Shown: piece by piece, positions 1 through 47,351 of the stretch
Layout: the number at the start of each line of letters is the position of its first letter
How positions within the stretch are numbered: position 1 is the first letter of the stretch
Assembly: GCA_947305815.1 (NCBI GenBank)
Contig: CAMZEI010000002.1
Location: 1-47,351, forward strand
Source of the DNA: an uncultured Bacteroidales bacterium
GTDB lineage: Bacteria > Bacteroidota > Bacteroidia > Bacteroidales > UBA932
Length of the DNA: 47,351 nucleotides
Direction: 5' to 3'
Program-made: the position numbers and the translations under genes
The notes under the pieces: generated by a model
Database searches by the model: none
Told to the model about the DNA's origin: nothing
Seen by the model: the letters and a program-made list of their open reading frames with translations, nothing else

Positions 1-1225
1 AGCGGCTGAGCAGACCGAGGGCGCTGAGGGCGTTCATCTGCTTGCGCATGCCGTCCTCCTGATCCAGGAACCACCATCCGCTGCCGAACTGCATCTTGCC
101 GGGGACGGTGCCGTCATTGAAGGTATAGGCCATGGTCATCATGACCTCGTTGTCCTTGGGGTTGAGGCAGTACAGTATGGTCTTGGCGAGCTTGTCCTCA
201 GATGCCAGACGGTTGAGGAACTTGTGCCCCGCTGCTGCTGTGGGCAGGTCGTGGATTGCGTCGAATCCGGTGTCAGGGCCTACGAGGCCGAACATCTTGG
301 TGTTGTTGTTACGGATAGCTCCCACATGGAACTGCTGGGCCCATCCGGCCTCGGCATCCATAACCGCCATATCATGCAGGAATGCGCTGCGGAATTTGTC
401 AATCTCGCCGGCGGAAGGCTTCTTGCCGAGCAGGACCATCTTGAATATGGCTTCGATCTCAATCTCTTTGTAATCAGCTGCATAGAATGTCTCAAGACCG
501 TGGTCTGACAGCTTGCATCCCATGGATGCGAAGAAGTCGTGCCTGCGCTTGAGGGCTTCCAGCAGGTCGGCGTAGGACAGGATGTCCATGCCGGCAGCGG
601 CTCCGAGTTTCTGGATGTATTCGAAATAGTCGGGAGCCTCGATTGCCATGGCCTTGTCGGGACGCCATGCGGGGATGACTTTGGTGCCGAAGGGGTGCTC
701 GGCTATCATCTTGTGCCAGCGGAGGTCGTCGGCAGGGTCATCGGTCGTGCAGACCACCTCTACTCCGAACTTGCGTATCAGGGCCTGACCGCGGAACTCG
801 GGAGTTGCGAGCTTGGCGTTGCACTCCTCGAAGATCTCGCGTGCCGTTGCGGGGCTCAGGAGCTTGTCAATGCCGAATACGCGGCTGAGCTCCAGGTGAG
901 TCCAGTGATACAGGGGATTGCGGAAGGTTGCGGGGACTGTCTCAGCCCACTTCCGGAAGGTCTCCCAGGAGCTGTATTTGCCTCCTGTGAGATAGTCTTC
1001 GCTCACTCCGTTGCCTCTCATAGCACGCCACTTGTAATGGTCGCCGTAGTGGCCGTCCACCAGCCAGAGCTGGGTGATGTCGCGGAACTGGATGTTCTCC
1101 GCAATCTGCTGCGGTACGAGGTGGCAGTGGTAGTCGATGATGGGCATGCCCTCAGCATGCTCGTGGTAAAGCTTGCGTGCAGTCTTGGTCTGCAGCATGA
1201 AGTCCTTGTTGATAAAAGAAGCCAT
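1..1225 (-). CDS. uxaC: Glucuronate/uronate isomerase (UxaC), C-terminus cut by window edge
   Basis: Minus-strand translation from ATG at 1225: MASFINKDFMLQTKTARKLYHEHAEGMPIIDYHCHLVPQQIAENIQFRDITQLWL...; open to position 1 (not in ORF track because it runs off the edge). IDYHCHL motif typical of uronate isomerase. Confidence 0.93.
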   Translation of the reverse strand, partial: MASFINKDFMLQTKTARKLYHEHAEGMPIIDYHCHLVPQQIAENIQFRDITQLWLVDGHYGDHYKWRAMRGNGVSEDYLTGGKYSSWETFRKWAETVPATFRNPLYHWTHLELSRVFGIDKLLSPATAREIFEECNAKLATPEFRGQALIRKFGVEVVCTTDDPADDLRWHKMIAEHPFGTKVIPAWRPDKAMAIEAPDYFEYIQKLGAAAGMDILSYADLLEALKRRHDFFASMGCKLSDHGLETFYAADYKEIEIEAIFKMVLLGKKPSAGEIDKFRSAFLHDMAVMDAEAGWAQQFHVGAIRNNNTKMFGLVGPDTGFDAIHDLPTAAAGHKFLNRLASEDKLAKTILYCLNPKDNEVMMTMAYTFNDGTVPGKMQFGSGWWFLDQEDGMRKQMNALSALGLLSR

Positions 1226-1247
1226 ATATCTAGTGTTATTAGTTTGG

Positions 1248-1279
1248 AAGTGAGTCGGGGTATCACCCCCGGCTCACTT
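1248..1279. other. Intergenic hairpin (13-bp stem, one G.T) between the DUF4957-like gene and uxaC
   Basis: aagtgagtcgggg / ccccggctcactt inverted repeat with short loop; no clear U-tract. Confidence 0.6.
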
Positions 1280-1290
1280 TAATAAATATG

Positions 1291-4200
1291 CTACTGGTTG
1301 ATGTAGTAGATACGGTAGAAGCGGAGTCCGTTCACGGGAGCGGTGATGACCACATCGCCGGCGGCGATGCTGAATTCGATCTCACTGGGCCCGTTGGAGG
1401 AGAATCCGCCTGCCAAGGCCTGGACATCTTCGCCCACTGCTACCTGCACGGTACGGTCCATAGCTTCGCCGCTGCCGGTATTGGAGACCATAATCTTGAG
1501 GGTCCCCTGCTCGGGAGCGGTGAACTTGAAGTAGCGGTCCATATCGCCGGACTTGCCGCCGAACTGGATGTAATTGGTGCCGTACTTGCTCTTGCTTCCG
1601 GAGTGGAACAGCAGGCCGTCATAGCTCAGATCCCAGCCGGTGATATCGGCACCGGAGGCACCTAGCTTGGCGAACTCTGTCTGCCAGTCGGCTGCGCTGA
1701 AGTCCCAGTCGTATTCGACAAGGGGCTTTGCGGCTCCGGTCATGTAGGTGAACTCAATACTGTAGAAGCGGAGTCCGTTTACGGGAGCAGTGATGACCAC
1801 CTCGCCTGCGGGGACGCTGAACTCAATCACGCCGGGCGCGTTGGAGGAATATCCGCCTGCCAGGGCCTGGACATCTTCGCCCACTGCTACCTGCACGTTA
1901 CGGTCCATAGCTGCGGCGCTGCCGGTATTGGAGACCATAATCTTGAGGATCCCCTGGTCGGGAGCGGTGAACTTGAAGTAGCGGTCCATATCGCCGGACT
2001 TGCCGCCGAACTGGATGTAATTGGTGCCGTACTTGCTCTTGCTTCCGGAGTGGAACAGCAGGCCGTCATAGCTCAGATCCCAGCCGGTGATATCGGCACC
2101 GGAGGCACCTAGCTTGGCGAACTCTGTCTGCCAGTCGGCTGCGCTGAAGTCCCAGGTAAGGGTTACCTCGACCTGCTCCTCGCCGCCCTTAGGCTGCACT
2201 GCAAAGGCCGCCACGCCGGCGTCGGACTTCACATAGTAAATGTCGTCAGCGGGAGGACATGCAGTGACGGTGAAGTTGTACAGGCCTGCCTTGAGGGCTG
2301 CGACATCATCGGCTACGAGGGTGAAGTTGCACGCTGTCTGGGCGTCGAACGCCTTCTTGTTGAAGGTTACGATGTAGCTTGCTGCAGCGGGGACGGCATC
2401 CCAGCTGACATAGACTTCCGTGGCATCGCCTTCACTTACGGTGACGGGCTCGACCACAGGCTTGGGAGTTGCAAGAGTGCTGGCAAGTCCGAGCACATCG
2501 GCGCTCCATGCGAGCTTGTTGACAGTGACGGGGCCGGAAGTGTAGAGATAGATTATACCGGCGCCGGTGACCTTGTCGATGACAATCTTCTGTACGTCAG
2601 CAGTCTTGGTGGGCACTACGCCGCCCTTGACGGAGAAGCCTTCGTCGTCGGAGAGGGCTGCATAGACGGTGCTGCCGCTGCCATTGCTGACTGCGATATC
2701 GACAGAGCCGGGGCCGTCTACCTTGAATGCGAGATATCCGGAGACGGGAGAGCCGCCGCGGCTGAGAGTCGTCGCCTTGGTGAATTCAAGGGCGCCGCTT
2801 GCCACGATGGGGGTCTGTTCGCTGCCGACAATCAGGAGCTCGTCGCGTACGCGGCTGTTCTTGATTTCCCCTGCGAACAGGGATGCGTCAGCAAGATTCC
2901 ATACATGAGGTGCTGCCACCACATGCTGGGTGAGGTCTTCGGTCTTCTCGACATATGCAATCCACCAGGGGGATGCGCCTATGCCGCGTGCCGCGAGGTC
3001 GTCATTGTTGAGGTGGAAGAAGTTGCCCTTGGAGTTGTAGCAGGGGTCGTTCTTGAGGAGGCTCATGCCGAGCTGAGTGGCAGAGAAGTTCTTGGCTCCT
3101 TCGAAGAAGTTGGCGCCGACTACATAATAGTAGTTCTCGGAAGCCGTGATGGACGAAGGCATATTCTCTTCCTTGTTCATCGTTGCGAAAACGGTGACGG
3201 AGGATGCACCTGCGCCGTCATCCTCATAGAGGAAGAGGTTCTTGCGGATGGTGAACTTGCTCCAGGGAGCGCGGATGTAGAAGAGACCCTTCTGGGCTAC
3301 GGCCACATTCTTGACGGTGTTGTTCTCGAAGACCACTTCCTCGATGGAGGTAGCGCTGTCGTCGATGCGGATGAATGCGCGGAAGCCGTCATAGAAGGTA
3401 TTGTTGACCATGGTCAGCTTGCCGATGGCGGCATTCTTGCGGACATCGAATCCGTCTCCGCCTGTACCCTTGACGCCGTAGATCTCACAGCCTTCGAAGC
3501 GGAGCTCGCCGAGGGTGAGCTGACCGGCATCGCTCTGCTGGTAGAAGATACCGTCGTTCTGGTCGTGGAGTTTGCAGCCAACGATGCTGATCTTGTCCAT
3601 AGTGAGGACACCGGAGGCATGGGTCACGACGCGGCCGCGTCCTGTACCGTCGAATTCGATGTTCTCAATGTAGAGCTCTCTGCTCTCGCCGGGAGCGAGG
3701 ACGATGTCGCCCTTCACGACGGGCATCTTGCCATCGGCGTCGGATTCACCAATTATGCGTACACCCTTGGTGAGGGTTACCGCCCCCATATCATAAGGGG
3801 AGCCTGCATAGCTGAGGTAGACATCCTGCTCAGCAGCGAGGGCGGCCTGAAGCTCGGCTGCGCTGGCAACGACAGTAGCGCTGCCGACAGCTGCGGTCGT
3901 CCATGCATCCACTGAGCCGCGGGAGGCTGACAGATAGAACAGGGTTACCTGATATTCGGTCGAAGCCTGAAGTCCGTCGACTACGCCCTTGCCGGCTGCA
4001 ATCTCGGCAGCGGTGAGGGTGTGGCTGACAGTTTTGCCGCCGAATACGGGGGTAGCCTCGATGTGGGTAATATTGTCGGAGTCCTTCTCTTCGGTGCTCC
4101 AGGTGATCGCTATTGAGTTAGCGGTCCTCTTGGAGAGCTCGACGAAGAGGGGAGTGCTGACGGCGTAAGTCTTGATGCTGCCGTCATAGACGACCCAAGG

Positions 4201-4560
4201 GGAAGGGTCCCTTGTGTCGGAGAGAGCCTGAATCTTGAACCAGTATTTCTGGTCAGCAGGCAGGAAGTCGGTGTAGGGGATTTCGCCCGGCTCGAGCAGC
4301 AGATTGAGTGCCTCAGCTGTCATGGCCTCATCGGTGCAGACGACCAGGTTGTAGGTGTCAGCGTCCTTGTTGACAGTCCAGCTGAACGTAACCTCACGGC
4401 CATTAGCACTGTTGACCCTCGCTGCGAGATCCTGGGGCTCCAGGCAGCGGCTGAGGTTCAGCTCAGTAAGCTCCTGGAACTCCTTCTGGGTGCATCCGGC
4501 GAAGGCAGTGAGTGCGAGCGCCAGAGCAGCTATGGTTTTGAATATCTTGAAATGTTTCAT
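1291..4560 (-). CDS. PUL surface lipoprotein: lipobox, fibronectin-III-like repeats, DUF4957/DUF5123-like beta-helix, two near-identical C-terminal domains
   Basis: MKHFKIFKTIAALALALTAFAGCTQKEF lipoprotein signal; follows SusD; beta-helix-like central region; tandem WDFSAADWQTEFAKLGASGADITGWDLSYDGLLFHSGSKSKYG... copies. Confidence 0.8.
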   Translation of the reverse strand: MKHFKIFKTIAALALALTAFAGCTQKEFQELTELNLSRCLEPQDLAARVNSANGREVTFSWTVNKDADTYNLVVCTDEAMTAEALNLLLEPGEIPYTDFLPADQKYWFKIQALSDTRDPSPWVVYDGSIKTYAVSTPLFVELSKRTANSIAITWSTEEKDSDNITHIEATPVFGGKTVSHTLTAAEIAAGKGVVDGLQASTEYQVTLFYLSASRGSVDAWTTAAVGSATVVASAAELQAALAAEQDVYLSYAGSPYDMGAVTLTKGVRIIGESDADGKMPVVKGDIVLAPGESRELYIENIEFDGTGRGRVVTHASGVLTMDKISIVGCKLHDQNDGIFYQQSDAGQLTLGELRFEGCEIYGVKGTGGDGFDVRKNAAIGKLTMVNNTFYDGFRAFIRIDDSATSIEEVVFENNTVKNVAVAQKGLFYIRAPWSKFTIRKNLFLYEDDGAGASSVTVFATMNKEENMPSSITASENYYYVVGANFFEGAKNFSATQLGMSLLKNDPCYNSKGNFFHLNNDDLAARGIGASPWWIAYVEKTEDLTQHVVAAPHVWNLADASLFAGEIKNSRVRDELLIVGSEQTPIVASGALEFTKATTLSRGGSPVSGYLAFKVDGPGSVDIAVSNGSGSTVYAALSDDEGFSVKGGVVPTKTADVQKIVIDKVTGAGIIYLYTSGPVTVNKLAWSADVLGLASTLATPKPVVEPVTVSEGDATEVYVSWDAVPAAASYIVTFNKKAFDAQTACNFTLVADDVAALKAGLYNFTVTACPPADDIYYVKSDAGVAAFAVQPKGGEEQVEVTLTWDFSAADWQTEFAKLGASGADITGWDLSYDGLLFHSGSKSKYGTNYIQFGGKSGDMDRYFKFTAPDQGILKIMVSNTGSAAAMDRNVQVAVGEDVQALAGGYSSNAPGVIEFSVPAGEVVITAPVNGLRFYSIEFTYMTGAAKPLVEYDWDFSAADWQTEFAKLGASGADITGWDLSYDGLLFHSGSKSKYGTNYIQFGGKSGDMDRYFKFTAPEQGTLKIMVSNTGSGEAMDRTVQVAVGEDVQALAGGFSSNGPSEIEFSIAAGDVVITAPVNGLRFYRIYYINQ
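1300..2157 (-). repeat. In-gene tandem duplication (447-bp period, 149 aa) at the C-terminus of the DUF4957-like lipoprotein
   Basis: gtagaagcggagtccgtt recurs at 1315 and 1762; translated copies nearly identical. Confidence 0.9.
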
Positions 4561-4572
4561 ATCGAATCGGGA

Positions 4573-6423
4573 TTAGTCAAGGCTGGTGTAGCCATAGTCA
4601 TTCCGCAGATAGCGCTGGCTGTCAGACATATTGTTGTTGAATATGGGCCAGAACATATACTGATCCGGGTCACGGGCGTAGATGCCGTCGATGAGCTCAT
4701 CGTACAGTCCGGTAGGCTTGTTCTTCGAATCAAGGACCTTGGTGATGTATTCCTTTTCTTCGTTCCATACGCCGGAAGGACGGGTGGTCTCTCCGTTGAA
4801 TCCGTAGATGGTGATGTTCGTACCGTCGGTCTGCCAATAGACATTGCCGCCGAGGCCGTTGACATATGCGTACTTGCCGCTGAGATTGCGCAGGGCCTTC
4901 ATGTCGGCCTTGGCCTCGTCGAGCTTGCTCTTGAGCATGTTCCAGCGCATCAGGTCGAAGCGGCGGGTCATTTCGCCGCAGAACTCAAGAGCCCTTTCCT
5001 CGACGATGGCGTCGAACATTGCGCTCTTGCTGCCGATAGCATCGACATAGGCGTCAGCCTCGTCTTCGTGTCCGAGGAAAGCCCTCTCGCGGACCTCCTT
5101 GAGGTAGTCCTTGGCTTCTGCAAGCTCACCCTGCTCGTTGGCAACCTCGGCAGCCATGAGGAGGATGTCAGCATAGCGGAGCACCACGGGCTTCACACCG
5201 TCGTCGTTGCCGCCTGTGTAGGGGTTGGAAGTCATCCAGTCGAAGCGGTATTTACCGAAATACCACCTCTGGAATCCTGCGAGCTCGGGTTCGTCATTCT
5301 CGTTCCAGCGCCAGTTGACGCAGGTGACGTCACGCCTCTGGTCGCCCTCGGCGTACCTGAACCACATGGTAGGCACGGGACCGGCATCTCCGCCACGGTT
5401 GACGGTGGAGCCTCCGGCATAGCTGGAGCCCTGGGAACGGACTGCGAAGCAGTAGTTCCACCTTCCGCGACCGTCGGAGAACGGTATCACATAGAGAGTC
5501 TCGTAAGCGGGACCGGCATTGAGGTTATTGAGGTTGCTCTGGTTCTTCCAGTACTGCTCGTAGTCGGACTCGAGCGAAGCGGTCTTGGACTGGATAGCCT
5601 CGCGCAGATAGCCGAGCACCTTGGGGTAGAGCACGCTCTTCTGAAGCTCGGGATCGTTGGAGAGGCGGTTGGTGCCGAGATCTCCGGTCCCTTCCATACC
5701 GTCATCCGGACGGCGGGCGTAGCCGCTGGCCATGAGGGCGATGCGGGCGTAGAGACCCTGAGCGAACATCTTGTTGATGCGGTCAGTGCGGGAAGTTGCG
5801 GCAGTTGCGCCGGGCCAGGGCAGATAGTCGAAAGCCTCTTCGAGGTCGGCGAGAATCTGCTTGTAGATGACATCACGGCTGCTCTTGGCCATATAGGTGG
5901 TCTCGGTGGTAACCGGCTCGAACCTGGCGGGGAGGTCGCCCCAGAGCTTGGTCATGTCATAATAGAGAAGGGCGCGCAGCGTAAGGGCCTCTCCGAGAAG
6001 GTATGCCATTTCGGCGTTCTCTTCGGGCTTGCCATAGGTGCGGATGTCCTTGATTGCGAGGTTGGCCCTCTCAATGCCTTCGTACATCTTGGCGAAGGGG
6101 GAGTTGGCTATGTTGAGCTGGCCGTTGTTCGGCTGCATCGAGAATGCTGCTATCTGATACTTCTCGTCATCAGTCTTGAAGGTGTTGTACCATTCGATAT
6201 CGCTGTTGATACCGGACCATGCCAGTATACGGCCGCGGTAGGAATTGGTCTCACCGAAGCACTGTGCTATGCTTGCCACCGCATTGACGGCAAGGGTAGG
6301 AGTGGAGTATATCTCCTCGGGACCGAATGTCGATTCACTTTCGGCATCAAGGAACTTATCACAGGAAGAAACTGCGAATACGAGAGCAGCCGCGGAAACT
6401 ATTACAAAAAATAACTTTTTCAT
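4573..6423 (-). CDS. susD: RagB/SusD family nutrient-uptake outer membrane lipoprotein
   Basis: MKKLFFVIVSAAALVFAVSSCDKFLDAESESTFGPEEIYSTPTLAVNAV...; adjacent to SusC; ORF-track start 6465 trimmed to the signal-peptide Met. Confidence 0.93.
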   Translation of the reverse strand: MKKLFFVIVSAAALVFAVSSCDKFLDAESESTFGPEEIYSTPTLAVNAVASIAQCFGETNSYRGRILAWSGINSDIEWYNTFKTDDEKYQIAAFSMQPNNGQLNIANSPFAKMYEGIERANLAIKDIRTYGKPEENAEMAYLLGEALTLRALLYYDMTKLWGDLPARFEPVTTETTYMAKSSRDVIYKQILADLEEAFDYLPWPGATAATSRTDRINKMFAQGLYARIALMASGYARRPDDGMEGTGDLGTNRLSNDPELQKSVLYPKVLGYLREAIQSKTASLESDYEQYWKNQSNLNNLNAGPAYETLYVIPFSDGRGRWNYCFAVRSQGSSYAGGSTVNRGGDAGPVPTMWFRYAEGDQRRDVTCVNWRWNENDEPELAGFQRWYFGKYRFDWMTSNPYTGGNDDGVKPVVLRYADILLMAAEVANEQGELAEAKDYLKEVRERAFLGHEDEADAYVDAIGSKSAMFDAIVEERALEFCGEMTRRFDLMRWNMLKSKLDEAKADMKALRNLSGKYAYVNGLGGNVYWQTDGTNITIYGFNGETTRPSGVWNEEKEYITKVLDSKNKPTGLYDELIDGIYARDPDQYMFWPIFNNNMSDSQRYLRNDYGYTSLD

Positions 6424-6434
6424 TTTCCTACGGA

Positions 6435-9400
6435 TTAGAATGTGATGTTGATACCGGCGACGCATCCTATGCTCTTGGGATAAGCGGAGTAGTCAACACC
6501 GGGGGTAAGAGGAGTGTCGCGGCGGGTATCCACTTCGGGGTCATAGCCGGAGTACTTGGTGAGGCAGAAGAGATTGGTGCCGGTCACGTACACGCGCACA
6601 CGCTTGATGTTAATCTTCTGAGTGAGCGTTTCGGGGAGAGTATAGCCGACGGTAGCGCTCTGCAGGCGGAGGAACGAAGCGTCCTCGACGGCCCAGTCGC
6701 TGAAGATGGCCTTGTAGACGATAGGCGAGAACATGGTCTTGCCTGCGTTGATCTCGTTGAGGCGGTCAGCATCGTTGACCACTTCGCCGGTCTCCCAGTC
6801 GATGTTGGTCCAGCGATTGTCAACATCCATTGTGTTTAGGAGGTTGCGGTTGTAGAACTTACGCACGGATGAGAACTCGACCTTGTTGGCGTTGTAGACC
6901 TGGTTGCCAATCATGAAGTTGAAGTTGGCGCTGAAGTCGAAGCCGTAGGCGTATCCGGAGATATTGAAACCTCCAGTGAAGTCAGGAGAAGCATTGCCAA
7001 TGACAGTCATATCGGCAGTCGTGATGACTCCGTCGGGGATGGGGTTGCCGTCCTCGTCGAATGCACCGGCTATATCCTTGAACTTGGGAGCGCCCGGACG
7101 GAAGTAGGTGTCACCTCCGAGCAGGTTGGAAGCGTTGGGCACACCCTCGTTGGGGACCCACTTCGAGCCGTTCCATGTGAGGTCGTCGGTGGTATAGTAG
7201 CCGTCCCACTGATAGCCGAACATATTGCCCAGAGGCTGTCCTACCTGTACAAGGTAGTCGTCACCCACTTCGGTCGAAGCCCAGTAGGAGCTCTTCCTTA
7301 TCTCGCTCAGGCCGTTGAGGGCGGTTACGCGGTTGACATTGTAGGCGATGTTGCCTCCGATGTTGAGGGAGAAGTCCTTCTTGGAGATGATGGGAGCGTT
7401 GAGCGTGAGCTCTACACCGCGGTTGCGGGTGGAGCCTGCGTTCTTGTACTGGTTGTCATATCCGGAGCCGGCGGTAGGGAACTGTATCAGCAGGTTCTTG
7501 ATATCGTTCTGATAAGCCTCCACACTACCGGAGAGCTTGCCCTGGAAGAAGCTGAAATCAATACCGACATTGTGAGTATAAGTGGTCTCCCATGTGAGGT
7601 CGGGGTTGACCATATTGTACTTGCTCTTGTCGTCCTTGACGGTGGTGAATATGTTCTTGGTGTAAGAGAGCCAGTTTGAAGTATAGGAGCCGTATTCCAC
7701 GAGCACCTGACCGGCGGGGATGTTGTTGTTACCTGCGGTACCGAAGCTGTAGCGGAGCTTGAGCTGATCGAGCCAGCTGTGTGCGCTGTCCATGAACTCC
7801 TCGTTGGAGATGGTCCAGGACACTGCGGCCGAAGGGAAGAGGCCCCAGCGGTGACCGGGAGCGAACTTCGAAGAGCCGTCAGCACGCAGAGTCGCTCCGA
7901 TGGAGTAGCGGTGCCTGTAGTCGTAGTTGACCCTTCCGAAGAAAGAGAGAAGCTTGTCGTCCGGGTAGTAATAGTTGTTGGACGAAGAAGCAGTACCGGT
8001 GCCCATTGCGTTGAACGACTGCTCAGAGGAGAAGAATGTGGGGAAGTTCTTGACCACATCGGTGAGCAGGTTGCTCTTAGTGATGGTCATTTCCTCACCG
8101 AGGAGGGCCGTAAGGTTGTGGTCCTCGCCCAGCAGCTCGCTGAAGTCATAGTTCAGGGTGTTGGTGTTGCGGTAGCGGGTGCGGAACAGCTCCTTGTGGT
8201 GTACCTGAGGAGTCTTCTTGTACTCGGCGTCGTTGTTGACCAGATAGGTGGTGAGGCCGTAGAAACGGTCATCGCTCTGACGGTAATCCTCGAAGCCGCC
8301 CTCCACTTTGAGACGAAGGTTGTCGATTATCTCCCAGTTGAAGGCTGCATTGGCATTCCAGGAGGTCCTGAGGCGCCTTGAGTCATTGTCAGCTACACTC
8401 CTAAGAGGCGGGGCGTTGTCGCCGTAGTCCTCCTCGTCAAGTGCGTCGGCGCTGGTTGCGGACACGGGGATGGGGGCATAGGAGACGGCGTGCTTGAGAC
8501 GGCCGTTGCCGGAGGTGGTACCGGAGTCGCTGATGCCGTTGGCGCCGCCGCCCTGCACATTGGTGCGGGAGTAACGGATGTTGGCATCGATACTGGTATT
8601 GTCACCGGTCTTGAAGTTGCCCTTGAAGCTGAGGTTGTCACGGGTGTAGCTGGACCCGGCCATGATGGCGTTGTCGCCCATGTGGGCATAGCCGAGGGAC
8701 CAGTTGCCGAAATCGTTGCTTCCGGATACGGAGAAGTCGGCGCTGAAGGTGTTGCCCGTGCGTCCGAACACTGCACCGATCCAGTCATTGGTGGCGTGGC
8801 CGGTGTAGAGGTCGATGTCGCCAAAAGTGCCGAAGTAAGGGACATACTTGCTGTCGACTTCGTCGCGCAGAGCGGTGAGCTCGTACTGGAGCTTTACGAA
8901 GTTCTCGGCATCCATAGGCTGAATGGCGCTCTTGTTGGCCATGGTCTTGAGACCGTAGTAGGTGTTGAACTTCACCGAAATCTTCTGGCCCTTGTCAGCG
9001 CTCTTGGTGGTGACGATGACGACGCCGTTTGCACCGCGGCTACCGTAGATTGCGGTAGAGAATGCGTCCTTGAGGACGTCGATGCTCTGGATCTCGGATG
9101 AAGGGATGTCGTTGATGCTCTCCACTGGGAAACCGTCCACAATGTAGAGGGGAGAGCTGTCCTGGGTGATGGAGCCGCCGCCGCGGACGCGGATCTTGAT
9201 GTCGGCGTCGGGGTCACCTTCGGTGGTGACTACGGACACACCGGCCATCTTTCCGGCGAGGGCCTGCGAGACGGTGGTTACCGGCTGCTCAGTGAGCTTG
9301 TCGGAACCGACCGAAGATACGGAGCCGAGGAGGTCGCGGCGCTTGACCGTCGCATAACCTACGACCACGACTTCGTCAAGGAAAGTGTCACTGGCCTTCA

Positions 9401-9680
9401 GGACTACGTCGATGACGCTGCGGCCAGCGATGGCCACGGTCTGTTCTTCGAGTCCGATGAAGGAGTACACCAGGTTCTCTGCATCGGCGGGGACGACGAG
9501 CTCGTAGTCGCCGTCAAGGCCGGTCACGGTGCCGACGGTGGTCCCCTGGACCATTACGCCGGCCCCCATGAGGGGCTCGCCGCTCTCATCGGTCACGACG
9601 CCGCGTACGGTAGTCTGTGCCGACAGCGAGAGGGCTGTCACCATTCCAAGCAGAGCAAGAATGAGTTTCTTTGCTTTCAT
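6435..9680 (-). CDS. susC: SusC/RagA family TonB-linked outer membrane protein
   Basis: TTVRGVVTDESGEPLMGAGVMVQGTTVGTVTGLDGDYEL, VVVGYATVKRRDLLGSVSSV, GSRGANGVVIVTTK motifs. Confidence 0.96.
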   Translation of the reverse strand: MKAKKLILALLGMVTALSLSAQTTVRGVVTDESGEPLMGAGVMVQGTTVGTVTGLDGDYELVVPADAENLVYSFIGLEEQTVAIAGRSVIDVVLKASDTFLDEVVVVGYATVKRRDLLGSVSSVGSDKLTEQPVTTVSQALAGKMAGVSVVTTEGDPDADIKIRVRGGGSITQDSSPLYIVDGFPVESINDIPSSEIQSIDVLKDAFSTAIYGSRGANGVVIVTTKSADKGQKISVKFNTYYGLKTMANKSAIQPMDAENFVKLQYELTALRDEVDSKYVPYFGTFGDIDLYTGHATNDWIGAVFGRTGNTFSADFSVSGSNDFGNWSLGYAHMGDNAIMAGSSYTRDNLSFKGNFKTGDNTSIDANIRYSRTNVQGGGANGISDSGTTSGNGRLKHAVSYAPIPVSATSADALDEEDYGDNAPPLRSVADNDSRRLRTSWNANAAFNWEIIDNLRLKVEGGFEDYRQSDDRFYGLTTYLVNNDAEYKKTPQVHHKELFRTRYRNTNTLNYDFSELLGEDHNLTALLGEEMTITKSNLLTDVVKNFPTFFSSEQSFNAMGTGTASSSNNYYYPDDKLLSFFGRVNYDYRHRYSIGATLRADGSSKFAPGHRWGLFPSAAVSWTISNEEFMDSAHSWLDQLKLRYSFGTAGNNNIPAGQVLVEYGSYTSNWLSYTKNIFTTVKDDKSKYNMVNPDLTWETTYTHNVGIDFSFFQGKLSGSVEAYQNDIKNLLIQFPTAGSGYDNQYKNAGSTRNRGVELTLNAPIISKKDFSLNIGGNIAYNVNRVTALNGLSEIRKSSYWASTEVGDDYLVQVGQPLGNMFGYQWDGYYTTDDLTWNGSKWVPNEGVPNASNLLGGDTYFRPGAPKFKDIAGAFDEDGNPIPDGVITTADMTVIGNASPDFTGGFNISGYAYGFDFSANFNFMIGNQVYNANKVEFSSVRKFYNRNLLNTMDVDNRWTNIDWETGEVVNDADRLNEINAGKTMFSPIVYKAIFSDWAVEDASFLRLQSATVGYTLPETLTQKINIKRVRVYVTGTNLFCLTKYSGYDPEVDTRRDTPLTPGVDYSAYPKSIGCVAGINITF

Positions 9681-9714
9681 TAGATCTGGTTATTAGTTAA
9701 TAAAAAAGGAATAA

Positions 9715-11625
9715 TTATAGTTTGATACAATTTGCATCGGCATTCTGTGCGGCGACTATGTCGCGGACCAGATAATGGAGGTACATCTCGAGGTTGGTGT
9801 AGCGTTTCTGAGGGTCGATTGTGCAGGCGGCGCCGTCTGAGGCATTGCCCTTGTCAAGCCCCCACTTGTCCTCAACAGCATTGGGGATGCCGTCGCCATC
9901 AGCGTCTGCGGCCGCTTCGAGCTGCTCCGCGGTGGCGGAATACACCGGCCATCCGTTCTTCCATGTAGCGTCAGCCACATCCGTCTGGGTGTCGATAAAG
10001 CCTCCTTCGGAACCATTGCTGCCGGTATAGGTGTATTTACCTTCATTTGCCTCCCCTGCGATGCGCGCGTCTATCCCGTCGCGGCAGAGGCTGGCTCCGG
10101 CGTGTGCGAGCACTGCGTCAAAAGCCTTCTGGGCGCTGTGGAGACTGACAGACGGGCTCATCTGGGAGTAACGGAATATTTCCGTGGACTTGATGGTAGA
10201 GACTATCTTGAGGCCGCCGGAGGAGAGACCCTGCCAGTTGTCGGCGGTCATCTCGCTCTTGCCGTGCATCACGTTGCCGTCCATGTAGAAGTGCCCGGGT
10301 ACAATCTTGGACCCCGAGGGGACGGAGCTGCCGTCAGGATAGGTCTTCAGACCCGAGCAGTTGTCGCAGGAGGTTGTGGGGTCGATGAACCGGATACGGC
10401 CTTTGGTGGCTGGTCCGGGACGGTAGTAGTTGTTTATTATATTGTACTTGCGGTAGTCGTCCGAAGCGTTGAAGCTTTCGCCGCCGTAAGTGGTGTTGCC
10501 CTGCCAGTTGTAGATAACGTTGTTGACCAGACTTACGGGGCCTTTGAGGGTATTGAGGTAATCGTGGTCAATGCGGGCGTTGCGGCTGTCGTGATGCGCG
10601 AGCAGGTTGTGGTGGTAAGTGGCATTTTCGCCGCCCCAGAGGCCGCCGTAACCATGGTTGCCCTTGCCGTGGATGGAAATGCGCAGACTCTCGGAGAGTA
10701 TGCACCACTGCAGCGTGAAATTGGTCACTCCGTAGAAGGAGCCGCATTCGTCGGTGCACCAGCTCAGCGAGCAGTGGTCGATGATGACGCCGGCAACTTC
10801 GCTCTTGCTGGAGTTGATGTGCATGGCGTCGTCTTCGCTCTTCTGCTCGTCACCCATGCGGCAGCGGATGAAGCGTACGATTACGTTGCCGGCATTAATG
10901 CTGAGAGTGTAGTTTTTGAGGCAGATTCCGTCGCCGGGTGCGGTCTGACCTGCTATCGTGAGGTCTCCCTTGCTGACCTTAAGCTGCTTGGTGAGAGGGA
11001 TTACACCTGCCACGTCGAATACTATAGTGAGCGGGCGTCCCATCTTCTCAATACCGTAGCGCAGGGAGCCTTCGCGGGTGTCGTCGAAGAGGTTGGTTAC
11101 ATGGTAAACGGCTCCTCCGCGGCCTCCGGTGACATACATGCCGCCGCCTTCAGCTCCGGGGAAAGCCCTTGCGCTGCCGTCTTCCTCAGCTGCAGGGATG
11201 CGGAAATCCTCGTACGATATGCCCGAAGGAGTGGGTGGATCCGGATCCACAGGGGTCTGCGAGCCTTCGGTGCCGGCATCGACGGAGCTGTATGCTGAGG
11301 TAAAGGTCCCTGCGGTGCTGGCAACCGAGAACTTGTAGGCAGTTGCCTTAGTGAGGCCTGATACGGTCACGTTGCGGGAGTTCTTGCCGCTCCTGGTGTC
11401 GGCCTGCACCTGGGTTCCGTCATGGGTGATATTCCAGCTGTAACCGGTGGCATTGTCCATGGCATCCCACTGGAAGGTAAGACTTGTCTCGGTGGCTCCG
11501 CGCAGGGTCAGTCCTGTAGGGGCGGCGGGATTAGCAGTCTCCTGCTTTTCCTCGGGGTTCTCCTTGCCCCCGCAGCTGATTACCGCCAGGGCGCAGATCA
11601 TGGAGTATATCCAGATTCTTCTCAT
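9715..11625 (-). CDS. Pectate lyase (PL1-like) lipoprotein with N-terminal fibronectin-III domain
   Basis: MRRIWIYSMICALAVISCGGKE lipobox; AFPGAEGGGMYVTGGRGGAVYHVTNL, TIAGQTAPGDGICL, HHNLLAHHDSRNARID. Confidence 0.88.
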   Translation of the reverse strand: MRRIWIYSMICALAVISCGGKENPEEKQETANPAAPTGLTLRGATETSLTFQWDAMDNATGYSWNITHDGTQVQADTRSGKNSRNVTVSGLTKATAYKFSVASTAGTFTSAYSSVDAGTEGSQTPVDPDPPTPSGISYEDFRIPAAEEDGSARAFPGAEGGGMYVTGGRGGAVYHVTNLFDDTREGSLRYGIEKMGRPLTIVFDVAGVIPLTKQLKVSKGDLTIAGQTAPGDGICLKNYTLSINAGNVIVRFIRCRMGDEQKSEDDAMHINSSKSEVAGVIIDHCSLSWCTDECGSFYGVTNFTLQWCILSESLRISIHGKGNHGYGGLWGGENATYHHNLLAHHDSRNARIDHDYLNTLKGPVSLVNNVIYNWQGNTTYGGESFNASDDYRKYNIINNYYRPGPATKGRIRFIDPTTSCDNCSGLKTYPDGSSVPSGSKIVPGHFYMDGNVMHGKSEMTADNWQGLSSGGLKIVSTIKSTEIFRYSQMSPSVSLHSAQKAFDAVLAHAGASLCRDGIDARIAGEANEGKYTYTGSNGSEGGFIDTQTDVADATWKNGWPVYSATAEQLEAAADADGDGIPNAVEDKWGLDKGNASDGAACTIDPQKRYTNLEMYLHYLVRDIVAAQNADANCIKL

Positions 11626-12848
11626 TGCCTTTCCATTTCAAGCGCAGCCCAGATGAGAGGTCCTATGCCCTTGGGGTCATTGGAGCGTACGCGTTCATTT
11701 ATATAATAGGTATAGTCGCCGCTGCGGTTCTCCCTGCCGCCGAGGCCGGCGACTTCGCAGCAGTGGTCGAGATTCACAAGTCCGTCCTCATCAGTGCGGA
11801 CGAAGCAGTGCAGGAGGTCTGCATAGAGGGTTTCCGCCTCCTCGCGGGTGATGCAGTCGAGCCATCCGAGGCGCGTCCCCTTGAGCAGGGCGTACACGAA
11901 CATGGCGCTGCATGTGGCTTCTATATAGTTGCCCTCCTCTCCCGGGCGGTCGAGCACCTGATACCACATGTGGCTCTCAGGGTCTGCGTGTTCGAGAATA
12001 GCAGGGAAGATGCCCTGCAGTATGTCTATGAGGGTCTGCTTGTCGTGGCCTTCGGGCAACAGGGGTATTACGTCCACGAGTGCCATCGCGTACCAGCCCA
12101 TAGCGCGGCCCCAGGAGTGTGCTGACTGTCCGGTAACTCTGTCGCACCAGAACATCTCGTGCGAAGAATCCCAGGCGTGGCGCAGCAGCCCTGTCTCTGG
12201 GTCGTAGGTATGGTCGCGTACCAACTGGAACTGATGTGCTATATCATGGAAACCAGCCTCGCGTTCTGCGGTATCATCCACATAGCGTGCGGTGTATTCA
12301 GCGTAGAATGGCTGGGCCATGTACAGGCCGTCCAGCCACATCTGATGGGGGTATATCTGTTTATGCCAGAATCCTCCCTCTGCCGTGCGCGGCTGGTCCT
12401 TCAGCTGGTCGTAGAGGATATCCATGGCGGCGCGGTATTTGGGTTTGCCGGTGAGCTCGTAGAGGTCAAAGAGAGTCCTGCCGGGGCAGACGTGGTCCGT
12501 GGAGAAATTGCTCTTCTTATATTTATATATGGTACCGTCCTCCGCGATTATCGCGTCGTACCACGCATCGACATACTCTAAGATTCCGGCCCCATTATAG
12601 TCATTCCGGGCTTGACCCGGAATCTCCTCCATTGCCAGATATACATCCAGCATCGCCTTGAGCTCCAGTCCCGTAGTGTAGTTCCACTTGAGCTTACCCT
12701 CCAGACCGTCTATGTATGAGGCCTCAGGGTTCCTGGTGATCTCGCTCAGCACGACGCGTAGCGACATGGGAGTTTCGGTCTTGCGGCATGCGGCTATGCT
12801 GAGGAGCAGCGCTCCTGCCAGAAGCATATATTTTACGGCAGCTTTCAT
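11622..12848 (-). CDS. GH105/GH88-type unsaturated rhamnogalacturonyl/glucuronyl hydrolase
   Basis: YVDAWYDAIIAEDGTIYKYKKSNFSTDHVCPGRTLFDLY, GGFWHKQIYPHQMWLDGLYMAQPFYAEY. Confidence 0.9.
   Translation of the reverse strand: MKAAVKYMLLAGALLLSIAACRKTETPMSLRVVLSEITRNPEASYIDGLEGKLKWNYTTGLELKAMLDVYLAMEEIPGQARNDYNGAGILEYVDAWYDAIIAEDGTIYKYKKSNFSTDHVCPGRTLFDLYELTGKPKYRAAMDILYDQLKDQPRTAEGGFWHKQIYPHQMWLDGLYMAQPFYAEYTARYVDDTAEREAGFHDIAHQFQLVRDHTYDPETGLLRHAWDSSHEMFWCDRVTGQSAHSWGRAMGWYAMALVDVIPLLPEGHDKQTLIDILQGIFPAILEHADPESHMWYQVLDRPGEEGNYIEATCSAMFVYALLKGTRLGWLDCITREEAETLYADLLHCFVRTDEDGLVNLDHCCEVAGLGGRENRSGDYTYYINERVRSNDPKGIGPLIWAALEMERQ
12598..12628 (+). repeat. Short palindromic repeat copy inside the GH105 ORF
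   Basis: tagtcATTCCGGGcttgaCCCGGAATctcctcc; perfect 8-bp stem; translates as EEIPGQARNDYN on the coding strand. Confidence 0.88.
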
Positions 12849-14506
12849 TATTTATTGTCGTATGGGTTCCAGATTATTCCGTCTTCGCTCTGGTACATGA
12901 CCTTCTCGAAGGTATAGTCCCTCAGGTCGCGTTCCCTGAGGGTGTGAGCCCACTTTACGCGGGGTCCGCGTGCGCCGGGCCCGGTGGAGCCGTATTCGGC
13001 ATAGTAAGAGTTCTTCTTCGTATTGGGCTTGCCCTCCTTCTCCCAGTCATGCCAGCCTTCGGGCAGGATGTGCTCTCCGAGCTCGCAGTCTATGAAGACG
13101 GTCTTGGCATAGGCGCCCCAGGGCCTTCCGAGATAGCACTTGCTGATGCCTTCGGCTGCGGTGAGGCGGCAGTTCTTGAACACATAGCCGTACTTTTGAC
13201 CCTCGAAGGTTGAGGCGGCTGTGACATAACTGTCTTTCTTGGAGTGTATGGTGCAGCCCTCGAACCAGCAGATGCTGGGCCCGAAGATGAAGTCGGTTGT
13301 GCCCTCTATGTAGCAGTCCTTGTAGAAGTTGCGCTTCACACCGCCGAATTTGCCGTAGCGCCCGTAGGTGTAGAGGGTGTCCTGGTTGCCGATGAAGCGG
13401 CAGCGGTTGAAGAACAGGAAGTCCCCGTCCGTAAATACCGCCACGGCCTGTCCTATAGCCTTGCCTTCGCCTGCGGTGTTCTCGAAGGTGATGTCTTCGA
13501 AAGTGATGTAGCTGGCGTGGATGTATATGCTGGCGCTGCCGCTGGTACCCATCGCAAAATCGCGTCCGGGCCAGTTCTTGCGGGCGTATTTGTCGTAGGT
13601 GAGGATGGTATCTTCGGCCCCCTCGCCGCTGAAATGCACGCGGAACTTGGTGTGGGGGATGCTGATTTCCTCCTTGTAGATGCCCTTGCGGATGAGGACG
13701 CGGGTGATCTCCTTGTGGCTGTAATCCGGGATGGCGTTCACTGCCTCCTGTACGGTGGTGAAATCGCCGTGCCCGTCGGGGGAGACTACGAAATGAAAGT
13801 AGCGCAGGTGCTCTGCTATCCCGGGGATCTGTGCGCGTATCCCGTCGCAGACGAGCTCGGTGACCCTGCGTGCGCCGCAGGCTACGGTGTGGGTGTTGTC
13901 GTCCTTGCCGGTAGAGATCATGAAGTAGGCCTTGGACGCCTCGTCGCCAATGCTCTCAAGCCAGTCGAGGGTGGCGGTGGTCATGTCGAGGAGAGTGACT
14001 CCCTTCTCGGCCGCCACTGCCTTCATCGCAGCGGGATAATCCCCATGGCAGTTCCGGTCCAGTCCCGCTTCTTTGAACCAGCGGCGGGCGACCGGGGTGA
14101 GCAGCACCGGAGTGCCACCCTTCTCGCGCACGGCATCGATAAAGAGCCTCAGGTTGTCCTGATACGCGCCCCATGCCGCGGCATAGCGGAGCGAGTCGGA
14201 CTGTTTGGAGTCATTGTGCCCGAACTGAATGAAGACATAGTCACCTGGCTGTACGGCGTCATGGACCTTGTCCCAGATGCCCTTGTCAATCGCGCTCTTG
14301 GTGCTGAGGCCGTTGCGGGCGTAGTTGATTACCTGTACCTGGGCGGGGTCGAGGAAATTCTGCAGCATCATGCCCCAGCCTCTCTCGGCTCCTTCCCTGG
14401 ACAGATTCTTCTCCGCCATGGTGCTGTCGCCCATCAGATGAATGGTGAACGAGCTTGTCACCATCCACGCAGCCAGGATTGCCAGTATGTACAGTGCTTT
14501 TTTCAT
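12848..14506 (-). CDS. Fused CE12-like (SGNH acetylesterase) + CE8 pectin methylesterase
   Basis: N-terminal IHLMGDSTMAEK and FIQFGHNDSKQ; C-terminal DFTTVQEAVNAIPDYS, GNQDTLY, DFIFGPSICWFEGC, YLGRPWGAYAKTVFIDCELG. Confidence 0.9.
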   Translation of the reverse strand: MKKALYILAILAAWMVTSSFTIHLMGDSTMAEKNLSREGAERGWGMMLQNFLDPAQVQVINYARNGLSTKSAIDKGIWDKVHDAVQPGDYVFIQFGHNDSKQSDSLRYAAAWGAYQDNLRLFIDAVREKGGTPVLLTPVARRWFKEAGLDRNCHGDYPAAMKAVAAEKGVTLLDMTTATLDWLESIGDEASKAYFMISTGKDDNTHTVACGARRVTELVCDGIRAQIPGIAEHLRYFHFVVSPDGHGDFTTVQEAVNAIPDYSHKEITRVLIRKGIYKEEISIPHTKFRVHFSGEGAEDTILTYDKYARKNWPGRDFAMGTSGSASIYIHASYITFEDITFENTAGEGKAIGQAVAVFTDGDFLFFNRCRFIGNQDTLYTYGRYGKFGGVKRNFYKDCYIEGTTDFIFGPSICWFEGCTIHSKKDSYVTAASTFEGQKYGYVFKNCRLTAAEGISKCYLGRPWGAYAKTVFIDCELGEHILPEGWHDWEKEGKPNTKKNSYYAEYGSTGPGARGPRVKWAHTLRERDLRDYTFEKVMYQSEDGIIWNPYDNK

Positions 14507-15969
14507 CGGATCTGTTCGCCGTTTACGGTTACATTGTCAAAGTCTATGGGCTCGCTGTAGTGAACTTCCACGCCCTTGTCTGCGGTAAACACGCAATCCT
14601 TGAAGCTTACCCCCGCGAGGGGCAGCTCCGGAAGCCCGTTGACGTATATTGCCTGCTTCGCTCCCGAGCACACCAGGTCGCTGAAGTGAATGTCGCGGAA
14701 CTCAGGCGTAGTCTCGTCCACGGGGACTGCGGCCTCCTGCTCAGCGTCAGCCATCTCGGTGGCTGCCACTCCTGCATAATACAGGTTGAAGGTCACGGCC
14801 TGCGCGACTATGTCCTTCATCCAGATATGGTCGCACCAGATATCGTGTACCAGACCGCCGCGGCCGCGGGTGCTCTTGAAGCGCAGACCCACGTCAGTGC
14901 CTATGAAGCGACAGTTGCTTACCCAGATGTTCTCCGCTCCGCCGGACATTTCGCTGCCAATGACGAACCCGCCGTGACCGTGATAGACGGTGCAACCCTT
15001 GATGATGAGGTTGCGGCAGGGCATGCCGTGAGCCCGTCCGTCGGCATCCTTGCCGGACTTGATGCAGATGGCGTCGTCGCCCACGTCGAAGCTGGACCCT
15101 GTGAGGATCACTCCGTCGCAGGACTCTATGTCGATGCCGTCACCGTTGGTGGAATAATGGGGGTTGCGTACAATGATGTCGCGTATGGTTACATCCTTGC
15201 ACCAGAGGGGGTGGAGATTCCAGGCGGGAGAGTTCTGGAAGGTTACGCCCTCAAGCAGCACCCTCTCACAGTTCCTGAGACTCACGAGCACCGGGCGGAG
15301 GAAGGTTTTGATCTCCTGCTCGTCCAGGCCGGGGTCCGGGAAATTGAGGGTCCCGGCGGTGGCGCGGGCTTTCTTGTAGCCCTCGTCGGGGTACCAGACA
15401 TCGCCCTTGTCAGAGAGGACGCCTCCTTTCTTGAGCCAGGTTTTCCATGTGTCTGAGCCGACCTTGCGCTTCTTGAGCTCACGCCAGTGCTCTCCGCTTC
15501 CGTCGATTATGCCGCGGCCGGTTATGGCTATGTCGGTTGCCCCGGTTGCGTTGATGGGGGAGATGCAGCGGCGCACGTCAAGTCCCTCGAAGTTGGTGTC
15601 TATTATGGGATAGAGGTCCTGATCGGGGGAGAAGACTATGATAGCGTTGTCGCTAAGGTGCAGCTCTGTATGGCTGCGAAGCGTGACGGGCCCGGTGAGC
15701 CAGATGCCGTCAGGGACTATGAGCTTGCCGCCGCCAAGGCTCTCCAGATGGTCCATTGCAGCACTGAACGCATCGGTGCACAGGATGGTGCCGTCCCATG
15801 CATGAGCGGTGGTCTCAGAGAGGAAGTCCGTCAGGACGACGCTCCGGCCGGGGATGCTCGGCTCGGCGATGCGCCTCATCTCGAAGGGCGCACCGTCATA
15901 AGTAGCACAGCAGGCTGCCAGAAGCGGAGCCAACGCGGCGATAAGCAATAATCTGCGCACGGCTGACAC
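14503..15969 (-). CDS. GH28 polygalacturonase
   Basis: NGDGIDIESCDGVILTGSSFDVGDDAICIKSGKD, GHGGFVIGSEMSGGAENIWVSNCRFIGTDVGLRFKSTRGRGG. Confidence 0.93.
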   Translation of the reverse strand: MSAVRRLLLIAALAPLLAACCATYDGAPFEMRRIAEPSIPGRSVVLTDFLSETTAHAWDGTILCTDAFSAAMDHLESLGGGKLIVPDGIWLTGPVTLRSHTELHLSDNAIIVFSPDQDLYPIIDTNFEGLDVRRCISPINATGATDIAITGRGIIDGSGEHWRELKKRKVGSDTWKTWLKKGGVLSDKGDVWYPDEGYKKARATAGTLNFPDPGLDEQEIKTFLRPVLVSLRNCERVLLEGVTFQNSPAWNLHPLWCKDVTIRDIIVRNPHYSTNGDGIDIESCDGVILTGSSFDVGDDAICIKSGKDADGRAHGMPCRNLIIKGCTVYHGHGGFVIGSEMSGGAENIWVSNCRFIGTDVGLRFKSTRGRGGLVHDIWCDHIWMKDIVAQAVTFNLYYAGVAATEMADAEQEAAVPVDETTPEFRDIHFSDLVCSGAKQAIYVNGLPELPLAGVSFKDCVFTADKGVEVHYSEPIDFDNVTVNGEQIR

Positions 15970-16631
15970 TATTTGCCGAACCAGGACAGACTCTTGCGGC
16001 AGAGTTCGGAGATTGCCGCCCAGTCGCCGGCCTCAATCACTTCCTTGGGGAAGAGCTTGGAGCCCATGCCGACTGCAGTGACGCCGCTTTTTGCCCAGGC
16101 CTTGAGGTTGTCCTCAGTGGGCTCGACGGCTCCGGTGCACATGATCATTGCCCAGGGCAGAGGTGCGAGCACGTTCTTGACGAACGCGGGGCCTCCCACG
16201 GTGCCTGCAGGGAATACCTTCACGAGGTCGCAGCCGCGCTCCTGCGCGTGTACTATCTCAGTGACGGTGCCGCAGCCGGGGCTGTAGGGTATGCCGCGGC
16301 GGTTGGCTATGGTGATTACCTCATCGACGCAGCAGGGCGAAACAAGGAAGTCAGCGCCCATCTGGATATAAAGTGCTGCGGTAGGGGCATCGAGTATGGT
16401 GCCGGCGCCGAGTGCCATCTCGGGACACTCAGCGCGCACGAAGGCGATGAGCTGCTCGAACACTTTGTGAGCGCCGTCACCGCGGTTGGTGAACTCGAAG
16501 GCGCGGATGCCGCCGTCGTAGCAGGCCTTCACTACCTTCTTGGTGAGCTCCACATCCTTGTTGTAGAACACCGGGACTATGCCGGTGGACCGGATGATAC
16601 CGATGGTATCTATTTTGTTGAATTTGGACAT
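15969..16631 (-). CDS. eda: Bifunctional KDPG/KHG aldolase
   Basis: GIVPVFYNKDVELTKKVVKACYDGGIRAFEFTNRG, GAGTILDAPTAALYIQMGADFLVSP, VKVFPAGTVGGPAFVKNVLAPLP. Confidence 0.92.
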   Translation of the reverse strand: MSKFNKIDTIGIIRSTGIVPVFYNKDVELTKKVVKACYDGGIRAFEFTNRGDGAHKVFEQLIAFVRAECPEMALGAGTILDAPTAALYIQMGADFLVSPCCVDEVITIANRRGIPYSPGCGTVTEIVHAQERGCDLVKVFPAGTVGGPAFVKNVLAPLPWAMIMCTGAVEPTEDNLKAWAKSGVTAVGMGSKLFPKEVIEAGDWAAISELCRKSLSWFGK

Positions 16632-16649
16632 ATTCCTTATTTATTAGAT

Positions 16650-16678
16650 TACGGATCAAGTCCGGAATGACTATCGGG
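16650..16678 (-). repeat. Short palindromic repeat copy between kdgK and eda; supplies the kdgK stop codon
   Basis: Minus strand: cccgaTAGtcATTCCGGActtgaTCCGtAATct; TAG (16673-16671) is the kdgK stop. Confidence 0.8.
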
Positions 16679-17708
16679 ATACACGGCCGGAACCGCCGCC
16701 CTTGATGAGACCTTCGACTTCGTCTACGGTGACACGGTTGTAGTCACCGAGTATGGTGTGCTTGAGGCAGGATGCCGCAGCTGCGAACTCAATCGCCTCC
16801 TGGTCGGTATCGTATGCCAGAAGACCGTACAGCAGACCTCCCATGAAGGAGTCGCCGCCGCCGACACGGTCCACGATGTGGGTAATGTCGTAGCGACGGC
16901 TCTGCCAGAGAGTCTTGCCGTCATAGAGCACGCCGCCCCAGGTGTTGTGGTTGGCGTTGATGGATCCGCGCAGTGTCACGGCGACCTTCTTGCAGCGGGG
17001 GAACCTCTCCATGAGCTGACGGCAGACGCTGATGAATGCGGTCTGGTCGATTTCGCCGCCGGTCTTCTCAGCATCGAAGCCTTCAGGCTTGATACCGAAC
17101 TCCTTCTCTGCGTCCTCTTCGTTGCCAAGTATCAGATCGCAGCCTGCTACGAGCTCGGGCATCACCTCGGAAGCGCTCTTGCCGTATTTCCAGAGTTTCT
17201 TGCGGTAGTTCAGGTCGCAGCTGACCTTCACTCCCATCTCATTAGCCACCTTGATAGCCTCGAGGCATGCATCCGCTGCACCCTGGCTGAGGGCGGGGGT
17301 GATGCCGGTCCAGTGGAACCAGTCTGCTCCTTCGAGTACCTTGTGCCAGTCCACCATGCCGGGCTTAATCTCCGAGATGGCAGAGTGAGCGCGGTCGTAG
17401 ATGACCTTGGAGCCACGGGCAACTGCGCCGGTCTCGAGATAATAGATACCTACGCGGTCGCCGCCATAGACGACTCCGTCCAGCTTGACGCCGAATCCCT
17501 GCAGCTCGGAAGTGCACATGCGGGCGATGTCGTTGTCCGGGAGGCGTGTGACGAAGTGGGCGTCCACTCCGTAGTTAGCGAGCGATACTGCCACATTGGC
17601 CTCGCCGCCGCCGAAAGTGGCGTCGAACTGACGGGCCTGGGAGAACCTCTGGTAACCAGGGGTTGCAAGGCGAAGCATTACTTCGCCGAAGGTGACTACT
17701 TTTGCCAT
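16671..17708 (-). CDS. kdgK: 2-dehydro-3-deoxygluconokinase (PfkB family)
   Basis: MAKVVTFGEVMLRLATPGYQRF, GGGEANVAVSLANYG, DRVGGGDSFMGGLLYGLL. Confidence 0.92.
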   Translation of the reverse strand: MAKVVTFGEVMLRLATPGYQRFSQARQFDATFGGGEANVAVSLANYGVDAHFVTRLPDNDIARMCTSELQGFGVKLDGVVYGGDRVGIYYLETGAVARGSKVIYDRAHSAISEIKPGMVDWHKVLEGADWFHWTGITPALSQGAADACLEAIKVANEMGVKVSCDLNYRKKLWKYGKSASEVMPELVAGCDLILGNEEDAEKEFGIKPEGFDAEKTGGEIDQTAFISVCRQLMERFPRCKKVAVTLRGSINANHNTWGGVLYDGKTLWQSRRYDITHIVDRVGGGDSFMGGLLYGLLAYDTDQEAIEFAAAASCLKHTILGDYNRVTVDEVEGLIKGGGSGRVSR

Positions 17709-18688
17709 TTGTTATTCTTGTTTGATGATTGTCTGATATGCAGCTCCATGGGTATAACCTCGGTATCAGTGCGGCTTTCGAGGAAGGCGCGCGCGGCAGC
17801 CTTGCCCATCTCGTAGGGCTTCTGTCCGAGCGTACTGATGGTAGGGCTGGTAAGCGAGGTGAAGAACTCGTTGGCGGTGCCCACTAAGCCGAATTCGTCC
17901 GGCACACCTATCCCGGCTTCCTTGAGAGCGTCCAGCGCTCCCAGCGCCGAATAGTCGCCAGCGCAGTACAGAGCGTCGCAACCGGCGGCTATGGCCTTGC
18001 GGCAGGCATCGTAGCCGGTCTCGCGGAGGATGGCGTTCTCATAGATAAGACTCGGGTCAAAGGCCATTCCGGCGCTTTCGAGAGCCAGACGGTATCCTGC
18101 GACCCTCTCTACATATGAGAAGCAGCTCATGTATCCCGCTATGTTGCCGATACGCTTGTAACCTGCTTCTATAAGGTGCCTTGTCGCTTTGAACGCACCG
18201 TCGCAGTTGGCACCAACTATTTTGGCTCCTGATATGTCAGGGAAGACGCGGTCGAACTGGATAAGCGGAGTGCTCCCCATTATATCCCGGATATGGTCGC
18301 CGTTGCGTGCAACTATTGCGTGAGACAGCAGTACTCCCGCTACCCTGTAAGTCCTGAGGGTTTTCAGGGCTATCCTTTCGGCTTCAATGTCCTCCATGGT
18401 CTGGGAGATGATCACGTTGTAGCCTGCGGCGTTGAGCACCTCTTCGGCTCCGCCTATTGCGCTTGCAAAAAAGTTACGGTTAACCCGTGGGACGACAATA
18501 CCGACTATGCGAGAGCTGCCCCTCCGGAGATTGGATGCGACGATATTGCGCTCGTAACCCATCTCGCGGGCCGCCTTCAGGACAGCCTCGCGGGTCTCGG
18601 TTTTCACCCTTGGATTGCCGTCCAGGGCACGTGAGACGGTAGAGGGAGTAATCCCCAGGGTATTAGCAATATCGGTTATTGTTACCAT
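17696..18688 (-). CDS. LacI family transcriptional regulator
   Basis: MVTITDIANTLGITPSTVSRALDGNPRVKTETREAVLKAAREMGYERN HTH; start corrected from 18808 to 18688. Confidence 0.95.
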   Translation of the reverse strand: MVTITDIANTLGITPSTVSRALDGNPRVKTETREAVLKAAREMGYERNIVASNLRRGSSRIVGIVVPRVNRNFFASAIGGAEEVLNAAGYNVIISQTMEDIEAERIALKTLRTYRVAGVLLSHAIVARNGDHIRDIMGSTPLIQFDRVFPDISGAKIVGANCDGAFKATRHLIEAGYKRIGNIAGYMSCFSYVERVAGYRLALESAGMAFDPSLIYENAILRETGYDACRKAIAAGCDALYCAGDYSALGALDALKEAGIGVPDEFGLVGTANEFFTSLTSPTISTLGQKPYEMGKAAARAFLESRTDTEVIPMELHIRQSSNKNNKWQK

Positions 18689-18693
18689 GGTCG

Positions 18694-18735
18694 GATGCAA
18701 AAATACAAACGTTTGCCATAATAACAAAATTTTTT
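18694..18735 (-). promoter_or_regulatory. Bacteroidota-type promoter (TATTTTTG -7) with LacI-type operator palindrome CAAACGTTTG
   Basis: Minus strand: ttttgttattatggCAAACGTTTGTATTTTTGcat..; palindrome at 18706-18715 directly abuts the -7 element. Confidence 0.65.
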
Positions 18736-18974
18736 TACGGTACGGGGTCAAAACCTGATCCGCCCCAGGGATGACAGCGCAGTATTCTCTTGATACTGAG
18801 CCACCCACCTTTGATGGGACCGTACTTGCGGAAGGCCTCCAGAGCGTACTGGGAGCAGGTTGGAGTGAAGCGGCAGGAAGGAGGGGTGAACGGCGAGATG
18901 CAGAGCTGGTAAAATTTTATCAGCAGTATGAAAGGTGCCGACAGGATTCTCTTTATGAGTGAGCCCAACTGCAT
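18735..18974 (-). CDS. yidD: Membrane protein insertion efficiency factor YidD
   Basis: [60 protein letters not shown]. Confidence 0.96.
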
Positions 18975-18981
18975 GCCGTGA

Positions 18982-19350
18982 TTATTTTGCTTCGGCGGGG
19001 ATGTGTCCGAGCAGACGGGCGATCTCGTCGCGTATCACTTCCGAGCTGGCTACCTCGCGTGATCCGTAGAAGAGCATCAGGTCAACTCCGCTCCCGGCTA
19101 TCAGCTCCTTCTGCAGGCGGTAGCTCTCGCGCATACGGCGCTTGAGCAGATTGCGCATCACGGCCCTGCGGAAATGCTTCTTGGGTACCGATACCATCAC
19201 GCGGTTGATCCCCGTGCCTGTCCCGGTGCGGAAGCAGCAGCGCACATGCTCTTCGCCGGACCACTGCCCGTGGCTCATGAGCGCAGCTATGTCTGCCTTG
19301 CCGCGCAGCCTCTCCTCCCGGGGGAAGGTATGGCTTACGGTGGTGGACAT
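18982..19350 (-). CDS. rnpA: Ribonuclease P protein component
   Basis: [26 protein letters not shown] motif; adjacent to yidD. Confidence 0.94.
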
Positions 19351-20085
19351 TTATTTCTTGCCTTTAAGGTAAATCTCCAGAGCCTTGGCAGCGGAAGGAG
19401 CCTCCGGAGTGGGGGCTGTGAGAGCGATTTCGAAGCCGGCGTTCTCGGCTGCTATTGCAACGCCCTTGCCGAAGGTGATAACCTTGAGCTCACCCTGCTT
19501 GAAATCGGGGAAATTGGTCTGCAGAGCTTCCACATCGTGGGGGCTGTAGAGTACAGCGATGTCGTAGTCGGAAAGCTTGAGCTCGCTGAGGTCCTGGGCT
19601 ACAGGCTTCACTATGTAGCAGACGCTGTAGTCCAGACCGGCTTTCTCCATCAGGGAGCACTGCACGGAGATATTGGCCCCCTCGGTCGCTGTCAGGAGGA
19701 ATTTTTCGCCCTTGTGGCGGCTGCCGATGAGGGAGATCACGGACTCGGGAGTGCCGTTGCCGGAGAAAATCTTGCGCTTGCGGAACACTATGTGCTTCTG
19801 CAGGTAGTTGGCAATGAGCTCTGTGGTGCAGAAGTACTTCATGGTCTCGGGGACCTTGAAACGCATCTCTTCTGCAAGCTTGAAATATGCATCGATGGCG
19901 TGTCTCGAGGAGAACGTCACTGCGGTATAATCGGGAAGATTGATTTTCTGGCTGCGGAATTCCTTGGAACTAACCGGCTCTATGATGAAAAGAGGGTGGA
20001 AATCCAGCTTGGCACCGTACTTCTCTTCAACTGTCTCCCAGGGACTCTTGTTGGAGGGTAAGTGCTGAGAAACCAATATGTTCAT
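19351..20085 (-). CDS. hemD: Uroporphyrinogen-III synthase (HemD-like)
   Basis: MNILVSQHLPSNKSPWETVEEKYGAKLDFHPLFIIEPVSSKEFRSQKINLPDYTAVTFSSRHAIDAYFKL; Bacteroidota yidD-rnpA-hemD order. Confidence 0.82.
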   Translation of the reverse strand: MNILVSQHLPSNKSPWETVEEKYGAKLDFHPLFIIEPVSSKEFRSQKINLPDYTAVTFSSRHAIDAYFKLAEEMRFKVPETMKYFCTTELIANYLQKHIVFRKRKIFSGNGTPESVISLIGSRHKGEKFLLTATEGANISVQCSLMEKAGLDYSVCYIVKPVAQDLSELKLSDYDIAVLYSPHDVEALQTNFPDFKQGELKVITFGKGVAIAAENAGFEIALTAPTPEAPSAAKALEIYLKGKK

Positions 20086-20098
20086 ATATAAAAACCTT

Positions 20099-20737
20099 CT
20101 ATAGGATCAGTATGCAGGCTACTAAAATGCCCGTGGGTAATAAATCGAGGGCGCAAAGGTACAAAAAAGTTGAAAACCCAGCGCCATGCTCCACGAAAAT
20201 TTGCATTTCCCGGGCCAGTGCCAGCAGGTAGGTGGCTCCGCAGAAGGTCAGAATGCAAATTCTTGATGCCAAAGGATTTGCACCTGCGCTCACCAGGATA
20301 AAAGAGAGGGCCAGCAGTACCCCGGTGAGGACTATCATGTAGCCCGGGACGACATGTCTTGCTGCATTGCGGATTTCACGCGGGACAGAGCTCCGTCCGA
20401 GGGCCTGACCGCCGAGCAGGCGCAGCAGCAGCCATCCGGCCATGAGGGCGAAAGTGAGAAGCACTGAGGACTCCGGTCCCATTGCCTCCGCCGCCGAAGT
20501 TGCGGTCACTCCGAAACGGTCAAGGATGAGACAGAAAGGGAAAAATATCACGGCAGCGCAGAGGTTGCGGGCCCTCCGGAGACTCATGGAGTGTTCCAGA
20601 TTCTCGCTGCCCCTCCAGCGGGAGAGGCTCTCGCCCAGTGACGGGGCAATCATGACGAGTTTATCAAGGATAAGCAGTATCCCGATGGCACTCGCGCTCA
20701 CAAGAGCTCGGTTGAGGGCTATTTCGCTCCAGACCAT
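20099..20737 (-). CDS. DUF4271-like membrane protein
   Basis: Several hydrophobic segments; position next to hemD as in other Bacteroidota. Confidence 0.7.
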   Translation of the reverse strand: MVWSEIALNRALVSASAIGILLILDKLVMIAPSLGESLSRWRGSENLEHSMSLRRARNLCAAVIFFPFCLILDRFGVTATSAAEAMGPESSVLLTFALMAGWLLLRLLGGQALGRSSVPREIRNAARHVVPGYMIVLTGVLLALSFILVSAGANPLASRICILTFCGATYLLALAREMQIFVEHGAGFSTFLYLCALDLLPTGILVACILIL

Positions 20738-21081
20738 CAGTTCCCGCGTTTTGCCTTGTATCCAAGGGACAGGAGTATGTCGGTGACCTTGTCCCTCTGG
20801 TCTCCCTGGATGAGAATCTGACCGTCGGAAGCACTGCCGCCCACGCCGCAGCGGACCTTGAGCGTCTTGCCCAGGGCCGCGAGGTCCTCTTCGCGACCGA
20901 CGAAGCCGTCCACGAGGGTGACCTGCTTGCCGCCGCGCCCCTTGCGGTCTATGCGCACGGTGAGCTTCTGTGCGGAAGGTTCCGGGGTCTCGGCCTCGGA
21001 AGTCTCCCCGGTATCATATACGAAATCGGGATTTGTGGAATAGACAACGCCCAGTCTTTTTTTCCAATCGCCGTCAGACAT
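20737..21081 (-). CDS. SUI1/YciH-type translation initiation factor
   Basis: KLTVRIDRKGRGGKQVTLVDGFVG...LKVRCGVGGSASDGQILIQGDQRDKVTDILLSLGYKAKRGN; start trimmed to MSDGDWKKRLGVVYST. Confidence 0.9.
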   Translation of the reverse strand: MSDGDWKKRLGVVYSTNPDFVYDTGETSEAETPEPSAQKLTVRIDRKGRGGKQVTLVDGFVGREEDLAALGKTLKVRCGVGGSASDGQILIQGDQRDKVTDILLSLGYKAKRGN

Positions 21082-21090
21082 AAAACAATT

Positions 21091-21123
21091 TTTGCAAAGA
21101 TACGATTTTACTTCGTATATTTG
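21091..21123 (+). promoter_or_regulatory. Promoter for the DUF2723 operon (TTTG -33, TATATTTG -7), overlapping a minus-strand TATCTTTG -7 element
   Basis: TTTG at 21091-21094 and TATATTTG at 21116-21123 (21-bp gap); minus-strand TATCTTTG at 21102-21095. Confidence 0.6.
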
Positions 21124-21129
21124 TAAGTT

Positions 21130-24100
21130 ATGATAACACCGAAGAAGTTCAAACTCTGGCATCACATCGGCGCGGCTGTCGCGCTGGTCGTGTCGGCCGT
21201 TACCTATCTGCTTACAATTGAGCCCAGTGCCTCTTTCTGGGACTGCGGCGAATTCATAGCCTCATCGTACAAGCTCGAAGTCGGACACCCTCCGGGAAAC
21301 CCTGTCTTCCAGCTGATTGCGCGTTTCTTCACCATGTTCGGCGACAACATGCACGCCGCCATTCTGGTCAACGCCATGAGCGCCCTGTGCTCTGCCCTTA
21401 CGATATTCTTCCTCTATCTCACTATAGTCTGGCTCGCTAAGAGGCTCTTTAAGCCCTCTGAAGAGGGTTACACCGCCGCACAGGCAGTGGCAATCATCGG
21501 CTCCGGCCTCGTCGGCGCCCTCGTTTATTGCTTCTCCGATACGTTCTGGTTCTCCGCGGTCGAGGGTGAAGTCTATGCGATGTCCTCGCTCTTCACTGCC
21601 CTTGTGTTCTGGGCCATGACCATGTGGTACGACCACGCTGACGAGCCTCATTCGGGCCGCTGGATAGTGCTGATAGCTTTCCTTATGGGCCTCAGCATTG
21701 GAGTGCACCTCCTGAACCTGCTGGCCATCCCCGCGCTGGTGTTCATGTTCTACTACCGCCGCAGGGAGGAGAAGCCCTTCACCGGAGCAGAGCTCGTCAA
21801 GGTGTTTGCAGTAGGAGTTGTGATTCTGGCAGTCATCCTGTTTGCCATAATCCCCTGGCTCCCGAAGCTCGCCGCATATTTCGACCTGCTGTTTGTCAAT
21901 GTGTTCGGCCTGCCGTACAATTCAGGCGCTGCTTTCTTCGTCCTTGCTCTGCTGGCCCTCTGCTTCTGGGGTATTTTCGCCACCATGAAGCGCGGCAAGT
22001 TCTTCTGGAACACCGCACTGCTCTGCCTTACCACCATCATAATCGGATTCTCCGTCTTCAGCCTGGATATAATCCGTTCGGCCGCCAAGACTCCCACCAA
22101 CGAGTACCAGCCCGACAATGCATTCACTCTCGTGAGGTATCTTTCCCGTGAGCAGTACGGCAAGAATCCTCTCGTGTACGGTCAGTATTACGGAGCCTCC
22201 TACGACATCAAGACCACTACCTACTGGGCTCCGCTGGACGGACGCTACGAGAAGGTAGCGGGACCCATTGAAGCGGCCTACAAGTCTTCCGACAAGATGC
22301 TCTTCCCCCGTATGTGGAGCAATACCGGAGACAGCAGGACCCTGGAGTTCTACTCTCAGTACAACAATGGCGGACGCAAGCCCTCGCAGGCTTCTAACCT
22401 TGCGTATTTCTTTGATTATCAGCTAGGCTGGATGTACTGGCGCTACTTCATGTGGAACTTCGTCGGCCGCCAGAACGACATACACAGCCCTTCGCCGGGA
22501 GAGCTTTTCGCCGGCAACTGGGAGAGCGGCATACGCTTTATTGACGAGGCCCGCCTCGGTGACCAGAGCGACGCTCCCGCCATCCTTGCGGACAACAAGG
22601 GCAAGAACCATTATTTCTTCCTGCCCCTGCTGCTGGGACTTCTGGGACTGTTCTTCCAGTTCGGCAGGGACCGCCGCGGCTGCTGGCTTACCTTCCTCAT
22701 GTTCTTCATGACGGGTATAGCAATTGTGATTTACCTCAACCAGCCGCCTTTCCAGGTGCGTGAGAGGGATTATGCCTATGCCGGCTCCTTCTACTTCTTC
22801 AGCGTCTGGGCGGGACTCGGTGTAGCCGGGCTCATATCCCTGGTGTCCAAGCTTCTGAAGGGCCGCGCCCCCAAGCTTGTCGCCATTGCGGCTGCGTGCT
22901 GCTGCCTCGGCGTGCCGGTGCTCATGGCATGCCAGAACTGGGACGACCACAACCGTGCAGGCCGCCGCACCGCAGTCGAGGTTGCCCGCAACTATCTTAA
23001 TTCCGTGGGCCCTCACGGCATCCTCATCACCCACGGAGACAACGATACCTTCCCTCTCTGGTACGCCCAGGAGGTCGAGGGCTTCCGCACGGACGTGAGG
23101 ATAGTCAACACTTCGCTGCTCGGTACCGACTGGCACATCGACCAGATGAAATGGGCGGTCAACGAGTCGGCCCCACTCGACCTGCAGGTAGACCAGAGGC
23201 AGTACCTGTACGGCACCAACGAGTACATCCCCGTTTACGATACCCGCGGCCAGGAGATGAAGATCTCCGATGTGATGAAGATTTTCCGTCATCCTGACGC
23301 CAAGCTGCCTCTTGCCAGCGGTACCAGGGCGGATTACATACCTTCGCGCAAGATCGTAGTCCCCGTGGACAGGGAGAATGTGATTAAGTATGGCATACTG
23401 CCCGCTAAATACTACGACCAGATCCCCGAGAGCATAGTCCTCACTATCCCCGAGGGCAAGGATGCCATCACCAAGCCCGAGCTGTTCGTGCTGGACTTCC
23501 TGTCCTGTTACAAGTGGGACCGTCCCTTCAATATGCTCAGCTACGGTGGCGACATCAACATAGGCATCAAGGACTACCTGATGTCCGACGGCTATTCGTA
23601 CCGTTTCATCCCCCTGAGGAACACTCCTACCGCGACCTCCAACGGTCCCGTCGTCGATACCGACAACCTGTATCGTCAGATGAAGGAGTCTTTCAGCTGG
23701 GATGCTCTCGCTGCGGATGATTGGTTCATCGACTACCAGAACTATTACACCCACCTGGGATCCTCATCCGTGAGGTCTTATTTCCAGCTCTGCGCCGATG
23801 CGTTCATCAGGGCGGGGGAGTATGACAGGGCGGCCGAGGCTCTTGACAAGTGCATGGAAGTATCGCACCGTCTGCCTCTCGACTGCGTCCCGCTTGGGTT
23901 CAGCGGCGCCAACTTTATGCTGCTGCAGATCATCGACGACTACTACGCCATCGGCAGAGCGGATACAGCCCGCATACTCGCATTCGACTTCGCGTCCGAG
24001 CTCCTGGTTGGGGTTCAGTTCTATTATGGCTTCTACGAATATGCCAAGAGCAACTTCGAGCAGGAGGTCAACTATGTTTACTATCTGATTGATGTCATGA

Positions 24101-24171
24101 AGACTTACGGCGACAAGGCTGCCGCAGACGAGCTGGACAAGCTCCTTCATTCCATCGCAAACGCTTCGTAA
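21130..24171 (+). CDS. DUF2723 family multi-pass membrane protein
   Basis: LTIEPSASFWDCGEFIASSYKLEVGHPPGNPVFQLIARFF typical of DUF2723; many TM segments. Confidence 0.9.
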   Translation: MITPKKFKLWHHIGAAVALVVSAVTYLLTIEPSASFWDCGEFIASSYKLEVGHPPGNPVFQLIARFFTMFGDNMHAAILVNAMSALCSALTIFFLYLTIVWLAKRLFKPSEEGYTAAQAVAIIGSGLVGALVYCFSDTFWFSAVEGEVYAMSSLFTALVFWAMTMWYDHADEPHSGRWIVLIAFLMGLSIGVHLLNLLAIPALVFMFYYRRREEKPFTGAELVKVFAVGVVILAVILFAIIPWLPKLAAYFDLLFVNVFGLPYNSGAAFFVLALLALCFWGIFATMKRGKFFWNTALLCLTTIIIGFSVFSLDIIRSAAKTPTNEYQPDNAFTLVRYLSREQYGKNPLVYGQYYGASYDIKTTTYWAPLDGRYEKVAGPIEAAYKSSDKMLFPRMWSNTGDSRTLEFYSQYNNGGRKPSQASNLAYFFDYQLGWMYWRYFMWNFVGRQNDIHSPSPGELFAGNWESGIRFIDEARLGDQSDAPAILADNKGKNHYFFLPLLLGLLGLFFQFGRDRRGCWLTFLMFFMTGIAIVIYLNQPPFQVRERDYAYAGSFYFFSVWAGLGVAGLISLVSKLLKGRAPKLVAIAAACCCLGVPVLMACQNWDDHNRAGRRTAVEVARNYLNSVGPHGILITHGDNDTFPLWYAQEVEGFRTDVRIVNTSLLGTDWHIDQMKWAVNESAPLDLQVDQRQYLYGTNEYIPVYDTRGQEMKISDVMKIFRHPDAKLPLASGTRADYIPSRKIVVPVDRENVIKYGILPAKYYDQIPESIVLTIPEGKDAITKPELFVLDFLSCYKWDRPFNMLSYGGDINIGIKDYLMSDGYSYRFIPLRNTPTATSNGPVVDTDNLYRQMKESFSWDALAADDWFIDYQNYYTHLGSSSVRSYFQLCADAFIRAGEYDRAAEALDKCMEVSHRLPLDCVPLGFSGANFMLLQIIDDYYAIGRADTARILAFDFASELLVGVQFYYGFYEYAKSNFEQEVNYVYYLIDVMKTYGDKAAADELDKLLHSIANAS

Positions 24172-25067
24172 TGCCTCAGTTCCCCAAGGATAGCTGGAAG
24201 GATTACAGCCTGCTTGACAGCGGCCGCGGCATGAAGCTGGAGCGCTTCGGGTCCTATGTGCTCGAGCGTCCTGAGCCCAAGGCCCTGTGGGAGCCGACGA
24301 TGTCCCGTGCTGAATGGGACAGGCTCGTGCATACAGTATTCGCGCCAGGAGCGGGATTCGGCCGCGCCGGCAAGGAAGACAGCGGCACCTGGGAGCGCCG
24401 CCGCACCATGCCGGACCAGTGGCATATAAGCTATCCCGGCGAAGGTTTCGGGCTTGACCTGAGGCTCGGACTCACCGCCTTCAAGCACGTGGGCGTGTTC
24501 CCCGAGCAGGCTCCCAACTGGGAATACATTTACAGCAATACCAAGGCCCTCCCAGGCACGCCGAAGGTGCTCAACCTCTTCGCCTACACAGGAGCTGCGT
24601 CCCTCGCTGCCAAGGCTGCGGGAGCTGATGTGACGCACCTGGATTCCGTCAGGCAGGTGGTCACCTGGGCCCGCGGCAACATGGAATCCACGGGTCTCGA
24701 AGGCATACACTGGGTGGTTGAGGATGCCATGAAGTTCGCCTCCCGCGAGGTGAAGCGCGGCCATGTCTATCAGGGCATAATCCTCGATCCGCCGTCCTAT
24801 GGACACGGTCCGGACGGGGAGAAGTGGAAGCTTGACGAGTGCCTCTTCGACATGCTGCGCATGGTATCCGCCCTGCTGGACCCGGAGCACGGCTGGATGG
24901 TACTCAACCTCTACTCCAACGGCTACTCCGCCGCTCTCGGCGAGACTGTTGTCAGGGAGGCTTTCGGACTTAAAGACTATACTGGAATCACCTCAGGCGA
25001 GCTGGCCCTCCGGGACGGCTTCGGCAAGGTGCTCCCTCTAAGCATATATGTAAGACTTAACAGATAA
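24171..25067 (+). CDS. Class I SAM-dependent (rRNA-type) methyltransferase
   Basis: [57 protein letters not shown]. Confidence 0.86.
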
Positions 25068-25071
25068 AAAC

Positions 25072-26325
25072 ATGCAGAAATTCATTGATTCCTATGACTT
25101 CACCGGCAAGAAAGCCATCGTGAGAGTTGATTTCAACGTCCCTCTGGACGAGAACTTCAAGATTACCGACGACACCCGTATCCGCAGGGCCGTCCCTACC
25201 CTCAAGAAAGTACTTGCAGGCGGCGGCTCGCTCATAATCATGTCGCATCTTGGCCGTCCCAAGAAGGTCGATCCCAAGTTCTCCCTCAGCCACATCGTTG
25301 ACCATGTGAGCGAGTGCCTCGGAGTACCCGTGCAGTTCGCCCCCGACTGCCAGAAGGCTGATGCACAGGCAGCTGCCCTGAAGCCCGGCGAGGTTCTCCT
25401 GCTTGAGAACCTCCGCTATTACGCAGAGGAGGAAGGCAAGCCCCGCGGACTCGCTGAGGATGCTACCGACGAGGAGAAGAAGGCTGCCAAGGCCGCAGTG
25501 AAGGCTTCCCAGAAGGAGTTCGTTAAGAAGCTCGCTTCCTATGCTGACTGCTACATCAACGACGCATTCGGCACCGCACACCGCGCTCACGGCTCCACCG
25601 CCCTCATCGCCGAGTACTTCCCCGAGGACAAGATGTTCGGTTACCTCATGGAAGGTGAGATCAAGGCTATCGACAGCGTCCTCAAGAACGCCGGTCATCC
25701 CTTCACCGCAATCATCGGCGGCGCCAAGGTGTCCAGCAAGCTCGCCGTGCTCGAGAACATGCTCGAGAAGGTCGACAACCTCATCATCGGCGGCGGTATG
25801 GGTTACACTTTCATCAAGGCCAAGGGTGGCAGCATCGGCCGTTCGCTCTGCGAGGATGAGCTTATCCCTCAGGCACTTGAGATTCTCGCCAAGGCCAAGG
25901 AGAAGGGAGTCAACATCTATCTCTCCGTACAGGCTGTCGTGGCCGATGACTTCTGCGCCGAAGCCAATACCAAGCTGGTCCCTGCAGGCGAGATCCCTTC
26001 CGACTGGGAAGGCATGGATGCAGGTCCCGAGTCTCTCGATCTCTGGGGCAAGGTGATCCTCAGCTCCAAGACCATACTCTGGAACGGTCCTGTCGGCGTG
26101 TTCGAGATTCCGACCTTCGCCAAGGGTACCCTCAAGATTGCCGAGCTCCTCGCTCAGGCTACCGAGGCAGGTGCTTACACCCTCGTGGGTGGCGGTGACT
26201 CAGTCGCAGCCGTGACCCAGATGGGTTACGCCGACAAGGTGAGCTATGTCTCCACCGGTGGCGGCGCCATGCTCGAGGCCCTCGAAGGTAAAGTCCTTCC
26301 CGGCATCGCTGCGATACAGGAATAG
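25072..26325 (+). CDS. pgk: Phosphoglycerate kinase
   Basis: [64 protein letters not shown]. Confidence 0.97.
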
Positions 26326-26411
26326 TCATTCCGGGCCCTCTTTGAGTCATTCCGGCCAAAGAGCCGGAACCGAGCAAAGCGAGCTCCGAGACCGAAGGGA
26401 GCGAATCTCCT
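26323..26411 (+). repeat. Composite palindromic repeat after pgk: short copy whose TAG is the pgk stop, then a 65-nt long unit
   Basis: 26323 TAGtcattccggg..; 26347-26411 TCATTCCGGCCAAAGAGCCGGAACCGAGCAAAGCGAGCTCCGAGACCGAAGGGAGCGAATCTCCT, 63/65 identical to the reverse complement of 31262-31326. Confidence 0.9.
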
Positions 26412-26554
26412 CTCGCCCAACGCGTCGAAACGAGCCGTCTGTGCCGAGCTGAAAAACGCTCGTCCCAGGCGGCTCATTCCGACTCCACAACGCCCTCGCT
26501 CTCCTTGCTACTCTTGCTGTTTTCTATAACTGCCTTATAGTGAATTAATTGAAG

Positions 26555-26588
26555 AAAACGCATAGGGAATTTGCCTTATGCGTTTTTT
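26555..26588. terminator. Bidirectional intrinsic terminator between convergent pgk and lgt
   Basis: aaaacgcatagggaatttgccttatgcgtttttt. Confidence 0.8.
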
Positions 26589-26611
26589 ACAAGCTGTTGA
26601 ATCATAATTCG

Positions 26612-27463
26612 TTACGGAAAACGGCCGCCATTCCGGGCAAGCGAAGCGCGGGCGGGAGTCTTTTTGACGAAGGCGAAGATTAGCAGGGCGGCGCCGGCGA
26701 GGATGAAGGGGATGGACAGCAGCTGCCCCATGTTGAGAGCCATGCTCTCCTCGAAGCCGACCTGCGGCTCCTTGATGAATTCGATGAGGAAGCGCATGCC
26801 GAAGCAGCCCACGAGGAAGGCCCCGAAATAGAATCCGCGGGGCGTCCAGTCAAGCTTGCGGGCATACATACGGACCAGGAACAGTCCTAGTACCAGGTAG
26901 CTGAGGGCTTCGTAGAGCTGCGTGGGGTGCTTGGGCTCAGTCTCCCCGCGCAGGTCAAATATGAATCCCCACGGTAGGGTAGTGACGTCGCCATAAATTT
27001 CCGAATTGAAGAGGTTGCCGAGCCTGATGCAGCAGCCGGCGAAGGCGACGGTTATGCAGAGGTGGTCCATAATCCAGAGGAAGTCTATCCCTTCTGACTT
27101 GCCGTATTTGCGTGCAAACCACCACATTGCGAGCAGCAGCGCTATGGCGCCGCCATGGCTTGCGAGTCCACCTTTCCAGGGCATAAATATCTCCGTCCAG
27201 TGCTCTGCGGAGAGATAGTACGACGGCTCATAAAAGAAGCAGTGCCCAAGTCGTGCGCCAACGATGGTCGCGACCAGCAGGGTGATAAGCAGCGGGTCCA
27301 TGAGTTTGAGCGAAATGCCCTCCCTCTCGAAGAACCATTTGAACAGATACCAGCCTGCGACGAATCCTGCCGCAAACAAAAGCGAATACCACCTGATGCC
27401 GAAGCTACCTATGTGGAAAAGCACGGGATCTACGTGCCAATGAATGAAAAGCAAGTCCAACAT
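26612..27463 (-). CDS. lgt: Prolipoprotein diacylglyceryl transferase
   Basis: IRWYSLLFAAGFVAGWYLF, GARLGHCFFYEP, GGLASHGGAIAL, RLGNLFNSEIYG, HPTQLYEAL. Confidence 0.96.
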   Translation of the reverse strand: MLDLLFIHWHVDPVLFHIGSFGIRWYSLLFAAGFVAGWYLFKWFFEREGISLKLMDPLLITLLVATIVGARLGHCFFYEPSYYLSAEHWTEIFMPWKGGLASHGGAIALLLAMWWFARKYGKSEGIDFLWIMDHLCITVAFAGCCIRLGNLFNSEIYGDVTTLPWGFIFDLRGETEPKHPTQLYEALSYLVLGLFLVRMYARKLDWTPRGFYFGAFLVGCFGMRFLIEFIKEPQVGFEESMALNMGQLLSIPFILAGAALLIFAFVKKTPARASLARNGGRFP

Positions 27464-27530
27464 GTCGCAAAAATACCATTTTTCTTATTAAATTTGCAAG
27501 AATGAGTATTTAACATAAATAACCACAGAT

Positions 27531-27845
27531 ATGGAAAAGATCTTAACGAATACGAATTATTCCGAGATAGTCGCGGGCTCCCAGCCTGTGATGATAGACT
27601 TCTGGGCAACCTGGTGCGGCCCCTGCCGCATGCTCTCTCCTACCGTCGATGAGATAGCCTCCGAGTGGGGCGACCGCGTCACGGTAGCCAAGTGCAACGT
27701 CGATGACGCCGAGGAGGTTGCCGCACAGTTCGGCATACGTAACATCCCCACCCTCGTCTTCCTCAAGGACGGCAAGATAGTGGACAGGCTCGTGGGCGCA
27801 GTCCCCAAGGCCGAGATCGTAGCCAAGCTCCAGAGTCTTATCTAA
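27531..27845 (+). CDS. trxA: Thioredoxin
   Basis: MIDFWATWCGPCRMLSPTVDEIA, FGIRNIPTLVFLKDGKIVDRLVGAVPK. Confidence 0.97.
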   Translation: MEKILTNTNYSEIVAGSQPVMIDFWATWCGPCRMLSPTVDEIASEWGDRVTVAKCNVDDAEEVAAQFGIRNIPTLVFLKDGKIVDRLVGAVPKAEIVAKLQSLI

Positions 27846-27857
27846 AAGTCAAAAAGC

Positions 27858-28499
27858 ATGAAAAGAATTATTGCGACCATAGCAGTCGCCCTCCTTGCCG
27901 CGGCATCACTGCACGCAGAGGGCAGGCCGGGTTTTGTAGGAGGATTCGCCTCCTCGACCATGAGCCTCAAGGATGTCAGCTTCAATTCCACCAGCGGTTA
28001 CTTCGTCGGAGTGGCTTACAACCAGCCCCTCCTGCTCGGTTTCGAACTGCAGCCCCAGCTCACCTACAATGTCAAAGGTACCGAATGGGAGCAGATCAAG
28101 GCCAATATCGGTTATCTTGAGGCCGGCATCCAGGCACAGTGGGGTATCGAGCTGCTGGGCCTCGCCAAGGTGTATGTATTCGGCGAGCCGTTCGTGGGAT
28201 ATGCGCTGAACGGTACCACCGACTACAGCAATTCGCTTGAAGGCGTCGCGCTGGACGCACTTACCGGTTCCAAAAAGGTCAAGGTGGACATGTCTGAAGT
28301 TGGCAACCGTCTGGAGTACGGTTTCGGCATAGGTGCCGGAGTCAAGGTCATTGATCACTTGCAGATTTACTTCAAATACTACTGGGACCTGAATCCTACA
28401 GACCTGGGCGATTACGTCGACACTGTCAAGTCAAAGCTCACGGATCTGGGCAACGCCAAGTTCAACGGGCTCATCATCGGCGCAGGACTCTTTTTCTAG
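27858..28499 (+). CDS. Outer membrane beta-barrel (PorT-like) protein
   Basis: Signal peptide, alternating beta-barrel pattern, terminal aromatic GAGLFF. Confidence 0.7.
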   Translation: MKRIIATIAVALLAAASLHAEGRPGFVGGFASSTMSLKDVSFNSTSGYFVGVAYNQPLLLGFELQPQLTYNVKGTEWEQIKANIGYLEAGIQAQWGIELLGLAKVYVFGEPFVGYALNGTTDYSNSLEGVALDALTGSKKVKVDMSEVGNRLEYGFGIGAGVKVIDHLQIYFKYYWDLNPTDLGDYVDTVKSKLTDLGNAKFNGLIIGAGLFF

Positions 28500-28502
28500 T
28501 AA

Positions 28503-29465
28503 ATGACCACACCACTCAAGGCCGCGCTCGCCGGGATGGTTGACTCCGGCAAAGTGCCCCATGCCATACTCTTCCACGAAGATGACGGCGGCGGGGGCGT
28601 AGCCGTGGCCTTGGAGTTCCTGCAGTACCTGTTCTGTAACAGCAGGCAGGATGGGGAGCCCTGTGGTGAGTGTCCGTCTTGCAACAAGTTTTCCAAACTG
28701 ATTCATCCGGACGTACATTTCATTTTCCCGGTCAATCAGGGGACCAGCCGCGACCACCTCAAGGCCTGGCGCTCCCTGGTGCTGTCGAAGCCTGGCTTTA
28801 CCGAAGCGGATCTCTCCGCCGCTCTCGGGATTGAAGGCAAGAGCTCGCTCATTGCCGTCGCCCAGGCCCGCGAGATCCTGGATACCCTCAGCCTGAGTGC
28901 GCTGGAGGGCGGTTACAGGGCAGTGCTGGTCTATCTCCCCGAGAAGATGAACCAGGAGGCGGCCAACCGGCTTCTCAAGATGATAGAGGAGCCGCCGGCG
29001 CTTACGCAGTTCGTGCTCATAACCCATGCTCCCGAGAAGGTACTCGTGACCATACGCTCCCGTTGCCAGACCCTGAGGATTGCCCCTTCGGGCCAGACTG
29101 GGGTTGCGGGGGAGGAGCAGTTCGGACCCCTGTTCGCCTCACTTATGGACTCCCTCCTGTCCGGCAGTCTGCTTGATGCTCTCGAAGCAGGAGAGCAGAT
29201 CGCAGCACTTCCTTCGCGTGAGGATGCCAGGCGCTTCTGTATCTATGGCGCTTCGAGGATAAGGGATATCTTCGTAGTGCAGCAGGGCGGCAGCCTCGGT
29301 GTCGAGCCTACGGCTCAGACGGCCCGTTGGGCGCGAGCGGTCCGCAAGACCTTCCCGCACAACGCGCTCGACAGTTTCACCGCCGCGCTCAAGCTCATTG
29401 AGCGCAATGTCAATATCAAGATAGTGTCCACCGACCTGGTGGACAGGCTTATGACCAATCTATGA
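28503..29465 (+). CDS. holB: DNA polymerase III delta' subunit-like (HolB)
   Basis: MVDSGKVPHAILFHEDDGGGGVAVALEFLQYLFC, CGECPSCNKFSKLIHPDVHFIFP, NRLLKMIEEPPALTQFVLITHAPEKVLVTIRSRCQTLRI. Confidence 0.88.
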   Translation: MTTPLKAALAGMVDSGKVPHAILFHEDDGGGGVAVALEFLQYLFCNSRQDGEPCGECPSCNKFSKLIHPDVHFIFPVNQGTSRDHLKAWRSLVLSKPGFTEADLSAALGIEGKSSLIAVAQAREILDTLSLSALEGGYRAVLVYLPEKMNQEAANRLLKMIEEPPALTQFVLITHAPEKVLVTIRSRCQTLRIAPSGQTGVAGEEQFGPLFASLMDSLLSGSLLDALEAGEQIAALPSREDARRFCIYGASRIRDIFVVQQGGSLGVEPTAQTARWARAVRKTFPHNALDSFTAALKLIERNVNIKIVSTDLVDRLMTNL

Positions 29466-30628
29466 ACGAATCCATACAATACGACTGCAATCGCGGCTGC
29501 GTCCGCACCAGCATGCCTGAGACGGGGGAGCCACAGTGCACCTACCGTGCCGGCTGCTGCAAGCTTGCCGACCACAACTGGCTCAAGGGAGCCGAGGACG
29601 GCACATTCGCAGACCTCTTTGAAGTCCGTTTCAAGAATACCCGCAAGGCGATATACCGCAACGATTCGGCGCAGAAAATAGCCGTCGGCGACCTTGTGAT
29701 AGTCGAAGCCGCCACCGGTCACGACCTCGGCATGGTTACCCTCTCGGGGCCGATTGTGGCGCGCCAGATGAAGGCTAAGGGCATAGACCCCGAGACGGCC
29801 GAATTCAAGAAGATACTCCGCCGCGCCCGCCAGTTCGACATCGACAAGTGGGTTGGAGCGATTGCCCGCGAGCAGGAGACTATGGTTGGCGCCCGCCGCA
29901 TAGCTGCTGAGCTTGGGCTGGAGATGAAAATTGGTGACGTGGAGTTCCAGGGTGACGGGAGCAAGGCAATCTTCTACTACATAGCAGACGGCCGCGTGGA
30001 CTTCCGCCAGCTCATCAAGGTGCTCGCTGAGGAGTTCCATATCCGTATTGAGATGAAGCAGATAGGAGCTCGCCAGGAAGCCGGTCTCATAGGAGGCCTC
30101 GGCATCTGCGGCCGCGAGCTCTGCTGCGCCAACTTCATCACCTCCTTCCAGAGCATATCCACTGCAGCGGCCCGCGTGCAGGACCTTTCGCTCAATCCCC
30201 AGAAGCTCGCAGGACAGTGCGGCAAGCTCAAGTGCTGCCTCAATTACGAGGTCGCCGCATATCTGGATGCCCAGAGCCGCATCCCTCGCGTGCAGGGGCC
30301 GCTCGAGTTCGAGGACGGCCCGGCATGGCTCCGCAAGACCGACATACTTGCCGAGACCCTCTACTTCTCCTACGACAAGACTTCCGATGCGGAGCTTTTC
30401 CCGCTGAGCGCCGATGAGGTCCGGGAGATCCAGGAGATGAACCGCGACGGCATCAAACCCGAGTCCCTCAAGGAGGGCGTCGAAGTCTCCGCTCCGGAGT
30501 TCATAACCTCCGTGGGAGACGACAGTATCTCGCGTTTCGATGCTCCCAAGCGCAAGCGTAACCGCGGCCGCGGGCATGGACGCAAGGGCCGCAAGGAAGG
30601 AAAGGAGGGTAAGAATGGGGCACGGTAA
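29462..30628 (+). CDS. ricT: PSP1/RicT domain protein
   Basis: VGARRIAAELGLEMKIGDVEFQGDGSKAIFYYIADGRVDFRQLIKVLAEEFHIRIEMKQIGARQEAGLIGGLGICGRELCC. Confidence 0.92.
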   Translation: MNESIQYDCNRGCVRTSMPETGEPQCTYRAGCCKLADHNWLKGAEDGTFADLFEVRFKNTRKAIYRNDSAQKIAVGDLVIVEAATGHDLGMVTLSGPIVARQMKAKGIDPETAEFKKILRRARQFDIDKWVGAIAREQETMVGARRIAAELGLEMKIGDVEFQGDGSKAIFYYIADGRVDFRQLIKVLAEEFHIRIEMKQIGARQEAGLIGGLGICGRELCCANFITSFQSISTAAARVQDLSLNPQKLAGQCGKLKCCLNYEVAAYLDAQSRIPRVQGPLEFEDGPAWLRKTDILAETLYFSYDKTSDAELFPLSADEVREIQEMNRDGIKPESLKEGVEVSAPEFITSVGDDSISRFDAPKRKRNRGRGHGRKGRKEGKEGKNGAR

Positions 30629-31511
30629 ACTCCGTAAATTCGCTGAGAATGAGACCTTTGCCTGTCTGGTGCAGCCGGACGGGCGTGAGATACTCGCGGA
30701 CGGCTACTCGACACTTCGCGACCATCCCCTCAAGGGACATTGGTTTGAGGGTAGCGGGGCTCCGATTGTCCTGGAGCTCGGCTGTGGGCGCGGCGAATAC
30801 ACCGTCGAGCTGGCAAGGCGTCATCCGGATATTAATTATATAGGAGTAGATATCAAGGGAGCGCGCCTGTGGAGCGGTGCGAAACAGGCGACGCAGGAGG
30901 GGCTGAGCAATGTCCGCTTCCTGCGCACCCGTATCGAGCTGATTACGGCGTTTTTTGCTCCCGGGGAAATCTCGGAAATATGGCTGACCTTCTCTGATCC
31001 GCAGCTCGGGAAAGAGAACGCGCGACTTACTTCGCCCCTCTTCCTGGAGCGCTACAGGCAGTTCCTTGCTCCTGACGGCGTGGTACATCTCAAGACCGAC
31101 AGCCGCTTCCTGCACGAATACACCAAGGCGCTCTGCGCCGACAATGGTCTCCCCATCCTCGCCTGCACCGCTGACCTTTATTCCGAACATAGTCATTCCG
31201 GGCCCCACCCGGAACCTCATCCATCGCGCCAGGGTGTGTCTCCACAACGCTCGCGCGCAGTAGGAGATTCGCTCCCTTCGGTCTCGGAGCTCGCTTTGCT
31301 CGGTTCCGGCTCTGCGGCCGGAATGACTATTCAGCCGGAAGTTTACGAGGTGCAGACCTACTACGAACGGATGTTCCTCGAGCAGGGCTATAAGATAACC
31401 TATATGGCTTTCCGTCCGGGAGGTGCAACGCCCATCGTGTCCCCCGCATCTTTTGACAAGGATTACTGGAGGGCGGCCGAGGGTCCTCGCCGCACCTTCT
31501 CCCATAGATAA
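30615..31511 (+). CDS. trmB: tRNA (guanine-N7-)-methyltransferase with an in-frame repeat insertion
   Basis: [79 protein letters not shown]; start moved to MGHGKLRKF. Confidence 0.92.
31189..31330. repeat. MITE-like composite repeat inside trmB with terminal inverted repeats ATAGTCATTCCGG ... CCGGAATGACTAT
   Basis: 13-nt perfect terminal inverted repeats at 31189-31201 and 31318-31330; contains the 65-nt long unit in reverse orientation. Confidence 0.85.
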
Positions 31512-31960
31512 TGAAAGGAGCGAAGAAAATAGAGATACGCAACAAGAAGGCCTCGTTCGACTACGAGTTCATCGAGACCTATACCGCAGGCATAGTGCTG
31601 GTCGGATCGGAGATCAAGTCCATCCGGGCCGGCAAGGTGTCCCTGCAGGAGTCGTATTGCTATTTCGCCGGGGGAGAGCTCTATGTCAAGGGCATGAATA
31701 TCGCGACCTATTTCTGGGCCTCCAAATGGAGCTCCCACGAGCCAGCCCGTGACCGCAAGCTGCTCCTTACCAAGAAGGAGCTCCGGCATCTGTTCCAGGC
31801 CGACAAGCAGAAGGGCCTCACGATTGTGCCTGTAAAGTTGTTCATCTCCGACGAGGGTTATGCCAAGCTGGTGATTGCGCTGGCCCGTGGTAAGAAGGAG
31901 TACGACAAGCGCGAGACCATCAAGGCGAACGACATCCGTCGCGAACTCGAACGGGGATGA
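31511..31960 (+). CDS. smpB: SsrA-binding protein
   Basis: [74 protein letters not shown]. Confidence 0.97.
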
Positions 31961-32763
31961 TTCCGGCCGGTTTCAATAAGAGTGATTACGATATGCTCTG
32001 CGTGCTGGGGCCTACGGCTTCGGGCAAGACGCGCTATGCAGTGCAGCTGGCAAGGGAGCTTGGGGACTGCGAGATAATCTCAGCCGACTCCCGTCAGGTT
32101 TATCGCCGCATGGATATAGGCACAGGCAAGGATCTGGAGGAATACGGTGAGATCCCCTATCACCTGATAGATATAGCTGAGCCGGGGACTCAGTTCAACG
32201 TATTCCTGTACAAGGAAGCTTTTGCCTCTGCTTACGATGATATCCGCAGCCGGGGCAAATTCCCCATCCTGTGCGGGGGTACAGGCTTCTACATCACCGC
32301 CGTCACGCGGGATTACGATTTCCGCACCCACAGCCCTCTCAGCGCTCCTCGTCCGGCCGTCTCAGGACCTTACGGCGAAGGGGCATATGCTTCAGGGGCA
32401 AAGCCTTCAATAGTCATTCCGGGCGAGCGAAGCGAGACCCGGAACCTCCGTGTGTTCTACATCGGGACGGATGTGTCCCGCGACGAGCGGGTCCGTCGCA
32501 TCGACCGCCGCCTCGACGAGCGCCTTCAGTCAGGTATGATTGAGGAAATCCGCGGCCTCCTGGAGTCCGGCGTCAGCGCCGAGGTGCTCCTGTCCTATGG
32601 CCTGGAGTACCGTTTCGTCACCCTTTATCTGCTTGGCGATATCGACTATGCCACGATGCGCGAACGCCTCGCCATCGCCATCCACCAGTTCTCCAAACGG
32701 CAGATGACCTGGTTCCGCGGCATGGAGCGCAGCGGAATTGACATTCACTGGGTTAAACCCTAA
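31957..32763 (+). CDS. miaA: tRNA dimethylallyltransferase, central domain altered by repeat insertion/deletion (possibly impaired)
   Basis: [79 protein letters not shown]; residues after DYDF replaced by [43 protein letters not shown]. Confidence 0.88.
32411..32447 (+). repeat. Short palindromic repeat copy inside miaA
   Basis: tagtcATTCCGGGcgagcgaagcgagaCCCGGAAcctcc. Confidence 0.85.
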
Positions 32764-32771
32764 ACTTCCCT

Positions 32772-32924
32772 AACCCAACATTCGTTGAGGCGGCCTAACC
32801 CTATCTCAGACCCACCAGCGGCCAATTAGGTGCCTCAATGGCACCAAAAAGGCCCCGTTGAGACAGGCAAAACGGCTCTGAGATGCCTACATGGTATACT
32901 TCCTGCCTCAACGAATGTCGGGTT
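32772..32924. repeat. 153-bp nested inverted-repeat element
   Basis: aacccaacattcgttgaggc (32772-32791) vs gcctcaacgaatgtcgggtt (32905-32924), 19/20 complementary; inner ATCTCAGA/TCTGAGAT (32803-32810/32877-32884) and hairpin GGTGCCtcaatGGCACC (32829-32845). Confidence 0.85.
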
Positions 32925-32958
32925 GAGTATTGTGTTTAGAGAATTGATAAAAATGGGA

Positions 32959-33058
32959 AGGATGTGGAGGGGGCCTGCCGGCGGAAACGCGCAAGCGCTT
33001 CCGCCGTGGATGCTCACGCATCCGGGGCCGTTGGCCCCGCAGGCCCCCTCCACATCCT
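32959..33058. other. 100-nt perfect cloverleaf (20-bp outer stem plus three hairpins): candidate structured RNA or palindromic mobile element
   Basis: aggatgtggagggggcctgc (32959-32978) is the exact reverse complement of gcaggccccctccacatcct (33039-33058). Inside: CGGCGGAA..TTCCGCCG (32979-33006), GGATGCtcacGCATCC (33008-33023), GGGGCCgttGGCCCC (33024-33038). Confidence 0.9.
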
Positions 33059-33087
33059 CCACACCTCCTCAATAGCGCTACATTTTT

Positions 33088-33122
33088 ACAAAAAAGGCGA
33101 CACACCTTTTGGTGTATCACCT
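33088..33122 (-). terminator. Intrinsic terminator for the RhuM-like gene
   Basis: Minus strand: ggtgatacaccaaaaggtgtgtcgccttttttgt. Confidence 0.75.
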
Positions 33123-33166
33123 GGAACCAGACTGCTATATCAGAAGCCGAATAATCGTTTTTGGAG

Positions 33167-34033
33167 TTACAGCTTTGATATTAAATCATCAGCCAGAGTG
33201 GCTTCCATCAAGGAAAAAGCAAACCATTTCTTGCCTAAATCTTTGAGTGAGGCTCCGAGATGGTATACCTCATCGTCTATTATCAGAAAGCGGTCGTGTG
33301 CTTTCTTGAATACCTTTACATGAATGGCAGGGTACTGCGCATCATGTTTGGCTATGTCCAATTGGAGCTGCTTGGAAATATTCAGGGTATATACGGTTGC
33401 ATCAACGCATGGCTCCCGTTTGTCCAGCATGGTCAGCACTGTTTCATCTACGTAGTTATCTATAAGCAAGATTCTGGACTTGGCACTTTTGATAAGTCGG
33501 GAGGCGAATTCATATGCCTGGAAAATTTGCCCATCGTAGAAAATGCCAGCTACAGGAGGAAGTGCGGTTTTTACGAAGAAATCAATCTTCTCTTCTGTTT
33601 TAGCAACTCTGCGTTCCAACTGCTCTAGGCGTGGATTGATTGCATAGCCGCGAAGCAGGTACTCTTTTAAAATGTTTGATGCCCATTTTCTAAAGTATGT
33701 AGCATATCTGGAATTCACCCTGTATCCGACAGAGAGTATCATATCCAGATTGTAGTAATTCTGAAATCGCTTTACGTTTCGCCCGCCCTCCCGTTGAACC
33801 TGTGCAATTTTTGCACAAGTTGAGTCCTTTTCCAACTCGCCGGTTTTATAAATATTACCAACGTGGCGAACGATGACAGACCTATCTACACCAAACAGTA
33901 GTCCCATTTGTGAATGAGTCAACCATACAGTCTCTTTTTCTAGTCTTACATCCAATCGTACAGTATCACCCGGATTGAATATAACGACCTCTCCATTAGT
34001 GCTTTCATTTTGTTTATCAATTATCTTTGCCAT
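33167..34033 (-). CDS. RhuM-like protein with C-terminal PLD-like (single HxxFxxxD) domain
   Basis: VWLTHSQMGLLFGVDRSVIVRHVGNIYKTGELEKDSTCAKIAQVQREGGRNVKRFQNYYNLDMILSVGYRVNS typical of RhuM; C-terminus SRILLIDNYVDETVLTML...AHDRFLIIDDEVYHLGASLKDLGKKWFAF; visibly AT-richer than neighbours. Confidence 0.85.
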   Translation of the reverse strand: MAKIIDKQNESTNGEVVIFNPGDTVRLDVRLEKETVWLTHSQMGLLFGVDRSVIVRHVGNIYKTGELEKDSTCAKIAQVQREGGRNVKRFQNYYNLDMILSVGYRVNSRYATYFRKWASNILKEYLLRGYAINPRLEQLERRVAKTEEKIDFFVKTALPPVAGIFYDGQIFQAYEFASRLIKSAKSRILLIDNYVDETVLTMLDKREPCVDATVYTLNISKQLQLDIAKHDAQYPAIHVKVFKKAHDRFLIIDDEVYHLGASLKDLGKKWFAFSLMEATLADDLISKL

Positions 34034-34122
34034 AGGTCAAACATTTTGGCTAAGATAACAAATATTGACCTAAAAGCGGATAGTGCTTTAAGGTCTAAAA
34101 GACAATATAGTAGCTATTAAAG

Positions 34123-34749
34123 TTACCTCTCGCTCAACGAAGTTGCGCGGTCGGTGTAGAGTATGCCGGCGAGGTGGTCGTTCTCGTGCTGGAAGATAAC
34201 GGCGGTGAAGCCGGTGACCTGTTCGGTCGTGTCACAAAGAGTCTCGGGGACGGTATATTTGATGGTGATGTCCCGGTAGCGGGGGACCATGCCGCGCCAT
34301 CCTGGGATGGAGAGGCAGCCCTCCGGGCCCTCGACGGTTTCGCCTCGGGTCTCGATGACGGCTATGTTGGGATACACTTCGAACGGCTCACCTTCCTTGT
34401 CGAAACGCTGTACTGCTATGACGCGGCGAAGGATTCCAACCTGGGGCCCTGCGATGCCGACTCCGTCCTGCTCGGGGGAGGTGACGGTGGCGACGAGCTT
34501 CTCGCTGAGGTTCCTGAACTCGGGGGACTGCAGGTCCTCGTCGGAGAGCCAGGTGCAGGAGGTCCTGAGTATCAGGCTATCTTCCTGATTATTAACGGTG
34601 AGCACCCTCATGACGTCCTCGCGGGCGCCGAGGAGCTGCTTCTCTTCGCGGGTCCAGTCGCCCTTGGGGGCGGTGCAGGACGCGAGGAGCATGACTGCCA
34701 GAATAGTCATTCCGGGCTTGACCCGGAATCTCTTTTCATACTTATTCAT
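34123..34749 (-). CDS. def: Peptide deformylase family protein with lipoprotein signal peptide
   Basis: GVGIAGPQVG, EGCLSIPG, FQHENDHLAG (three deformylase motifs); N-terminus MNKYEKRFRVKPGMTILAVMLLASCTAP with lipobox-like LLASC. Confidence 0.88.
   Translation of the reverse strand: MNKYEKRFRVKPGMTILAVMLLASCTAPKGDWTREEKQLLGAREDVMRVLTVNNQEDSLILRTSCTWLSDEDLQSPEFRNLSEKLVATVTSPEQDGVGIAGPQVGILRRVIAVQRFDKEGEPFEVYPNIAVIETRGETVEGPEGCLSIPGWRGMVPRYRDITIKYTVPETLCDTTEQVTGFTAVIFQHENDHLAGILYTDRATSLSER
34704..34736 (+). repeat. Short palindromic repeat copy forming the n-region of the deformylase signal peptide
   Basis: tagtcATTCCGGGcttgaCCCGGAATctctttt. Confidence 0.88.
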
Positions 34750-35990
34750 ATACCAAAGCTCTTTTTGATATCATCCACGGCATCCAGCTTCTCCCATCCG
34801 AAGAACTGCACCTCGCGAGGCTCGCCCTTGACGGTGACGACCTCGCGGTAGGGCTTGCGGCCTACGTGGCCGTAGGCTGCTGTAGGGGCGAAGATGGGGT
34901 TGCGAAGTCCGAAACGGCGCACGATGGCAGCCGGACGCAGGTCGAAAAGGCCTGCCACGCGGGATGCGATCTCTCCGTCGTTCATATCCACGTGCGCGCT
35001 GCCGTAGGTCTCCACGAACACGCTCACAGGCTCGGCCACTCCGATTGCATAGGCGATCTGCACGAGGCATTCGTCACACACGCCTGCGGCGACCAGATTC
35101 TTAGCTATATGGCGTGCCGCATATGCACCGCTGCGGTCAACTTTGGATGAATCCTTCCCGGAGAATGCGCCACCGCCGTGAGCGCCGCGTCCACCATAGG
35201 TATCAACGATAATCTTGCGGCCCGTGAGGCCGGTATCTCCGGCAGGCCCGCCGATCACGAACTTGCCGGTGGGGTTGACATGCAGTATATAGTCGCCCTT
35301 GAAGAGAGCTGCAGTGCGCTCAGGCAGAGAAGCGATAAGGCGTGGGATGAGTATTTCCTTCACATCCTTCTCAATACGCTCGTGCATCTCGGCTTCGGGA
35401 GCGAAATCATCGTGCTGGGTACTCAGGACTATGGTATGGACTCGCACCGGGTGATGGTGGGAGCTGAATTCGACGGTGAACTGGGCTTTGGCGTCCGGCC
35501 GCAGGTAAGGCATGAGCGCGGGCTCGTTATGACGGATATCTGAGAGTATCTGCAGCAGGCGGTGCGAGAGCGAGAGGGCCAGAGGCATGTATTCCTCAGT
35601 GTCGCGGCATGCGTATCCGAACATCATACCCTGGTCGCCGGCGCCCTGAGCGTCTTCGCTGCCGCGCTCGACCCCTTGCAGGATGTCGCGGCTCTGCTCA
35701 TGCAGGGTGCTGATTACCCCGCATCCGGAGGCGTCGAAACCATACTCGGACTTGGTGTAGCCAATACGTGCAATGGTCTTGCGCACGGTCTCCTGGATAT
35801 CGACATAGGCATCCTCGGAGCGTACCTCGCCGCCGACTACTACGAGCCCTGCGGTGCAGAAAGTCTCGCACGCCACCTTGGCGTCAGGGTCCTGGCGCAG
35901 GAATTCATCCAGGATTGCATCTGAAATCTGGTCGGCCACCTTGTCGGGATGGCCCTCGGAGACTGACTCCGAAGTGAAGAGATAGTTCAT
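34746..35990 (-). CDS. metK: S-adenosylmethionine synthetase
   Basis: LFTSESVSEGHPDKVADQISDAILDEFL, GAGDQGMMFGYA, GGRGAHGGGAFSGKDSSKVDRSGAYAARHIAKNLVAAG. Confidence 0.97.
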   Translation of the reverse strand: MNYLFTSESVSEGHPDKVADQISDAILDEFLRQDPDAKVACETFCTAGLVVVGGEVRSEDAYVDIQETVRKTIARIGYTKSEYGFDASGCGVISTLHEQSRDILQGVERGSEDAQGAGDQGMMFGYACRDTEEYMPLALSLSHRLLQILSDIRHNEPALMPYLRPDAKAQFTVEFSSHHHPVRVHTIVLSTQHDDFAPEAEMHERIEKDVKEILIPRLIASLPERTAALFKGDYILHVNPTGKFVIGGPAGDTGLTGRKIIVDTYGGRGAHGGGAFSGKDSSKVDRSGAYAARHIAKNLVAAGVCDECLVQIAYAIGVAEPVSVFVETYGSAHVDMNDGEIASRVAGLFDLRPAAIVRRFGLRNPIFAPTAAYGHVGRKPYREVVTVKGEPREVQFFGWEKLDAVDDIKKSFGI

Positions 35991-36041
35991 TTTAGCATTG
36001 TTTTTTGGCGTGGTTGCAAGCAGTCAAATCTTTCCACGCGG
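35991..36041 (-). ncRNA. Candidate SAM-II-like riboswitch upstream of metK
   Basis: Minus strand: GCGUGG AAA GAUUUGACU GCUUGCAA CCACGC CAAAAAA CAAUGCUAAA AUG. P1 GCGUGG/CCACGC, GAUUUG, GCUUGCA and GCUAAA blocks resembling SAM-II; possible pseudoknot GCUUG/CAA(U)GC; TATCTTTG -7 box just upstream. Confidence 0.6.
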
Positions 36042-36080
36042 GTTGTTAATAAGCGGTGCAAAGATAGTCAAATTTTTTGT

Positions 36081-36110
36081 TTGAATTTACGCTGTTCGGT
36101 TGTATCTTTG
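36081..36110 (+). promoter_or_regulatory. Bacteroidota promoter for the first Oar-like receptor
   Basis: TTG at 36081-36083, TATCTTTG at 36103-36110, 19-bp gap. Confidence 0.7.
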
Positions 36111-36165
36111 TCCCCGGTTAGAGAAGTATAGTTGTTTAATCATAATACTTTTTCCTATTAACTCT

Positions 36166-39100
36166 ATGAACAAACTTTTCAAAGCTTTGTTGTCCACTGC
36201 GGCAGCAATGTGTTTTGTCGTGTCCGCCTACGCGCAGGTCACGACCGCCAATCTGGCCGGTAAAGTTGTTGATGACAAGGGCGCTGTGACCGGTGTCACC
36301 GTCATTGCCACTTACAATCCTACCGGCACCCAGTACTACAGCATCTCTGATGCACAGGGCCAGTACCGTATCAACGGTATCACCCCTGGTGGCCCTTACA
36401 CCGTGACCGTCGAGATGCTCGGCTATCGCGGCATCACCGTCGAGGGAGTGTTCGCACCCCTTGCCGAGACCTCCGTGGTTAACGTCAAACTCGAGGACGA
36501 GTCCATCAGCCTCGAAGGTGTCGTGCTTGTAGCCGACGCTTCCGAGTCCGGAATGAACATCCGTCGCAGCGGCGCCGGCACATCCGTAAGCCAGCGCACC
36601 ATGGAGAGCCTGCCGACCTCTACCGGCCGCAGTCTCAATGACATTCTGCGCCTCACCCCTCAGGCAACTACCGGTGGCAGCGGTTTCGCAGCCGGCGGCG
36701 GTAACTACCGTTCGTCCTACATCACCGTTGACGGTGCTGCTTTCAACAACGCCTTCGGTATCGGCTCCAACCTCCCTGCAGGCGGCAGCCCCATCTCCCT
36801 CGACGCCATCGAGCAGATGTCCATCAACATCACTCCTTACGATGTCCGTCAGGGTGGATTTACCGGCGCAGCAGTCAACTCTGTGACCAAGAGCGGTACC
36901 AACGAGCTCAAGGTCTCCGTCTATGACTACTACACTTCCGGCAAGATCAAGGGTGTCAAGTATGCCAACGCAGACGGCTCCGTCGGCGAGCTTCCCGCAT
37001 CGGACGCAGTGAGCAACACTGTCGGTGCCAGCATCGGCGGTCCCATCATCAAGAACAAGCTCTTCTTCTTCGTCAACTTCGAGTACGAGCCCAAGACCAG
37101 CCCTGCTACCAGCTGGCTCACCAACGACGGTACCTGGGCTGCTGACGGCAAGGGCAGTGTCCACCGCCCCACCGCCGCTCAGATGGAGGACATCAAGTCC
37201 TATCTCAAGCAGACTTACAACTATGATCCGGGTCGTTACGAGAACTTCTCCGTTGATACTCCTATCATGAAGATACTCGGCCGCGTCGACTGGAACATCA
37301 ACCGCGACAACCGCCTCACCCTCCGCTACAGCCAGGTAACCCGTAAGGGCATCTCCCTCGCTTCCGACTCCGTCAACCCCATCGGCGACGGCGCTGTGAA
37401 CGTAGGTTACGTCAAGAAGACCGGCGGCCGCAAGACCTCCTACTGCCTGCCTTTCGAGAGCGCTTACTACTACACCGAGGATAACTTCTACTCCTTCGCA
37501 GGTGAGCTCCACAGCCGCCTCTTCGACGGTAAGCTCAATAATACTCTGCGTGGTACATATTCTCACCAGAATATCCCCAGAAGCTTCTACGGCGATCATT
37601 TCCCTACCGTTGACATCCTCGAGGAGACTGACGGCGTGAAGGGTGTCCTCACCACCATCGGTCCCGATCCCTTCACCTACGGCAATCTCCGTGACGTAGC
37701 CACCATGGTGTTCACCGACGAGCTCAGCTGGACTTCCGGCATCCACAACTTCGTTACAGGTCTGCAGTACGAGCACAACCGCACCAAGAACGGCTTCATG
37801 CAGGGCGGCGCAGGCTGGTACACCTTCGCATCCTGGGATGACTTCAAGAACGGCGCACTTCCCGTGTCCTTCTGCATCACCCACGGCAACAACGACCAGC
37901 TCGCACAGGTATTCCCTTCATTCGACTACAACCAGGCTTCCGCTTACATCCAGGACGAGATGAACATCAGCGATAACTTCAAGCTTACCGCAGGTGTCCG
38001 CTTCGAGCTTCCCATGTATCCCAGCATCGAGGGCAACGAGAACAAGAACTTCACCAACATCTATGCAAGCTACGGCGGTTACAAGACCTCCGATATGCCC
38101 GGTGCAAAGCTCAACGTCTCCCCTCGTATCGGCTTCAACTGGGACATCCTCGGTGACCGCAGCCTCATCCTCCGCGGTGGCACCGGCGTTTACACCGGCC
38201 GTATTCCTTTCGTCTGGATCGTCTCCGTCGCAGGTAACTCCAACTGTCTCCAGAACCAGGTTATTATGCACGCAAGCGAGATTGCCGCTTCTACCGATGG
38301 CAAGATCGACGGTGTTACCATCCCTCACTTCCATACCAATGTCGCTGACATAACCGCTGAGCTCTACGGCGGCACCTTCACCCGCAACGAGAACCTCGCA
38401 GCTCCTTCGGCAACCACCATCCTTGACAAGAACCTCAAGATGCCCACCACCTGGAAGGCTTCCCTCGCTCTCGACGCACAGCTTCCTTGGGGTATCAAGG
38501 GATCCCTCGAAGGTATCTTCAACAAGAACTTCAACAGCACCGTAGTCCACAAGCTTGGCTACACCACCTCTACCGTACAGCTCCCCGGTGAGCCCAGGGA
38601 AAGGATATTCTACAACACTATTCCTGAAGTTGGCAAGATTCATCCTTACTACATCACCAATCCTGCTGACGGCACCGCTCAGGGCTACTACGCTTCCCTG
38701 ACCGCCTCCCTCAAGAAGGACTTTGACTGGGGCCTCAGCCTCATGGCGGCTTACACCTACTCCGCTTCCAAGAGTCTGACCGATGGAGACGGTGACCAGG
38801 TCACATCGCTCTTCGACAACAACATGTACTGCGTAGACGGCCCCAACCACGACGAGCTCGGCTACTCCTCCTTCGTGTCGCCTCACCGCGTTATTGTCAA
38901 CGCCAGCTACACCATCAAGGAAGGCAAGCACCTCGCCACCAACCTCGGCCTGTTCTATGAGGGCTACAACTACGGCGTCGTAGGTACCTACGGAGCATCC
39001 CGCTTCAGCTATACCACCGATACTGACTACACATGCGAAACCGCTCCGGCAGGTGTCCACGGCGCTGCTAACCTCATCTACATCCCTACCGCTTCCGAGC

Positions 39101-39492
39101 TCGCAGCAATGCCTTGGAGCAGCGCAGAGAACAAGGCAGCCTGGGAAGCTTACATCACCGGTGACAAGTACCTCAGCAAGCATCGCGGAGAGTATGCAGC
39201 ACGCGGCGGCGCAGTCATGCCTTGGTTCGGTGTGCTTAGCGCAAAGGTCTCCCAGGACTTCATCTTCAACGCTCTCGGCAAGGCTCACACCCTCAGGCTC
39301 GGTGTTGATCTCAACAACCTCGGCAACCTCGTGAATCCTGCATGGGGCACCGTCAAGCAGATCAAGTCCTCCGGAGCCATCTCCTACAAGGACGGCGTGT
39401 ACACCTTCAACGAGGCTCAGTGCAAGTTCGACACCTACGCAGACGCTGCTTCCACCTGGTCTGTCCTCTTCAGCGCCCGCTACTTCTTCTAG
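36166..39492 (+). CDS. TonB-dependent receptor, Oar-like, with carboxypeptidase-regulatory-like N-terminal domain
   Basis: VTTANLAGKVVDDKGAVTGVTVIATYNPTGTQYYSISDAQGQYRINGITPGGPYTVTVEMLGY; NNAFGIGSNLPAGGSPISLDAIEQMSINITPYDVRQGGFTGAAVNSVTKSGTN. Confidence 0.92.
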   Translation: MNKLFKALLSTAAAMCFVVSAYAQVTTANLAGKVVDDKGAVTGVTVIATYNPTGTQYYSISDAQGQYRINGITPGGPYTVTVEMLGYRGITVEGVFAPLAETSVVNVKLEDESISLEGVVLVADASESGMNIRRSGAGTSVSQRTMESLPTSTGRSLNDILRLTPQATTGGSGFAAGGGNYRSSYITVDGAAFNNAFGIGSNLPAGGSPISLDAIEQMSINITPYDVRQGGFTGAAVNSVTKSGTNELKVSVYDYYTSGKIKGVKYANADGSVGELPASDAVSNTVGASIGGPIIKNKLFFFVNFEYEPKTSPATSWLTNDGTWAADGKGSVHRPTAAQMEDIKSYLKQTYNYDPGRYENFSVDTPIMKILGRVDWNINRDNRLTLRYSQVTRKGISLASDSVNPIGDGAVNVGYVKKTGGRKTSYCLPFESAYYYTEDNFYSFAGELHSRLFDGKLNNTLRGTYSHQNIPRSFYGDHFPTVDILEETDGVKGVLTTIGPDPFTYGNLRDVATMVFTDELSWTSGIHNFVTGLQYEHNRTKNGFMQGGAGWYTFASWDDFKNGALPVSFCITHGNNDQLAQVFPSFDYNQASAYIQDEMNISDNFKLTAGVRFELPMYPSIEGNENKNFTNIYASYGGYKTSDMPGAKLNVSPRIGFNWDILGDRSLILRGGTGVYTGRIPFVWIVSVAGNSNCLQNQVIMHASEIAASTDGKIDGVTIPHFHTNVADITAELYGGTFTRNENLAAPSATTILDKNLKMPTTWKASLALDAQLPWGIKGSLEGIFNKNFNSTVVHKLGYTTSTVQLPGEPRERIFYNTIPEVGKIHPYYITNPADGTAQGYYASLTASLKKDFDWGLSLMAAYTYSASKSLTDGDGDQVTSLFDNNMYCVDGPNHDELGYSSFVSPHRVIVNASYTIKEGKHLATNLGLFYEGYNYGVVGTYGASRFSYTTDTDYTCETAPAGVHGAANLIYIPTASELAAMPWSSAENKAAWEAYITGDKYLSKHRGEYAARGGAVMPWFGVLSAKVSQDFIFNALGKAHTLRLGVDLNNLGNLVNPAWGTVKQIKSSGAISYKDGVYTFNEAQCKFDTYADAASTWSVLFSARYFF

Positions 39493-39525
39493 TCGAAAGG
39501 CCCTAAAAGGGTAAGACTATAACAC

Positions 39526-39560
39526 AAAAGGAGCGACCCCGTCACGGGGCCGCTCCTTTT
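39526..39560 (+). terminator. Intrinsic terminator after the first receptor
   Basis: aaaaggagcgaccccgtcacggggccgctcctttt. Confidence 0.85.
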
Positions 39561-39584
39561 GTTAATAACTTGTTGAAAACAAAA

Positions 39585-39616
39585 TTTGTCCTTGCGCGTG
39601 CGAGCGAGTAATTTTG
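39585..39616 (+). promoter_or_regulatory. Bacteroidota promoter for the second Oar-like receptor
   Basis: TTTG at 39585-39588, TAATTTTG at 39609-39616. Confidence 0.65.
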
Positions 39617-39667
39617 TGGTCTATTGGATTATAATACCATACAAACGTATCAATTCATAACCAAACC

Positions 39668-42600
39668 ATGAGAAAAACCATCAAGAGCGCGTTGCTGATC
39701 CTGTCGGCAATGCTCGTGGGGACTGTGGCATTTGCGCAGGTCACCACATCCTCGATGAACGGTAAGATTTCCGATGAGGCCGGTCCCGTCGCAGGGGCTG
39801 TCGTCACGGCAGTCCACCAGCCCACCGGTTCGCAGTTCTACGCTGTGTCCGATGCCAAGGGTACTTACCGTCTCAACAACATCACCTCGGGTGGTCCGTA
39901 CACCGTGACCGTCTCCTGCCTCGGCTATACTCCGGCGGAGTTCACGGACATCAGCGTTGCGCTGTCGGATAACCTGATTCTGGACGTAAAGCTCCTCGAA
40001 GAGAGCATTCAGCTGCAGTCCGCTGCGGTTGTTGCCGAAGGAGGACTGTCCAACATGCGCTCTGAGAGGGCCGGTGCAATCACCTCCCTCGACCGCAAGC
40101 AGATCAACGAAGTGCCTACCGTCTCCAGGAGCCTCAACGACCTCCTCAAGATGGACCCCAACTCCTACGTCTCCGGCAGCTATGCCTACATCGGAGGAGC
40201 CGGCTACCGTTCTTCGTTCGTAACTGTCAACGGTGCCGCGTTCAACAACGCTTTCGGTATCGGCTCCAACCTCCCGAGCAACGGTTCGCCTATCTCCATC
40301 GACGCTCTCGACCAGGTGTCAGTCAGTGTGACTCCCTATGACGTGCGTCAGAGCGGCTTCACCGGCGGCGGCATCAACGCCGTGACGAGGTCCGGTTCCA
40401 ACAAGTTCGAAGGAAGCGCCTACTCCTACTTCAACAACCAGAACTTCAAGGGTGTATGGGTAGGTGACAACGAGCTCACCCGCACCGAGTCCCAGTATCT
40501 CATGTACGGTGCCCGCGTCGGCGGTCCCATAATCAAGGACAAACTCTTCTTCTTCGCCAACTTCGAGATTGAGAAGAATGTCACTCCCGGTCCTTCACGC
40601 GTAGCCTCCACTCCCGAGAAGCCCTACACCAACGGTAACGACGGTGTAGCCCGTCCTTCCGCAGATATCATGGACGGCATCAGCGCTTTCCTGAAGGAGA
40701 AGTACAGCTACGAGACCGGCCCTTACCAGGGTTATTCCGCTGCAGACAACGGATTCAAGATCCTCGCCCGCATCGACTGGAACATCAACCGCAACCACAA
40801 GTTCAACGTTTACTACAGCCAGTCCGTAACGAGCGGCGACCCTCTCGCCCCTTCGACTTCAACGAGCGGCCTTGGTGACCGTAACTTCACCGCCAACAGC
40901 CGTCAGGCAATGACTGCAATCTACTACAAGAATGCACGTTACTATCAGGGCAACTCCTTCAAGTCCGCTTCTGCCGAGCTCAACTCCCGCTTCTTCGACG
41001 GTAAGCTGGGCAACGTCCTCCGTGCGACCTGGTCCAACCAGGACGACTCCCGTACCGTGGACAGCTCCGAGTTCCCGTTCGTAGACATCGCGGTTGCAGG
41101 CAACACCTACACCTCATTCGGATATGAGCTGTTCTCCTATGGCAATGTCCGTTACGTCAACACCGTCAATGTCACCGACGAGCTCACCCTGTCAGCCGGC
41201 ATCCACAATGCTCTGCTCGGTATCCAGTATGAGCACAACAACACCAAGAACGGTTTCCAGAGGTTCGGCGCAGGTTACTACCAGTTCGCTTTCGACACCG
41301 AAGAAGAGCTCCGCGCTGCAGTCAACAACGGCACCCTGCTTGACAACCCTGCACAGTTCGCGATCACTCACTCTCTGAATCCCGACCTGTCCCAGGCATT
41401 CCCTCAGTTCGACTTCAACCAGCTCTCCATCTATGCTCAGGACGAGATCAGCTTCTCGCCCCGCTTCAAGCTGACCGCAGGCATAAGGATTGACTTCCCT
41501 ATGTACCCTGCTCTCAATACCTACAACGAGCAGGTTGCCACGACTCAGCTCCGTGAGACCAATGGCAACGGCGGCTACTACGACACCTCGGCTCTGCCCA
41601 AGACCACGGTGATGTACTCGCCCCGTATCGGCTTCAACTGGGATATCCTCGGTAACCGCGATCTCGTGCTCCGCGGCGGCACCGGTGTCTTCACCGGCCG
41701 TATCCCCTTCGTGTGGATAGTCTCCCAGGCAGGTGACTCCGGTGTCCTGCAGGTTACCACCACCCGCGTGGCAGCCAAGGGCCAGGAAGTCCCTTCGTTC
41801 ACTACCGACCGCATGGACATGGCAACCCAGCTCTACGGCACGGTTGACCCTTCGACCTTCAGCCAGATGAGCATCAGCTCCTGCACCCTCATCGACGAGA
41901 ACCTCCGCATGCCTCAGACATGGAAGAGCTCCCTCGCCCTCGACGCCAACCTCCCCGGCGGCATTAAGGCCACCCTGGAAGGCGTTATCAACTACGATAT
42001 CAATTCCACCGTGGTGACCAACCTCGGTCTCAAGGATCCCGTCTGGACACTCAACGGAATTGACAGCCGTCCTATCTACGGCGCTACCTATGACAACAAG
42101 CTCACTGCCGCTTACATGATTACCAACGGCAAGTACAACGGTTGGTACTACGCAGTGACCGCCAAGCTCCGCAAGAGCTTCTCATGGGGTCTCTCGCTGC
42201 AGGCTTCCTACACCCACGCCGCCGCACGCAACATCTTCGACGGCTCGGGCGACCAGCCTTACAGCACCTGGAACGTGCCCTACACCGTGTACGGCAACAA
42301 CAGCCAGGAGCTCAGCTATGCCGGCTACGTGATGCCTCACCGCGTCATGGCCCAGGTCAGCTACGCAAAGGACTATGCCAAGCATTTCGGCAGCCAGATC
42401 TCCCTCTTCTACAACGGTGGTCCTCAGGGCCGCACTTCCTACACCTACACCTCTACGATTGTAGGCGACGGTGGCGCAAAGAACCTTATCTACGTGCCTA
42501 AGAGCAAGGATGAGCTGACTTTCACCGACTACACTCCCGAGAAGTGGGACAAGGTCTACACCGCCGAAGAACAGGCCCAGGATTTCTGGAACTTCATCGA

Positions 42601-42979
42601 GCAGGACAAGTACCTGAGCTCCCGCAAGGGTCAGTATGCCGAGCGTAACGGTGTCGTCCTTCCCTGGTCCAACCGAATTGACCTCAAGTTCAACCAGAAC
42701 TTCTACTTCTTCACCGGCAGCAACCACCACAAGCACACTGTGCAGCTTGGCGTTGATATCCTTAATTTCGCCAACATGCTCAACAAGAACTGGGGACATG
42801 CTTACACCGCACCCGTCATCCAGATTCTCGATGCTACCGGTTATGTGGCAGGCGCTCCTTCGACCCCGACCTATCACTTCAGGGCCAACGGAACGGAGCG
42901 TATTACCAGTTCCTTCACCGACAGTATCGGCTTCGGAAGCACCTGGTCGATGCAGCTGAACCTCCGTTACATATTCTAA
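39668..42979 (+). CDS. TonB-dependent receptor, Oar-like (paralogue of upstream gene)
   Basis: VTTSSMNGKISDEAGPVAGAVVTAVHQPTGSQFYAVSDAKGTYRLNNITSGGPYTVTV; same receptor motifs as the first copy. Confidence 0.92.
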   Translation: MRKTIKSALLILSAMLVGTVAFAQVTTSSMNGKISDEAGPVAGAVVTAVHQPTGSQFYAVSDAKGTYRLNNITSGGPYTVTVSCLGYTPAEFTDISVALSDNLILDVKLLEESIQLQSAAVVAEGGLSNMRSERAGAITSLDRKQINEVPTVSRSLNDLLKMDPNSYVSGSYAYIGGAGYRSSFVTVNGAAFNNAFGIGSNLPSNGSPISIDALDQVSVSVTPYDVRQSGFTGGGINAVTRSGSNKFEGSAYSYFNNQNFKGVWVGDNELTRTESQYLMYGARVGGPIIKDKLFFFANFEIEKNVTPGPSRVASTPEKPYTNGNDGVARPSADIMDGISAFLKEKYSYETGPYQGYSAADNGFKILARIDWNINRNHKFNVYYSQSVTSGDPLAPSTSTSGLGDRNFTANSRQAMTAIYYKNARYYQGNSFKSASAELNSRFFDGKLGNVLRATWSNQDDSRTVDSSEFPFVDIAVAGNTYTSFGYELFSYGNVRYVNTVNVTDELTLSAGIHNALLGIQYEHNNTKNGFQRFGAGYYQFAFDTEEELRAAVNNGTLLDNPAQFAITHSLNPDLSQAFPQFDFNQLSIYAQDEISFSPRFKLTAGIRIDFPMYPALNTYNEQVATTQLRETNGNGGYYDTSALPKTTVMYSPRIGFNWDILGNRDLVLRGGTGVFTGRIPFVWIVSQAGDSGVLQVTTTRVAAKGQEVPSFTTDRMDMATQLYGTVDPSTFSQMSISSCTLIDENLRMPQTWKSSLALDANLPGGIKATLEGVINYDINSTVVTNLGLKDPVWTLNGIDSRPIYGATYDNKLTAAYMITNGKYNGWYYAVTAKLRKSFSWGLSLQASYTHAAARNIFDGSGDQPYSTWNVPYTVYGNNSQELSYAGYVMPHRVMAQVSYAKDYAKHFGSQISLFYNGGPQGRTSYTYTSTIVGDGGAKNLIYVPKSKDELTFTDYTPEKWDKVYTAEEQAQDFWNFIEQDKYLSSRKGQYAERNGVVLPWSNRIDLKFNQNFYFFTGSNHHKHTVQLGVDILNFANMLNKNWGHAYTAPVIQILDATGYVAGAPSTPTYHFRANGTERITSSFTDSIGFGSTWSMQLNLRYIF

Positions 42980-42997
42980 CAGCAAGAAAGAAAAGCC

Positions 42998-45817
42998 ATG
43001 AAACTCAAGAATATACTTTATCTTGTTCCCGCTCTTCTGCTCGCATCCTGTGACCTCGTCGAGTTCACCAATTACGAAGAGATCACTCCCGGCACCATCA
43101 AGACGGACATCACCTCCGTCGAGAGCGGCATGGACGGTGTCTCCAAGACAGTAGCCCTGGAGTCCGTGACGGCATGGACTGCAAGCAAGGTCGGTGAAGA
43201 TACCGACTGGTTCTCGGTAAGTCCCGAAAGCGGAAGCGGCAATGCCAGCGTCACCATAACTGTGAACGCTTTCTCTCCCAAAGACCTCGCCCGTGAAGCC
43301 ATAGTGCTGTTCACTTCCGACGACGGCTCCCAGGCCGGTGTCGCAGTCAAGCAGGCATGGGCTGAGCCCAAGACCTCCTTTGTATTCCACAAAGTGGAGA
43401 GCGTTGTCTCCGGCAGGTCCTACCTCATCGTTGCGAACGGCCTCGGCCTCGCCGCAACCCCTCTCAGCGGCAGCTACGGCTACCTCTATGATCCTCAGTC
43501 CATCCTGGATGTTGACGGCACCGTCAACCTCACCAGCAAGACCTGCGCATGGACATTCCAGGCCATTGACGGCGGCTTCGCCATCATCGCAGCAGACGGC
43601 CGCTACATGTACCAGAAGGGCACATACAATTCCTTCAATGTCAGCAACGGCATGAGCGATGCAGAGGGCCAGTACGCATGGACCGTAACGCCTCAGGGCG
43701 ACGGCACTGTCAAGATCTTCAATGTCGGAGTCGAGAAGTACATGCAGTACAGCGTAGGATACAGCAGCTGGGGCTCCTATGGCGGACCTCAGGAGAATGC
43801 GGTCTTGCCCGTCCTCTACGAAGAGGAAGTGGACCCCAACGCCGCAATTCTCATCGCTGAGACCGATGCCATCGAGGTTGCAGCTACCGACAAGACTGCC
43901 TCCTTCGCAATCACCTCCGGCTCAGCATGGGTCGTTGACTGCGATGCAGATTGGATTGAGTCCTGCACCGAGGGCGGCAACGGCGACGGCGAGGTCGTAC
44001 TCAGCTTCGGCGAGAACAAAGATTTCGACGCTGACCGCGTAGCCACGGTTACTGTAAGCGGCTCCGGCCTCACTGCAGTCGTTACCCTTACCCAGAAAGC
44101 TCTGGTCCCGTCCCTGTCCGTTGATCCCCTGCAGATTTCTCTCGCTCACAGCGAGACTTATGCAACGATCAACGTCACCGCCAACGTCCCCTGGACTGTC
44201 AGCGGTCCCGAGGGCGTGTATGTGGTCCCTGACAAGGGCGAGGGTGATGCTGTCGTGGAGCTGTTCATGCCTTCTAACAGGACCGCAGGCGACATCGTCC
44301 GCAATTTCGTTGTTGCAACCACTTCCGAGAGGGTACAGACCAAGAGCTATGAGGTCGTGCTTACCCAGAAGACCGGACTGGCTTACAGCCTGCCTTACAC
44401 CGAGAGCTTCGCTCAGGATCTCGGCGCTTTCTCGGTTGAGAATGTCCTCCTGCCAGCAGGTGCCACCACCATCTGGGCACACTCCGGCAATGCCAATTAC
44501 GGCGCCAAGGCTTCTGCATACATCAACAAGCAGAGACTGGCCTCTGAGAGCTGGCTCGTATCCCCGAACCTCGATCTCTCCGAAGTAAGCAGCGCGACTG
44601 TATCTTACACCATCTGCGCATCCAACGGCGTGACCGGACAGTATGACGATTACTGCTACGGCCTCGTCATTGAAGGTGACAAGACCACCAAGGTAGACCT
44701 CGGCTTCGGCGCAAGCTACAAGGGTGGTTACAAGTGGTTCGACGGTACCGCAGACCTCAGTGCATGGGCCGGCAAGACAGTCAAGTTCGCATTCGTCTAC
44801 AAGTCCACTTCCAGCAACTGCGCAACCGTTGAGGTCAAGAATGTCGCCGTGGAGGCTTACGCAACCTTCAAGAGCATTCTTGCACGCGGTGCGGGCAAGT
44901 ACGACGGCAGGGCTTATGTCGTAGCTGTCGGCAGCACCAATACCGTACTCTATGACGGCACCGGCTACATGTTTGCATACGAGAAGGCCAAGGCCAGCAA
45001 GGTCGGCGACTACGTGAACCTCAGCGGCAACGTAACCGTGTATAACGGCTGCCTCGAGTGGAATAACCCGAAATTCACCGTAGTATCCAGTGGCAATACC
45101 GTAAAGCACCCCGAGCCTGTCTTGATCGACGCTGCGGAGTTCGCCGCCTACAAGGCTGCTCCTTCAGTGAAGTATGCCAAGGTTAAGGGCACCAAGTCCG
45201 GCTATTATGTGAACGCAGAAGGCGTAAAGGTCAATGTGTACTCCAATGAGAACATTCCCAACGCCAATGTCGAGGTCCTCGGTTACACTATCGGCTACTA
45301 CTCCAAGAATGCCTGCATCAACTTTGTGGTATCCTCATGGAGCGAGGCTTCCGATGAGCCCGAAGAGGAAGTTTTCTACACCCTCACCCCGACTGCCGGA
45401 AGCAACAACGGATATGCTACCAACTGCGACATCGAAATCGGAGGTATTACCTGGAACCTGACCGGCAACTCGACTACTGACCCCTGGAGAATCGGAGGCA
45501 AGAGTCTCAACGCTGTCGATAGGGAGCTGTACAGCAAGACCGTCATCGCCGACGATGTCTGCAAGATAGTCGCTACCCACGGAACCTCCAACCTTGCGGT
45601 CAACTCCGTGAAGCTTACGGTCTCCAGGAATGCTGACTTCTCCAGCCCTGTTGACGTGCTTGACGGCGGTGCTTTCGCTGCAAGCGCAGAAATGACCTTC
45701 GAGCGCCCTGCAGGACATTCCTGGGCAGGCTGCTACTACAAGATCACTTACAACGTGACGGTCGAGGGCAGCAGCAACAAGTACCTCCAGTTCGTGAAGG
45801 GCGAGTTCTACAAGTAG
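42998..45817 (+). CDS. Surface lipoprotein with three BACON-like domains, choice-of-anchor-J-like and OB-like domains
   Basis: MKLKNILYLVPALLLASCDLVEF lipobox; repeated SVSPESGSGNASVTITV..., W-x-(4)-ADWI..., SLSVDPLQISLAHSETYATINVTANVPWTV; LPYTESFAQDLGAFSVEN...WLVSPNLDLS. Confidence 0.82.
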   Translation: MKLKNILYLVPALLLASCDLVEFTNYEEITPGTIKTDITSVESGMDGVSKTVALESVTAWTASKVGEDTDWFSVSPESGSGNASVTITVNAFSPKDLAREAIVLFTSDDGSQAGVAVKQAWAEPKTSFVFHKVESVVSGRSYLIVANGLGLAATPLSGSYGYLYDPQSILDVDGTVNLTSKTCAWTFQAIDGGFAIIAADGRYMYQKGTYNSFNVSNGMSDAEGQYAWTVTPQGDGTVKIFNVGVEKYMQYSVGYSSWGSYGGPQENAVLPVLYEEEVDPNAAILIAETDAIEVAATDKTASFAITSGSAWVVDCDADWIESCTEGGNGDGEVVLSFGENKDFDADRVATVTVSGSGLTAVVTLTQKALVPSLSVDPLQISLAHSETYATINVTANVPWTVSGPEGVYVVPDKGEGDAVVELFMPSNRTAGDIVRNFVVATTSERVQTKSYEVVLTQKTGLAYSLPYTESFAQDLGAFSVENVLLPAGATTIWAHSGNANYGAKASAYINKQRLASESWLVSPNLDLSEVSSATVSYTICASNGVTGQYDDYCYGLVIEGDKTTKVDLGFGASYKGGYKWFDGTADLSAWAGKTVKFAFVYKSTSSNCATVEVKNVAVEAYATFKSILARGAGKYDGRAYVVAVGSTNTVLYDGTGYMFAYEKAKASKVGDYVNLSGNVTVYNGCLEWNNPKFTVVSSGNTVKHPEPVLIDAAEFAAYKAAPSVKYAKVKGTKSGYYVNAEGVKVNVYSNENIPNANVEVLGYTIGYYSKNACINFVVSSWSEASDEPEEEVFYTLTPTAGSNNGYATNCDIEIGGITWNLTGNSTTDPWRIGGKSLNAVDRELYSKTVIADDVCKIVATHGTSNLAVNSVKLTVSRNADFSSPVDVLDGGAFAASAEMTFERPAGHSWAGCYYKITYNVTVEGSSNKYLQFVKGEFYK

Positions 45818-45839
45818 AGCCGTCCCTCACGCACTCTGA

Positions 45840-45876
45840 AAAGAGCCGACCCGCATCCCGGGCCGGCTCTGTTTTT
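45840..45876 (+). terminator. Intrinsic terminator after the BACON lipoprotein gene
   Basis: agagccgacccgcatcccgggccggctctgttttt. Confidence 0.8.
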
Positions 45877-45896
45877 GCTCATCCCGGCCTTCACAG

Positions 45897-45930
45897 TAGT
45901 CATTCCGGCCGAAGAGCCGGAATCTCTTTT
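45897..45930 (+). repeat. Short palindromic repeat copy, intergenic
   Basis: tagtcATTCCGGCcgaagaGCCGGAATctctttt; 8-bp stem with GGC/GCC covariant. Confidence 0.88.
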
Positions 45931-46000
45931 GCTAGTTTCAGTCAAAATTGCTATATTTATCCGATTATAGGCTAATTGCGACAAACCAAAGCAAAACAAT

Positions 46001-47351
46001 ATGAAACTCAACCACTTGCTCACAGCAGCCGCCATCGCGGCAATGGCTCTGTCTTCCTGCGAGAAGCAGGAGTCCCTCGCAACATCCATCACCGTTGATC
46101 CTGCGACGATCAGCGCATCCATGGATGAGCATTCCGAGTTCGTAACCCTCACTACGGACGGCTCCTGGACTGCATCCAGCAGCGACAAGACTGCAGTCCT
46201 CGCCATCAAGCCCTCCAGCGGCGGCGCAGTGAAGGGACAGAAGGTGGAGATTATGCTCTCCAAGAACACCGGTGTTGACCGCACCATTACGATTGACTTC
46301 GGCTCCTCCAAGCTTAGCAAGAAGTCTGTGGTAATCAATCAGGCCGGTGAGAAAGGCGCTGACGACATCGAGACTATCAGCTGCGCAGACTTCATTTCCA
46401 AGGCTGACACGAAGACGGATTACCGTCTGGTCGGTGAGATCACCTCGGCAATCAACGAGGATTACTGCTCATTCGATATGAACGACGGCACTGCTACCGT
46501 GGTGGTCTGGACAGTCAACAACAAGGACGAGTGGAAGAATGTCGTCAAGAAGGGCGGCACCGTGACCGTACACGGCAAGTATCAGCTCTACACCGATAAG
46601 AACGGCAACTCCAAGCACGAGATGGTGGACGCCTACATCGACAAGTTCGAGCCCAGGCACGTCGAGACCGTGACCGTAGAGGGCCTCGTGATGGCAGTGT
46701 CCGCAAAGTCCTTTGTCCTGAGCACCGCTGCAGGCATCGAGTATGTCTTTGCCGATGCGCTTCCCGGCGTCAAGGTAGGTGACATGGTGCGCGTAGAGGC
46801 TGAGGCCGGAGAATACAACGGACTTCCTCAGTATGAGAATCCCAAGACCACCATCGTATCCATGGACAACGCGGTCAGCTATCCTGACCCCGCCGTCCTC
46901 GATGCAGCTGCACTCGATTCTTACAATACTTCATACGGATTCGTGAAGTTCTCCGGCAGCCTCGTGAAGTCCGGCAACTATGTCAACATCGACGTGGAAG
47001 GTGCAACCCGCAAGGGTTCCATCTCCTATCCCGTGGAGGACTATGCTGATATGAACGGCAGGAAGGTTGACCTCACCGGTTACTTCGTAGGTATCAGCGG
47101 CAATATCTATTTCAACATAGTAATAGTCTCCATTGAGCTCAGCGCCGACCAGCCTGACCTTACTCTCGCCCATCCCCTCACTTCTGGTGTGACATGGACC
47201 CTCGGCAACAAGGCTTATGACAAAACCTCCACCGGCAGCAACGCCCAGACTGCCACTGTCAATGCCACTAGCGTGGACAACCTCCTCAAACTTGGCACAA
47301 AAAAAGCTAACGGTGATGCCACCCTGCATCTTCCTGCGGGAGTCGCAAAGC
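46001..47351 (+). CDS. BACON/OB-fold-type lipoprotein, 3' end beyond window
   Basis: MKLNHLLTAAAIAAMALSSCEKQESLATSITVDPATISASMDEHSEFVTLTTDGSWTASS...; open to window end (absent from the ORF track). Confidence 0.82.
   Translation, partial: MKLNHLLTAAAIAAMALSSCEKQESLATSITVDPATISASMDEHSEFVTLTTDGSWTASSSDKTAVLAIKPSSGGAVKGQKVEIMLSKNTGVDRTITIDFGSSKLSKKSVVINQAGEKGADDIETISCADFISKADTKTDYRLVGEITSAINEDYCSFDMNDGTATVVVWTVNNKDEWKNVVKKGGTVTVHGKYQLYTDKNGNSKHEMVDAYIDKFEPRHVETVTVEGLVMAVSAKSFVLSTAAGIEYVFADALPGVKVGDMVRVEAEAGEYNGLPQYENPKTTIVSMDNAVSYPDPAVLDAAALDSYNTSYGFVKFSGSLVKSGNYVNIDVEGATRKGSISYPVEDYADMNGRKVDLTGYFVGISGNIYFNIVIVSIELSADQPDLTLAHPLTSGVTWTLGNKAYDKTSTGSNAQTATVNATSVDNLLKLGTKKANGDATLHLPAGVAK

Follow-up and report, generated by a model that had tools for sequence, protein, structure and literature searches.

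Integron attC sites are palindromic, are active as folded single strands of DNA, and carry RYYYAAC and GTTRRRY boxes at their ends. Small mobile repeats resembling MITEs are also known in bacteria, e.g. Correia/NEMIS, ERIC, RUP, and YPAL (reviewed in PMC2229807). For insertion sequences (IS) of the IS1634 family, target duplications of 8-514 bp are on record, and those of IS1549 are likewise long and variable; a 2008 survey proposed no model for them (PMC2266710). Definitions of the repeat and triplex classes compared below follow PMC2229807 and PMC4666352. Small bacterial repeats are mostly simple stem-loops; the family analyzed here, called type A, brings multi-branched, GC-rich palindromes with a compensatory four-way fold into their company.

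The window, i.e. the whole stretch of DNA analyzed (47,351 nt), is the complete contig C2 of a metagenome-assembled genome (MAG; 1.38 Mb, 102 contigs) of an uncultured Bacteroidales bacterium. It contains a 100-nt cloverleaf, for which the initial annotation had noted a perfect 20-bp outer stem around three perfect hairpins with one free base, T33007; direct reading of the sequence reproduced this exactly (Table 1). We consider it somewhat better than an even chance (about 0.55) that this feature is a solo copy of a low-copy, non-coding, GC-rich palindromic repeat that folds at the DNA level and is carried in part as cargo of IS1634 elements.

Table 1. Parts of the window cloverleaf (32959-33058) and its 3′ tail.
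Feature	Position	Strand	Description	Basis
5′ outer-stem arm	32959..32978	+	AGGATGTGGAGGGGGCCTGC, 20 bp perfect, complements 33039-33058	sequence and fold
Hairpin 1	32979..33006	+	8-bp stem CGGCGGAA/TTCCGCCG, inner CGC-GCAA-GCG	fold
Unpaired base	T33007	+	between hairpins 1 and 2	
Hairpin 2	33008..33023	+	GGATGC-TCAC-GCATCC	fold
Hairpin 3	33024..33038	+	GGGGCC-GTT-GGCCCC	fold
3′ outer-stem arm	33039..33058	+	GCAGGCCCCCTCCACATCCT, exact reverse complement of the 5′ arm	
G-poor 3′ tail	33059..33071	+	contains CACACCTCYTCA, common to the C18 copy	

Folding, suggested earlier as a check, gave a highly stable structure. For positions 32940-33080 the RNA fold reached −94.7 kcal/mol (z = −10.7), a value equaled by none of 200 shuffles, and refolding of the cloverleaf with DNA parameters gave z = −9.8. 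In a scan for inverted repeats covering almost the whole MAG, 20 places qualified, with both cloverleaf copies of this genome among the best. As had been stated from the sequence, the element is neither a tRNA (no covariance-model match) nor an intrinsic terminator: a T-run directly 3′ of the stem is missing, the longest in the 25 nt that follow it being 1-3 in all copies. Runs of A up to five long occur 5′ of the stem but are not adjacent to it in the window copy. At gathering as well as lax thresholds, Rfam returned only chance hairpin matches at the cloverleaf and no match to a tRNA or another family.

The second copy in the host MAG was found by BLASTN at C18:6812-6901 and is 74% identical; it shows matched changes in the outer stem and a hairpin-1 tip unlike that of the window copy. 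A covariance model (CM) built on these two copies led to four further genomes of the genus. A second one, applied to 400 genomes of the genus, brought in G1003 (two copies), G225, and G040, and type A homologues were thus present in eight of the 400. A pattern scan of 85,488 species genomes yielded 40 stretches, including four copies of the Bacteroidales type (RGIG3780, RGIG5940, RUG619, and bacterium P3). Bacterium P3 was new; the other three, Bacteroidales MAGs of which the first two come from ruminant stomach according to their record titles, were already among the CM finds. Five of the 40 stretches were read, with one true copy (L182) and four chance matches (L171, L175, L179, and L158); the remainder lie mostly in other phyla with GC-rich genomes. 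A pattern scan of IMG/VR gave four stretches matching by pattern alone.

In total, the family comprises 11 copies in nine genomes, a small set drawn in part from fragmented MAGs. All holders are Bacteroidales of one genus or its close kin (one MAG is unplaced). No type A copy was found outside the genus by CM searches across the order (395 genomes, 207 genera) and the family, and distant BLASTN searches of plasmid and phage collections gave no match. CM matches in G233, G978, and G899 proved to be similar to another cloverleaf, type B (see below), and were rejected. The unit measures about 80-125 bp with a GC content of 0.68-0.73 and falls into two subtypes, A1 (G000 with two copies, G166, G269, and G293) and A2 (G314, G1003 with two copies, G225, and G040). 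Marks of A1 are CCTGC, CGGCGG, and GGATG; those of A2 are GCGCCTCCG, CGAGCG, and mostly CCGTC. Hairpin 3, the purine-rich outer stem, and the overall layout are common to both. An assembly artefact is excluded by the independent occurrence of the cloverleaf in eight further genomes. The initial annotation had reckoned with such an artefact, or with an isolated palindrome lacking further copies and compensatory changes; none of these applies. Type A is a real and apparently undescribed repeat family, no earlier description having been found in the literature searched, which was limited in extent.

The fold is conserved well beyond the sequence. In an alignment of seven copies, 16 of 38 pairs had changed on both sides; shuffled sequences gave 5.2 and slid controls 1-5. 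When all 11 copies were indexed by structure, at least two types of Watson-Crick pair occurred at 25 of 35 pair positions: 12 of 18 in the outer stem, six of six in hairpin 1, five of five in hairpin 2 (where indexing is loose because of a bulge or shorter stem in some copies), and two of six in hairpin 3, the sole near-invariant stem. In most A2 copies hairpin 2 has been replaced, through matched changes, by stems of the CCGTC/GACGG type.

A structured RNA was among the three possibilities raised in the initial annotation. The cloverleaf would then be transcribed, at the 3′ end of the transposase mRNA when inside an IS and as a small RNA when solo, and would act by stabilizing RNA or blocking it. 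The strong RNA fold speaks for this, as do GNRA-type loops in some copies (GCAA, GAAA, and GGAA), the orientation of IS-borne copies on the transposase strand, and the conserved unpaired purine motifs of type B, which occupies the same slot and in this respect resembles a functional RNA. Yet G-U pairs are nearly absent: they account for three of 351 pairs in the 11 structure-indexed copies, as against 7% (40 of 580) in tRNAs of the host MAG. For the seven-copy set (2 of 264) the deficit relative to tRNAs of the same genome is significant (Fisher p = 3e-5 to 8e-5, with 3e-5 for 2 of 264). Furthermore, the loops are not conserved, no Rfam family was matched at gathering score or by a convincing weak hit, and the solo copies have no neighbor in common, their settings being convergent, divergent, or of another kind. 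The near absence of G-U pairs fits DNA-level constraint, or repair of the arms by template switching, better than selection on an RNA. The RNA reading is thereby weakened and appears doubtful. Solely from the G-U scarcity we infer that type A palindromes are probably maintained at the DNA level. This scarcity offers a simple sequence test for telling DNA-level from RNA-level palindromes.

Four of the 11 copies reside in IS1634-family insertion sequences. In G293 and G166 the cloverleaf begins a few bases 3′ of the transposase stop codon. In bacterium P3 it also lies directly behind the stop and is followed by the same IS right part, next to which the G269 copy is found. The transposase next to the cloverleaf belongs to the IS1634 family in G293, G166, and P3 (NCBIfam NF033559, E = 4e-101 for the G293 protein). 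IS-borne cloverleafs are encoded on the strand of the transposase, and the IS ends carry terminal repeats of the TTTGACA/TGTCAAA type. At locus L191, the IS (1099-3222) encloses the cloverleaf between transposase and right end, inside the terminal repeats. This locus is about 97% identical to L192 throughout the transposase and similar to it again at the right end, whereas the segment between differs, being type A in L191 and type B in L192. The slot behind the transposase thus holds a type A cassette that is interchangeable with another cloverleaf. The IS at L192 has a direct repeat of about 90 bp on both sides, a target duplication in keeping with the long ones on record for IS1634 and IS1549.

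Type B is characterized by a conserved hairpin-AGGGG-hairpin-AGGGA core within locus-specific outer stems of about 20-29 bp. It was detected at L192, L194-L198, L211, L218, L220, L224, L251, and L265, both in the IS1634 slot and solo; solo occurrences in the host MAG include L064:17051-17176 and L033:18659. Where type B was run against Rfam, nothing matched. In the remaining IS1634 elements of the genus, the slot is empty or contains type B or a decayed remnant; among the decayed forms are a partial type A (L212) and a type B with an internal deletion (L208). Several cloverleaf types could be regarded as exchangeable folded-DNA cassettes that serve the life cycle of Bacteroidales IS1634-like elements and can go solo, with roles such as single-strand recognition, coupling to replication, or a part in the unexplained long target duplications of IS1634. 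We regard this as unlikely. In any case, the exchangeable slot provides a concrete place to test what use such structures are to a transposon.

None of the A2 copies found was in an IS, and the IS may therefore be no more than a secondary carrier, not the vehicle of the family. Repeated IS elements frequently drop out of short-read assemblies, and the lack of an IS1634 transposase match in the host MAG is for this reason weak evidence. No IS1634-family transposase adjoins the window copy. When its flanks were compared with the IS sequences by BLASTN, essentially only the cloverleaf itself matched and no IS remnants were seen. A 24-nt match between C18 DNA and the IS right part had a near-chance E-value.

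The remaining seven copies, the one in the window included, are solo. The window copy is bordered by a second structured repeat (32770-32930) and by the 3′ side of a RhuM-like gene, whose earlier identification was borne out by a Pfam match (PF13310, E = 3e-22). The C18 copy has a DpnII/Dam restriction-modification pair on one side and clpB on the other. As both copies are followed by the tail CACACCTCYTCA, they are probably siblings, with a repeated unit that reaches somewhat past the stem. In all seven copies measured, the tail is poor in G and rich in pyrimidines. Neighbors of the solo copies comprise (i) RhuM-like and miaA; (ii) Dam and clpB; (iii) ECF sigma-like and FecR-like; (iv) Lrp-like; (v) MsrA-like; (vi) adenine methylase-like; and (vii) RAYT genes (RhuM-like, Dam, and DpnII proteins by Pfam, the others named by eye from ORF lists), with no gene type in common and in convergent, divergent, and other orientations. 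Adjacent direct repeats indicative of target duplication were not seen at solo copies, the exact ends of which are uncertain. Comparison with relatives demonstrated no empty site at def-miaA or at clpB, as synteny was too low. Disruption of ClpB by the C18 copy was considered and rejected, since the short ClpB frame is found genus-wide.

Some further features of these surroundings were recorded. ClpB of the genus is encoded mostly by open frames of 680-770 aa, shorter than the approximately 870 aa of other families, and its N-domain is apparently missing (L249-L272); in the same loci, a conserved TGACA..TGTCAGTGGAAT..AATTTGA element precedes clpB. The structured repeat at 32770-32930 has arms AACCCAACATTCGTTGAGGC at 32772-32791 and 32905-32924 that are 95% complementary, and diverged copies with a variable interior are present on C6, C87, C86, and C83 of the host MAG. 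A short ATTCCGGGC..CCCGGAA palindrome lies within the miaA and peptide deformylase-like frames (window ~32416-32446 and ~34703-34735), with related ones scattered over the MAG (L024:280-346, L021:13939, and L036:9045). MiaA of the window is short (268 aa). On the minus strand, a SAM-II riboswitch scoring above the Rfam gathering score was located at 35982-36043, upstream of metK.

The low copy number, the lack of a common gene neighborhood, and the decayed IS versions (L212 and L208) would all suit a functionless relic, spread by IS1634 insertion and subsequent decay, whose palindromes are perfect only through template-switch correction. This explanation strikes us as quite improbable. Correction alone leaves the persistence of hairpin number and order unexplained, and the three-hairpin architecture with its near-invariant hairpin 3 has been kept in two subtypes and nine genomes.

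The initial annotation had also considered a recombinase or transposase recognition site, for which direct support did not emerge, no target duplications having been seen at the solo copies. In its most specific form, the cloverleaf would be a large REP-like hairpin mobilized as single-stranded DNA by a Y1 (RAYT/HUH) transposase. Y1_Tnp candidates were detected in six of seven genomes tested (that of the host just below the cut-off), palindromic repeats flank some RAYT genes of the genus, and the G040 copy is situated about 130 nt upstream of a RAYT gene. On the other side, type A does not border the other RAYT loci examined, which possess different palindromes of their own, no Y1_Tnp was found in G314, which holds type A, no common tag was seen at the element ends, and there are one to two copies instead of more than 100. 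We therefore judge mobilization by Y1 very improbable. RAYT-like Y1 genes at L284 (host MAG, C13) and L285 (G023) have near-identical palindromes on both sides, of the GTTGCTACAC.. and GGGAGGGTTACCGTCAAA types, an arrangement expected for RAYT/REP pairs. Like the RAYT-mobilized REP/BIME sequences, type A is palindromic and intergenic, and most type A genomes have RAYT-like genes. REPs, however, are 20-40 nt long, occur in high copy number, and flank RAYT genes, whereas type A spans 100 nt with four helices and two copies in the MAG. Given that the RAYT loci examined are unflanked by type A apart from the G040 copy, membership in this class was rejected.

Among the three original proposals, a non-autonomous palindromic element is the best supported, in view of the dispersed copies, the intragenomic pair, and carriage inside IS1634 elements. 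For the DNA-folding repeat, the following course can be envisaged. Unwinding of the duplex during replication, transcription, or transposition would allow extrusion of a cruciform or folding of the single strand. Intrastrand template switching between the arms could then keep them complementary while their sequence drifts. Spread would be passive, as IS1634 cargo, with rare intragenomic copying in addition. Behind a transposase the element might, if it has any role, serve as a structural barrier or as an mRNA 3′-end cap that sets the IS gene apart from the DNA around it. In the window we would have a solo derivative, which need not play any part for miaA or the RhuM-like gene.

With respect to other known systems, type A shares palindromy with attC sites but not their hallmark, the RYYYAAC/GTTRRRY box pair being present in none of the 11 copies. 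The purine-rich arm, pyrimidine-rich arm, and pyrimidine-rich tail recall intrastrand triplex motifs (PMC4666352). A triplex appeared attractive in the window and C18 copies; across seven copies, the mirror match of the tail was not above chance (p = 0.43), and this candidate was dropped. The ends and the duplication of about 90 bp fit the IS1634 family, and several cloverleafs lie inside such elements behind the transposase. As a cassette, the cloverleaf is nevertheless optional. Many IS1634 relatives in the genus are without it or have type B instead, and solo copies exist without an IS. The closest resemblance is to MITE-like repeats, which are likewise about 100-200 bp, non-coding, mostly intergenic, built on a stable long stem, and dispersed in related genomes. 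Type A differs from them in its GC content of 68-73% (as opposed to A+T-rich sequence with 5′TA3′ ends), its one to two copies per genome, its three internal hairpins, and the absence of IS-matching terminal repeats and of a visible target duplication. A typical MITE was rejected both by composition and because the type A arms do not match the ends of IS1634 (TTTGACA/TGTCAAA), the IS ends chosen for comparison. Type A thus behaves most like a MITE-type passenger repeat, yet is not classed as a MITE; it is best read as a predicted cruciform-forming, non-autonomous repeat that travels partly as IS cargo.
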